A stretch of DNA of 38,677 bases from a virus. The stretch spans positions 1-38,677 of IMG/VR virus record IMGVR_UViG_3300007229_000022, one strand, 5' to 3'. This document shows, piece after piece, positions 1-38,677 of this stretch. The translations under genes were made by a program, and so were the position numbers. How positions within the stretch are numbered: the first letter of the stretch is position 1; every line of letters begins with the position of its first letter. The notes below the pieces were generated by a model. It saw only the letters and a list, made by a program, of their open reading frames with translations, was not told the DNA's origin and ran no database searches.

Positions 1-320
1 AATTCAAAATCTTTTGGTGGAGTTGTTATTCTTTTGTAGTGGTTTGCTACTGCCACACTCATAACAGTTTTAGCTGAATCTTGTCCTATTACATATGCGT
101 CTAGAAACTCTTTAATTTTTACAGGATTGAGAGCTTCTTTTTGACCAGTTTTAATTTTAGCTGTGTTTTCTTTTTTGGAATCAGTAGTCATGATTTCATC
201 GCACATTTTTATGCATTCATTACAGATGCAGACTTTAGATGCTCCCACAATCAATTTGGTCACATCTTTTCTGCCTTTGCTACAAAATGAACATATTAGA
301 CTTTGATCGTTATCTGCCAT
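1..320 (-). CDS. clpX: ClpX, ATP-dependent protease unfoldase subunit (N-terminal part, cut by window edge)
   Basis: About 106 residues are visible from ATG at 320 to the window edge. The start carries the ClpX zinc-binding domain: CSFC at residues 10-13 and a CNEC block ending at Cys36, giving the four zinc cysteines. After a linker comes the segment that opens the AAA+ domain, with VKIKEFLDAYVIGQD and VAVANHYKRI, as in bacterial ClpX. The Walker A loop would lie beyond the edge. ClpX unfolds substrates for ClpP, including proteins bearing a C-terminal ssrA tag. The gene overlaps the end of its upstream neighbour by 11 nt. Family assignment is firm; completeness cannot be judged here. No clpP or sspB is seen in the window. 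Confidence 0.9.
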   Translation of the reverse strand, partial: MADNDQSLICSFCSKGRKDVTKLIVGASKVCICNECIKMCDEIMTTDSKKENTAKIKTGQKEALNPVKIKEFLDAYVIGQDSAKTVMSVAVANHYKRITTPPKDFE

Positions 321-615
321 TAAAGAACTCTTCTAAATTTTTGATTTCATTGCTTTTTAACACAACGAATTCTGTTGTTGATTTAATAATAATATTATAA
401 CTTTTTTTCATAACTTGAGTCAACCATTTTACATTGTTTTGGTCATTTTCTTGGTCAACTATATACACTGTAATACTGTCTGTTGGTAGATAATAGTATT
501 GATTTAGATAATTTAAAAATTGATCTTTATCTTTTTCAGAGAAATTTATTATGCAGAATGTTCTATCTTTATTTTCTATGATACTTGGTGGGGTTACTAG
601 GGTAACTGGACCCAT
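310..615 (-). CDS. Unknown 101-residue protein upstream of clpX
   Basis: I do not recognise this protein. It is soluble-looking, with a hydrophobic beta-rich middle (SITVYIVDQ, YNIIIKSTTEFVVLKS) and an acidic C-terminal helix. Its ATG overlaps the stop of the preceding membrane-protein gene as TAATG, so translation is probably coupled, and its own end overlaps the clpX start by 11 nt. This position makes it a candidate ClpX partner or adaptor, but only the gene order supports that. Confidence 0.75.
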   Translation of the reverse strand: MGPVTLVTPPSIIENKDRTFCIINFSEKDKDQFLNYLNQYYYLPTDSITVYIVDQENDQNNVKWLTQVMKKSYNIIIKSTTEFVVLKSNEIKNLEEFFNGR

Positions 616-2570
616 TACTGACCTTGCTCTTTCATTATACCTGTTATTGTGTCTTGGTCTTCTAGTGACAGGTCACGTAATTGCACTGTGCCTTTTTCGA
701 TCTGTTCAATTAGGTTATTAATTCTATCTTCCATTTTTTGTCTATACTCTTCGTCGCTTAATAGTTGAACTTTGGTGTGGCTGAATGTTTTCAACTTCCC
801 TTCAGCATCTCTATATTCAACAGGGTCTTCAGTTTTTTGTTGTATTTTGCTCCAGTTACCACTTTCTTTTTGCTCAGAATTTTGTTCATATGTATTTTTA
901 TTACCTTGTGTATCTGTTTCTACAACTTCTGTAAAATCCGGTCTTAGTCTTTCAGACTCCATTACTTCTTCTATTTGTTCTGAAATGGTGGTTTCTTCTT
1001 TGGGCTTTGGTTTCTCATCGTAATCTATGGCATAGGTCGCAGTAATTTCGTCTTCGGTCATAGTGTGTTTTTCATCTTCTAGTTTCTTTCTTTCCAACTC
1101 CAGTGAAGCTAATTTACTTTTCTTTTTCTCTGCTTCTTTTGTAGCTTCAAGAACATATTTTTCTAAGTCCTGTTGCTCCTTTTGAGCATGGCTCTGCGAT
1201 TCTTTTACTTTCTCTTCTTCATAGTGTAATCCATCATTGCCATTTTGAGCCACAATGTCCATTCTATCCTCGTCAAATTCTACAGGTTCTTCTTTAGGAT
1301 GATCTGTTATAAATTCTACAGGCTGTGTTTTAGGTTTAGGTGCTTTACTGTTGAACACAGATAGTTTGTCCTGCCAGTCATGGACCTGTTTTTCTACTTC
1401 TTGTATTTTTTTATTGTTTGCTGTGCTTTGAGGCTGTGACCACTGTAAAACGGAGTCAAGCTCTGGCTTTTCTAAATCAATTACTTCCTGTGGCTTAGGT
1501 GGCTCAGGTGGAAATCTTCTCATCAAGCTCTGATTGGCCGCAATCAATAGCAGTACTGCAAGTGGATCAAACACAACTATCAGCAACAGGATGACCCATC
1601 TCACCGCTTCGTTGGTTTCAACTTTATCTGTCCAGCCCCAGTCAACAGCGAGTGCGGCTATGTATTTCACAGGTCCTATCTCTGCTTCAAGTGTTAGCAT
1701 ACTTTTCTCAAGTGGTTGCTTCTCTACTATCAGCATGTCTATCCTGCCCTGTGCGTCAAATATCTTAGTTTCTGCTGTGTCTATGTCCTTTGTGAAAGTG
1801 CCCTTGTTTTCCTGCGATCCTTCTCTCATAGTTGCTATTATTTTTTTTGCTTCTGCAGTCTCTATCTTGTGATCTGCTTTTAGCTCTGCAATTCTGCCCT
1901 GTGCTTCTGCTATCTGTATAGCTATCTGTTCACGTTCTCCCTTCTGTGAAGATTTAAGCTCTGCGGCCGCTCTCTCTTCGTTGAAGAATGATTTGTTTGA
2001 GGTCAGTATGTCACTGACGTCCTTGTCCAAAACTTTTAATCTGTCGTTGAGGTCTCTAACCGTGTTGGTCTCGACTGTAAGTAGTGTTTTTAATTTCTCA
2101 TTTGCATCTGCAATTATAGATTGTTGTACTCCTATGTCACCGTCAGCGGTGCCTGTGCTTCTGTTTATGGACTTTTCTAATCTGTCTATGACAGCATTCT
2201 GTCTCAGGATCGAGTTCTTCTCGCTGTCTATCTTGTCGTTTAAAATTTGTATACGTTGTATCAGTGTGTCTGATGCAAGATTTTGTTCTAGGTGTGCCTT
2301 GGATAGGAAACCAAATATACCCATTGATGTTATCAATGACAGTATTACCACTGCTGTTGTCAGGTATGTTTTTAGTAAGAACGGTGTGAATTTCCAGTTC
2401 CTGTACAGCCATGATGCTGTTATTAGTTTGCCGACTTCTAGTACCCCACCCATTATAATAACTGGTACGAATGCACCAGGAAATATTGTTGCCAGTCCTA
2501 TCACTGAATAGAAGATCGCAACCCCAGATATGGACAGTGCTGACAATAATGTGAGTATAGCTATAAACAT
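615..2570 (-). CDS. Membrane-anchored coiled-coil protein, 651 aa
   Basis: The N-terminal 100 residues hold about three hydrophobic segments (near 1-30, 33-60 and 68-92). A long charged coiled-coil region follows (about 95-300, rich in Lys, Glu, Gln and Ile), then one more membrane segment at about 322-347 (WVILLLIVVFDPLAVLLLIA). The C-terminal 300 residues are very hydrophilic and Glu/Lys-rich. The order suggests a large coiled-coil loop between membrane segments and a long soluble tail. Function is not known; T4-like marine phages often carry such large coil-containing proteins. It overlaps the next gene by TAATG. The length speaks against a simple holin. Confidence 0.8.
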   Translation of the reverse strand: MFIAILTLLSALSISGVAIFYSVIGLATIFPGAFVPVIIMGGVLEVGKLITASWLYRNWKFTPFLLKTYLTTAVVILSLITSMGIFGFLSKAHLEQNLASDTLIQRIQILNDKIDSEKNSILRQNAVIDRLEKSINRSTGTADGDIGVQQSIIADANEKLKTLLTVETNTVRDLNDRLKVLDKDVSDILTSNKSFFNEERAAAELKSSQKGEREQIAIQIAEAQGRIAELKADHKIETAEAKKIIATMREGSQENKGTFTKDIDTAETKIFDAQGRIDMLIVEKQPLEKSMLTLEAEIGPVKYIAALAVDWGWTDKVETNEAVRWVILLLIVVFDPLAVLLLIAANQSLMRRFPPEPPKPQEVIDLEKPELDSVLQWSQPQSTANNKKIQEVEKQVHDWQDKLSVFNSKAPKPKTQPVEFITDHPKEEPVEFDEDRMDIVAQNGNDGLHYEEEKVKESQSHAQKEQQDLEKYVLEATKEAEKKKSKLASLELERKKLEDEKHTMTEDEITATYAIDYDEKPKPKEETTISEQIEEVMESERLRPDFTEVVETDTQGNKNTYEQNSEQKESGNWSKIQQKTEDPVEYRDAEGKLKTFSHTKVQLLSDEEYRQKMEDRINNLIEQIEKGTVQLRDLSLEDQDTITGIMKEQGQ

Positions 2571-2632
2571 TTCTAACTGTATTTAATATAACACACTGTC
2601 TATTATAATGCTATTGAACGTTTGGTAAAATA

Positions 2633-3244
2633 TTAGTTGAAGAAGAAGTTCATCATGTCGATGTGACCTATTGTGTAGGTGACGTACATGCCTTTGTCAA
2701 ACAGGATACCATCTCCGCCAAATGTATATCTTCCACCTGTGTTGGTGTTGTCTGTGCCAAGTGTTCTGTGCTTGAAAAGTATTGTTCCTGGCACACCGCT
2801 TGTGATGCCATTGTGAAAGTTAACTACTCCGGCTGTACCACCAGACACTATGTCCATGCTGTGCAGTCTGCAGGTTTCTTTTTTAATTACATCTGCCGCA
2901 CCTGTTGTGGTACCTGCTATGATGTTTCCTGCTGAGTTACCAATCATTTGAATCTTTGTGATTGTTTTGAAATGTGCTGACGTCGTCACCGCGCCACTGT
3001 CACCCAAATCTAATGTTTCTTCAAGGGCGTCTCCGTTCACGTCTGTACCTGTCACTGTGGCGTCTATGCCTGAATCATCACCGGCTGATGTGATCTCTAC
3101 GATCCTACCACCTGTGTTGGTGACTGTATTACCACTGTGTAATGCTCCGCCAATAGTCAAAGCGGCATTGTTGCCTGGGTTGGCTGATGCTGATATACCG
3201 TTGTCGTCTGCGGCTACTTCGTCACTGATGTGTTTGGCTTCCAT
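2633..3244 (-). CDS. Probable virion structural protein, 203 aa
   Basis: A Gly/Ala/Thr-rich, beta-type sequence with no signal peptide or membrane segment, typical in composition of phage capsid decoration or tail proteins. It begins MEAKHISDEVAADD and ends in an aromatic run (MMNFFFN). A strong Shine-Dalgarno (GAGGAG) precedes the ATG and a late-promoter-like GGTAAATA lies 27 nt upstream. The downstream location next to another late-type gene supports a virion role. No enzymatic motif is visible, and the assignment rests on composition and promoter type. Confidence 0.65.
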   Translation of the reverse strand: MEAKHISDEVAADDNGISASANPGNNAALTIGGALHSGNTVTNTGGRIVEITSAGDDSGIDATVTGTDVNGDALEETLDLGDSGAVTTSAHFKTITKIQMIGNSAGNIIAGTTTGAADVIKKETCRLHSMDIVSGGTAGVVNFHNGITSGVPGTILFKHRTLGTDNTNTGGRYTFGGDGILFDKGMYVTYTIGHIDMMNFFFN

Positions 3245-3270
3245 ATTAAAAACTCCTCAAATTCTAAATG

Positions 3271-3278
3271 TATTTACC
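3271..3278 (-). promoter_or_regulatory. Late-type promoter GGTAAATA
   Basis: Degenerate late box 27 nt before the 3244 ATG, with a GAGGAG ribosome-binding site between. Confidence 0.4.
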
Positions 3279-3324
3279 AATCAGAACTTTCTTGTAGGCA
3301 CTTTCTAAAGTAAAAAATTATTGA

Positions 3325-3978
3325 TTAAACTGTGTCGTCTGAGGCGTAACTCTGTGCTGAATCAGTAGGTAATTGATTTGAAGTGTTAAGAGCAAATCCA
3401 GTTACTTCTGCAACTGTAATACCTTCTAGTATTTCACCCTTTGACACTAAAAGTACAGGACCTGCTGTTACTTCAACGTCTGCTATTTGGCCTACGTTGT
3501 TACTTGGATTGAACACACTCATCTTCTCTGTTCTCGTGCTGTTTAATGCATCAAAAATTCTATCTTTGATGAATAATGCTCTTGTGTTGATCGCTGTTGA
3601 GTCACTTATGCTACTTGTACCTGTGTCGGCTACAAGGTTTCTGTCTGGAAACACTAGACCAAAGTTGATATCTGTAATTGGATTATCACCTGCGTCAGCA
3701 GAGTAAGTTGTAACCATGTTCACTAATTGAACATTGGTTCTTAATTGTAAATTTTCCATCATCATTTTAAATCTCAGTTGACCTCTAGAGACTAATAGTG
3801 ATTGGGCTAGTGTAGTTGGCTTCGTGGCAAAGTCATTTGCCGCACACGGTGACATTCTTCCACCGTTCACTGTTTCAGTGTCTAGATATCCAGCCATTGC
3901 TACATCTACTGTGAAGTATGCCGCTTGTGGTTCGTTGATGTTAACTGCGTATAATGATTTTGGTTCTACTACTGCCAT
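3325..3978 (-). CDS. Probable virion structural protein, 217 aa
   Basis: The sequence starts MAVVEPKSLYAVNINEPQAAYF and is Thr/Asn/Val-rich without signal peptide or membrane segments. It has its own late promoter (TATAAATA at 4002-4009) and an AAGGAA ribosome-binding site, the set-up expected of an abundant late virion protein. No family is recognised with confidence; tail-sheath-associated, fibre or capsid-decoration roles are all possible. Confidence 0.65.
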   Translation of the reverse strand: MAVVEPKSLYAVNINEPQAAYFTVDVAMAGYLDTETVNGGRMSPCAANDFATKPTTLAQSLLVSRGQLRFKMMMENLQLRTNVQLVNMVTTYSADAGDNPITDINFGLVFPDRNLVADTGTSSISDSTAINTRALFIKDRIFDALNSTRTEKMSVFNPSNNVGQIADVEVTAGPVLLVSKGEILEGITVAEVTGFALNTSNQLPTDSAQSYASDDTV

Positions 3979-4001
3979 GTTTTAATTCCTTGTTATACTA
4001 T

Positions 4002-4009
4002 TATTTATA
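4002..4009 (-). promoter_or_regulatory. Late-type promoter TATAAATA
   Basis: Exact core 24 nt before the ATG of the 3325-3978 virion-type gene. Confidence 0.7.
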
Positions 4010-4028
4010 CAAACACTATTTAGTTTGC

Positions 4029-4487
4029 TTATTTCAAGAATACCCATGGGTTAGTCAATCGTTTACAGGCTTTGTTGGTCATGTGTCTTTCAGCACCATT
4101 TAGCTTTATATAACTCTGATATACACGACAGTAACCGTCTGATGTAGGAAATTGATGTATTACTCTCACTTTGCCTCCAGCCTGCCTCTTCTTGCTGTAC
4201 CAAGCAGTAATAGATCCAATTTCTGCATTGTTTAATGTGTGATAGACTGCCTGTTGATGCTGTCTCTTTTCTGCTTTCTTTAAATTAAATCTTATATACT
4301 GTATTCCATTCCACATCATGCCTGGTGCAGACCATATCTCAGATTCTCCCATCATCTTTGGGTAGGGCAGTTTAGCCAGGGCACCCTCTGTTTCCGTGGG
4401 TGTTTTTGACACGTCTGCCAGTGCATTTGTGCTGACTGCAAAAAATATAATACTAGTTAATACTGTGATAACCTTCAACAATTTCAT
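4029..4487 (-). CDS. Exported protein resembling 17-kDa surface antigen (RT0821/Lpp0805-like)
   Basis: The chosen ATG at 4487 gives a clean signal peptide (MKLLKVITVLTSIIFFAVSTNALA); the longer reading frame upstream would bury it. The mature part has the layout of rickettsial-type surface antigens: LNNAEIGSITAWYS, then GGKVRVIHQFP, GYCRVYQSYIKLNG, ACKRL and a final PWVFLK, with paired cysteines. These domains occur in periplasmic or outer-membrane proteins of alphaproteobacteria. It overlaps the preceding exported-protein gene by 35 nt. A role in envelope change, superinfection exclusion or lysis is inference only. Confidence 0.6.
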   Translation of the reverse strand: MKLLKVITVLTSIIFFAVSTNALADVSKTPTETEGALAKLPYPKMMGESEIWSAPGMMWNGIQYIRFNLKKAEKRQHQQAVYHTLNNAEIGSITAWYSKKRQAGGKVRVIHQFPTSDGYCRVYQSYIKLNGAERHMTNKACKRLTNPWVFLK

Positions 4488-4809
4488 ACCCTCCATCCAA
4501 TCTTTTACAAGCAATTCCTCTTTGCTCGACAAGTTTTTGTCCTATCGGCATTTGCCAAGTAAAGAACTTACAAGATGTTGCTATTTTCATTCCTTCTAAG
4601 AAGTCCATTACACCATCTTCGCATTTTACTTTTTCTTTAGTGACTTGGTCAATGATCTCACCTTTTTCATTTTTTGTGATCACGGTCTCGTGACTGACGT
4701 CGCAATATTGATCCGACCATGGTCCACCTGCTTGTGCCGTTGATACTAGCATTGTCAATGCAACAAGTGATGTCAGAACCAGGGCAACAATTTTAAAAAT
4801 ATATTTCAT
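4453..4809 (-). CDS. Small exported cysteine-containing protein, 118 aa
   Basis: It begins with a clear signal peptide (MKYIFKIVALVLTSLVALTMLVSTAQA). The mature part is short and contains about four cysteines. Its end (FFTWQMPIGQKL, RGIACKRLDGGYEIV) faintly resembles the C-terminal half of 17-kDa surface-antigen domains, as in the next gene, so the two may be distant relatives. It lies between a lipoprotein gene and that antigen-like gene in the same direction. Function unknown. Confidence 0.65.
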   Translation of the reverse strand: MKYIFKIVALVLTSLVALTMLVSTAQAGGPWSDQYCDVSHETVITKNEKGEIIDQVTKEKVKCEDGVMDFLEGMKIATSCKFFTWQMPIGQKLVEQRGIACKRLDGGYEIVEGYHSIN

Positions 4810-4815
4810 ATTGCC

Positions 4816-5370
4816 CTACTTCTTTAATACGTTTTCAGCCGCATTATTGATACTGTCTACATCAACCTTGGCAACTTTTTTCTTATTGATCTCATTAATG
4901 ATTGCTTCTACTTCTTTCTTAGAAACCTCGATCATTATGTAAGCTCTGTAAGATTTGTTACCTGTTGTGAACACTTCTTGTTTGGTCACTTCATAGCCTC
5001 TAGCTAGAGTTGACTCAATTACATTCACAATAGTATCCTGTGATCCTGATGTTACGGTTAGAGTCTCGTTAGTACCAGCTTCATTCTTGTTGATAGTGGT
5101 CCTGTTGTTCATCTCTCCGTTGATCCTATCTACAAGTTTAGCCTTGGCAAGCAAAGTACTTTTCTTCACTGCTAATTCTAAGTCAGGAGATACAGCAGTC
5201 GCCGCCTCTCGATACTTGAACATAGTTTCGTGATTGTAGTCCACATACCATTTAGGTGTCTTGTTGATCACACCGTTCTTACTCATATCAGACTTAATCT
5301 TATATGTAGAACATTGTGCAACCATCAACCCTGCAAATAGTATAAGGAATATTTTTGTTATGTTTTTCAT
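4816..5370 (-). CDS. Lipoprotein, LPP20-like
   Basis: The N-terminus MKNITKIFLILFAGLMVAQC carries a hydrophobic segment and a lipobox-type cysteine at residue 20. The mature part has the pattern of LPP20/YfaZ-type lipoproteins: a stretch of Ala- and Lys-rich helix (LAVKKSTLLAKAKLVDRINGEM), a beta region, and an end with GNKSYRAYIMIEVSKKEVEAIINEI. A strong GGAAGGAAAC ribosome-binding site precedes the ATG. It is probably anchored in the outer membrane of the infected cell. LPP20 assignment is by pattern only. Confidence 0.6.
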   Translation of the reverse strand: MKNITKIFLILFAGLMVAQCSTYKIKSDMSKNGVINKTPKWYVDYNHETMFKYREAATAVSPDLELAVKKSTLLAKAKLVDRINGEMNNRTTINKNEAGTNETLTVTSGSQDTIVNVIESTLARGYEVTKQEVFTTGNKSYRAYIMIEVSKKEVEAIINEINKKKVAKVDVDSINNAAENVLKK

Positions 5371-5382
5371 GTTTCCTTCCTA

Positions 5383-5547
5383 TTATTGTTTAAAGTTTTT
5401 TGTAATCTCTGCCAATCCAGCGAACATATTGGATACAATACTGCCAACTTCATTTAAGTTGAAGTCATCCATAAATTGTTCATACCCATTTCCGATCATC
5501 GGATACACAGCTAAGAATATAAAAACTAATATTATTAATCTAAACAT
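5383..5547 (-). CDS. Small single-pass membrane protein, 54 aa
   Basis: MFRLIILVFIFLAVYPMIGNGYEQ gives one membrane segment or uncleaved signal; the rest is a short amphipathic stretch. The ATG at 5547 was chosen because the host-type promoter at 5554-5581 predicts transcription starting at about 5547, which rules out the upstream in-frame start at 5565 that lies inside the -10 box. The mRNA would be leaderless. First gene of the exported-protein cluster 4029-5547. Confidence 0.6.
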   Translation of the reverse strand: MFRLIILVFIFLAVYPMIGNGYEQFMDDFNLNEVGSIVSNMFAGLAEITKNFKQ

Positions 5548-5553
5548 AGTACA

Positions 5554-5581
5554 ATTATAGCACAATTTCCAAATACGTCAA
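5554..5581 (-). promoter_or_regulatory. Sigma-70-type promoter, TTGACG-N16-TATAAT
   Basis: -35 TTGACG at 5581-5576, 16-nt spacer ending TTGTGC, -10 TATAAT at 5559-5554. The TGC before the -10 makes an extended -10 element. Predicted start at about 5547, the first base of the ATG of the 54-residue membrane protein. Confidence 0.8.
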
Positions 5582-5612
5582 ATGAAAGTTGGTCTTGCAA
5601 AAACGGTTGATT

Positions 5613-5777
5613 TTATTGACTTTTTTCATCTGTTTCCTCTTTGTGCCATCCAAGATCTTCTATGTTTTCACTATTGCAATTTGGACATTGCCATTCACCA
5701 TCTGTATCTGGTAGTACCAAATCTGGCGGTGTGCCTTTCCATTTGCAATCAAAACAAAACCAGTTCCATTCATTCAT
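5613..5777 (-). CDS. Small zinc-ribbon protein, 54 aa
   Basis: Reads MNEWNWFCFDCKWKG then GEWQCPNCNSENIEDLGWH. The two CxxC pairs (Cys8/Cys11 and Cys31/Cys34) are spaced as in a rubredoxin-like or zinc-ribbon knuckle. The ATG overlaps the stop of the MBD4-like glycosylase gene as ATGA, a coupling arrangement that supports the gene being real. A role in DNA binding or as a partner of the glycosylase is possible but not shown. Confidence 0.7.
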   Translation of the reverse strand: MNEWNWFCFDCKWKGTPPDLVLPDTDGEWQCPNCNSENIEDLGWHKEETDEKSQ

Positions 5778-6163
5778 GAAATGTGACTTTTTAGGTATTT
5801 TTTAAGTTCTTTGTCTTGTACATTTGCAGGTATTTCTTTCTTGTAAAATATCTTGTAACTATCACTGCCATATTTTCCAATACCGTGTAGGTCGGATGCT
5901 TCTTTTCCGTTCCATGTCAAGAACTGTTTACTCATTTTCCTCAATCTTTTAGATCTAACCTCCCACATACCCAAAGGCTTCAACATATTTTGTTGTGTCT
6001 TTAATCTGCCTCGCAGATATGCTTTAGGATTTGGATATCTATTGAACAGCTTGGGCAGTATCTCTTTTACCTGTTTCCTGTAAGTTAAGTTTAAACACAT
6101 TACACCCACCATGTGTTGCCATTTGCTTTTTACCTGTTGCTGGACCATCAGGTCTTCTCGCAT
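5774..6163 (-). CDS. MBD4-like HhH-GPD DNA glycosylase (T/G or U/G mismatch type)
   Basis: The 129 residues match the catalytic domain of MBD4-type glycosylases almost end to end: WQHMVGVMCLNLTYRKQ near the N-terminus, LKPLGMWEVRSKRLRKMS at 61-78, then the helix-hairpin-helix DLHGIGKYGSDSYKIF at 91-106 and a closing KELKKYL. Asp101 in the YGSDSY motif sits where the catalytic aspartate of this family lies. Such enzymes remove thymine or uracil opposite guanine and start base-excision repair. At 129 residues it is a minimal domain with no DNA-reading extension. It sits between a glucosaminidase gene and a zinc-ribbon gene. Confidence 0.8.
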   Translation of the reverse strand: MREDLMVQQQVKSKWQHMVGVMCLNLTYRKQVKEILPKLFNRYPNPKAYLRGRLKTQQNMLKPLGMWEVRSKRLRKMSKQFLTWNGKEASDLHGIGKYGSDSYKIFYKKEIPANVQDKELKKYLKSHIS

Positions 6164-6164
6164 A

Positions 6165-6815
6165 CTATTTTGAGCCTTTTATTCTACTTAAAATTATTTT
6201 TGCGTAGTCAGGATTAGTGCTCCATGGAGCAAGTAATGGAACTAATTTGTCATAATTCCAGTAAACATCATTTAATTGTTTGTTTCTCTCTGCCCTAAAG
6301 TCTCTGTAAGCAGGATGTCTGTTTATAATTTCTATTACGTCTGCGACACTGCGACATTTGTTTGCGTATTTCTTTACACCAAATTCAGCATTTGGTATGG
6401 CCTGTGGTTTCATTTGTGGTACCTTTGGATCCCAAGTCCTCACTCCAAATAAAGCATTACCTTCACTGGCGAATCTTGATGTGCCAGCCGCACTTTCTAC
6501 ATCTGCCATGGCACTTATAATTTTGTCTGGTATTCTTTTGTGGCTTTCTGTGGTTAAATTTATGTAGTCAACACATCTTAGCACTGCCGTAACAAACTCT
6601 TGTTGATTTTTATACTTGAAAGCTGGTTCATGCAGTCCAAAATTTTTTAATATTTGAACTGTTTCATTTTCCTGTTGTTGCTTTATTTTGTTTACTATTT
6701 TTGAATTAGGTTTAAATGTGCCCAACACAAACGTGATAGTCAAAACTGTTGTACCAATGATGAATAGTTTACCACCATTCCAAACCTTATCCAAGAGTTT
6801 CTGCCAATCTTTCAT
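6165..6815 (-). CDS. Membrane-anchored Bax-like glucosaminidase (peptidoglycan hydrolase)
   Basis: The ATG at 6815 gives 216 residues; a GTG nine codons upstream lies inside the terminator hairpin and is not used here. A single membrane segment at about 17-33 follows a short cytoplasmic start, so the enzyme domain should face the periplasm. The domain reads IPDKIISAMADVESAAGTSRFA, GNALFGVRTW, then FGVKKYANKCRSVADVIEIIN and HPAYRDFRAER, the pattern of the Bax/N-acetylglucosaminidase family (PF01832); Glu107 is the likely catalytic acid. It may act as a lysis enzyme or cell-wall remodelling factor. It is separated by one base from the DNA glycosylase gene. Confidence 0.8.
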   Translation of the reverse strand: MKDWQKLLDKVWNGGKLFIIGTTVLTITFVLGTFKPNSKIVNKIKQQQENETVQILKNFGLHEPAFKYKNQQEFVTAVLRCVDYINLTTESHKRIPDKIISAMADVESAAGTSRFASEGNALFGVRTWDPKVPQMKPQAIPNAEFGVKKYANKCRSVADVIEIINRHPAYRDFRAERNKQLNDVYWNYDKLVPLLAPWSTNPDYAKIILSRIKGSK

Positions 6816-6825
6816 ATTATTAAAT

Positions 6826-6843
6826 GGTGCCCCGAAGGGCACC
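6826..6843 (-). terminator. UUCG-capped hairpin after the 6849-7199 gene
   Basis: In transcript direction the sequence reads GGTGCCC-TTCG-GGGCACC: seven base pairs closed by a C(UUCG)G tetraloop, just after the upstream stop codon. An AT-rich stretch (ATTTAATAAT) follows rather than a pure U tract, so termination may be partial; it could equally protect the 3' end of the upstream transcript. Confidence 0.65.
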
Positions 6844-6848
6844 TATAA

Positions 6849-7199
6849 TTACGCTACTTTAGTCTCTATTTTAGATTCATCAACAGCAGGTGTCAATGAC
6901 TTTTTGTATTCTGCTTCTGCTGAATTCATGTAGTTGTTCCAGTCTATTTTAGATAGACCAGTAAATCTTGTCATGATGCCATCAGCAAGTATTTTAAATG
7001 AACCGGCTAGTTTGTGTGTATTATCGGGTTGAAACTTGTGAACAACTCCTGTTGCTTTACCATCTGCATTTTCTCTGCCCATGATAAACATATACTTTCC
7101 ACTTTTACCTGTCCATGTGTTGTTAGTTCCAGTATCTTTCGTGCATCTTGCAGTTACTTGATCTAAAACCAATTGTGCTTTCGCCGAACATTTATACAT
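6849..7199 (-). CDS. Unknown soluble protein, 116 aa
   Basis: The ATG at 7199 is chosen because GGAG lies nine bases before it; an in-frame ATG five codons upstream has no such site. The protein (MYKCSAKAQLVLDQVTARC...) has a Gly/Lys-rich middle and an Ala/Glu-rich end (SLTPAVDESKIETKVA). No family recognised. It is transcribed from the strongest host-type promoter in the window and closed by a stable hairpin, which suggests a highly expressed, probably early, single-gene unit. Confidence 0.7.
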   Translation of the reverse strand: MYKCSAKAQLVLDQVTARCTKDTGTNNTWTGKSGKYMFIMGRENADGKATGVVHKFQPDNTHKLAGSFKILADGIMTRFTGLSKIDWNNYMNSAEAEYKKSLTPAVDESKIETKVA

Positions 7200-7233
7200 A
7201 TTTTCTTTCTCCATTTACTTTTAAGTTACCATT

Positions 7234-7261
7234 ATTATAGCACAAGTTGGTATTATGTCAA
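7234..7261 (-). promoter_or_regulatory. Consensus sigma-70 promoter, TTGACA-N16-TATAAT
   Basis: -35 TTGACA at 7261-7256 and -10 TATAAT at 7239-7234 are both perfect, with a 16-nt spacer and TGC before the -10. Start predicted near 7227, leaving a 28-nt leader with a GGAG site before the ATG at 7199. Confidence 0.9.
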
Positions 7262-7289
7262 GTGCTTAAAAATGCCAATTTATAAAGGT

Positions 7290-8405
7290 TTATACGTCAT
7301 GGCCTCGACAAATTAAAGTATTATTTGTAAATTCAAACATCTGAGAATATCTTTCAACCGTTTTAGTAAATTTGCCATCTGTTTGCACCATGTGTTCGTG
7401 TTGACTATATTGTGTGTAAATGTCGTGATGTAGTTTGTGGATCTTTTCCAAGATATCATTTTGATTACTATCTTTAATTTGTTTCAATATGCCTTGATTT
7501 TTGTAGTTGTGGATTGTTCCCCACTTTGGTTTTATTGTGAAGTCTATAGACTCTTTATTTAAAAAAACAAGTGCTAATGACCTGTAGAAGTTTTCTATTT
7601 CTGCTTTTGGTAACTTCCAAAAGAAATCATATCTATCATCTATTTTAGAAAAATAATGCAGATGGTTTTGTAATAGATTTTTAACTGCGTAAGCATAATT
7701 TACTACAATGGTGGGATCTAGGAAGAAAGGAAATGACTTTTTTATAATTTTATGTTCGGTAGAACTACCGTCTGTAACGAACCAATAAAACTTGTCATTA
7801 ATAAATCTTATGCCGGGTTTTTCATGTCCAGAGATTACAATGCCATCTAGGTCTTTATAATAATCTGCGGCGTATTGTGCCCAACAAGGTTGGACCTTAA
7901 TTATATTAAATTGACACTTTTCTGGATTTTTCCACCACTCTTTACTATCAAGATAGTCATAGTTTTCATAGGTCCATTTGTAAAACTTAATTTTACCAAC
8001 ATTGTGTGGTACATTTTTTTTTACAAATTCTAATGCAACATTGTATTCTTTGTTTAGGATCTTATCAGATTCCGCCTCAAATATTCCAGGGAATGACATG
8101 AAAACTTCATCAATGTAGATTTTATTTTTTATAGCAGTATCTAAAATTGTATGACTGTCTGTGCCACCGGTGTATAATAACACTAATTTGTTGTGTTGTT
8201 GTCTCAATTCTTTTAATTTTTTTGCGTAGATTTGTTTCAAGTGTAAATGGTTTATATCACTTTCAACTTTGATTGATTGTATTTGATCTATCCAGTCAGC
8301 ATCTGTTTTGTAATAACAGAACTGTCCATTTTCAATTGATTTATCAAATGCTTGAAAGATGTTGGCGAATCGCTGTCCGCCAACATCATAGTAAGAGTTA
8401 AACAT
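7290..8405 (-). CDS. PP-loop ATPase (asparagine-synthetase / tRNA-thiolation fold), 371 aa
   Basis: The motif LLYTGGTDSHTIL (TGGTDS at 79-84) is the pyrophosphate-binding PP-loop of N-type ATP pyrophosphatases, which adenylate a substrate before amidation or thiolation. Later conserved-looking blocks include CWAQYAADYYKDLDGIVISGHEKPG. No glutaminase domain or tRNA-binding CxxC pair is seen, so the substrate cannot be named. ATG at 8405 is preferred, 7 nt after the tctC stop with GGAAG upstream; a longer TTG-start frame would overlap tctC. It is the last gene of the oxygenase-tctA-tctC operon, so it may act on the imported compound. Confidence 0.7.
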   Translation of the reverse strand: MFNSYYDVGGQRFANIFQAFDKSIENGQFCYYKTDADWIDQIQSIKVESDINHLHLKQIYAKKLKELRQQHNKLVLLYTGGTDSHTILDTAIKNKIYIDEVFMSFPGIFEAESDKILNKEYNVALEFVKKNVPHNVGKIKFYKWTYENYDYLDSKEWWKNPEKCQFNIIKVQPCWAQYAADYYKDLDGIVISGHEKPGIRFINDKFYWFVTDGSSTEHKIIKKSFPFFLDPTIVVNYAYAVKNLLQNHLHYFSKIDDRYDFFWKLPKAEIENFYRSLALVFLNKESIDFTIKPKWGTIHNYKNQGILKQIKDSNQNDILEKIHKLHHDIYTQYSQHEHMVQTDGKFTKTVERYSQMFEFTNNTLICRGHDV

Positions 8406-8412
8406 ACAAGAA

Positions 8413-9228
8413 TTACTTCCAGTAGTGTTGTCCTTCTTCAACTATTTTTAGTTCTTCTTTTCTTGGTAGAGCGCCTACAATTTCTGTTAGCTTTCTTTTT
8501 TGTCTCCAAGATTTGAACACAGAGTCTTTGTTTGTTTCTAACAATAACTCTCTGAATTTATCAGAAGTGTTGTTAGATATGATTGGATAATCCATTACTG
8601 GAAAAGCCAAACCATTGTCCACGATTGTGTAGACTGACTTGACGCCATGCGTGGTTTCTTTTGATGTGTTAGCAATGCAACTACCTAGCTTGTTACCTAC
8701 AAGTTTAAGTGATTTCCCTTGGTTAGTAAACATAACATCAATGTCACCGCCAGTTATAGCATTGTATAATGCCCCTGAATTTTTATATCTTAGATAAACA
8801 ACTTCTTTACCTAATTTTTTAAAAACAGCATCAGAGAACTTTTGGTTCATGTTTTTATCTAGGCCAACGATAAGTTTATCTTTTCCTTTTGCTTCGTTGC
8901 TCATACACCAGTAGTAGGGTGCCGAGTATTCACGTAACACAAAGTTTTTCTTAGTTATAAAATAACCCATTTGTGCCGGTTGATTACTAGCAAACATTAT
9001 GATAACATTTTCTTTGCCTCTTGTCTTCTCAAGATATTTTGTTGCTTCGGTCATAGCTGAAATGTTTTCAAACTTGACTGAGTGTCCATTTTTCTTAAGC
9101 ACTTCTTGATACATCGTTGCTCTAGCAAAACTAGACCCACCTGGTTTACCAGCTGGTACGATTGTTATTTCCTCTGCGTAACTTGCCGTAGCGAATAGTA
9201 AAGTTACTAGTACTATTAGTTTTTTCAC
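8413..9228 (-). CDS. tctC: TctC/Bug-type periplasmic solute-binding protein
   Basis: It starts with GTG after AAGGAGAC and has a signal peptide (MKKLIVLVTLLFATASYA). The mature protein has the type II binding-protein layout of tripartite tricarboxylate transporter receptors: an opening strand and Gly loop (ITIVPAGKPGGSSFARA), a middle ITGGDIDVMFTNQG, and a C-terminal helical part. At 271 residues it is shorter than usual (about 300) and divergent, so the ligand could differ from citrate. It lies 25 nt behind a tctA gene, which fixes the family. It captures a carboxylate-like ligand in the periplasm and hands it to TctA. Confidence 0.75.
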   Translation of the reverse strand: MKKLIVLVTLLFATASYAEEITIVPAGKPGGSSFARATMYQEVLKKNGHSVKFENISAMTEATKYLEKTRGKENVIIMFASNQPAQMGYFITKKNFVLREYSAPYYWCMSNEAKGKDKLIVGLDKNMNQKFSDAVFKKLGKEVVYLRYKNSGALYNAITGGDIDVMFTNQGKSLKLVGNKLGSCIANTSKETTHGVKSVYTIVDNGLAFPVMDYPIISNNTSDKFRELLLETNKDSVFKSWRQKRKLTEIVGALPRKEELKIVEEGQHYWK

Positions 9229-9253
9229 GTTTGTCTCCTTGTTTTAGTTTTTG

Positions 9254-10588
9254 TTAGTGAGTCCATAGTGTTAGATACCTAAGAATGACGAACTCTAAAT
9301 CACTCCCAAGTATAAAAGAGAATAAAACTGGTGTTAGATTTATCTCTTTCAATGTTATTGCTATTGTAGCAAATATGACCAAACACGTCAAGTAAAGATC
9401 TAGTTGATAATCATCAAGCCCCAACCAAACACACGTGGAAATACACACTAATGCAATAAAAATGTTTAAAAATTTTTTCATCTTCTGTAGAAGAACAATT
9501 ATTGTTTTTGCCAAAGGCCAAGCAATTATTAATGCAACACAGTTCACAAAGACAAACCATGGCACCAGTGTTTTCATTAAAATTAAAGCATTGTTTTCTA
9601 AATTTGCAAATTGAAAAGGCGACCATCCAGCCTCCAACAAATAATTAAACAGAATAAATTCACTAGAGGTTAACGGAATGCCAAGTAACACAAGTGGCAA
9701 CAGCATTCCAAAACCACCACTGTTGTTGGCAGTTTCTGCCGCAACAATCTTCTTGCTAGGATAGTTGGGATTTAATTTCGATTCAAGAGCATAAGACAGA
9801 TTGGTACTTAGGAGTGTGCCAAAACCCGGAGCCATTGCTGAAAAAAATCCAATCACTGCTCCTCTGAAACTTGAAGTTATGTTTCTAAAAAATAAAAAAA
9901 GCACCTTTTTAAAAGATGTTAATTTTTCTTTGACAAAAGTTACTTTTATGTCTTTTTGCATTGCGGCAAATAGAGTTGGAGCCACAATCACACCAAGAAT
10001 TAAAGGATAAAAAGGTATCCCGTGTTCTAGCTGTTCGATTCCAAGAGTGTATCTATATGTGCCGGCTTGATAAGCTGGTCCAATGAGTGACAGGCAGTAA
10101 CCCACCAATAGCAATGAACAGTTCAACAGATACCTTTTTTTGTTGAAAGCAAACATACTGGCCAATAAAACAATACCGTATAATGTTATTCTAAAATTAT
10201 CTTTTAAGAATATTTGGAAAGAATCCATGACATAAGGTAAAGCAAGGTAAGTTATAGCAACCGCAACAAAACTACCAAACAAACTGCCAACGGCACATAG
10301 ACCAATAGCCGCACTGCTTAAATTTCTTTTTCTAAATTTGGCTCCTTCAAGCAAGGCTGGCATGCTGTTACTTTCACCAGGAACTTGCATAAACACGCTG
10401 GGTATGGTTCCGGTATACTGTGCTGTACTCAATATGGCCATGTAGAACAAAAATAGTTGTGGCACATCTAATTGAAGTAAAATTGGCACTGATAAGATAA
10501 GACTGATACTGGTTCCTATACCAGGCAAAATGCCTGATATGGTTCCTATCAAAATTCCGGTCAATACTACAATAAGTTGCTCTAACAT
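9254..10588 (-). CDS. tctA: TctA, large membrane subunit of a tripartite tricarboxylate transporter
   Basis: A 444-residue multi-pass membrane protein (about ten hydrophobic segments) with the family's internal duplication. The first repeat has SGILPGIGTSIS at 18-29 and VPGESNS at 69-75; the second has MAPGFGTLLS at 252-261, then AAETANNSGGFGMLLP at 283-298 and LGIPLTSS. These are the LPG and AAPExANN signatures of TctA. It forms the sodium- or proton-driven channel. It is shorter than the common length of about 500, mainly at the C-terminus. No tctB gene is present in this operon. It starts directly after the stop of the oxygenase gene upstream. Confidence 0.85.
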   Translation of the reverse strand: MLEQLIVVLTGILIGTISGILPGIGTSISLILSVPILLQLDVPQLFLFYMAILSTAQYTGTIPSVFMQVPGESNSMPALLEGAKFRKRNLSSAAIGLCAVGSLFGSFVAVAITYLALPYVMDSFQIFLKDNFRITLYGIVLLASMFAFNKKRYLLNCSLLLVGYCLSLIGPAYQAGTYRYTLGIEQLEHGIPFYPLILGVIVAPTLFAAMQKDIKVTFVKEKLTSFKKVLFLFFRNITSSFRGAVIGFFSAMAPGFGTLLSTNLSYALESKLNPNYPSKKIVAAETANNSGGFGMLLPLVLLGIPLTSSEFILFNYLLEAGWSPFQFANLENNALILMKTLVPWFVFVNCVALIIAWPLAKTIIVLLQKMKKFLNIFIALVCISTCVWLGLDDYQLDLYLTCLVIFATIAITLKEINLTPVLFSFILGSDLEFVILRYLTLWTH

Positions 10589-11257
10589 TTACGATTTAAT
10601 TAATTTTTCAAACTCAGGAGTAGTTTCTCCAGTGACTTGAATCATCATTCTGTTCTGCCGACTGAAGTTGGCAGTGCCATGAGGCACATGATACCAGTCA
10701 AACCATAACACATCACCACGACTCCATGCTGTTATTACTTTGGTTCCTAACATTACTACCTGCCCCGGAATCCAGTCTTCTAAAAATATAAACACTCTTC
10801 TTAACTTATTTTTTAATGCTATGAAGACATCATTCTCATTTTCAAAAACAGGAATTTCTGTCTTATAATATTTTGGTGCTAGACGAAGATAACTGTTGAT
10901 TAGATCCATGTGAAATACATGAGTCTGACCAGGCTTTTGATTATGTAAAACTGATATTGGGTTTTTTAAATGCCATGATTGTAACCAATCCCATATTTTT
11001 TTATTCTGCTCAGGTGTTACAAAAGAAAAATCAAAAGCATTTTTTATAGGGTAATTCAATTCCTTTTGTTGTTCAATTGCATTATTACATCTTTGATAGG
11101 TGTCGTTGTCTACAGTAATAGTATCTGTGGGTTGATACAGATCCTTTTGAATATTACACAAAGGGTATTTGTAAAATTCTTCTGGTAAAGGTTTATTATT
11201 ATAGAAGCCTTCTTTGTAGGCAGACCTTTCTATAAGTTTTTCAAATGTTGTTGTCAT
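10589..11257 (-). CDS. 2-oxoglutarate/Fe(II)-dependent oxygenase-like protein (tandem copy 2)
   Basis: The C-terminal half carries the double-stranded beta-helix metal site: HMD at 116-118 and a distal His193 in WYHVPHGTANFSR, followed by Arg200, which fits the 2-oxoglutarate carboxylate-binding Arg. Between them lies LRRVFIFLEDWIPGQVVMLGTK. The protein is a clear paralogue of the gene just upstream (same FYNNK, YKYPLCNI, AIEQQKEL, TPEQNK, WHLKNP blocks) with an insertion of about 17 residues near 127-147. It would use 2-oxoglutarate and oxygen to oxidise an unknown substrate. It abuts tctA with no gap. Confidence 0.75.
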   Translation of the reverse strand: MTTTFEKLIERSAYKEGFYNNKPLPEEFYKYPLCNIQKDLYQPTDTITVDNDTYQRCNNAIEQQKELNYPIKNAFDFSFVTPEQNKKIWDWLQSWHLKNPISVLHNQKPGQTHVFHMDLINSYLRLAPKYYKTEIPVFENENDVFIALKNKLRRVFIFLEDWIPGQVVMLGTKVITAWSRGDVLWFDWYHVPHGTANFSRQNRMMIQVTGETTPEFEKLIKS

Positions 11258-11261
11258 AGAT

Positions 11262-11882
11262 TTAAGATCTAATTAATTCCTCAAACTCCGGAGTGGTTTC
11301 TCCTGTGACTTGAATCATCATTCTGTTCTGTCGACTGAAGTTGGCAGTGCCATGTGGTAGATTATACCAGTCAAACCATAACACATCACCTTTAGTCCAT
11401 CCGGTAAAAATTTTTGTTCCCAACATTATTACTTGTCCAGGAACCCAATCATTTAGAAAAATAAAAACTCTTCTTACTTTATTCTTTTTTTCAATTGGAT
11501 CAGAGATATATTTGTTGTAACTGTCAATCACGTCCATATGGAAGGTGTGTGTTTGTCCAGGTTGTTGATTATGTATTTGAGCAATTGGGTTTTTTAAATG
11601 CCAAGTCTGCATCCAATCCCATATTTCTTTGTTTTGTTCGGGAGTTATTAGAGAAAGATCAAAACTTTTTTCTATGTCGTATCCTAATTCTTTTTGCTGT
11701 TCAATTGCGGGTCCACATCGATAATACCTATTATTATCTAAAACAATCTCTTCATTGGGATAAAGATCTTTACTGATATTACACAGAGGATATTTGTAAT
11801 ATTTTTTTGGTAAAATTTTATTTTTATAAAAGCCATCTCTGAATGATGATCTTTTAATCAGTTGTTCGAATAGTGTTGCCAT
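11262..11882 (-). CDS. 2-oxoglutarate/Fe(II)-dependent oxygenase-like protein (tandem copy 1)
   Basis: First gene of the transporter operon. The iron site is visible as HMD at 115-117 and His177 in LPHGTANFSR, with Arg184 after it. The block RRVFIFLNDWVPGQVIMLGTKIFTGW sits between, as in the paralogues at 10589 and 36315. The N-terminal 100 residues form a small helical domain shared with the second copy (YKYPLCNI, EQQKELGY, IWDWMQTWHLKNP). A Shine-Dalgarno AAAGGA lies before the ATG, and a host-type promoter ends only 15 nt upstream. Substrate unknown; a hydroxylase acting on a small molecule or peptide is possible. Confidence 0.75.
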   Translation of the reverse strand: MATLFEQLIKRSSFRDGFYKNKILPKKYYKYPLCNISKDLYPNEEIVLDNNRYYRCGPAIEQQKELGYDIEKSFDLSLITPEQNKEIWDWMQTWHLKNPIAQIHNQQPGQTHTFHMDVIDSYNKYISDPIEKKNKVRRVFIFLNDWVPGQVIMLGTKIFTGWTKGDVLWFDWYNLPHGTANFSRQNRMMIQVTGETTPEFEELIRS

Positions 11883-11896
11883 CGTCTTTTTCCTTT

Positions 11897-11925
11897 ATTA
11901 TACACTAGAGTGGAGATTTATGCAA
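11897..11925 (-). promoter_or_regulatory. Sigma-70-type promoter, TTGCAT-N17-TATAAT
   Basis: -35 TTGCAT at 11925-11920, 17-nt spacer, -10 TATAAT at 11902-11897. Predicted start near 11890, giving an 8-nt leader to the oxygenase operon. It lies downstream of a late-type promoter at 12097, so the operon may be read at two times in infection. Confidence 0.65.
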
Positions 11926-11937
11926 TAGGAATCATGC

Positions 11938-12104
11938 TCAGACCTCACCTCTAATTGGTTTATATGTTTGAACTAGATACAAGAACTGTATCACACGGAA
12001 GGGCCTGTAACTCTAGAAAGATCTAGCCTTTGGCCTATTAAGGCTACTCGGAGGTCCTGAAAGTTCCGGCGTCGTTTTAAGGCGCTGTTACAGTAGTATT
12101 TATA
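11938..12104 (-). ncRNA. Structured leader or small RNA with crossing long-range pairings
   Basis: About 220 nt without a gene. In transcript direction CTGTAAC (12093-12087) pairs perfectly with GTTACAG (12011-12005). TCAGGACCTC (12060-12051) pairs over nine positions with GAGGTCTGA (11946-11938) with one bulged G. The second pairing crosses the first, so the RNA is either pseudoknotted or switches between two folds. Local hairpins are TAGCCTT/AAGGCTA (12046-12024) and GATACA/TGTATC (11992-11976). A TATAAATA box sits at 12104-12097, just before the first helix. It precedes the oxygenase-tctAC operon. No known RNA family is recognised. Confidence 0.55.
12097..12104 (-). promoter_or_regulatory. 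Late-type promoter TATAAATA
   Basis: Exact match to the T4-like late promoter core, 2 nt after the stop of the 47-residue gene and immediately before the structured element that leads to the oxygenase-transporter operon. Confidence 0.65.
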
Positions 12105-12106
12105 TC

Positions 12107-12250
12107 CTAGTTAAGTTTGTTGAATTTTTTTAGCAAATACAGATACACTTTCTCCCAATACGATTTAAACCATGGATCCTGTGCTGTGATCATCATGCGT
12201 CTAGCATTGGCTAAAAGTCTTGGTTGTTGATCTGGATTGACGTTGATCAT
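12107..12250 (-). CDS. Unknown small protein, 47 aa
   Basis: Reads MINVNPDQQPRLLANARRMM... ending in the basic helix LLKKFNKLN, with a WFKSYW aromatic cluster in the middle. The ATG overlaps the stop of the preceding gene as ATGA, which supports translation by coupling. Its stop lies just before the late promoter at 12097. No function can be assigned. Confidence 0.6.
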   Translation of the reverse strand: MINVNPDQQPRLLANARRMMITAQDPWFKSYWEKVYLYLLKKFNKLN

Positions 12251-12690
12251 TTGAGTTTACTCAGCAAGTCCTTTTCTATCTGGATTTTTTCTTCGGGTGT
12301 GAGTTCTGTTTTCTGCACTTCAACTGTATCTACTGGTTCATCTTCTTCTACTTTTTTAGGAGCCTCTATAGGCATGCCACAGTTATTAAACCAACGACCA
12401 TCTGTTGTTTGAAAACAAACACTGTACACGTTGTTTACAGTGCCATTAATTTGCTTGAGCTTTACTAGTCTTCTTTTTCTATTGATCTTGCCTTTGTACA
12501 CTGTGCCATTCTTGTTGATCAACTCGTGCTGTCCTGTGATTGATCCATACAACCTATCAATGTAGATAGGACGACCATTTGCGTCTTCACCATATATGTT
12601 TGAAACAGGTTTAATTATTGCCTCTGCTTTTTTTGGCTTGTTTATTTCTTGTAAACCTTGTAATATTTTTTGTGTTTTTTCACTTGTCAT
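12247..12690 (-). CDS. Unknown protein behind a structured leader, 147 aa
   Basis: ATG at 12690 is used because the upstream in-frame part would run through the leader stem. The middle (GRPIYIDRLYGSITGQHELINKNGTVYKGKINRKRRLVKLKQ) is basic and beta-like, and the end is an acidic, helical tail (LTPEEKIQIEKDLLSKLK). No Shine-Dalgarno is visible; the ATG lies 10 nt after the leader's closing stem. No family recognised. Regulation by the leader is the main clue to its role. Confidence 0.65.
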   Translation of the reverse strand: MTSEKTQKILQGLQEINKPKKAEAIIKPVSNIYGEDANGRPIYIDRLYGSITGQHELINKNGTVYKGKINRKRRLVKLKQINGTVNNVYSVCFQTTDGRWFNNCGMPIEAPKKVEEDEPVDTVEVQKTELTPEEKIQIEKDLLSKLK

Positions 12691-12699
12691 AGTATTTTC

Positions 12700-12812
12700 T
12701 GTTGAGTAAGAACACCAATCTCGCCGGCGGTTAGCCCGGCCCATAAGTTTTTACCCTAGGTGGGGTGTTTGTTTAGTTTAAAAGTGAGGTATGTTTATTC
12801 TCACTCAACAAT
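12700..12812 (-). promoter_or_regulatory. Riboswitch-like 5' leader with switchable stem
   Basis: The predicted transcript starts at about 12812. Bases 12810-12798 (TGTTGAGTGAGAA) pair with 12712-12700 (TTCTTACTCAACA) in a 13-bp stem containing one G-U, closing an interior of about 85 nt and ending 10 nt before the ATG. The same 5' strand can instead form a local hairpin AGTGAG/CTCACT (12805-12800 with 12788-12783). Inside are GCCGG/CCGGC (12740-12736 with 12727-12723) and ACCC/GGGT hairpins. The G-U works only in this strand's RNA. Not recognised as a known class. Confidence 0.55.
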
Positions 12813-12818
12813 TAACTA

Positions 12819-12846
12819 ATTATAGCATATTTTGGAAATATGTCAA
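12819..12846 (-). promoter_or_regulatory. Consensus sigma-70 promoter, TTGACA-N16-TATAAT
   Basis: -35 TTGACA at 12846-12841, 16-nt spacer ending ATATGC, -10 TATAAT at 12824-12819. Start predicted near 12812, the first bases of the riboswitch-like leader. Confidence 0.85.
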
Positions 12847-12851
12847 ATACT

Positions 12852-13031
12852 TTATAAAATATCATCGGGCGGAGTAGTTTCCCAATGTTTTTTTGCTCTT
12901 GATAGTGGCCCTTCTTCTTCTTGTTGTTTCTTTGGTTTAGGATCGCTAATAATTTTTAAAAGTATATAAAAAAATATTACTGTGACAAATAATCCTAACA
13001 CTAATTGCAAAATACCAAATCCTAAAGTCAT
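12852..13031 (-). CDS. Small single-pass membrane protein, 59 aa
   Basis: MTLGFGILQLVLGLFVTVIFFYILLKII makes one membrane segment; the rest is a charged tail (SDPKPKKQQEEEGPLSRAKKHW). The ATG overlaps the stop of the preceding gene as ATGA. The topology (N-out or N-in) is not clear. Size and shape would fit a holin, spanin-like or inhibitor peptide, but nothing decides between them. Confidence 0.65.
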   Translation of the reverse strand: MTLGFGILQLVLGLFVTVIFFYILLKIISDPKPKKQQEEEGPLSRAKKHWETTPPDDIL

Positions 13032-13246
13032 TTCCTTTTTTCCATTAATATTTGTTTTGGAGTTTTAGACCCGGGCATAAGTTTGCTCAATCTACAACTG
13101 AATAATTTCTTTTTGCCTTTTGAAGTCAACACAATAGGTTGCCCGTGTTCATCGATCTGTATAGCTTTGATAGTGGCCTGCACATTGCGGAATCTGCCAA
13201 CGACTATTTTATCACCAACTTTTATGTCAACTTTGTATGACTTCAT
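13028..13246 (-). CDS. Unknown small basic beta-type protein, 72 aa
   Basis: Reads MKSYKVDIKVGDKIVVGRFRNVQATIKAI..., then GQPIVLTSKGKKKLFSCRLSKLMPG. The strand pattern and many basic residues suggest an SH3/KOW-like nucleic-acid or ribosome-binding fold, which is inference. The ATG coincides with the predicted transcription start of the promoter at 13253-13280, so the mRNA is probably leaderless. It is the first gene of a two-gene unit with the small membrane protein. Confidence 0.65.
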   Translation of the reverse strand: MKSYKVDIKVGDKIVVGRFRNVQATIKAIQIDEHGQPIVLTSKGKKKLFSCRLSKLMPGSKTPKQILMEKRK

Positions 13247-13252
13247 GCTAAT

Positions 13253-13280
13253 ATTATACTACAAATTATAATTTTGCCAA
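13253..13280 (-). promoter_or_regulatory. Sigma-70-type promoter, TTGGCA-N16-TATAAT
   Basis: -35 TTGGCA at 13280-13275, 16-nt spacer, -10 TATAAT at 13258-13253. The predicted start, near 13246, is the A of the ATG of the 72-residue gene. Confidence 0.7.
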
Positions 13281-13303
13281 CCTAGTTGTTATTAAATAAT
13301 TGC

Positions 13304-14233
13304 ATGAAAGTGGTAATTTACACAAATCCTAATATAAAAGTGCAAGAAATTGTTGTAAAAATAGAGGATTTGAACAGACAGATCAAAACTGAGGGTCACT
13401 CATTTGATATTCCATGCGAATGGCAAAAACTTACAATTAATCTAGCTAGAAAATACATATCAAGAATTACTATTGACGGTATAGACATTGGCATGATTTT
13501 GAACTCCGGGTCTCAATACAATAAAAATTATACTATTTGGTTGCACGGTGACGTTGGGGTTTTAAAACAAAGGATTGTAGAGTGTATAGAACAAGATGAT
13601 CTATTAAGATGGATGCCTCTTAATTCAAAGTACCTACTTACTGAAAGCTACAACGAATCAGCGCCTGACTTTGTGCCAGCCCACATACAACGTTTTTTCC
13701 AAAGAGGTGAAGGCCCATATTGGTGGAACTACAACAACAATGACAGTTTGCCATTTAGATCTGTTGCTATTGATTTTGACAAAGACACATTGTTAAATTC
13801 TTTAGACGAGGATTTAACATTTATAGATAAAAAATTTACGAAGAATGCCAACTGTAAAAGTTTACAAGCCAGTCCACAGTTGCCCTTGACTCCGGTCACA
13901 CAGCTTACAAATGCCTACTTGAAAAAGTTTTTAACTGCACTTGGTTACAAGTCTATGTTGCAGATTCAGTATGTTGAAATGTCTGCAAAAAGTTTTATAG
14001 ATATTCATATGGATGATTTTGCCAATGTTTCAGGTTTAATGTACGTCAAAGGAGCAAGTCAATTGTACTGTGTTTTAAAGGGAGATCCCAGTAAGTTTAA
14101 AATGAAATTTGCTAAAGCAGGTATGATTGATGTAACCAAACCAACATATATCAACAACAATGCTTTTGCACACTCTCTTTATTATGATGGCCAAGATACA
14201 AGAGGCGCACTTTTAATCTATGGAAATACCTAA
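13304..14233 (+). CDS. 2-oxoglutarate/Fe(II) oxygenase-like protein, 309 aa
   Basis: ATG at 13304 is preferred; a TTG-start extension of six codons exists. The C-terminal third has a jelly-roll metal site: FIDIHMDDF with His235 and Asp237, then His290 in NNNAFAHSLYYDG and Arg300 before ALLIYG, matching the HxD...H...R order of these oxygenases. The N-terminal 200 residues are not recognised. It is distant from the three close oxygenase paralogues elsewhere in the window. It lies alone on the + strand; its 3' end overlaps the convergent 14213-14755 gene by 21 nt, with no terminator visible. Confidence 0.6.
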   Translation: MKVVIYTNPNIKVQEIVVKIEDLNRQIKTEGHSFDIPCEWQKLTINLARKYISRITIDGIDIGMILNSGSQYNKNYTIWLHGDVGVLKQRIVECIEQDDLLRWMPLNSKYLLTESYNESAPDFVPAHIQRFFQRGEGPYWWNYNNNDSLPFRSVAIDFDKDTLLNSLDEDLTFIDKKFTKNANCKSLQASPQLPLTPVTQLTNAYLKKFLTALGYKSMLQIQYVEMSAKSFIDIHMDDFANVSGLMYVKGASQLYCVLKGDPSKFKMKFAKAGMIDVTKPTYINNNAFAHSLYYDGQDTRGALLIYGNT

Positions 14234-14755
14234 CATATCAAAATGATCTTCTATAGTCCAAGTACCAAAATCAATCACATCACCTCTTAAATTTTTAATC
14301 TCTGTTTTCAATCCAGCAAGTTTATATCTCATGAAAGGCAGTTCCCACGTGGCATTATGTTCCCATTCGCCTTGTAGATAGTGTTTGTCAACGTCATTTA
14401 TTAAACATAAAGGCATATGAATGGCTTCTAGAGCAGTGATATCACTATCGAGATATGCTTCTAGTATTTTGTTTTGCGGGATAGGATGTTCTAAATGTTT
14501 TTTTCCATCTGTGAGGTCGACTGCAAAATAGTGTGCTTGATGCGGTTTACATTTTTCTTTTTGGGTATCTCTGAGATATCGTTGCAGGAAATAAAAGTAC
14601 TTTCCTTTGACATCTCTTGCAGTATTTTCACTTAACAAATCATTTTTAAATTTGTCAAGTATAGAACAGTCTGATTCAATGGTAGTTGGAGCAGTCCTTT
14701 TGAACGTAAGTCTGCGTTGAGTTTTTTGATCTAGGAGTTTATACCGTTGCGACAT
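14213..14755 (-). CDS. Unknown protein, 180 aa
   Basis: ATG at 14755 gives MSQRYKLLDQKTQRRLTFKRTAP...; this overlaps the ParB-like gene by 17 nt. The sequence has charged helices at the start and a Trp/His-rich second half (GEWEHNATWELPFMRYKLAGL, GTWTIEDHFDMLGI). No motif or family recognised. It is co-directional with the ParB-like gene and probably cotranscribed. Confidence 0.6.
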   Translation of the reverse strand: MSQRYKLLDQKTQRRLTFKRTAPTTIESDCSILDKFKNDLLSENTARDVKGKYFYFLQRYLRDTQKEKCKPHQAHYFAVDLTDGKKHLEHPIPQNKILEAYLDSDITALEAIHMPLCLINDVDKHYLQGEWEHNATWELPFMRYKLAGLKTEIKNLRGDVIDFGTWTIEDHFDMLGISID

Positions 14756-15848
14756 TTTTATAGAAAGGTTTGAATTCAGAACATATATCATTATTCATAA
14801 GTCCCATTGATACCTTTGGTTCGTGTGGCGGATTGAACTGATCTTCGGTTGGTGCTTGTAAGATGTATGCTTCTCTCATCAAACTACTCATTGCCACAGG
14901 TGCGTCCCAACTGGTACCTCTGGTGTGTTGCCATTGTTTTTTACTTGCTGAGTGTATGCCTTGTGCGTTCCTACCACATACTTTTATTAGTGCGTTTAAT
15001 ATTTTTTCAATCCAATCACCTGGTAAAAATTTAGTTGAACCATCTTCTTTGGCCAATGAGTACATTTTAACCAATCCGATATAGATACCCTGATTGATTT
15101 CACCGCCATCTTCAGCACCATAATAAGTTTTTATACCGTTAAGAATATTTTCTAACACAACAGCATCGCCTGTCATATCTATGCCTTTATATGCGTAATC
15201 AAAATGTGAGAAGTAGTGTTTGTTTGGTCCACATTTGCCAGATGATCTTCTGACACGTTTAGGTTCAAGATCTATTTCACATTTTTTAAACAGGCTATCA
15301 ACTGTGTATGCAGTTTTTACTCTAGGATTGTTTCTGTCATTTTGTGCATCGGGATCATTGTTCCATCTATGTATAAGTCCTCTGTGTATCTCTTCTGTGC
15401 CTGCTCTTAGAATACCTGTGTCATTAAGTATTTCAAATGCGATAGCGTCAAAAGATTGATGGGAAGTTTCCACCCATGTCATTGGCACTGCTTTGAACCC
15501 TAACACGGAAAGTGCTACCGATGTATGCTGTCCGTCAAACAAATAGTATTTGCCATCTCTTTTGACTGCTGATGCCGGCCTTACAACTCTTGGATCAAAT
15601 TTTTCGCATATCCTTACTACATGTGATGGCCGTAGGTCTCTCTGCACAGAGTAATTGAAGCAAAGATCATCGTTTATCTCGACCTGAGTTATCCCCTGAG
15701 GCAGTTGCATTTCTGCATCTTTCTGTAAATCTTCCAGTCTGTCTTTTGCTGTTTGTATTCTTGTTTTGAAATTGGCTACTTCTTCTTCACCCTCTTTGTA
15801 GAATTCATCTACCACTTCTCGAAGTGTCTTTACTGTTTTAGTAAGCAT
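14739..15848 (-). CDS. ParB/Srx-fold nuclease-like protein, 369 aa
   Basis: The middle holds the ParB N-terminal signature: VQRDLRPSHVVRICEKFDPRVVRPASAVKRDG followed by FDGQHTSVAL (DGQH at 105-108), the motif that binds nucleotide or phosphate in ParB, Srx and related enzymes. No helix-turn-helix typical of chromosome-partitioning ParB is evident after it, so a role in plasmid-like segregation is unlikely; DNA-binding, kinase or nuclease roles are known for this fold. A strong AGGAG lies before the ATG, and a consensus promoter with a 5' hairpin leader lies upstream. Confidence 0.7.
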   Translation of the reverse strand: MLTKTVKTLREVVDEFYKEGEEEVANFKTRIQTAKDRLEDLQKDAEMQLPQGITQVEINDDLCFNYSVQRDLRPSHVVRICEKFDPRVVRPASAVKRDGKYYLFDGQHTSVALSVLGFKAVPMTWVETSHQSFDAIAFEILNDTGILRAGTEEIHRGLIHRWNNDPDAQNDRNNPRVKTAYTVDSLFKKCEIDLEPKRVRRSSGKCGPNKHYFSHFDYAYKGIDMTGDAVVLENILNGIKTYYGAEDGGEINQGIYIGLVKMYSLAKEDGSTKFLPGDWIEKILNALIKVCGRNAQGIHSASKKQWQHTRGTSWDAPVAMSSLMREAYILQAPTEDQFNPPHEPKVSMGLMNNDICSEFKPFYKNVATV

Positions 15849-15874
15849 TTATCTCCTTTTATAATACAAGTTAC

Positions 15875-15904
15875 GAGAATTATGTACTCAAAGAATACGT
15901 TCTC
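15875..15904 (-). other. Hairpin at the 5' end of the ParB-like gene mRNA
   Basis: GTATTC-TTT-GAGTAC (six pairs including one G-U) is nested in GAGAA/TTCTC. It starts about 6 nt after the predicted transcription start and ends 26 nt before the ATG. It may stabilise the mRNA or serve as a control site. Confidence 0.45.
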
Positions 15905-15916
15905 AATATGTGTACA

Positions 15917-15944
15917 ATTATAGCAGATTAGTTAACAATGTCAA
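15917..15944 (-). promoter_or_regulatory. Consensus sigma-70 promoter, TTGACA-N16-TATAAT
   Basis: -35 TTGACA at 15944-15939 overlaps the stop of the upstream gene; -10 TATAAT at 15922-15917 is preceded by TGC. Start predicted near 15910, upstream of the ParB-like gene. Confidence 0.85.
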
Positions 15945-16210
15945 TCTATAAACTTCTTACAAAGGTCTTTTGCTTGGTCATGCCAATATACACCGCTGTC
16001 TCTTAATTTCTCGTTGGCAGTTCTAAGTTTTTCCATCAATCTATCGATTTTCTTTTTTTGTGTTTTCTTGATCACTTTACCATTTTCAATATGGTCTTCT
16101 ACAATTTTTAAAACAGTATCAATATCAGGACAGGTAATATCAGGCACCTTGGGGGCTTTTTTTCTAATGTCAGACCAAACTGATCTTTTTTTTCTGCGAT
16201 AGTTGAACAT
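15941..16210 (-). CDS. Unknown basic helical protein, 89 aa
   Basis: Very basic start (MFNYRRKKRSVWSDIRKKAPKVP), then a charged helical region (KKTQKKKIDRLMEKLRTANEKL) likely to form a coiled coil. Net charge suggests nucleic-acid binding. It follows the tmRNA gene in the same direction; an AT-rich TTAAATAA stretch just before the ATG may serve as a weak promoter. No family recognised. Confidence 0.6.
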   Translation of the reverse strand: MFNYRRKKRSVWSDIRKKAPKVPDITCPDIDTVLKIVEDHIENGKVIKKTQKKKIDRLMEKLRTANEKLRDSGVYWHDQAKDLCKKFID

Positions 16211-16235
16211 TGTATTATTATTTAAATTGTTATAG

Positions 16236-16263
16236 GAAAAAATTAAGTGCTACTATGATAGTA
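16236..16263 (-). terminator. Probable tmRNA terminator
   Basis: TACTA-TCA-TAGTA hairpin followed within 12 nt by AATTTTTT in transcript direction. The stem is short, so the exact 3' end of the coding piece is uncertain. Confidence 0.5.
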
Positions 16264-16570
16264 ATACTGCAACTTTTCTGTTGCGAGGAAAGTTGCCAAC
16301 CCCAGAGTTTAGTGGACTAGGCCGCTAATCTCAATTCAGATCTGCTTGTTGGCATTGCTACCAAGTCAGCAAATCTTAATGCTTTTTTGTTTGCATTTAA
16401 AAACTGGCCGTTACCTCGTACCATTGGAAGCTCTCCACAAACTTTTAGACGTCAATCGATACCATTACACCCCCGAAAGGGATTACATAAGCCACCCGCC
16501 TAGTCATGGTGGAGGTGACCGGAGTCGAACCGGTGTCTTGCCCGTTTATTACTTTTGCTTCAACGAACTT
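16250..16570 (-). ncRNA. ssrA: Two-piece (circularly permuted) tmRNA
   Basis: The acceptor piece comes first. It contains a T-arm ACCGG-TTCGACT-CCGGT (16534-16518), the acceptor strand CACCTCC (16517-16511), discriminator A and an encoded CCA ending at 16507. After a spacer of about 32 nt the coding piece starts with GGGGGTG (16474-16468), which pairs with CACCTCC to give a seven-pair acceptor stem with G3-U70, the alanine identity pair. The D-region GGTATCGATTGACG follows, then a resume codon in GCAAAC at 16394 and a tag frame ending at TAG. A hairpin GCAACTTT/AAAGTTGC follows the tag. The order is the permuted alphaproteobacterial type. It rescues stalled ribosomes and tags their products. 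The 5' end of the acceptor piece and the 3' end are approximate. Confidence 0.93.
16317..16394 (-). other. tmRNA tag-peptide reading frame, 25 residues
   Basis: From the resume codon GCA at 16394 the frame reads ANKKALRFAD..., ends ...SELRLAA and stops at TAG (16319-16317). With the charged Ala the tag is 26 residues, longer than the 10-15 of many bacteria. The terminal LAA is the element ClpX recognises in ssrA tags, and a phage clpX lies in this window. The initial ANKK and final LAA fit standard tag design. Confidence 0.9.
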
Positions 16571-16576
16571 AACAGT

Positions 16577-16605
16577 ATTTAAACACAGGTTGACCAAAAA
16601 GTCAA
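16577..16605 (-). promoter_or_regulatory. tmRNA promoter, TTGACT-N17-TTAAAT
   Basis: -35 TTGACT at 16605-16600, 17-nt spacer, -10 TTAAAT at 16582-16577, start near 16570. Its -35 lies inside the spacer of the opposite + strand promoter. Confidence 0.6.
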
Positions 16606-16618
16606 ACTGTATTATAAT
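16590..16618 (+). promoter_or_regulatory. Promoter of the bL12 operon, TTGACC-N17-TATAAT
   Basis: -35 TTGACC at 16590-16595, 17-nt spacer, perfect -10 TATAAT at 16613-16618. Start predicted near 16625, within a base of the ATG at 16624. It interleaves with the tmRNA promoter; the two -35 boxes form the inverted repeat TTGAC...GTCAA. Confidence 0.8.
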
Positions 16619-16623
16619 GAATT

Positions 16624-16893
16624 ATGGACGCAGAAAAACAACAAATACAAAAAGCATTTCAACCATTAATAGACGCAAAAGGTAGACGTAAACTTTCAAT
16701 GAGAATTACTGATCTGAAAGAATATGATGAGACTAAAGAGGGATTGTCTTTTAAAAAGATCATTAAAAGCATTCAATCTGGTTTACCAAAAGGCACAACA
16801 GAAGTAAGTGTTGAGTACACAAATAGGAAAGGCCAAAAGATTGAGAGAATGGTCAAAGTTCCTATTGGACGTAAAAAGAAGCTTTCTAGATAA
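16624..16893 (+). CDS. Unknown basic protein, 89 aa, first gene of the bL12 operon
   Basis: Reads MDAEKQQIQKAFQPLIDAKGRRKLSMRITDLKEYDETK..., then GLPKGTTEVSVEYTNRKGQKIERMVKVPIGRKKKLSR. The basic C-terminus suggests RNA or ribosome contact. The ATG lies 5 nt after the -10 box, so the message would be leaderless or nearly so; the next in-frame ATG (codon 25) would truncate the protein. Not recognised. It may be a translation-related partner because the operon ends in bL12. Confidence 0.65.
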   Translation: MDAEKQQIQKAFQPLIDAKGRRKLSMRITDLKEYDETKEGLSFKKIIKSIQSGLPKGTTEVSVEYTNRKGQKIERMVKVPIGRKKKLSR

Positions 16894-16902
16894 ATTAGTT
16901 AT

Positions 16903-17025
16903 ATGTACATTAAAAGACTAATTGTAAGATTGAGAATGTGGTATGCAGACGTAAGAGGCCATCATGGCAAACGTTGGGACTATGAACCAGGTGAATGGTA
17001 CATGGGTCGTCACAAAAGGAAATAA
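16903..17025 (+). CDS. Very small basic protein, 40 aa
   Basis: Starts MYIKRLIVRLRMWYADVRGHHG and ends YMGRHKRK. It is rich in Arg, Lys, His and Trp. It lies 9 nt after the previous gene and its TAA is 2 nt before the bL12 ATG, so it fits the operon spacing. It could be a ribosome- or RNA-binding peptide. It might also be an upstream coupling frame; composition unlike random sequence favours a real gene. Confidence 0.55.
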   Translation: MYIKRLIVRLRMWYADVRGHHGKRWDYEPGEWYMGRHKRK

Positions 17026-17027
17026 CA

Positions 17028-17393
17028 ATGGCAGATATCAATTCAATAGTAAAAGAATTAGGGCAATTAACACTGCAAGAAGCGGCGGATCTCGCCAATA
17101 TGCTTGAAAAAGAATGGGGAGTGACAGCGTCAGCAGGAGTAGTAGCGCCACCAGTAGCAGATGCTACAGCAGAAGCAAAATCAACAGCATCAGTAATGAT
17201 AACTGGCTTTGCTGATGGAAAAAAAATTGCTGTACTTAAGAAAGTGAAAGAGATACTAGGACTTGGACTATTAGAGGCCAAGAACTTTGTTGAAGATTTA
17301 CCCAAAGCAGTCAAGGAAGACATTGAGAAATCTGAAGCAGAAGAAATGAAAAAAGCACTAGAAGACGCTGGTGCAACTGTTCAATTAAAATAA
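17028..17393 (+). CDS. rplL: Ribosomal protein bL12 (L7/L12), full length
   Basis: At 121 residues it matches the bacterial length. The N-terminal dimerisation helices (about 1-33) have TLQEAADLANMLEKEWGV, a short Ala/Val/Pro hinge follows (about 34-53), and the C-terminal factor-binding domain reads ASVMITGFADGKKIAVLKKVKEI, LGLGLLEAKNFVEDLP and a final ALEDAGATVQLK. The GLGLxEAK helix is the contact for EF-G and EF-Tu. AAAGGA precedes the ATG. A phage copy could join host ribosome stalks during infection. Virus-encoded bL12 has been reported from marine genomes. It ends one base from the convergent 17395 gene. Confidence 0.95.
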   Translation: MADINSIVKELGQLTLQEAADLANMLEKEWGVTASAGVVAPPVADATAEAKSTASVMITGFADGKKIAVLKKVKEILGLGLLEAKNFVEDLPKAVKEDIEKSEAEEMKKALEDAGATVQLK

Positions 17394-17394
17394 T

Positions 17395-18633
17395 TTAAGA
17401 AAGAATATCTATATCTTGATTAAGTGTCAATTGAGCCTTAATAACTTCTACATCGCGATTATTTAAATTAGCCAATAGGCTTCTACTCAACCCATAGATA
17501 TCTTTATTGCCTTTATCAATTACTAAGAAATCACAAGCGGCATTAATGATCTCTTCTGTGTTCTTGCCATCAAAACTAACTGTAGTCTTGAATCTATCAT
17601 CTTTAGTGGCTTTGGTTGCAACCGCATCCAAATCTTGATAATCAGTTACATCTGGCAATCCTTGTAATTTTAAAATTTCCTGTACTTGAATTTCTTCGGA
17701 GCTATCTAATACTCCTGTGTAAAGCGGGTGTCTTTGGGAGCTTCTTTGAGCGTAGTTTTCAAAATAAGTTTTAAAATTTTCATTACGACTGGATCTTATC
17801 ATAAGTTTTCTAACATCAACATCCTCGGCTAGACTTACAAAAGAATTGGCTGTTGATAGTGAGGTGCCGTAAGTTCTAATAGAACCAAGGTTTGTGGCTT
17901 CAAGTGCCACTTGTTCGGTCACAGTGTTTAGTGCTGTAATTATAGCATCTCTGGCAGTGGCAGTGGCACCATTGTTTAATGCAGTATTAAAGGCAGTGGC
18001 CGCATTATTGACTGCTGTGGTTAATCTATTCTGGGCTTGAAGAAAGTCTGTAGAATCTCCAGATACCGTGCCGATAAAAGTTATAAGATTGGTCATGGCT
18101 GTTTGGTAGGCTGTATCTGTTGCGAACTGTTTTGCATGTATGAGAGCTACATTTTTAGCTATGGCTGTCATGGCATCATCTATTGTTCCATACACTGTAC
18201 CAAAATGTCCTGGTATTCCTTTGTTGGTGGAATCAGCAGTGTAGCCGTAGATAAAAGGAATAGTTGCAACAAAACTTTGTACAGTTTGGACATGATCTAG
18301 AAAAGTTCCTGTCTCAGATGCATCATCGTCTGCAACTGTTTCGCCTAATGCACCTGTAAGTAAATTAGCAGTGTGAACATCAAGGTCTGTCAATGCTCTT
18401 CCAATATCTAGATGTGGGTTGGTATCAATGTCTTCTTTAAGATCTGTTTTTTGACTAGCAGTCAGCTGTGAGTTTGCGTCAATGGTTTCGTGTAAAAGTT
18501 TGGATGTGCCTGCAAATCCTAAGTAGGTTGAACCATCTGGTTTAGTGATAGCATCAATTAAATTTTGTACACCTTGATTAGAAAATTCTGGCAATGCTTC
18601 TACTAGAGTTTTTAAACCTTTTTTGACTGTCAT
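17395..18633 (-). CDS. Probable virion structural protein, 412 aa
   Basis: A long Ala/Thr/Asn/Leu-rich soluble protein (starts MTVKKGLKTLVEALPEFSN) with mostly helical stretches (LTTAVNNAATAFNTALNNG). It starts 2 nt after the PAAR-protein stop, both behind a TATAAATA late promoter, so a tail or baseplate role is likely. No domain recognised. The 3' end faces bL12 with a 1-nt gap and no terminator. Confidence 0.65.
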   Translation of the reverse strand: MTVKKGLKTLVEALPEFSNQGVQNLIDAITKPDGSTYLGFAGTSKLLHETIDANSQLTASQKTDLKEDIDTNPHLDIGRALTDLDVHTANLLTGALGETVADDDASETGTFLDHVQTVQSFVATIPFIYGYTADSTNKGIPGHFGTVYGTIDDAMTAIAKNVALIHAKQFATDTAYQTAMTNLITFIGTVSGDSTDFLQAQNRLTTAVNNAATAFNTALNNGATATARDAIITALNTVTEQVALEATNLGSIRTYGTSLSTANSFVSLAEDVDVRKLMIRSSRNENFKTYFENYAQRSSQRHPLYTGVLDSSEEIQVQEILKLQGLPDVTDYQDLDAVATKATKDDRFKTTVSFDGKNTEEIINAACDFLVIDKGNKDIYGLSRSLLANLNNRDVEVIKAQLTLNQDIDILS

Positions 18634-18635
18634 GA

Positions 18636-18944
18636 TTATCCTGCGAACACGTTGGGTGAACCCTGTATCAGTGCTCCTCGGTCAGCTGAATCACCAACTC
18701 TTGCTACTGGAACGCCCTGGGCAAAAACTGATCCAGAGCCTCTGTTAACTTTTGCTCTATGGGGCACACAAACACATTTTTTGCCAAAGCATCTTAGTAT
18801 GGTGTGCGGCTGTAGTTTGTCACCAGGTCTAACAACAGCTATGCCATTTGCGAACACTGAAAATTGTGATGCATCAACTCCTGCTGTGGCAGAACAAGAA
18901 TGTCCTGTTGTGGCCTTATCGTTGTTTCTTGATATCTGTGGCAT
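18636..18944 (-). CDS. PAAR-like tail-spike tip protein (T4 gp5.4 type)
   Basis: At 102 residues it is almost entirely PAAR domain: MPQISRNNDKATTGHSC, FANGIAVVRPGDKLQPH, then HRAKVNRGSGSVFAQGVPVARVGDSADRGALIQGSPNVFAG. The GHSC start, Gly-rich turns and GSPNVFAG end match the family that caps the gp5/VgrG spike and binds a metal at the tip. It pierces the outer membrane at infection. Its ATG is 9 nt after a TATAAATA box, so the leader is only a few bases. Confidence 0.85.
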   Translation of the reverse strand: MPQISRNNDKATTGHSCSATAGVDASQFSVFANGIAVVRPGDKLQPHTILRCFGKKCVCVPHRAKVNRGSGSVFAQGVPVARVGDSADRGALIQGSPNVFAG

Positions 18945-18953
18945 ATATGCCAG

Positions 18954-18961
18954 TATTTATA
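18954..18961 (-). promoter_or_regulatory. Late-type promoter TATAAATA
   Basis: Exact core in front of the PAAR gene, 9 nt from the ATG. Confidence 0.75.
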
Positions 18962-18982
18962 ACTGTTAGAAACTGGTGGTTT

Positions 18983-19282
18983 TTACTTGACGCCTCTGAC
19001 GTCCTCAACCAAGTATTTCTTGTAGTATTTTGGAACAAGTGATTTACAAACAGCTTCTAGTCCACCCTTAAGAGCTCTGCTCACTTTGCAATCATATCCA
19101 GTTATTCCAGAAAGCAAACGATCATCTGTTGTTTTTTTACCTGAAGCTGTCAATCCAGCGTCTACACCTGACTTGGCATAGGTTATAGTTTTATAAGTTT
19201 CGTATGAACTGGTACCTGTGCCTACCATTGCTCCTATGGTGCCACATGATGTCAACATTACTAAAAGTATTAAGAATCTCAT
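18983..19282 (-). CDS. Small lipoprotein, 99 aa
   Basis: MRFLILLVMLTSC ends in a lipobox cysteine at 13, followed by a Gly-rich mature start (GTIGAMVGTGTSSY) as in many outer-membrane lipoproteins. The rest has two cysteines and a basic C-terminus. It lies 4 nt after nrdB in the same direction. It could be a spanin-like or exclusion lipoprotein, but no partner is seen. Confidence 0.65.
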   Translation of the reverse strand: MRFLILLVMLTSCGTIGAMVGTGTSSYETYKTITYAKSGVDAGLTASGKKTTDDRLLSGITGYDCKVSRALKGGLEAVCKSLVPKYYKKYLVEDVRGVK

Positions 19283-19286
19283 AATA

Positions 19287-20387
19287 TTAAAGTTTAAACT
19301 TTTTAAACTGTCCTTGTTTTACATCTTGGTTGATGCCACCAACTATGTATGACTCCACTTCTGTTTCCTGTGGTGCCACCTGCATGCCTTTGCTTGACAG
19401 CCAATGCTGTGTCCAAGGTAGTGGGTTGGATGATGCTGGAACATCGTATATTGGATCGAATCCTAATGCTCTTAATCTCTTGTTTGCGATCCATTCCACG
19501 TAGTTGCCCAACAGTTTTTCATTAAGACCAATTATGGATCCATCTTTGAACAAGTATTTGGCCCATTCCTTCTCTTCGTTCACTGTGTTCTTGAACATCT
19601 GTATAACTTCTTTTTCTGTGCCTTTCATTGCTTTGGTCATTTCAGGATCATCACCTTTTTGCCATGCTTTGATCACGTGTGTGGACAAGTTCAAGTGTGT
19701 TGCTTCGTCCCTTGCGATCAGCGAAAGTATCTTTGCTGAACCTTCCATAAGTTTAAGTTCACCAAATGCAAAAGTACAGGCAAATGATATGTAAAATCTT
19801 AATCCCTCTAGTAGGTTAACCGTGACCATTGCAAGATACAATGCTCTTTTAAGTTCTAGGATGTCGCCCTTGCCTTTGACTGTGTATTCCAGTGCCATCT
19901 TGTTGAACTTGTCGTAGTTCTCTGTGACAGATTTTGCTCTCTTTAATATCTCTTTGTCTTCTAGTATAGTATCAAACACCTCTGCAGGATCTGAATAAAC
20001 GTTTTTCATGATGTGCGTGTATGCTCTTGAGTGAATAGTTTCAAAGAAGTCCCAAGTTACTATACAACCTTCTAGTTCTGGATTTGAACAGTAAGGTAAG
20101 AATGCCAGTGATGGGCCTCTGCCTTGCACACTGTCTAGCAGTGTTTGGTATTTCAAATTTGATGTGAATATGTGTTTCTGTTCTGGTCTAAAATTCTGGA
20201 AGTCTGCTCTATCTTTCTGTAATGATACCTCTTCTGCTCTCCAGAAGTAACCCAACATAGTTTGGTTTAACTTATCGAACTGTGGATACTTGATGTCATC
20301 ATAACGTTGGATAGCCATGTCCTCGCCAAAGAACATTGGTTGTTTCATCCAGTCTACATTAGTAGTATTAAACACAGTTTTTGCCAT
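19287..20387 (-). CDS. nrdB: Class Ia ribonucleotide reductase small subunit NrdB
   Basis: The di-iron/tyrosyl-radical subunit that supplies the radical for dNTP synthesis. Visible are WRAEEVSLQKDRADF, SNLKYQTLLDSVQGR, FFETIHSRAYTHIM with radical Tyr123 and EXXH at 116-119, and LIARDEATHLNLS with the second EXXH. The ATG at 20387 overlaps the nrdA stop as TAATG, which fixes the start. The length of 366 is normal and the C-terminal tail (QFKKFKL) would dock to NrdA. Typical T4-like phage gene pair. Confidence 0.97.
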   Translation of the reverse strand: MAKTVFNTTNVDWMKQPMFFGEDMAIQRYDDIKYPQFDKLNQTMLGYFWRAEEVSLQKDRADFQNFRPEQKHIFTSNLKYQTLLDSVQGRGPSLAFLPYCSNPELEGCIVTWDFFETIHSRAYTHIMKNVYSDPAEVFDTILEDKEILKRAKSVTENYDKFNKMALEYTVKGKGDILELKRALYLAMVTVNLLEGLRFYISFACTFAFGELKLMEGSAKILSLIARDEATHLNLSTHVIKAWQKGDDPEMTKAMKGTEKEVIQMFKNTVNEEKEWAKYLFKDGSIIGLNEKLLGNYVEWIANKRLRALGFDPIYDVPASSNPLPWTQHWLSSKGMQVAPQETEVESYIVGGINQDVKQGQFKKFKL

Positions 20388-22840
20388 TATATTGTACAAG
20401 CCTCGCAGTCTTCGCCTTCAATCTTAGTGTCACTACTTATTAAATTTCCAGGTAATTCTACATCCTCACCGTCGTCAGTATCTATCACAGCACTGAGTCC
20501 AGCTGGTTGAATATCCTCGTCATCACCTTTGAAGTCATATGTGTTCTGGTAGTAAGACGTCTTCCAACCAAGTTTGTATGCTGTCAGCATGTCCTGTGCC
20601 ATCACTGATAGTGGAACTTCGTTGTTGTCAAAGTGTGTGGGATTGTAACTCCAGTTGCCTGATATGCCTTGATCAAAGTACTTCTGCATCATAGCAACAA
20701 CATTGATATAACCTTCGTTGCTTGGCATTTCCCATAGCAGTGTGTAATCATTTTTAAGTTTAGGGAACCCTGGTGCTATCTGCTTCAGAGGTCCTTTCTT
20801 GCTTTTCTTGATTGATAACATTGCTCTAGGTGGCTCTATTCCGTTTGTCTCGTTTGACACTACTGAACTACTCTCACTTGGCATCTGTGCTGACAGTGTG
20901 CTGTGTCTTAGTCCGTGCTTGGCAATGTCTTTCCTTAAACTTTCCCATGCCATTCTCTGTTTGTGTGGCACAATTTTGTCTACATCTTTCTTGTAGTGAT
21001 CTATTGGCAGTTGTCCGTCTGCGTATTTTGTTCTGTCAAATGCTTCGCACTTGCCTTTTTCTTTTGCAATATTGTTACTTGCTCTCAACAAGTGATATTG
21101 GAACGCTTCTGAAAGTCTGTCAACCAAGTCCCATGCCTTTGGATCAGAATACTTAACACCGTTCTTAGCCAAGTAGTGTGCCAGTCCAATGTAACCAATA
21201 CCTAGGCTTCTTCTTTTCTTTGTGCTGACTTCTGCGGCCTTAACTGGGTAGTCTTGGTAGTCTATGATCTGTTCCAGTGCTCTCACAGCCAAGTCACATA
21301 TGTTCTCTAGTTCTCCTAGGTCATTCAGTCCACCTACGTTGACTGCTGAAAGAATACAAAGTGCAATCTCTCCTTTGTCATCGTGTATGTCCTGTATGGG
21401 TCTAGTGGGTAGCGTTATCTCTTGACACAAATTACTCATTGAAACTTTGTCTTTGAAACTGGAGTGTGTGTTACAGTGATCCAAGTTCATTATGTAGATA
21501 CGTCCTGTCTCTGCTCTCTCTTTTAGTAAGTCTCCAAACAGATCCTGTGCTGGAACTATTTTCTTTGGAACAGTCTTGTCAGCTTCGTACTTCAGGTACA
21601 AGTTGTCAAAGTCTTCTGTGCCAAATGCTTCATAGAGTCCAGGTGCTTGGTGTGGTGATATTAATGTTATGTTTTCTTCGTTCATGAATCTCTCATAGAA
21701 CAGTTTTGTGATCTGTATCGAGTAATCTAATTTTCTTACCCTGTTGTCTTCTGTGCCTTTGTTGTTCTTCAGTACAAGTATGTCTTGTATCTCTGGGTGC
21801 CATATTGGGAAGTGTACAGTTGCACTGCCGCCCCTCACACCATTCTGCGTACAACATCTCACTGTTGCTTCAAACTTTTTAAGGAACGGAACAACTCCTG
21901 TGTGTTGAACTTCTCCTCCTCTTATCTTAGAATTGATTCCACGTATTCGACCAGCGTTGATGCCAATCCCAGCCCTACGAGCCACATAAAGACCAATGGC
22001 CATATCGCTACTAAAAATGCTAGGCAAAGTGTCGTCACTGTCAACGAGTACGCAACTTGCAAACTGTCTGATAGGCGTCCTAACACCAGACATAACCGGT
22101 GTTGGAATATTGATCTTGTGTTGTGAAATTGCGTCATAATATTTTTTAACATAGCTCATCCTTGTTTTTTTTGCGTAATCTGCAAATAAAGTTGCAGAGA
22201 TCATCATGTACATGTCCTGTGGAGTCTCATAAAGATTTCCAGTTGATCTATCTTGTACAAGATATTTGTCAACAACTTGTCTTAGTCCGGCATAGCTAAA
22301 TTTAAGATCTCTATCTCTCTTAATCCAAGTGTTAAACTTCTTTAATTCTGTTTTGGTATATTTTTCAACGATGCCTTTGTCATACACACCTATTCTGATG
22401 TTTCGCAGAATTAATTTTAGTAGTGGCATGTATTCGTATTGGCCGTGTGCTTCTTTCCTTACATCATACAGAAGCAGTCTTGCCGCGGCATACTGATAGT
22501 TGGGAGTTTCTAAACTTATTAAATCATTTGCTGAACGCACTAAAACATTTTGAATATCTTTAGTACTCATGCCATCATAGAATTGTATGTTGGCATTCAT
22601 TTCAATCTGTGATGGACTGACGCCTGTTAAACCTTCGCAAGACTCTTCAACAACAAAATGAATCTTATTGATGTCAAGTTTCTCTAGCTTACCATGTCTC
22701 TTCTGTACCTTAATAGTCGAGGAGTTGGTGTTTGGCATTATTTTAATTTTTTCTTCTATGATGTTCTGTTTTTGATTATGTGTATTTATCGGAATTTTTT
22801 TATTCAAGGCAGTTTCTATCTGTGCAATATTTTTTATCAT
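20387..22840 (-). CDS. nrdA: Class Ia ribonucleotide reductase large subunit NrdA
   Basis: Reduces ribonucleoside diphosphates. An ATP-cone (about residues 43-130, KVQKRHGKLEKLDINKI) follows a 34-residue N-terminal extension. The catalytic loop NLCQEITLP, the GSATVHFPIWH region, PSESSSVVSNETNGIEPPRA, the SYYQNTYDF pair of radical-transfer tyrosines and the terminal redox pair CEAC are present. The start at 22840 follows a good promoter; an internal Met35 is an alternative start. Translation runs into nrdB. Confidence 0.96.
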   Translation of the reverse strand: MIKNIAQIETALNKKIPINTHNQKQNIIEEKIKIMPNTNSSTIKVQKRHGKLEKLDINKIHFVVEESCEGLTGVSPSQIEMNANIQFYDGMSTKDIQNVLVRSANDLISLETPNYQYAAARLLLYDVRKEAHGQYEYMPLLKLILRNIRIGVYDKGIVEKYTKTELKKFNTWIKRDRDLKFSYAGLRQVVDKYLVQDRSTGNLYETPQDMYMMISATLFADYAKKTRMSYVKKYYDAISQHKINIPTPVMSGVRTPIRQFASCVLVDSDDTLPSIFSSDMAIGLYVARRAGIGINAGRIRGINSKIRGGEVQHTGVVPFLKKFEATVRCCTQNGVRGGSATVHFPIWHPEIQDILVLKNNKGTEDNRVRKLDYSIQITKLFYERFMNEENITLISPHQAPGLYEAFGTEDFDNLYLKYEADKTVPKKIVPAQDLFGDLLKERAETGRIYIMNLDHCNTHSSFKDKVSMSNLCQEITLPTRPIQDIHDDKGEIALCILSAVNVGGLNDLGELENICDLAVRALEQIIDYQDYPVKAAEVSTKKRRSLGIGYIGLAHYLAKNGVKYSDPKAWDLVDRLSEAFQYHLLRASNNIAKEKGKCEAFDRTKYADGQLPIDHYKKDVDKIVPHKQRMAWESLRKDIAKHGLRHSTLSAQMPSESSSVVSNETNGIEPPRAMLSIKKSKKGPLKQIAPGFPKLKNDYTLLWEMPSNEGYINVVAMMQKYFDQGISGNWSYNPTHFDNNEVPLSVMAQDMLTAYKLGWKTSYYQNTYDFKGDDEDIQPAGLSAVIDTDDGEDVELPGNLISSDTKIEGEDCEACTI

Positions 22841-22870
22841 AGCTGTTTAAAACGTTTTTTGTTATATGCT

Positions 22871-22899
22871 ATTATAAAACAAGCAAAGGTTATTGTCTA
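22871..22899 (-). promoter_or_regulatory. nrdAB promoter, TAGACA-N17-TATAAT
   Basis: -35 TAGACA at 22899-22894, 17-nt spacer, -10 TATAAT at 22876-22871; start near 22864 with a 24-nt leader to the nrdA ATG. Confidence 0.7.
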
Positions 22900-22942
22900 T
22901 TGAAATGTATATTAATAGGTTACTTTTTTTTACAACTACTGG

Positions 22943-24568
22943 TTATACCAACTGTGTAGATTCAACATCCATAGTGGCATTTGCACCTGTTGAAGTGGTG
23001 ACGTATTTTACAATTACGGTTTTGTCACTACTTGCTGAATCTTCTCTGCCCAACACAGCAGTCAAAGTGACACCGGCATCTCCGTTGCTCTCTGTAAATG
23101 TGTCATCGTGGGCCACACCATTGGCGGAAACACTGATAACAAACGTTCCAACTCTTAGAGTGGAGCCTCTTTCAATTTTGTAATTGAGAGTAATTGATTT
23201 ACCTAATGCTCCTGATCCTGCAGGAAATTCAATTGTTGTTGTGGTGGCCGACGTATTGTCTAGTAGGGTAATTTGTTTGATGGCATTGGTTAGTTTACCA
23301 ATACCTTGCACCTCTGGTGCCATGTTCATGTGAGAACTGCCATCTGTTCTACGCAGATCAGTTCTTTCAAAAAAGTCTAAAGCAGATGAGCACTCGTCAT
23401 TGTCATATTGTATGACAGGTACTTCGTTTAATGTTCCTATGCCTTCGAAATTGTTGGCCACTGTGCTACCGTACCAGTTGGCATGTGAAATAATATTTCG
23501 TGGGCCTGTTCCTGCATCTGCACCTGCTGTTGGTGCCACATAGATAGCTTGTTGACTAATTGTGTTCCAGCAGTTGCCAGAAAATTGTATATCTCTAGGA
23601 CCATTGGTCAATCCGTTAGTTGAACCATCCATTTCAGCCCCAATAAGTGCACCGTAGTAAGCTGTGTTAAAATCACAATTTAAAAATCTAACATTAGTAA
23701 CATCAAAACTGATATCTACTAGTCTAGCAAATTTGGTAAATGTACAAGAGTCAAAAATTATTTTAGAACAAGGTAGAGCTGTTGTTGATCTGACTGTGAC
23801 GCCTTTAGAATTAGCATTGTCTGCCGGAGAACTGGTAGCGTATGAACCTTTGAATTCACATCTCACAAATTTTACCTGCGTGGCATTGTCAATAGACACT
23901 CCGCCGTAAGCCTCGCCATTCTGTATTGTTATTCCTTCTATAGTAATATTAGTTGGAGTTGTAGCTGAGCTACTGCCGATGTTGCTGTACACATTTTTTT
24001 CATCATCTTGGAACACTGCCACTGTAGCATTGCCAGTTGCTTGATAGATAACAGTTTTGCCTGCTCCTGCACCTCTGACATGAGCAAATGGAGGAATTTT
24101 TAAACTTGCATTAATTCTGTAGTCGCCACCTGGAATATAAAGTACTCTTCTTGCTCGTTCATCATCTTTGTCAGTGTCACAATATAATTCATCTAGTGCT
24201 CTTTGAATTGCTGATGTGTCGTTGGTTGATCCATCTCCTAATGCTCCGAAATCTTTTACTGATACAAAATCATCCAGTTTAGATTGTAGGGTTCTTGAAA
24301 AATTGCCAGAGGCACCAGTAACTATAGGTGTGGAATTTCCTAGGTAACCTTTGTAAAAATAACTTAATGCTGTTGTAAGACTGGACACTTGGCCTGATGT
24401 AACAACCTCGGTGTTGCCTACTGCTGGTGCACCTTCGGCAACTGTGCCGTTTCCAATAAACAATCTTTGCTGGTCAACCACCCAACCTAATTCGCCTGCC
24501 GCTAATTGAGGGAGATCTGTTGCTAGTCCTCTTCTGTGTTGTATTCTTGAAATAGTTGTAATTGCCAT
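22943..24568 (-). CDS. Tail spike/fibre with pectate-lyase-type beta-helix
   Basis: The N-terminus (MAITTISRIQHRRGLATDLP, AAGELGWVVDQQRLFIGNG) is the short virion-attachment module common in phage tail fibres. Next comes VKDFGALGDGSTNDTSAIQRALD at about 103-125, the opening of the pectate_lyase_3 right-handed beta-helix, followed by repeated helix coils (ITIEGITIQN, IIFDSCTFTKFARLVDISF). The C-terminal 130 residues form a separate beta-rich domain. It probably binds or cleaves host surface polysaccharide. A late-type box AATAAATA is upstream. Confidence 0.8.
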   Translation of the reverse strand: MAITTISRIQHRRGLATDLPQLAAGELGWVVDQQRLFIGNGTVAEGAPAVGNTEVVTSGQVSSLTTALSYFYKGYLGNSTPIVTGASGNFSRTLQSKLDDFVSVKDFGALGDGSTNDTSAIQRALDELYCDTDKDDERARRVLYIPGGDYRINASLKIPPFAHVRGAGAGKTVIYQATGNATVAVFQDDEKNVYSNIGSSSATTPTNITIEGITIQNGEAYGGVSIDNATQVKFVRCEFKGSYATSSPADNANSKGVTVRSTTALPCSKIIFDSCTFTKFARLVDISFDVTNVRFLNCDFNTAYYGALIGAEMDGSTNGLTNGPRDIQFSGNCWNTISQQAIYVAPTAGADAGTGPRNIISHANWYGSTVANNFEGIGTLNEVPVIQYDNDECSSALDFFERTDLRRTDGSSHMNMAPEVQGIGKLTNAIKQITLLDNTSATTTTIEFPAGSGALGKSITLNYKIERGSTLRVGTFVISVSANGVAHDDTFTESNGDAGVTLTAVLGREDSASSDKTVIVKYVTTSTGANATMDVESTQLV

Positions 24569-24588
24569 ATTTGTCCTAAATTTAATGT

Positions 24589-24596
24589 TATTTATT
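24589..24596 (-). promoter_or_regulatory. Late-type promoter AATAAATA
   Basis: One mismatch from TATAAATA, 20 nt before the tail-spike ATG and overlapping the end of the nuclease gene. Confidence 0.5.
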
Positions 24597-25299
24597 AAAG
24601 GACTGACTTGTAATATTGTTCTAATTTACGAAACCATTGGTCCACCCAATAGTCGTAGTTTTCTATCTCGAATGATTGATATTCGTTGGCCTGTGTGCAT
24701 ATGAACATACGTCCACTCTTTATCTGTGTGCCGTACTGTTTGTTGTGTGCTTCTGAGTATGCCACCAATTGGAGGTAATAATCTTCAACCCATTCCTTCT
24801 TTTTCAATCTACGTGCCTGTTTGAAATCCATTATGGCAGGTTGGTCTTTGTAGACACCAACTAGATCTGTTGTGCCTGCGTAGAGCTCTTCATAGTACAG
24901 CGATACTTCTGATCCCCACACCTCGGAAACATCGTTCAGGCCATTGTCTATGATCACATTGGCCATTGTGTGTGCTTTCTGTTGTATGAGATTAGATCCT
25001 GGTGTACGATCTTCGCCTTTGACATGTTTCTCTAGACTACGATGCATTACTGTTCCTATGTTGGCACTCTCTGTTGTGATCTGTTGTGCTTTTGCCACTC
25101 CAACTCTTTTACGCCATGCATGTAAAAATGTCATGTCTTTGGTTGCTGACAGCACGGTGGTCACCGATGGCACCTGTCTTCCGTCCGGTGTAGCATAATG
25201 TCGCTTGTGGTTCTTAGTAACTCTTGCTAGTTCACTATAGGGATATTTCTGTACGTATGTAATACCTTTGCTCTCTAAAATGTCTTCAGGTATCTTCAT
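24595..25299 (-). CDS. PD-(D/E)XK nuclease, RecB/Cas4 type
   Basis: The motif set is complete: GTVMHRSLE with His86, AGTTDLVGVY with Asp145, IMDFKQA with Asp158 and Lys160, and YYLQLVAYSEA, in the order of RecB-like exonucleases. It probably trims DNA ends in phage recombination or host DNA breakdown. ATG at 25299 is chosen because the promoter at 25307-25335 predicts a start at about 25300; an ATG at 25305 is the alternative. It is divergent from the radical SAM gene with about 20 nt between starts. Confidence 0.8.
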   Translation of the reverse strand: MKIPEDILESKGITYVQKYPYSELARVTKNHKRHYATPDGRQVPSVTTVLSATKDMTFLHAWRKRVGVAKAQQITTESANIGTVMHRSLEKHVKGEDRTPGSNLIQQKAHTMANVIIDNGLNDVSEVWGSEVSLYYEELYAGTTDLVGVYKDQPAIMDFKQARRLKKKEWVEDYYLQLVAYSEAHNKQYGTQIKSGRMFICTQANEYQSFEIENYDYWVDQWFRKLEQYYKSVL

Positions 25300-25306
25300 A
25301 AGCATA

Positions 25307-25335
25307 ATTATACAATATAATGTCATATATCACAA
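25307..25335 (-). promoter_or_regulatory. Sigma-70-type promoter, TTGTGA-N17-TATAAT
   Basis: -35 TTGTGA at 25335-25330, -10 TATAAT at 25312-25307. Start near 25300 means a leaderless nuclease mRNA. The -35 lies within the first codons of the divergent radical SAM gene, so the two units share control DNA. Confidence 0.6.
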
Positions 25336-26339
25336 CTGATAATCTTAATTCAATAAATGCTGAATTATCAAATTATTGTAATGCGGCCTGTCCTATGTGT
25401 AGCCGATACGATTGGGATTTAAATCTTGTTAAAGGAAAGGTTAACAACAGTTATACCAAACTCGATGTCTTTGTTGAAAAAATAGGAGTTAAGATAGTTA
25501 AGCAACTACAAAAATTGTACAGTTGTGGCACTTACGGGGATCCTGCAACCAACCCCGAATGTCTGCAAATTTTTGAATTCCTAAGGAGAAATAATCCTAC
25601 TATGCAAATAACAATACATTCCAACGGTGGCACTAGATCAAAGGAGTTTTGGTCAGAACTTGCAAAATTGCGTGTTGATGTTGTGTTTGCTATCGATGGG
25701 TTGGAACACACAAATCACCTGTACAGGCGAAATGTGCAATGGGCAACATTAATGGATAATGTAAAAAGTTATATCAATGCTGGTGGACATGCAACTTGGC
25801 AGTACTTGATATTTAAACACAACCAGGAACAGGAAAGTGATGCGAAAGAACTTTCAAAAAAATTAGGATTTGCTGATTTCGTTAGTAGTTTTAGTTATAG
25901 ATGGACGGACTTTAATTCAGATGGAGAATTTAGAGATATTACAAGTATAGACCTAGGAGATTATAAATTAGAAAAACCCATACAACCAAAAAAATTATTT
26001 AAAGACACTGATGTTGTAAAAATGGACAAAGTAGAAATAAAAGTCAATGATACATTTAAGACTGCAAAAATTAATTGTGCATCGTGTCATGTTGAAAATA
26101 ACAATTATGAAATCTACTTGATGGCAAATGGTTACGTAAGTCCTTGCTGTTACATTGGTGACTTAGATCAACATGAACCAAAAAATATAATCGACGATTA
26201 TAAAAAAGTAAACATCAATCATACCAGTCTAAATGAAATACTCGAAGGTAAATTTTTTAGAGATTTAGAAAACGGAATTGCCGGTAAACCTGATAGTTAT
26301 AGACTGCAGAGTTGCTGGATGACCTGTGGAGTAAAATAA
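25320..26339 (+). CDS. Radical SAM protein with SPASM-like C-terminus
   Basis: CNAACPMC at 20-27 is the CX3CX2C [4Fe-4S] site. The TIM-barrel core shows YSCGTYGDPATNP, ITIHSNGG and VVFAIDGLEHTNHLYRR, typical of SPASM-type peptide or sugar-modifying radical SAM enzymes. Further cysteines at 253, 256, 276, 277, 332 and 336, with NGYVSPCCYIGD, look like SPASM auxiliary-cluster ligands. The substrate is unknown and no precursor peptide is obvious nearby. It stands alone on the + strand and its stop directly abuts the convergent 26340 gene. Confidence 0.85.
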   Translation: MSYITTDNLNSINAELSNYCNAACPMCSRYDWDLNLVKGKVNNSYTKLDVFVEKIGVKIVKQLQKLYSCGTYGDPATNPECLQIFEFLRRNNPTMQITIHSNGGTRSKEFWSELAKLRVDVVFAIDGLEHTNHLYRRNVQWATLMDNVKSYINAGGHATWQYLIFKHNQEQESDAKELSKKLGFADFVSSFSYRWTDFNSDGEFRDITSIDLGDYKLEKPIQPKKLFKDTDVVKMDKVEIKVNDTFKTAKINCASCHVENNNYEIYLMANGYVSPCCYIGDLDQHEPKNIIDDYKKVNINHTSLNEILEGKFFRDLENGIAGKPDSYRLQSCWMTCGVK

Positions 26340-26696
26340 TTATTTTCTTCTGTTCATAGCAGACTTGGCCATCTGTTTGACTTTGTCAGTGCTACCTTGA
26401 TCGTCGTAGTCCATTGCTGGATCTTTTTCTGCCTGCTTTTCAGTTTTAAGAACTATTTTTTCTTGATCGAAATCATCAACAACATTCTTTAAAGTTTGTG
26501 ATGAGTCGTATATAGTTTTAAAAAGGTTATAACTGAATGTAGGATAGCCTGTGTTCTTCATGATAGAGTCTAGTGCGTCAAAACTGATCTCTGAGGTTGC
26601 GTCTCGATCATCGGCATCACCTCTCATGTTCGTAAGGGTATTCATCAAAGCTGATTCTAATTCTTTGTTGGTATTTTGAAATTCTGCGAATAGCAT
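26340..26696 (-). CDS. Unknown acidic helical protein, 118 aa
   Basis: Starts MLFAEFQNTNKELESALMN and is rich in Asp, Lys and Met, with an exposed hydrophilic C-terminus (KVKQMAKSAMNRRK). No family recognised. It lies 4 nt after the 26701 gene, in the same unit, and its neighbours are of late, structural type. Confidence 0.6.
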   Translation of the reverse strand: MLFAEFQNTNKELESALMNTLTNMRGDADDRDATSEISFDALDSIMKNTGYPTFSYNLFKTIYDSSQTLKNVVDDFDQEKIVLKTEKQAEKDPAMDYDDQGSTDKVKQMAKSAMNRRK

Positions 26697-26700
26697 GGAA

Positions 26701-27603
26701 TTACTTTCCTGCTAGTTTGGAGTAAATTCTATTTGACGTTTCAAAAACTTCTTTGGATTCTCTTTGTTCTCTGCCTTCAGGTTCTGTACCACCTGCGTCT
26801 GCATCTGTGGCTCCGAACTCGTCTGCCTCTGCGTCTGTTTCTGGGTTTTCCAAAGAATCAAGATCTGTATCTGTATTCATTGTGTCGTCAGCACCCATAG
26901 GTTCTGTAGGCATTTCTTCACCAGTTAATATTCTCACACCTGCATCTAGCTCTTGTCTAGTCGTTGCCAAGGTAGCTTCTGCTGATTCTATTGCTGGTTG
27001 AATTTTTTGTAAGAATGCATCGGCTTTGTCGGCACCCATTTCATCTCTAATTCTGTCTGTTAATTCTAACATGCCTTCTGTTTTCATTGATGCAAGATCT
27101 TCTAGATATCCTGTAACTTTGTCCATCATGTCTTTGGCGGCAAGTATCAGTTCTGATTGTTCTTCAACACCCTCTTTGACTCCCATCATTGTACCTGTAC
27201 CTGCTGGCATTTTTTTCATTGCCATAAGTTTAGAAGCCGCTGTTCTCTCATCTGGATTCAATGCTTGTCCTTTTGCCAGCTTGGCTTTGATTGGGTCTGT
27301 TGCTTTTTTTAATATTGGATTGTCCATTCCTTGTGTACCTGCACTTGGTTGGCCATATTCTTCAATTGTTTGATTTAATATGTCTAACATCATTTGGCTC
27401 TTTTGATAATCGTTGTTTTGTAATTCTTTGCCAAAATGTAGGTTGTCTGTGATGGTGTGTATCTTAGTTCTCACACCGTTTGCTAAATCTTGTAGGTTTT
27501 CCAGAGTTAAACCTTCTAGTCGCATGGTTTGACCAAATCTGGATTCAAATTGCTGTAGCAGTGCGTTGCTGTTTGCTGGCTTTGTTAGTTCAAATGATTG
27601 CAT
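26701..27603 (-). CDS. Unknown helical protein, probable virion or scaffold component, 300 aa
   Basis: Starts MQSFELTKPANSNALLQQF; mostly helical with Gln, Met and Ala, then a long acidic Asp/Glu/Thr-rich stretch (about residues 230-280) before EVFETSNRIYSKLAGK. Acidic, low-complexity tails of this kind occur in scaffold and head-associated proteins. The ATG is 6 nt after a CTAAATAT late-type box, so the leader is very short. No definite family. Confidence 0.6.
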   Translation of the reverse strand: MQSFELTKPANSNALLQQFESRFGQTMRLEGLTLENLQDLANGVRTKIHTITDNLHFGKELQNNDYQKSQMMLDILNQTIEEYGQPSAGTQGMDNPILKKATDPIKAKLAKGQALNPDERTAASKLMAMKKMPAGTGTMMGVKEGVEEQSELILAAKDMMDKVTGYLEDLASMKTEGMLELTDRIRDEMGADKADAFLQKIQPAIESAEATLATTRQELDAGVRILTGEEMPTEPMGADDTMNTDTDLDSLENPETDAEADEFGATDADAGGTEPEGREQRESKEVFETSNRIYSKLAGK

Positions 27604-27609
27604 ACTGAT

Positions 27610-27617
27610 ATATTTAG
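27610..27617 (-). promoter_or_regulatory. Late-type promoter CTAAATAT
   Basis: Matches the CTAAATA form used by T4-like marine phages, 6 nt before the ATG at 27603. Confidence 0.45.
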
Positions 27618-27624
27618 CTGGACC

Positions 27625-28116
27625 TTATCTGAATAGTGCATTAAAATTGGCTTGTATTTTACTTTTTAACTCGTCTGCAACTCTATTTGCTTCAATAAAC
27701 TTATTATCATATACAAACATCTGATCATCATCATTGTCTTTTTCCGCTTGTCTGTACATTCTTTTAAAATTAGTGATATCAAACAGTCTAGAAGCAAAGC
27801 GTGTGTCATCATCCAGTATGTTGTTTGGTGGAGTTTTTTGATCTGCTAGATAGTGAGCAATCATAATTGCAGTCTGTTTTAAATTGATATCATCGTGTAA
27901 AATTCTTGCTTCAGTCATGTCTGCTATCACATAGACATATCTAGTTACTGTTGCTTTCTTGGGTACTATAGCAATGTTGCCAATTAGAATACCTTTGGAG
28001 AACTGTTTTGGAAGATGATGAAAGGGTCTCTTGTTCTCGTCCTGCCGAGCAAGATCTTTTAATTTACCAGATAGATTATAGTGTTCAATCTGTTTGACTA
28101 GTTGTGTTTTATCCAT
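27625..28116 (-). CDS. Unknown protein, 163 aa
   Basis: Starts MDKTQLVKQIEHYNLSGKL; centre TRYVYVIADMTEARILHDDINLKQTAIMIAHYLADQ and a charged C-terminal helix. The pattern is one mixed alpha/beta domain with no catalytic motif visible. A TTAAATAA box lies upstream of the ATG. It sits in a row of T4-like genes of unknown function. Confidence 0.6.
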   Translation of the reverse strand: MDKTQLVKQIEHYNLSGKLKDLARQDENKRPFHHLPKQFSKGILIGNIAIVPKKATVTRYVYVIADMTEARILHDDINLKQTAIMIAHYLADQKTPPNNILDDDTRFASRLFDITNFKRMYRQAEKDNDDDQMFVYDNKFIEANRVADELKSKIQANFNALFR

Positions 28117-28143
28117 TGTAAGAACCCTGTGCTCTTATTTAAT

Positions 28144-28365
28144 TTATTTAATGAACCGTAAATTTTTATTTAGATTGTATTGTGTGGTAATTTCTAGCTT
28201 CTTTCTTACAAAAACAGTCTTGTCACCTAATCTTTGAGCAATTGGTTGTTGTTCTATTGGTAAGCTGGAAAGCAAAAACGGCATACGACCTTTCATGGAT
28301 TGAAGGAATTCATATTCTTGTTTAGTGATATGTACTCGAACACCTCGAGCAATTTGTAATTTCAT
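28144..28365 (-). CDS. Unknown small protein, 73 aa
   Basis: Starts MKLQIARGVRVHITKQEYEFLQSMKG and ends NLNKNLRFIK; basic and probably a compact alpha/beta fold. It lies 16 nt after the next gene upstream in the same direction. No family recognised. Confidence 0.6.
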   Translation of the reverse strand: MKLQIARGVRVHITKQEYEFLQSMKGRMPFLLSSLPIEQQPIAQRLGDKTVFVRKKLEITTQYNLNKNLRFIK

Positions 28366-28381
28366 TTTGGATAATTTGTGC

Positions 28382-28615
28382 TTAATTCATCTTGATCAAC
28401 AAAACTACCATAGTTGAAAGTAGTCCTGCAATCACTGTGCCAGCAGTCATTATGATTGTTGTCTTTGATGACTTTTGTCCTGACAGCATGTCTTCACTTA
28501 ATCTGTTTATAGATATTTCGATCGCTGAAAGTCTGTCGTGTAATCCTTTGTATCTCTCTGAACAAAGGTCAACGTGTGCTTCTAGGTTCTGTTTTTCTAA
28601 ATCTGTCGTACTCAT
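28382..28615 (-). CDS. Small coiled-coil protein with C-terminal membrane anchor, 77 aa
   Basis: ATG at 28615 has AAAGGAA upstream and gives MSTTDLEKQNLEAHVDLC; a longer frame from 28684 exists. A helical segment (LHDRLSAIEISINRLSEDM) is followed by one membrane segment at the C-terminus (TIIMTAGTVIAGLLSTMVVLLI). This tail-anchored layout resembles XhlA-type or holin-associated phage proteins, but no homology is claimed. A late-type box is at 28733. Confidence 0.65.
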   Translation of the reverse strand: MSTTDLEKQNLEAHVDLCSERYKGLHDRLSAIEISINRLSEDMLSGQKSSKTTIIMTAGTVIAGLLSTMVVLLIKMN

Positions 28616-28731
28616 AATTTTAAATTCCTTTTTCACATCGCTCAGATGTTGGTGTATTGCCTGGAATCTTGCCTGGGTATTCATGCCTATGAGTGCCTAA
28701 AAAGTATTTTTTCGTGTGCCTTAATGTACTG

Positions 28732-29262
28732 TTATTTATTCTGCCAGCCGCCATACGTAAAGTATGTGTTTATTATATCACCGGAAAGTGCATTTAACAC
28801 CTTCTGTTCCTTGGTAGGAGTGTTCAAAGCAGGCTGTTGTAGGTCCTTTGTGATGAATGTCTGTATGGGAAAGTGTGCAGTGTTCTTGCATTCTGCCAGC
28901 ACAGGCACAAGGTTAAAGTCTTCTGTCAGTTGCTCAGTGGGATTATGATCATCACCGAACAAACCTGTCTGCTCTGTGTAAAAATTGAAATGCCATGATA
29001 TGTTTGTGCCCTCGTAGTATGATCCGAATTTTGTAATGGTGTGATCATTGTATAATCTCAAGGGATCTTGTTCCCACACGATGTTACCTCTCAACTGCAG
29101 GATCTGTATCATGGTGTTAAAGTTGCTGTTTTGATTCCTTGCAGTTTTCAATGTTTGTTTGTCTTCTATCATGTCACCCGCGTCTGTCTCAAACGGAAAT
29201 GTTTTCGCAAGGTTGCTGTTCTTGGTAATGTCTACTAGGCTGTGCATAGTGAAAAGGTGCAT
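28732..29262 (-). CDS. Unknown protein, probable late gene, 176 aa
   Basis: Starts MHLFTMHSLVDITKNSNLAKTF, with an aromatic, beta-rich centre (YEGTNISWHFNFYTEQTGLFGDD) and FTYGGWQNK at the end. The Met6 start is an alternative. A TAAATAAA box sits just before the ATG, and a strong terminator separates it from the paralogue pair upstream. Head-completion or tail-connector functions are possible, but nothing in the sequence decides. Confidence 0.6.
   Translation of the reverse strand: MHLFTMHSLVDITKNSNLAKTFPFETDAGDMIEDKQTLKTARNQNSNFNTMIQILQLRGNIVWEQDPLRLYNDHTITKFGSYYEGTNISWHFNFYTEQTGLFGDDHNPTEQLTEDFNLVPVLAECKNTAHFPIQTFITKDLQQPALNTPTKEQKVLNALSGDIINTYFTYGGWQNK
28733..28740 (-). promoter_or_regulatory. 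Late-type promoter AATAAATA
   Basis: Upstream of the tail-anchored 77-residue protein, overlapping the end of the preceding gene; one mismatch from TATAAATA. Confidence 0.45.
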
Positions 29263-29267
29263 GACAT

Positions 29268-29275
29268 TTATTTAA
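29268..29275 (-). promoter_or_regulatory. Late-type promoter TAAATAAA
   Basis: An A/T-rich late-like box 5 nt before the ATG at 29262 and just after a terminator; degenerate compared with TATAAATA. Confidence 0.35.
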
Positions 29276-29282
29276 GTCGTAG

Positions 29283-29316
29283 AAAAAGGGTGGAACAATT
29301 AAGTGCCACCCTTTTA
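29283..29316 (-). terminator. Strong Rho-independent terminator
   Basis: In transcript direction AAAAGGGTGG pairs with CCACCCTTTT around a 12-nt loop and ends in a T run. It closes the late operon of the two paralogous small proteins (29341-30215). The A run on the other side would also let it work on the + strand. Confidence 0.9.
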
Positions 29317-29340
29317 ATTTTGATATAATCTTAATTAAAA

Positions 29341-29748
29341 TTAAGATACAACGTTTGCTGTTAAGATACCAAGTTTTGATGCTGTTACTGTCGCGCCAGT
29401 AATATCTGCCGTGATGTTAGGGAAAGAAGTACTAGATTGATCTAGTGTTCTTAATCTCACCTGTAAAGCCGCCACTGTAGTAGTAGATGATAACGTGTCT
29501 AGGTTATCTGTTCTTACCATGAACGTTTTTTGCGTACCTGAGTCTGTTAAAGGACCTTCCGCAAGGATTTGTACACCCTCTTGTGCGAACGCATGTCTTG
29601 CCAACATGATACCACCTAATGCTGTACCATCACTAGCGTCGTTTACTTCAGACGCCATTGTGTTGATAAAATCAACAGTAAGTAGAGTTACGTCTACACC
29701 TTGTGTTTCGTAGTTTTGGTTTAATACGAAATTATTTTTTGTTGCCAT
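29341..29748 (-). CDS. Probable virion protein, paralogue of the next gene, 135 aa
   Basis: Shares with the 29793 product the blocks VTLLTVDFIN, EGVQILAEGPL, QKTFMVRTDNLDTLSSTTTVAALQ and a Thr/Ala-rich end. Begins MATKNNFVLNQNYETQGVDV. A tandem duplication of a small, probably abundant late protein behind one promoter, closed by a strong terminator. Decoration, tail-tube or fibre-associated roles are possible. Confidence 0.65.
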   Translation of the reverse strand: MATKNNFVLNQNYETQGVDVTLLTVDFINTMASEVNDASDGTALGGIMLARHAFAQEGVQILAEGPLTDSGTQKTFMVRTDNLDTLSSTTTVAALQVRLRTLDQSSTSFPNITADITGATVTASKLGILTANVVS

Positions 29749-29792
29749 TGTATTGTTTCCTTTTTGTTTCTTATCTTATGTTATTGTTATTA

Positions 29793-30215
29793 TTATGCGC
29801 CAACTGAAGTATCACCCATATCTCTATCAGCCGCTGTTGCAGATGATATAGTTGCTGTTACTTTGTCTGGATCTAGAGCGTTAAGTGCTCTGATTGCCGC
29901 TTGTATAGCCGCGATAGTTGTTGTTGAACTAATCGTGTCTAAGCTGTCTCTTCTAACCATGAAAGTTTGCTCAGTGTCTGAGTTACTTAGGTTACCAGTT
30001 CCTAGGATGTTAACACCCTGGTTCTGTATAGCTTCTTGTGCCATATGCAATGCCGCTGTTGCCGCTGATGCGTCTGGATGAGTAATCTCAGCCGATACAT
30101 CTGATATAAAGTCCACAGTGATAAAGTCAACTGCAACGCCTTCAGATTCTGTCGCTCTGTCTGGTGTTAAGAAGTTAGCTCTGCCGCCTGCTGGAAGTGT
30201 GTTATCGTATGCCAT
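29793..30215 (-). CDS. Probable virion protein, first of a tandem paralogue pair, 140 aa
   Basis: Reads MAYDNTLPAGGRANFLTPD, then VDFITVDFISDVSAEI, QGVNILGTGNLS, EQTFMVRRDSLDTISSTTTIAAIQ. The last block is nearly identical to that of the 29341 gene. It follows a perfect TATAAATA promoter and a 5' hairpin and a GGAGG ribosome-binding site, the set-up of a highly expressed late protein. Confidence 0.65.
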   Translation of the reverse strand: MAYDNTLPAGGRANFLTPDRATESEGVAVDFITVDFISDVSAEITHPDASAATAALHMAQEAIQNQGVNILGTGNLSNSDTEQTFMVRRDSLDTISSTTTIAAIQAAIRALNALDPDKVTATISSATAADRDMGDTSVGA

Positions 30216-30249
30216 TTTTAATCCTCCTTTTTTCTGATTAAATGACTAT

Positions 30250-30266
30250 GATCCCGCTCCGGGATC
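30250..30266 (-). other. GC-rich hairpin at the 5' end of a late mRNA
   Basis: GATCCCG-GAG-CGGGATC, seven perfect pairs, begins about 5 nt after the predicted start of the late transcript. There is no T run after it, so it is probably an mRNA-stabilising 5' hairpin rather than a terminator. Confidence 0.6.
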
Positions 30267-30276
30267 AAGTTGCAAG

Positions 30277-30284
30277 TATTTATA
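30277..30284 (-). promoter_or_regulatory. Late-type promoter TATAAATA
   Basis: Exact core before the paralogue pair 29793/29341; the transcript starts with the 30250-30266 hairpin. Confidence 0.75.
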
Positions 30285-30312
30285 AATTATTTTGGTAAAT
30301 TATGCTGTAATA

Positions 30313-30969
30313 TTACTTTTTGAGCCAAACTTCGTCACTTTTTACTCTAGCATGGCGTTGATAGCCTAAAGATTGCAGTATCCTTTTGGACTGTGCAACA
30401 ATGTTGGGTCTTTTGTCAGATTTCATTTCTATGTTGATCACTGGACTATTTTTCTGCAGAGTTTCTCTGGCGCCTTGCAACAGTGGTACCTCAAAACCGT
30501 CCACGTCTATCTTTACAAAGTCTATGTCTGTGAATGCAAAACTGTCCAACGTGCGACATTGTACGTTGCCTGGCTCGTCCTTGAGTAATTGTTCATTGAA
30601 CTCCTGTGAGGCTGTGTGTGTCCTGTTGCTTAACCCATACGGAAACAGTTCCACATGATCTAAAGGTATGTTGCGAATGAAACATTCTCTGAATATGGGG
30701 TTAGGTTCAAAGCAATATACTTTTTTAAATTTTGTTGCCAGTGGTCTTGTCCACTCTCCCACGTTACTGCCTATATCTAAACAGTTGTCATATTTTTTTA
30801 CATATCGTAGGGCATTGTCTCTCTGTGGCTGTTGGCCATGTCCAACATCTTCCAACAGTGTGGGCTTTTTGTGCCTACCATAACAAACCCAAAAACTGGT
30901 GCCAGTGGTATACAAATTATTTTCTACTTTTTTTGGCTCGGTCTGCAATAGATTGTAACAGTCGTACAT
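30313..30969 (-). CDS. FkbM-family SAM-dependent methyltransferase
   Basis: CLDIGSNVGEWT at about 63-74 is the SAM-binding motif I, VYCFEPNP follows as motif II, and the FkbM signature DFVKIDVDGFEVPLLQGA is at about 148-165. FkbM enzymes O-methylate sugars or small molecules. The ATG at 30969 overlaps the upstream gene by 53 nt; an in-frame GTG at 30984 is an alternative start. Its neighbours include a glycosyltransferase-like gene, which suggests glycan modification. Confidence 0.85.
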   Translation of the reverse strand: MYDCYNLLQTEPKKVENNLYTTGTSFWVCYGRHKKPTLLEDVGHGQQPQRDNALRYVKKYDNCLDIGSNVGEWTRPLATKFKKVYCFEPNPIFRECFIRNIPLDHVELFPYGLSNRTHTASQEFNEQLLKDEPGNVQCRTLDSFAFTDIDFVKIDVDGFEVPLLQGARETLQKNSPVINIEMKSDKRPNIVAQSKRILQSLGYQRHARVKSDEVWLKK

Positions 30970-31774
30970 AGGTAAATCCACCACGTGCTATGTCATCAAT
31001 CATCTTCATCACAGGGTAGTATGCGGCCGCAATAGGTCCGGCCAGTCCTTTACCTTGTTTGGCAAGGTCCACAGCTATTTTGGCCCTACGTAGATTGGCT
31101 GGTCCTACCAGTATACGATAGGCAGTTAGTTCGTCTGCACTCATTGGTACTGCGCCAGCTGTTCTCTCTGCGTCTACCACGTTGTCTAATTCAAATGATT
31201 TCTCTCCTGCCAGAGCATCCACCTGTCGAGCAATGTCTGTGCCTGCCAGCTTGGCCCTGAGTGCTTGTAATAATCTAGTGACTGTGACTTTCATTCTTCG
31301 GGAATCTAAATTTTTAAAATCAGCAATGGCAATTCTTAAATTTTTATAATCTGAATTTGTGATGCCTATTGATCGTTCCAGCTGTGATAAAAAAGTATAG
31401 TCTCCATCCAGTGTTCTCAGAAATCTTGTGACTGCCATGGTAGGTAGTGGATGTCGTTGTCTCATGGCTTTGGCCTGTGTTTTGTTTGCAAGTTTATCCA
31501 GTATGTCTGTGTTACCATCTAGTACCGCTAACATATTGTGAAGATCATTAGCTGTGGTTCTTACTCGCTCAAATTTACCATAGGTTAATGTTGTTTTAGC
31601 ATAGGTTTTAACAAATGCTCGATAACTGCTAAAATTTTTTAACAGAGATATTGCTAAAAATACCAGATATACTCTTTCTTCTATTTCAGCATAGGTGTAT
31701 CTGGACAGATCATCTTGACGTCTCACAATCCGTGCTTCAGCTACATACTTTAAAAAGGGTGTCAACATAGACAT
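30917..31774 (-). CDS. Unknown helical protein, 286 aa
   Basis: The start at 31774 (MSMLTPFLKYVAEARIVRR) is chosen because an upstream in-frame extension would run into the divergent + strand gene at 31784. It is mostly helical, with Arg/Lys/Leu/Ala repeats, and no catalytic motif. The C-terminus overlaps the FkbM gene. Tape- or neck-related roles cannot be excluded. Confidence 0.6.
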   Translation of the reverse strand: MSMLTPFLKYVAEARIVRRQDDLSRYTYAEIEERVYLVFLAISLLKNFSSYRAFVKTYAKTTLTYGKFERVRTTANDLHNMLAVLDGNTDILDKLANKTQAKAMRQRHPLPTMAVTRFLRTLDGDYTFLSQLERSIGITNSDYKNLRIAIADFKNLDSRRMKVTVTRLLQALRAKLAGTDIARQVDALAGEKSFELDNVVDAERTAGAVPMSADELTAYRILVGPANLRRAKIAVDLAKQGKGLAGPIAAAYYPVMKMIDDIARGGFTYVRLLQSIADRAKKSRK

Positions 31775-31783
31775 ATTTACCGC

Positions 31784-32845
31784 ATGAAACAACGCAATTT
31801 TATTCTTACTGATATCATGAAGACTGGCAATCATATCCAGCTGGAACAGTTTGTTATGATGCACAGTTTACCCGATCAAACTTTTGATATGACCGGGGAA
31901 TACTATACACTGCACAACTACGATCTAGACAAATACGACAGGAAGTTTGCCATAATTGATTGTAGAGTTGAGAACGATAGGATAGCTGATAACAAAGATT
32001 TTGCAACAGAACTTAAAAAACGTTGTGACCTATTACACAGCCTAGGTTTTGTTTTCATAAAGGCCTCCCCTTGGGAATCATTAGATAACATTAACCACAC
32101 CAGTCTGTATCCGGAAATAGATGTAGAACACATCAAGTGGACAGGTGATACCAGTTGGTTCTGGTTCTACATGTATGTGAAACACAAGGACAACAAATTC
32201 AACTTCACACACGATCACAACGGCAGTTATTTTTACAAGACACACCAATTTCTTTATCTCAACAAGGCAGGCAGAGAACACAGGGTCAAACTATATAATC
32301 AGCTGAATGATAAAAACGTGCTAGACAACAGCATATACACTTTTATTATGTTGGACAAGCCAATCAGATTAGATAAGAAATACGAACTGCCTGGCATAGA
32401 CCCGGAGGACTATCCACGCTGGGGCAAGGACCAAGACATATACGAACCGCCATACAACGACACAGTCTGTTCCATAGTGTCAGAGACCAACGACAACGAC
32501 TATGATGTATTCATGACCGAGAAGATATGGAAGCCCATAATGGCTCAGCATGTTTTTGTAGTGCATGGCAACCATCTATACCTACAAAGGTTGAGAGAGA
32601 TGGGATTCAAAACATTTGGCAGTTACTTTGATGAGGGCTATGATCTAGAAAGAGATCCAGACAAACGAATTGACAAGATTGTTTCTCTGTGTAAGGATTT
32701 AAAAACCAAGGAGTGGCAGGACATCTACTTGCAGACCAAAGAATTAAGACAACACAACTACAACACTATGTTTAATAAAGAAAAATTAAGTTTGGAAATT
32801 AATAAGACGTTGAATCTATTTTTTAAATTTGCGGATAGCCGTTAA
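31784..32845 (+). CDS. Glycosyltransferase-like protein, 353 aa
   Basis: The C-terminal part reads VCSIVSETNDNDYDVFMTEKIWKPIMAQHVFVVHGNHLYLQRLREMGFKTF; the SxTND...TEKIxKPI pattern recalls GT10-type fucosyltransferases and related glycosyltransferases, where this segment binds the nucleotide sugar. The N-terminal half is not recognised. It is an isolated + strand gene, starting 9 nt from the divergent 31774 gene and overlapping the convergent 32816 gene by 30 nt. It may glycosylate phage or host surface molecules. Fold assignment is tentative. Confidence 0.55.
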   Translation: MKQRNFILTDIMKTGNHIQLEQFVMMHSLPDQTFDMTGEYYTLHNYDLDKYDRKFAIIDCRVENDRIADNKDFATELKKRCDLLHSLGFVFIKASPWESLDNINHTSLYPEIDVEHIKWTGDTSWFWFYMYVKHKDNKFNFTHDHNGSYFYKTHQFLYLNKAGREHRVKLYNQLNDKNVLDNSIYTFIMLDKPIRLDKKYELPGIDPEDYPRWGKDQDIYEPPYNDTVCSIVSETNDNDYDVFMTEKIWKPIMAQHVFVVHGNHLYLQRLREMGFKTFGSYFDEGYDLERDPDKRIDKIVSLCKDLKTKEWQDIYLQTKELRQHNYNTMFNKEKLSLEINKTLNLFFKFADSR

Positions 32846-34030
32846 GTTTCTTCTACTAAATCCTAGTCTATCAACCAGTTTTACTGCTCCGCCTTGTCTG
32901 TCCACTGCGACAAAACCTTCTGGTTCTGTAACTTCCAAACCATTTTCTGTTTGTGAAAACGATCCTATCTGCATGGCTTGATTCATTTTTTTCAGGACAA
33001 GAGCCTTCATTGATTGCGTCTGTCGGTAGAAGTTAAGCATGGCTTGTAAAGGTCTTTTAAGTCTATTAAGAAATGTAGGCATATCTTTCATTTTTTGTTG
33101 TCTTAATGCTAAAGCCTTTTGTGCTTTAAGTCCTGCAATTTGTTGTTGCATTCTGTCTGCATAAAATTTTCTAAAACCTAACACAAACTGATTTGCGTTG
33201 CTGGGTAAGTTTCCTTGTTTCACTTGATCATTTATAAACATTTGAAAATAGGGCACAAAGTCTTGATTACCCTTAAACATATCACTTAAATTTCTTGGTA
33301 TGTTCACTAATAACTTTTCTAAGTTATCAATCTGTTGCATAAATTTTGCAGTTTCTTCTTTAGTAAATTTAGCACTGCCAGATACATCTTTGTAAGAGGC
33401 ATTGTCAAAGAAAACACTTGGATTTTGTGTAAAACTTTGCACGTCTGCTCCGGCTTGTGCTTCCATGTTTGATAAACTGTCTCCTACATATGTTGTATGG
33501 AATATAATTCCAACCTTTGCGGCTTCAATTTGCTTTGCTATATCTGTGCCTTCTTCAACAGCATAAGTGATCGTGTTTGGAGTAAAAGTAATGTTTTGCT
33601 TGCCACCAATTGGTTTTCGCGTAAGGTCATCTTCTGTAAACAAAAGGTCACCTTGCACTACACCTTGAATGTTTAATTTCTTTATGTGTACTAGACACTT
33701 TAATAATTTTTGACCTAAATCGTCTGTGCCATGATTACGTGCTATATCGGATTTAGTGTAATTAATTTTTGGTGTTTGGGCAAACACTGACTTTGTTCCA
33801 ACAAACCATTTGCCGTTGTCAGGATTTGTTCCACAAACTACTGCAGGTGCTCCGTCCCATTTTACACTTACTTTAAGTGGTTGAACTGACGTGCCTTGTA
33901 GTGTGACTAAAAGTCCTCGATAGTAATCAATAACGGCTTGACCACCCGTATATCCATCTGTAAGCACAATGTCTTCAATGTGTTCTAGGTGTGTTCTCTT
34001 GAACTCGTTCAGTACATCTTCAATTAACAT
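32816..34030 (-). CDS. KxDG ligase-like nucleotidyltransferase candidate, 404 aa
   Basis: VSVKWDGAPAVVCG with Lys57-Trp-Asp-Gly60 looks like motif I of ATP-dependent DNA/RNA ligases and capping enzymes, where the lysine takes the AMP. Later blocks VVQGDLLF (125-131) and VGIIFHTTY (173-181) stand where motifs III and IV lie. The C-terminal 200 residues are helical and unlike a ligase OB domain. A family of unnamed T4-like marine phage proteins has this shape. Ligase-type activity is inference from motifs. The start overlaps the upstream stop as TAATG. Confidence 0.6.
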   Translation of the reverse strand: MLIEDVLNEFKRTHLEHIEDIVLTDGYTGGQAVIDYYRGLLVTLQGTSVQPLKVSVKWDGAPAVVCGTNPDNGKWFVGTKSVFAQTPKINYTKSDIARNHGTDDLGQKLLKCLVHIKKLNIQGVVQGDLLFTEDDLTRKPIGGKQNITFTPNTITYAVEEGTDIAKQIEAAKVGIIFHTTYVGDSLSNMEAQAGADVQSFTQNPSVFFDNASYKDVSGSAKFTKEETAKFMQQIDNLEKLLVNIPRNLSDMFKGNQDFVPYFQMFINDQVKQGNLPSNANQFVLGFRKFYADRMQQQIAGLKAQKALALRQQKMKDMPTFLNRLKRPLQAMLNFYRQTQSMKALVLKKMNQAMQIGSFSQTENGLEVTEPEGFVAVDRQGGAVKLVDRLGFSRRNLTAIRKFKK

Positions 34031-34338
34031 TATTCGTCCTCGTCTTTGAACTCGCCCTGTTTTACTGTAAGTGACTTTTTTACTTCTTTAAGTTCTCTTA
34101 ATCGATTGACTCCACGGTAGAATTTACCGGAGTCAAGATTTTTTATAGAAGAATTAAATTTCTTTTCCAGTGTGTAGGCAGTTTGTGCGTCAAAGTGTTC
34201 ACGTATATACTGTATGAGATTGATTGCAGAGTCAATAATATGCGATGCTCTACTTTCAACAAAGTTTTCTGGATCTTTATCTTTGTTTAATCGTACATTG
34301 GATAATTCTTCTAGAATGCTGTTAGTTTTTTTTTGCAT
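34030..34338 (-). CDS. Unknown charged helical protein, 102 aa
   Basis: Starts MQKKTNSILEELSNVRL and is rich in Lys, Glu, Asp and Arg (NRLRELKEVKKSL), suggesting a small helical bundle. TAATG overlap with the KxDG protein gene makes them a coupled pair, so it may be a cofactor of that enzyme. Transcription can start from a promoter 18 nt upstream. Confidence 0.6.
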   Translation of the reverse strand: MQKKTNSILEELSNVRLNKDKDPENFVESRASHIIDSAINLIQYIREHFDAQTAYTLEKKFNSSIKNLDSGKFYRGVNRLRELKEVKKSLTVKQGEFKDEDE

Positions 34339-34355
34339 ATGTTGTATTTACAATT

Positions 34356-34383
34356 ATTGTAACACAATTAAAGCAAAAGTCTA
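34356..34383 (-). promoter_or_regulatory. Sigma-70-type promoter, TAGACT-N16-TACAAT
   Basis: -35 TAGACT at 34383-34378, 16-nt spacer, -10 TACAAT at 34361-34356; start near 34349 and an 11-nt leader to the 34338 ATG. Confidence 0.55.
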
Positions 34384-35085
34384 CTAATTTTTGTTGTACG
34401 TATTGTTTTCAACGTAGTTGAGCAGGTATTTCTCAAGTTCTTGGTATTGTTCCGGGGCATGGTGAGTGTTAAAGTCCACATCTTTGTTGTTTTTTATTGT
34501 GTTCCACATGTATCTATTGCCACAAAAAGAGAACAAGTCAACTATATTTCTATTTTGTTCTATCAGTTTTAGCTTTTCAAATCCACTGTAACCTTTTATG
34601 TGTATTCGGTCAAACTCATTGCACATGTCAAGGAATAGGTACTTTATGTTCCTCTGTTCTAAAAAAGATGCCAATAATATTATTTCTGTAAATGCTTTGT
34701 CCCAGAACGTTTTAATTGTGGGGATGGAACCATAGTATAGAGATTTTAGTTCTTCTAACTTTTCTACATCAATGTTTGTATTAAGTTGTATGTCATCTGG
34801 ATTAATCAATCCAGCTATTTGCATGGGATACCATGAACCATCGATGGGGTCTTCGTTTTTTGATATTGCCAATTCCCACCTATGTACAAATGTAATTGGT
34901 ATCACAACAAATGCAGGATTTCCATTCTGTGCTATCCATTCTACAGTTGACCTACAGGTCCTTTGTAAACTGGTAGCAATTTTTGATATATTAACTGCCT
35001 CTTCACACCCTAGTGACTTGATAAAATTGTTAGTTGGTGTCCAACACTCTCCAAAACTACAACCGTTAAGCAACAGTGTGTTCAT
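34384..35085 (-). CDS. SGNH/GDSL-hydrolase-like protein, 233 aa
   Basis: The N-terminus LLLNGCSFGECW fits block I of SGNH hydrolases (GxSxxxG-like, with Ser8), and the end FNTHHAPEQYQELEKYLL provides a DxxH-like block V. The middle blocks are not clear. Such enzymes remove acyl groups from sugars or lipids. ATG at 35085 overlaps the methyltransferase stop as TAATG, which sets the start. It is the last gene of the sugar-modification-like run downstream of tctC. Confidence 0.5.
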   Translation of the reverse strand: MNTLLLNGCSFGECWTPTNNFIKSLGCEEAVNISKIATSLQRTCRSTVEWIAQNGNPAFVVIPITFVHRWELAISKNEDPIDGSWYPMQIAGLINPDDIQLNTNIDVEKLEELKSLYYGSIPTIKTFWDKAFTEIILLASFLEQRNIKYLFLDMCNEFDRIHIKGYSGFEKLKLIEQNRNIVDLFSFCGNRYMWNTIKNNKDVDFNTHHAPEQYQELEKYLLNYVENNTYNKN

Positions 35086-35741
35086 TAGCACTTCCTGTAG
35101 ATGAAATACTTACGTTGATTGCTGTCATCACGTATGTCTAGCACTTCCAAATTGAAAATTTTAGATAGTTCTACTATAAATGGCACGTCCCATGGGAAAT
35201 ATTCTATCCATTTGGCCTCTGGAGCAGGATTTTGTACACCAGGATTGACTCTAAAGAACATAATTCCTCCATCCGCTAACATCATAACCATCCTAGCAAA
35301 CTCTGATATTATTTTATTACGTCCGCCAAAGTTGACGGAACCCAAAGCCAGCATCACATCAAACTTTTCATGTGTCCTGTAGTCCATTATGCCAACGTTG
35401 ATGTCTGCATTTTTATTATATGGATCTATCCCTATCAAGTTTTGTATCTTGCCTTTGAACTCATTGTATCCACAGCCTACATCTAACACAGCTCTAGGTT
35501 TAAGATTGTTTACTTCATCTATAAGTGCAAGTCCAGAGTACTTCCATTTCTGCATTTTATTTTGCCAGTAGTTTGCAAACCATTTATGCAGAACAGCATC
35601 ATCTATAACTTTAGCGTAATCGATTAGATTATCACATCTCTTTACTTCTACGCCAAAGGTCTCCATGATGTATGGTTGTGTGCATTTCGACACATCATTC
35701 CTAGTATCTAATATCAGTTGTGTGTAAATTCTTTTATTCAT
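35085..35741 (-). CDS. Class I SAM-dependent methyltransferase
   Basis: AVLDVGCGYNEF at about 92-103 is motif I, LIGIDPYN motif II, then FDVMLALGSVNFGG and a FARMVMMLADGGIMFFRV segment typical of Rossmann methyltransferases. Substrate unknown. It lies one base after the sulfotransferase-like gene and is coupled to the SGNH-like gene downstream, so it probably acts on the same molecule. Confidence 0.85.
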   Translation of the reverse strand: MNKRIYTQLILDTRNDVSKCTQPYIMETFGVEVKRCDNLIDYAKVIDDAVLHKWFANYWQNKMQKWKYSGLALIDEVNNLKPRAVLDVGCGYNEFKGKIQNLIGIDPYNKNADINVGIMDYRTHEKFDVMLALGSVNFGGRNKIISEFARMVMMLADGGIMFFRVNPGVQNPAPEAKWIEYFPWDVPFIVELSKIFNLEVLDIRDDSNQRKYFIYRKC

Positions 35742-35742
35742 A

Positions 35743-36315
35743 CTATTTGTAAAGATAAACTTTTATATCTTTTTGTGAGTAGTTTTGTATCTTGCCTTTG
35801 GTGTCCGGAAAAGTAATTTCTAAAGCTCTGCATAGGTCAACATTATCTACAGGACTAATAACTTTCTCTGCGTTGTCTTTAACAAATCGCATAATATCTC
35901 TGTTCTCTGCTTGTATGTTTAACCACATTATGTCTTGGTTCTGGAAAAAATTTTTGTAGTTGGGATAAGTTATATCAAACCCGCCAGCATCATTCCACCA
36001 TTTGAAACACTCGATGTCGTTCCTGTATACCATAACAATAGGATATCCAAACTTTTTAATTTTGTTTAGTTTATGTGCGAAGGTATGTGACTTTATAATA
36101 CGTTTTCCTGATCCTGAGAACGGTTTGTCCCATTCCGTGACTTCATTTTCAAACTCCATGCCTGGATCAAAGTAAGCACCTTGATGCTTGACGACACCAT
36201 TCCTGTAGGTGTTCCTGTTATCTGCATCTGTTTGATCTATGTCTGGTGACCTGTATATTCCTTCCGCGACACTGCTCCATCTTGAGCCTGGTGCACCTGT
36301 GAACAGAATATACAT
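35743..36315 (-). CDS. Sulfotransferase-like protein, 190 aa
   Basis: ILFTGAPGSRWSSVAEGIY at 3-21 is the 5'-phosphosulfate loop (P-loop-like), RIIKSHTFAHKL resembles the catalytic KSH region and IVMVYRNDIECFKWW the 3'-phosphate loop. The order fits PAPS-dependent sulfotransferases. It is shorter than usual, so confirmation by structure would matter. The ATG overlaps the oxygenase stop as TAATG. Phage sulfotransferases may modify surface glycans or metabolites. Confidence 0.65.
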   Translation of the reverse strand: MYILFTGAPGSRWSSVAEGIYRSPDIDQTDADNRNTYRNGVVKHQGAYFDPGMEFENEVTEWDKPFSGSGKRIIKSHTFAHKLNKIKKFGYPIVMVYRNDIECFKWWNDAGGFDITYPNYKNFFQNQDIMWLNIQAENRDIMRFVKDNAEKVISPVDNVDLCRALEITFPDTKGKIQNYSQKDIKVYLYK

Positions 36316-37004
36316 TATACTTTAATTATATTGTTTGGTTTAGCTAGTAGTTTGTAAGTGAGTTCTGTTGCGACGCCGGTTACTAATAAATTCGATCTTG
36401 GTCCTTGTCCTGCGTTTGCTGTGCAGTGTGGAACGTTGTACCAATCAAAGGTGTAAATTTCTCCTGCTCTATATCCTGCAAGAAAGTGATTGCCAAACTG
36501 CATGAAGTGTCCTGGTTGCCAATCTTCTAACATGACGAAGAATCTATATACGCTGTCGATGTTGTCCGGATTCCATCTTTGCACAGCATCTATGTGTGTT
36601 GTCCAAACCTGTGTTGGCCATTGCACATGAACACGTGCTTGTATATCACGTTCGCCTGCTGTCAAGTGTAATGCATCTGCCATTCTCTGGAAAACAGGTA
36701 AAAGGTCGTAATCCATGTTGCCAATTGGATGTTTAGGGTCACCACCTACTCTTGCGATGTCTCTTTCCTCGGCTTCTATGTCTATGCTACTGCCTTGTTC
36801 AGTGTACTCGCTTTTGTCGTTTGGATTTCTTGTTCTCCAAGTAACTTCCTTACTTCGTTCTTGCGTTAATTTTAATTCATTACTCCAGTCTCCCTCAAAC
36901 CTACCCACGTACTTCATTGTATCATGGGCAGGGCTGTGGTCAAAAGGATCAAAATGATAAGATGATCTTTTCTTCAATATGTCGAACTTGCTTTTATTTT
37001 TCAT
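36315..37004 (-). CDS. 2-oxoglutarate/Fe(II)-dependent oxygenase-like protein (third paralogue)
   Basis: The metal site is visible as HID at 137-139, His193 in WYNVPHCTANAGQ, and Arg203. The region RFFVMLEDWQPGHFMQFGNHFLAGYRAGEIYTFDWYNVPH aligns with the 10589 and 11262 proteins. The N-terminal half is longer and different. It follows tctC with an 11-nt overlap, so this locus repeats the oxygenase-transporter association of the first. Confidence 0.75.
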   Translation of the reverse strand: MKNKSKFDILKKRSSYHFDPFDHSPAHDTMKYVGRFEGDWSNELKLTQERSKEVTWRTRNPNDKSEYTEQGSSIDIEAEERDIARVGGDPKHPIGNMDYDLLPVFQRMADALHLTAGERDIQARVHVQWPTQVWTTHIDAVQRWNPDNIDSVYRFFVMLEDWQPGHFMQFGNHFLAGYRAGEIYTFDWYNVPHCTANAGQGPRSNLLVTGVATELTYKLLAKPNNIIKV

Positions 37005-38052
37005 TAACAATATTTACTTTGTAGACCACCTCGTGTCCTAAAGCATCTTTTGTGAAATCAATTAACGTTCTGTAGGCATCTTCAGTGACCAACGACATAA
37101 CAACATCTAAGTGTCTGTTGCCATCTTCACCAATTGTCCATCCATAGTTTCCTATCTTCTTCTGAATCGCTTTGACGCTATCTGGATTGTTTGCCACCTG
37201 TGTCAATGCATTTCTTAAAGTTTCTGCGTGTTTAGATCCTTTACTAATAAAGATTGCTTTTTGTATTCCATCACGCACAGACTTGACTAACTTATATGCA
37301 TTATAGAAGTCCCCACTAGGTGCAACGCCCCACTTGTTTTCAAAAACAGTTTCGAATTTATATCCTGGAAAGTTTAGATCATCTTTGTGTCGTCCTGTTT
37401 CAGCATCAAGTATTCCATGATGGAACCATATTTCTGCTGTGCCTTCTTCTATCACAGGTTTGATGTGTTTCTTGAAAGCGGCAGGGTTCTCACGTGAGCC
37501 TGTGGTCTCTCCTCTTTTAAAGGTTAGACGGAATTCATTCTGTTTCATTCCGGGTACCCAAGTTACTTTATCTCTGAAACAATCCTTGTACTGGTCAACT
37601 GTCATGTCAGGTCCACACATCAGCATAGCAATAGCAAATGCCTCGGGTGCGTGTCCTAGTCCTTTTGGAAACACTGTGCCATCTGTGCCTGTTCTCTTTG
37701 CGACCACTATGTTTAAATTCATTATTCCTATTGCATCATATTTGTAGTCATAGACCACTTTTGGATTAGTTAGGTACTTGATTGCGTTACCACCACTGGT
37801 GGCTAACATAACTGTATCGTCCTGTTGCAGACTAGTGTGCCATTCATTTGCACCTATGATGTTCCCCTTACCTGGCAAGTGTTTTAATATTATCTCACCA
37901 TCAAGGTACTTGTTCATCTCAGTAGCCACTATTTGACTCCAAACACTCAACCCGCTACCCGGCTTGTTTGGCACAACCAATGTGTATTTTTCTGCCAGTG
38001 TTGCTGTGGTAAACCCTAGCGTCACCAACAATGCTATTATTATTTTCTTCAT
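36994..38052 (-). CDS. tctC: TctC/Bug-type periplasmic solute-binding protein, second copy
   Basis: Signal peptide MKKIIIALLVTLGFTTATLA, then the receptor opening KYTLVVPNKPGSGLSVWSQIVATEM and LPGKGNIIGANEW, equal to the ligand-binding loops of TctC proteins. The mature length of about 330 is slightly above the usual. The middle (FKRGETTGSRENPAAF) is divergent, so ligand specificity probably differs from the 8413 copy. Follows the partial tctA gene by 14 nt. Confidence 0.85.
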   Translation of the reverse strand: MKKIIIALLVTLGFTTATLAEKYTLVVPNKPGSGLSVWSQIVATEMNKYLDGEIILKHLPGKGNIIGANEWHTSLQQDDTVMLATSGGNAIKYLTNPKVVYDYKYDAIGIMNLNIVVAKRTGTDGTVFPKGLGHAPEAFAIAMLMCGPDMTVDQYKDCFRDKVTWVPGMKQNEFRLTFKRGETTGSRENPAAFKKHIKPVIEEGTAEIWFHHGILDAETGRHKDDLNFPGYKFETVFENKWGVAPSGDFYNAYKLVKSVRDGIQKAIFISKGSKHAETLRNALTQVANNPDSVKAIQKKIGNYGWTIGEDGNRHLDVVMSLVTEDAYRTLIDFTKDALGHEVVYKVNIVNEK

Positions 38053-38066
38053 GTTATCATTTCTCT

Positions 38067-38677
38067 TTATGCATATTCTAGTTTGTTTTTTTTTGTTATG
38101 CTGTATCCAAATAGTAAAACTACCAGCGCCATTAAGAATATGAATAATGGTCTATCAATAAGTTTGTCTATAGTATACAGCGAATTCATTTGCATTGTCA
38201 ACGTTTCTACCTTGCCGGCAAGTATAAATGCCATCAGCATGGCAGGCCTGCTGAACTTGTACTTCTTGGCCAATAATCCTAGCATAGTACACATTATCAA
38301 AATTATGTAATCTTCTATGCCTCCTGTGTGTTGTACACTTGCCCACACGATGAAAGCGATTATCACAGGAAAGTAATACTTGTAAGGCACATAGGTAATC
38401 TTTGCTATGTGCTTGTTGAACATCAAACATAGGACACCTACTATAACTGTTGCCCACATAAAACCAAATGTCAAACTGGTGAAAAATTTTTTATCTTGTG
38501 CCAACTCAGGTGTGCCAAGTTCAAATCCCAAGTACATGAACAGTGCCATCAGCACCGCGGCAAAACTTGCACCAGGAATACCAAACAACACAGTCGGAAT
38601 CATGCTGGTAGCCTTTTGGGCATTGTTGGCACCCTCAGGACCAATGACTCCCTTTATGTTGCCGTTGCCAAATTTTT
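38067..38677 (-). CDS. tctA: TctA, second copy, C-terminal part (cut by window edge)
   Basis: The visible frame begins at the edge with FGNGNIKGVIGPEGANNA, then MIPTVLFGIPGAS: the PExANN and GIPG signatures of the second TctA repeat. Further hydrophobic helices follow (FTSLTFGFMWATVIVGVLCL, YYFPVIIAFIVWA, YIILIMCTMLGLLA, FIFLMALVVLLFG). The ATG at 38603 is internal to this frame. The N-terminal half lies beyond the edge. It is a separate gene from the 9254 copy, with clearly different sequence. Confidence 0.9.
   Translation of the reverse strand, partial: KFGNGNIKGVIGPEGANNAQKATSMIPTVLFGIPGASFAAVLMALFMYLGFELGTPELAQDKKFFTSLTFGFMWATVIVGVLCLMFNKHIAKITYVPYKYYFPVIIAFIVWASVQHTGGIEDYIILIMCTMLGLLAKKYKFSRPAMLMAFILAGKVETLTMQMNSLYTIDKLIDRPLFIFLMALVVLLFGYSITKKNKLEYA

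Follow-up and report, generated by a model that had tools for sequence, protein, structure and literature searches.

The window, by which we mean the whole 38,677-base viral record analysed here, contains a single tmRNA gene, which ARAGORN called in the permuted form on the minus strand (16602-16226) with a tag read as ANKKALRFADLVAMPTSRSELRLAA followed by a stop. Two Rfam models matched the same region, both scores being judged against the curated cut-offs: tmRNA_permuted (RF04321) at 16569-16362, with 92 bits for a cut-off of 47 (E 1.1e-16, model positions 1-213), and alpha_tmRNA (RF01849) at 16609-16266, with 57.6 bits for a cut-off of 50. The latter search had been proposed in a preliminary description of this DNA, which had recognised a T-arm, an encoded CCA, a seven-pair acceptor stem with G3-U70, a GCAAAC resume site and a 25-codon frame ending in RLAA and a stop, all in permuted order. 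Each of these elements was found to be present; the strand and limits were corrected to the minus strand and to the ARAGORN call. The features of the locus are collected in Table 1.

Table 1. Coordinates of the tmRNA gene, its parts and the associated genes in the window.
Feature	Position	Strand	Basis
Permuted (two-piece) tmRNA gene	16226..16602	-	ARAGORN limits, Rfam, covariation in 17 copies
Conserved tmRNA core	16362-16569	-	
Helices joining the two pieces, 5' strands	16536..16569	-	15/17 pairs changed on both sides
T-arm ACCGG-TTCGACT-CCGGT	16518..16534	-	stem covaries in 4/5 pairs
3' acceptor strand CACCTCC (16517-16511), discriminator A and encoded CCA	16507..16517	-	
Intervening segment, 32 bases	16475..16506	-	permuted order in Rfam alignment
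5' acceptor strand GGGGGTG	16468..16474	-	pairs with CACCTCC, G3-U70
Tag reading frame ANKKALRFADLVAMPTSRSELRLAA, 25 codons and TAG (TAG 16319-16317)	16317..16394	-	ARAGORN, alignment
Pseudoknot stem after the tag, CAACTT...AAGTTG (less certain)	16270..16295	-	64% pairing in this alignment
Phage ClpX, N-terminal 106 aa, cut by the contig end	3..320	-	Pfam zf-C4_ClpX 1.5e-12
Sigma70-like promoter TTGACT-17-TTAAAT, directly before the first helix (about 16569)	16577..16605	-	by eye
Small divergent gene, 89 aa, promoter region in common with the tmRNA	16624..16893	+	homologues in relatives
Ribosomal protein L7/L12	16995..17393	+	Pfam Ribosomal_L12 2.6e-25, Ribosomal_L12_N 3.1e-11

Architecture of the permuted tmRNA gene

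The alignment and the coordinates place the T-arm, the 3' acceptor strand and the CCA ahead of the 5' acceptor strand and the tag. The acceptor stem of seven pairs, G3-U70 included, is built from two separated segments, and the segment between them is expected to be cut out during maturation into two pieces. The tag begins at the resume site TAAAT-GCAAAC at 16394. It was noted that the 5' end given by ARAGORN probably falls inside the promoter, the first helix beginning at 16569. The pseudoknot that follows the tag has partial support, with 93% and 64% of cells paired in the alignment, and the pseudoknot before the tag was inspected by eye only. The T-loop of the window tmRNA is UUCGACU and not the alphaproteobacterial type GGCRGUA, which is typical, though not strictly defining, of alpha_tmRNA.

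Conservation of structure and tag frame across viral copies

We aligned 17 viral copies, comprising the window and 16 others with a like tag; the tag start given by ARAGORN was wrong in two of them and was put right by the alignment. Among the structure cells, 92.5% were paired, compared with 71.6% after shuffling and 36-54% when the partner was slid by 1-3 columns. Cells changed on both sides numbered 144, compared with 48.9 in the shuffles and 5-29 with slid partners, and the covariation score was 0.603 (0.205 shuffled; at most 0.139 slid), with double changes in 26 of 40 pairs spanning both pieces. Joining helices 1-3 were paired in 94-100% of cells and had double changes in 15 of their 17 pairs. 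The acceptor stem was fully paired (100%), and G3-U70 was invariant in all 17 copies while the adjoining pairs swapped; in three copies CACCTCC/GGGGGTG was replaced by CCACTCC/GGGGTGG with G3-U70 kept.

The tag frame was open in 17/17 copies over 22-25 codons, while the two shifted frames closed early. Synonymous change in the tag frame reached 52% for an expectation of 26%; the shifted frames gave 25% and 16%. The tags start with AN(K/R)(K/R)AL(G/R)FAD and end with (L/M)RLAA, giving the overall form ANKKAL...ELRLAA; the Ala resume codon and the RLAA end are conserved, and a 9-base indel within the tag is in frame. On these comparisons, the tmRNA gene and its reading frame are both maintained, beyond what chance would give. 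The earlier proposal that the phage bears a permuted tmRNA of alpha type whose tag is long was upheld by ARAGORN, by the two Rfam models, by covariation and by selection on the tag frame.

The conserved tag frame also bears on whether the RNA could be a decoy or inhibitor that mainly ties up host SmpB or competes with the tmRNA of the host, blocking host trans-translation whatever the tag encodes. A phage tmRNA reduced to the tRNA-like domain (DS6A) has been described, as has inhibition of tmRNA by a molecule of similar kind (PMC4131195; PMC11915505); a further point in favour is that no phage SmpB was found in 29 viral records. Such a molecule would not need a tag frame, however, and here the frame is open in every copy, is under purifying selection and keeps its Ala resume codon and RLAA end, so that we regard a decoy as improbable.

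It was also observed that the T-loop varies within one tmRNA clade, with the alpha-type GGCAGTA, the canonical TTCRANT and TGCAATT all represented (L205, L206, L209 and L213 compared with the window and others). This switching looks as if T-arms had been exchanged.

Promoter and neighboring genes

The minus-strand promoter of the window was identified by eye and appeared weaker than those of its relatives, of which L205, L207 and L210 have TTGACA-17-TATAAT at the aligned position. A consensus promoter scan of the window did not list this minus-strand site; it listed the plus-strand site TTGACC-17-TATAAT (16590-16618), which faces the small divergent gene. Only 6 bases separate the end of this promoter-like site from the ATG of the small gene, so transcription of the gene may begin at or close to that ATG and give a leaderless mRNA. 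An inverted repeat, TTGAC-N6-GTCAA, brings the -35 boxes of both divergent promoters close together, in the relatives as well. Of 16 relative loci, 15 had a homologue of the small gene, in most cases adjoining the tmRNA.

The true start of the L7/L12 gene is likely at about 17028. In four records (the window, L002, L017 and L159) L7/L12 adjoins the tmRNA, the two genes being divergent and about 0.4-0.6 kb apart. Other arrangements were encountered as well. Three loci (L228, L229 and L230, in records L013-L015) have a close L7/L12 and a ClpP-like protease about 10 kb off, with no permuted tmRNA detected. The short tag ANESYALAA was found in a viral contig with L7/L12 and in the second tmRNA of a marine alphaproteobacterial MAG (L217 and L298); the copy in the MAG may be phage DNA.

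Viral lineage, probable host and origin of the tmRNA

Among the products of the contig are tail-spike, PAAR, exonuclease and virion proteins, as well as a class I ribonucleotide reductase. By protein, its nearest cultured relatives are the pelagimyophages HTVC008M and Mosig and T4-like cyanophages, with about 40% identity in one marker and 69-73% in NrdA. From these proteins we classify the contig as a marine T4-like myophage distantly related to HTVC008M and Mosig, and the carrier of the tmRNA belongs to an undescribed viral lineage. Because the protein relatives are pelagimyophages, and because L7/L12 points likewise, its nearest cellular relatives being mostly uncultured marine Alphaproteobacteria (47-51% identity), the host is probably a marine alphaproteobacterium such as SAR11. 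Two genes of the tripartite tricarboxylate transporter family (TctA) were also noted on the minus strand, in regions 8413-10588 and 36994-38675, each with a possible substrate-binding protein gene downstream; the contig end truncates the second TctA. These regions are probable metabolic cargo of the phage.

The order sampled through the L7/L12 relatives, which we take to be SAR11 represented by single-cell genomes, mostly carries permuted tmRNA (115/150 and 84/100 genomes in two overlapping samples). These copies are like the phage copies in gene order, G3-U70 stem, joining helix, resume site and post-tag GCAACAGAA, features of the alphaproteobacterial two-piece tmRNA (RF01849); they differ in tag length, T-loop type and clade. 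The SAR11-order tags are about 10 aa long (ANDNRLALAA, ANDNELALAA and AKNNQLALAA), and the phage-type tag was not found in any host among the SAR11-order copies read. The alpha-type T-loop was present in 47/47 SAR11-order copies and in 4/17 phage copies; the counts for the other viral tmRNAs are biased, those having been gathered by a pattern that selects canonical T-loops. In the tmRNA tree, which was built with the tag columns so that tags in common may help to hold the phage clade together, the phage copies formed one clade (SH-aLRT 98) and the SAR11-order copies a separate one (99), the two being united only by a loose group (92) that also takes in copies from other pelagic phages.

The suggested comparison with SAR11 ssrA thus recovered that loose group, along with separate clades, different tags and mostly different T-loops. 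The suggested acquisition from an alphaproteobacterial host stood as regards alphaproteobacterial affinity, whereas a recent SAR11 donor was not supported by tag, T-loop and tree. A host-like origin of the tag from the ANDNDSFADIRLAA group, with which FAD and RLAA are in common, was likewise rejected, the ANDNDSFADIRLAA copies lying far off in the tree. A DNA search of the phage collection with the window tmRNA gave no match, and one with the tmRNA of a relative gave short T-arm matches only, including 32 bases to Mosig. Taken on sequence grounds, the tmRNA appears to be an old phage-resident lineage of alphaproteobacterial affinity and not a recent SAR11 pick-up.

The same data make it very improbable that the gene is a passive passenger, that is, a recently captured host ssrA or an integration remnant with no function in the phage. 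It is true that ssrA genes are common integration sites and that fragments of them occur in prophages (PMC9004378). Against this stand compensatory change throughout a deep clade made up of phage copies alone, selection on the tag frame, a conserved promoter and the lack of any host with the phage-type tag among the SAR11-order copies read; provided that the alignment is right, the covariation already refutes such a reading.

Association with a phage ClpX lineage

The ClpX part in the window comprises the zinc-finger end only and shares 63-68% identity with its counterparts in 12 viral records, in which the phage ClpX is full-length. The 13 full-length relatives keep the Walker A/B motifs, the GYVG pore loop, the RKH loop and the (I/M)GF ClpP-docking loop, and one of the 12 nearest could be aligned over its whole length with solved ClpX structures. 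A permuted tmRNA was found in 12/12 records with the nearest ClpX relatives and also in the L017 record (G016), in which L7/L12, tmRNA and ClpX occur together, giving 13/13 in addition to the window. Among records with other phage ClpX, 5/42 had a permuted tmRNA (0/4 and 5/38 for more distant ClpX); the P value of this co-occurrence, below 1e-8, takes no account of relatedness and sets fragments of differing length against each other. Gene order differs: 11 records have ClpX upstream of the tmRNA and opposite to it, and three have it downstream with the same orientation. The ClpX copies of the tmRNA-bearing lineage form one clade apart from the other viral ClpX compared (SH-aLRT 99), so the association possibly reflects shared descent. 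Both the tmRNA and ClpX look like old phage genes. Two further ClpX-bearing phage genomes, of 160 and 340 kb, were noted to hold permuted tmRNAs (L342, 1467-1852; L343, 1470-1875) with long, odd tag calls, VKSKQPIKANEDSFVAERLAA and ANANTGEVTVSGKNVKFSARTAQRHSLAV, whose frame starts are putative.

ClpX was found in 0/18 further contigs with this tmRNA, for about 2.4 expected at the observed distance (P about 0.02), most of these contigs being too short on the relevant side. A constant company of ClpX with this tmRNA was therefore not supported, and probably some carriers are without ClpX or have it elsewhere. No ClpP was found in any record with this tmRNA; four viral records have ClpP, and permuted tmRNA was undetected there. 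Since no SmpB was found in the 29 records and no ClpP together with this tmRNA, both would be the host's. The SAR11-order host ClpX is 48-51% identical to the phage ClpX.

These distributions can also be read as real trans-translation in which the tag serves to recycle or remove particular host proteins, or in which release goes through host ClpXP alone, with the phage ClpX working elsewhere, for instance in remodelling during replication or assembly. Tag-directed turnover of host proteins has been proposed for phage Melnitz (PMC9004378), the contigs with no ClpX in reach suggest that the RNA may work without it, and the other phage ClpX lineages mostly have no detected permuted tmRNA. Every sampled member of the present ClpX lineage nonetheless has the tmRNA, across two gene orders, and we hold this separation of tag and phage ClpX to be possible but doubtful.

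Comparison with known systems

Two-piece tmRNA in marine phages was published in 2022 for Melnitz and Mosig, with about 53 phages flagged and roles suggested (PMC9004378). The tmRNAs of Methylophilales phage Melnitz and Pelagibacter phage Mosig are, like that of the window, phage-encoded and permuted, carried by a marine T4-like myophage at an early-promoter position, and of alphaproteobacterial affinity (PMC9004378). The Mosig tag, GEDNFALAA, differs from the 22-25 aa of the window clade, and Melnitz ssrA carries a glutamine riboswitch (PMC9004378), whereas an Rfam scan of the whole window (E up to 1) gave no match to a glnA-type riboswitch. Huge phages encode tmRNA, SmpB and L7/L12 (PMC7162821, in whose main text the terms clpX and clpP are absent), and there is a further precedent for phage bL12 (PMC6375957). 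To these precedents for tmRNA and L7/L12, the window adds their close divergent pairing and a ClpX in one genome. The ClpX proteins of the jumbo phages Bacillus phage G and Agrobacterium phage Atu_ph07 are full-length and 47% identical to the phage ClpX described here. As Bacillus phage G also carries ssrA (PMC4131195), phages that combine ClpX with tmRNA exist outside this clade too.

The phage two-piece tmRNA is thus known as a class, and what is new is the ANKKAL long-tag clade tied to a phage ClpX lineage. Neither this clade nor its ClpX link was found in the literature searched, a limited set with few subscription papers, which also contained nothing relevant on phage-encoded ClpX or on tmRNA with ClpX and SmpB in phage genomes.

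Proposed mechanism and implications

The sequence supports the architecture, the conserved pairing, a selected tag frame, a promoter motif and co-occurrence with a motif-complete ClpX. We consider it likely that the gene is a functional phage-borne ssrA, processed by the host, which would rescue stalled ribosomes and tag the resulting fragments for ClpX; from this evidence we infer that the RNA matures, is charged, rescues ribosomes and adds the tag, and that ClpX is its partner. A host-type sigma70 promoter would transcribe the permuted precursor, which host tRNA-processing enzymes would trim into two pieces held by the acceptor stem and the long joining helix. Host AlaRS would charge the tmRNA through G3-U70, and during infection host SmpB and EF-Tu would deliver it to ribosomes that have stalled on broken mRNA. 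Resuming on GCA, the ribosome would add a tag of 22-25 aa ending in (L/M)RLAA and terminate, which would free it for phage mRNAs.

The tagged fragment would be unfolded by ClpX, probably the phage ClpX on host ClpP where the former is encoded, and otherwise host ClpXP. For ClpX-bearing phages, phage ClpX with host ClpP would be the simplest reading, because the tag-gripping and ClpP-docking motifs are intact. The additional residues of the tag could extend its reach for engagement or evade host adaptors. We offer only tentatively the further idea of a self-made tag-and-destroy route distinct from the host tag, in which the long-tag tmRNA would work with a tag-recognizing phage ClpX, beside a phage L7/L12.

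If this is true, one phage encodes both a tag and its reading enzyme, as matching halves of trans-translation quality control, and the proteins released from stalled ribosomes in infected cells would pass through phage-specified quality control. The reason why phages carry tmRNA would become directly testable, be it ribosome recovery, the removal of toxic fragments or the control of host proteins. The long tags would also form a natural set with which to map the tag features that ClpX reads in addition to the final residues.
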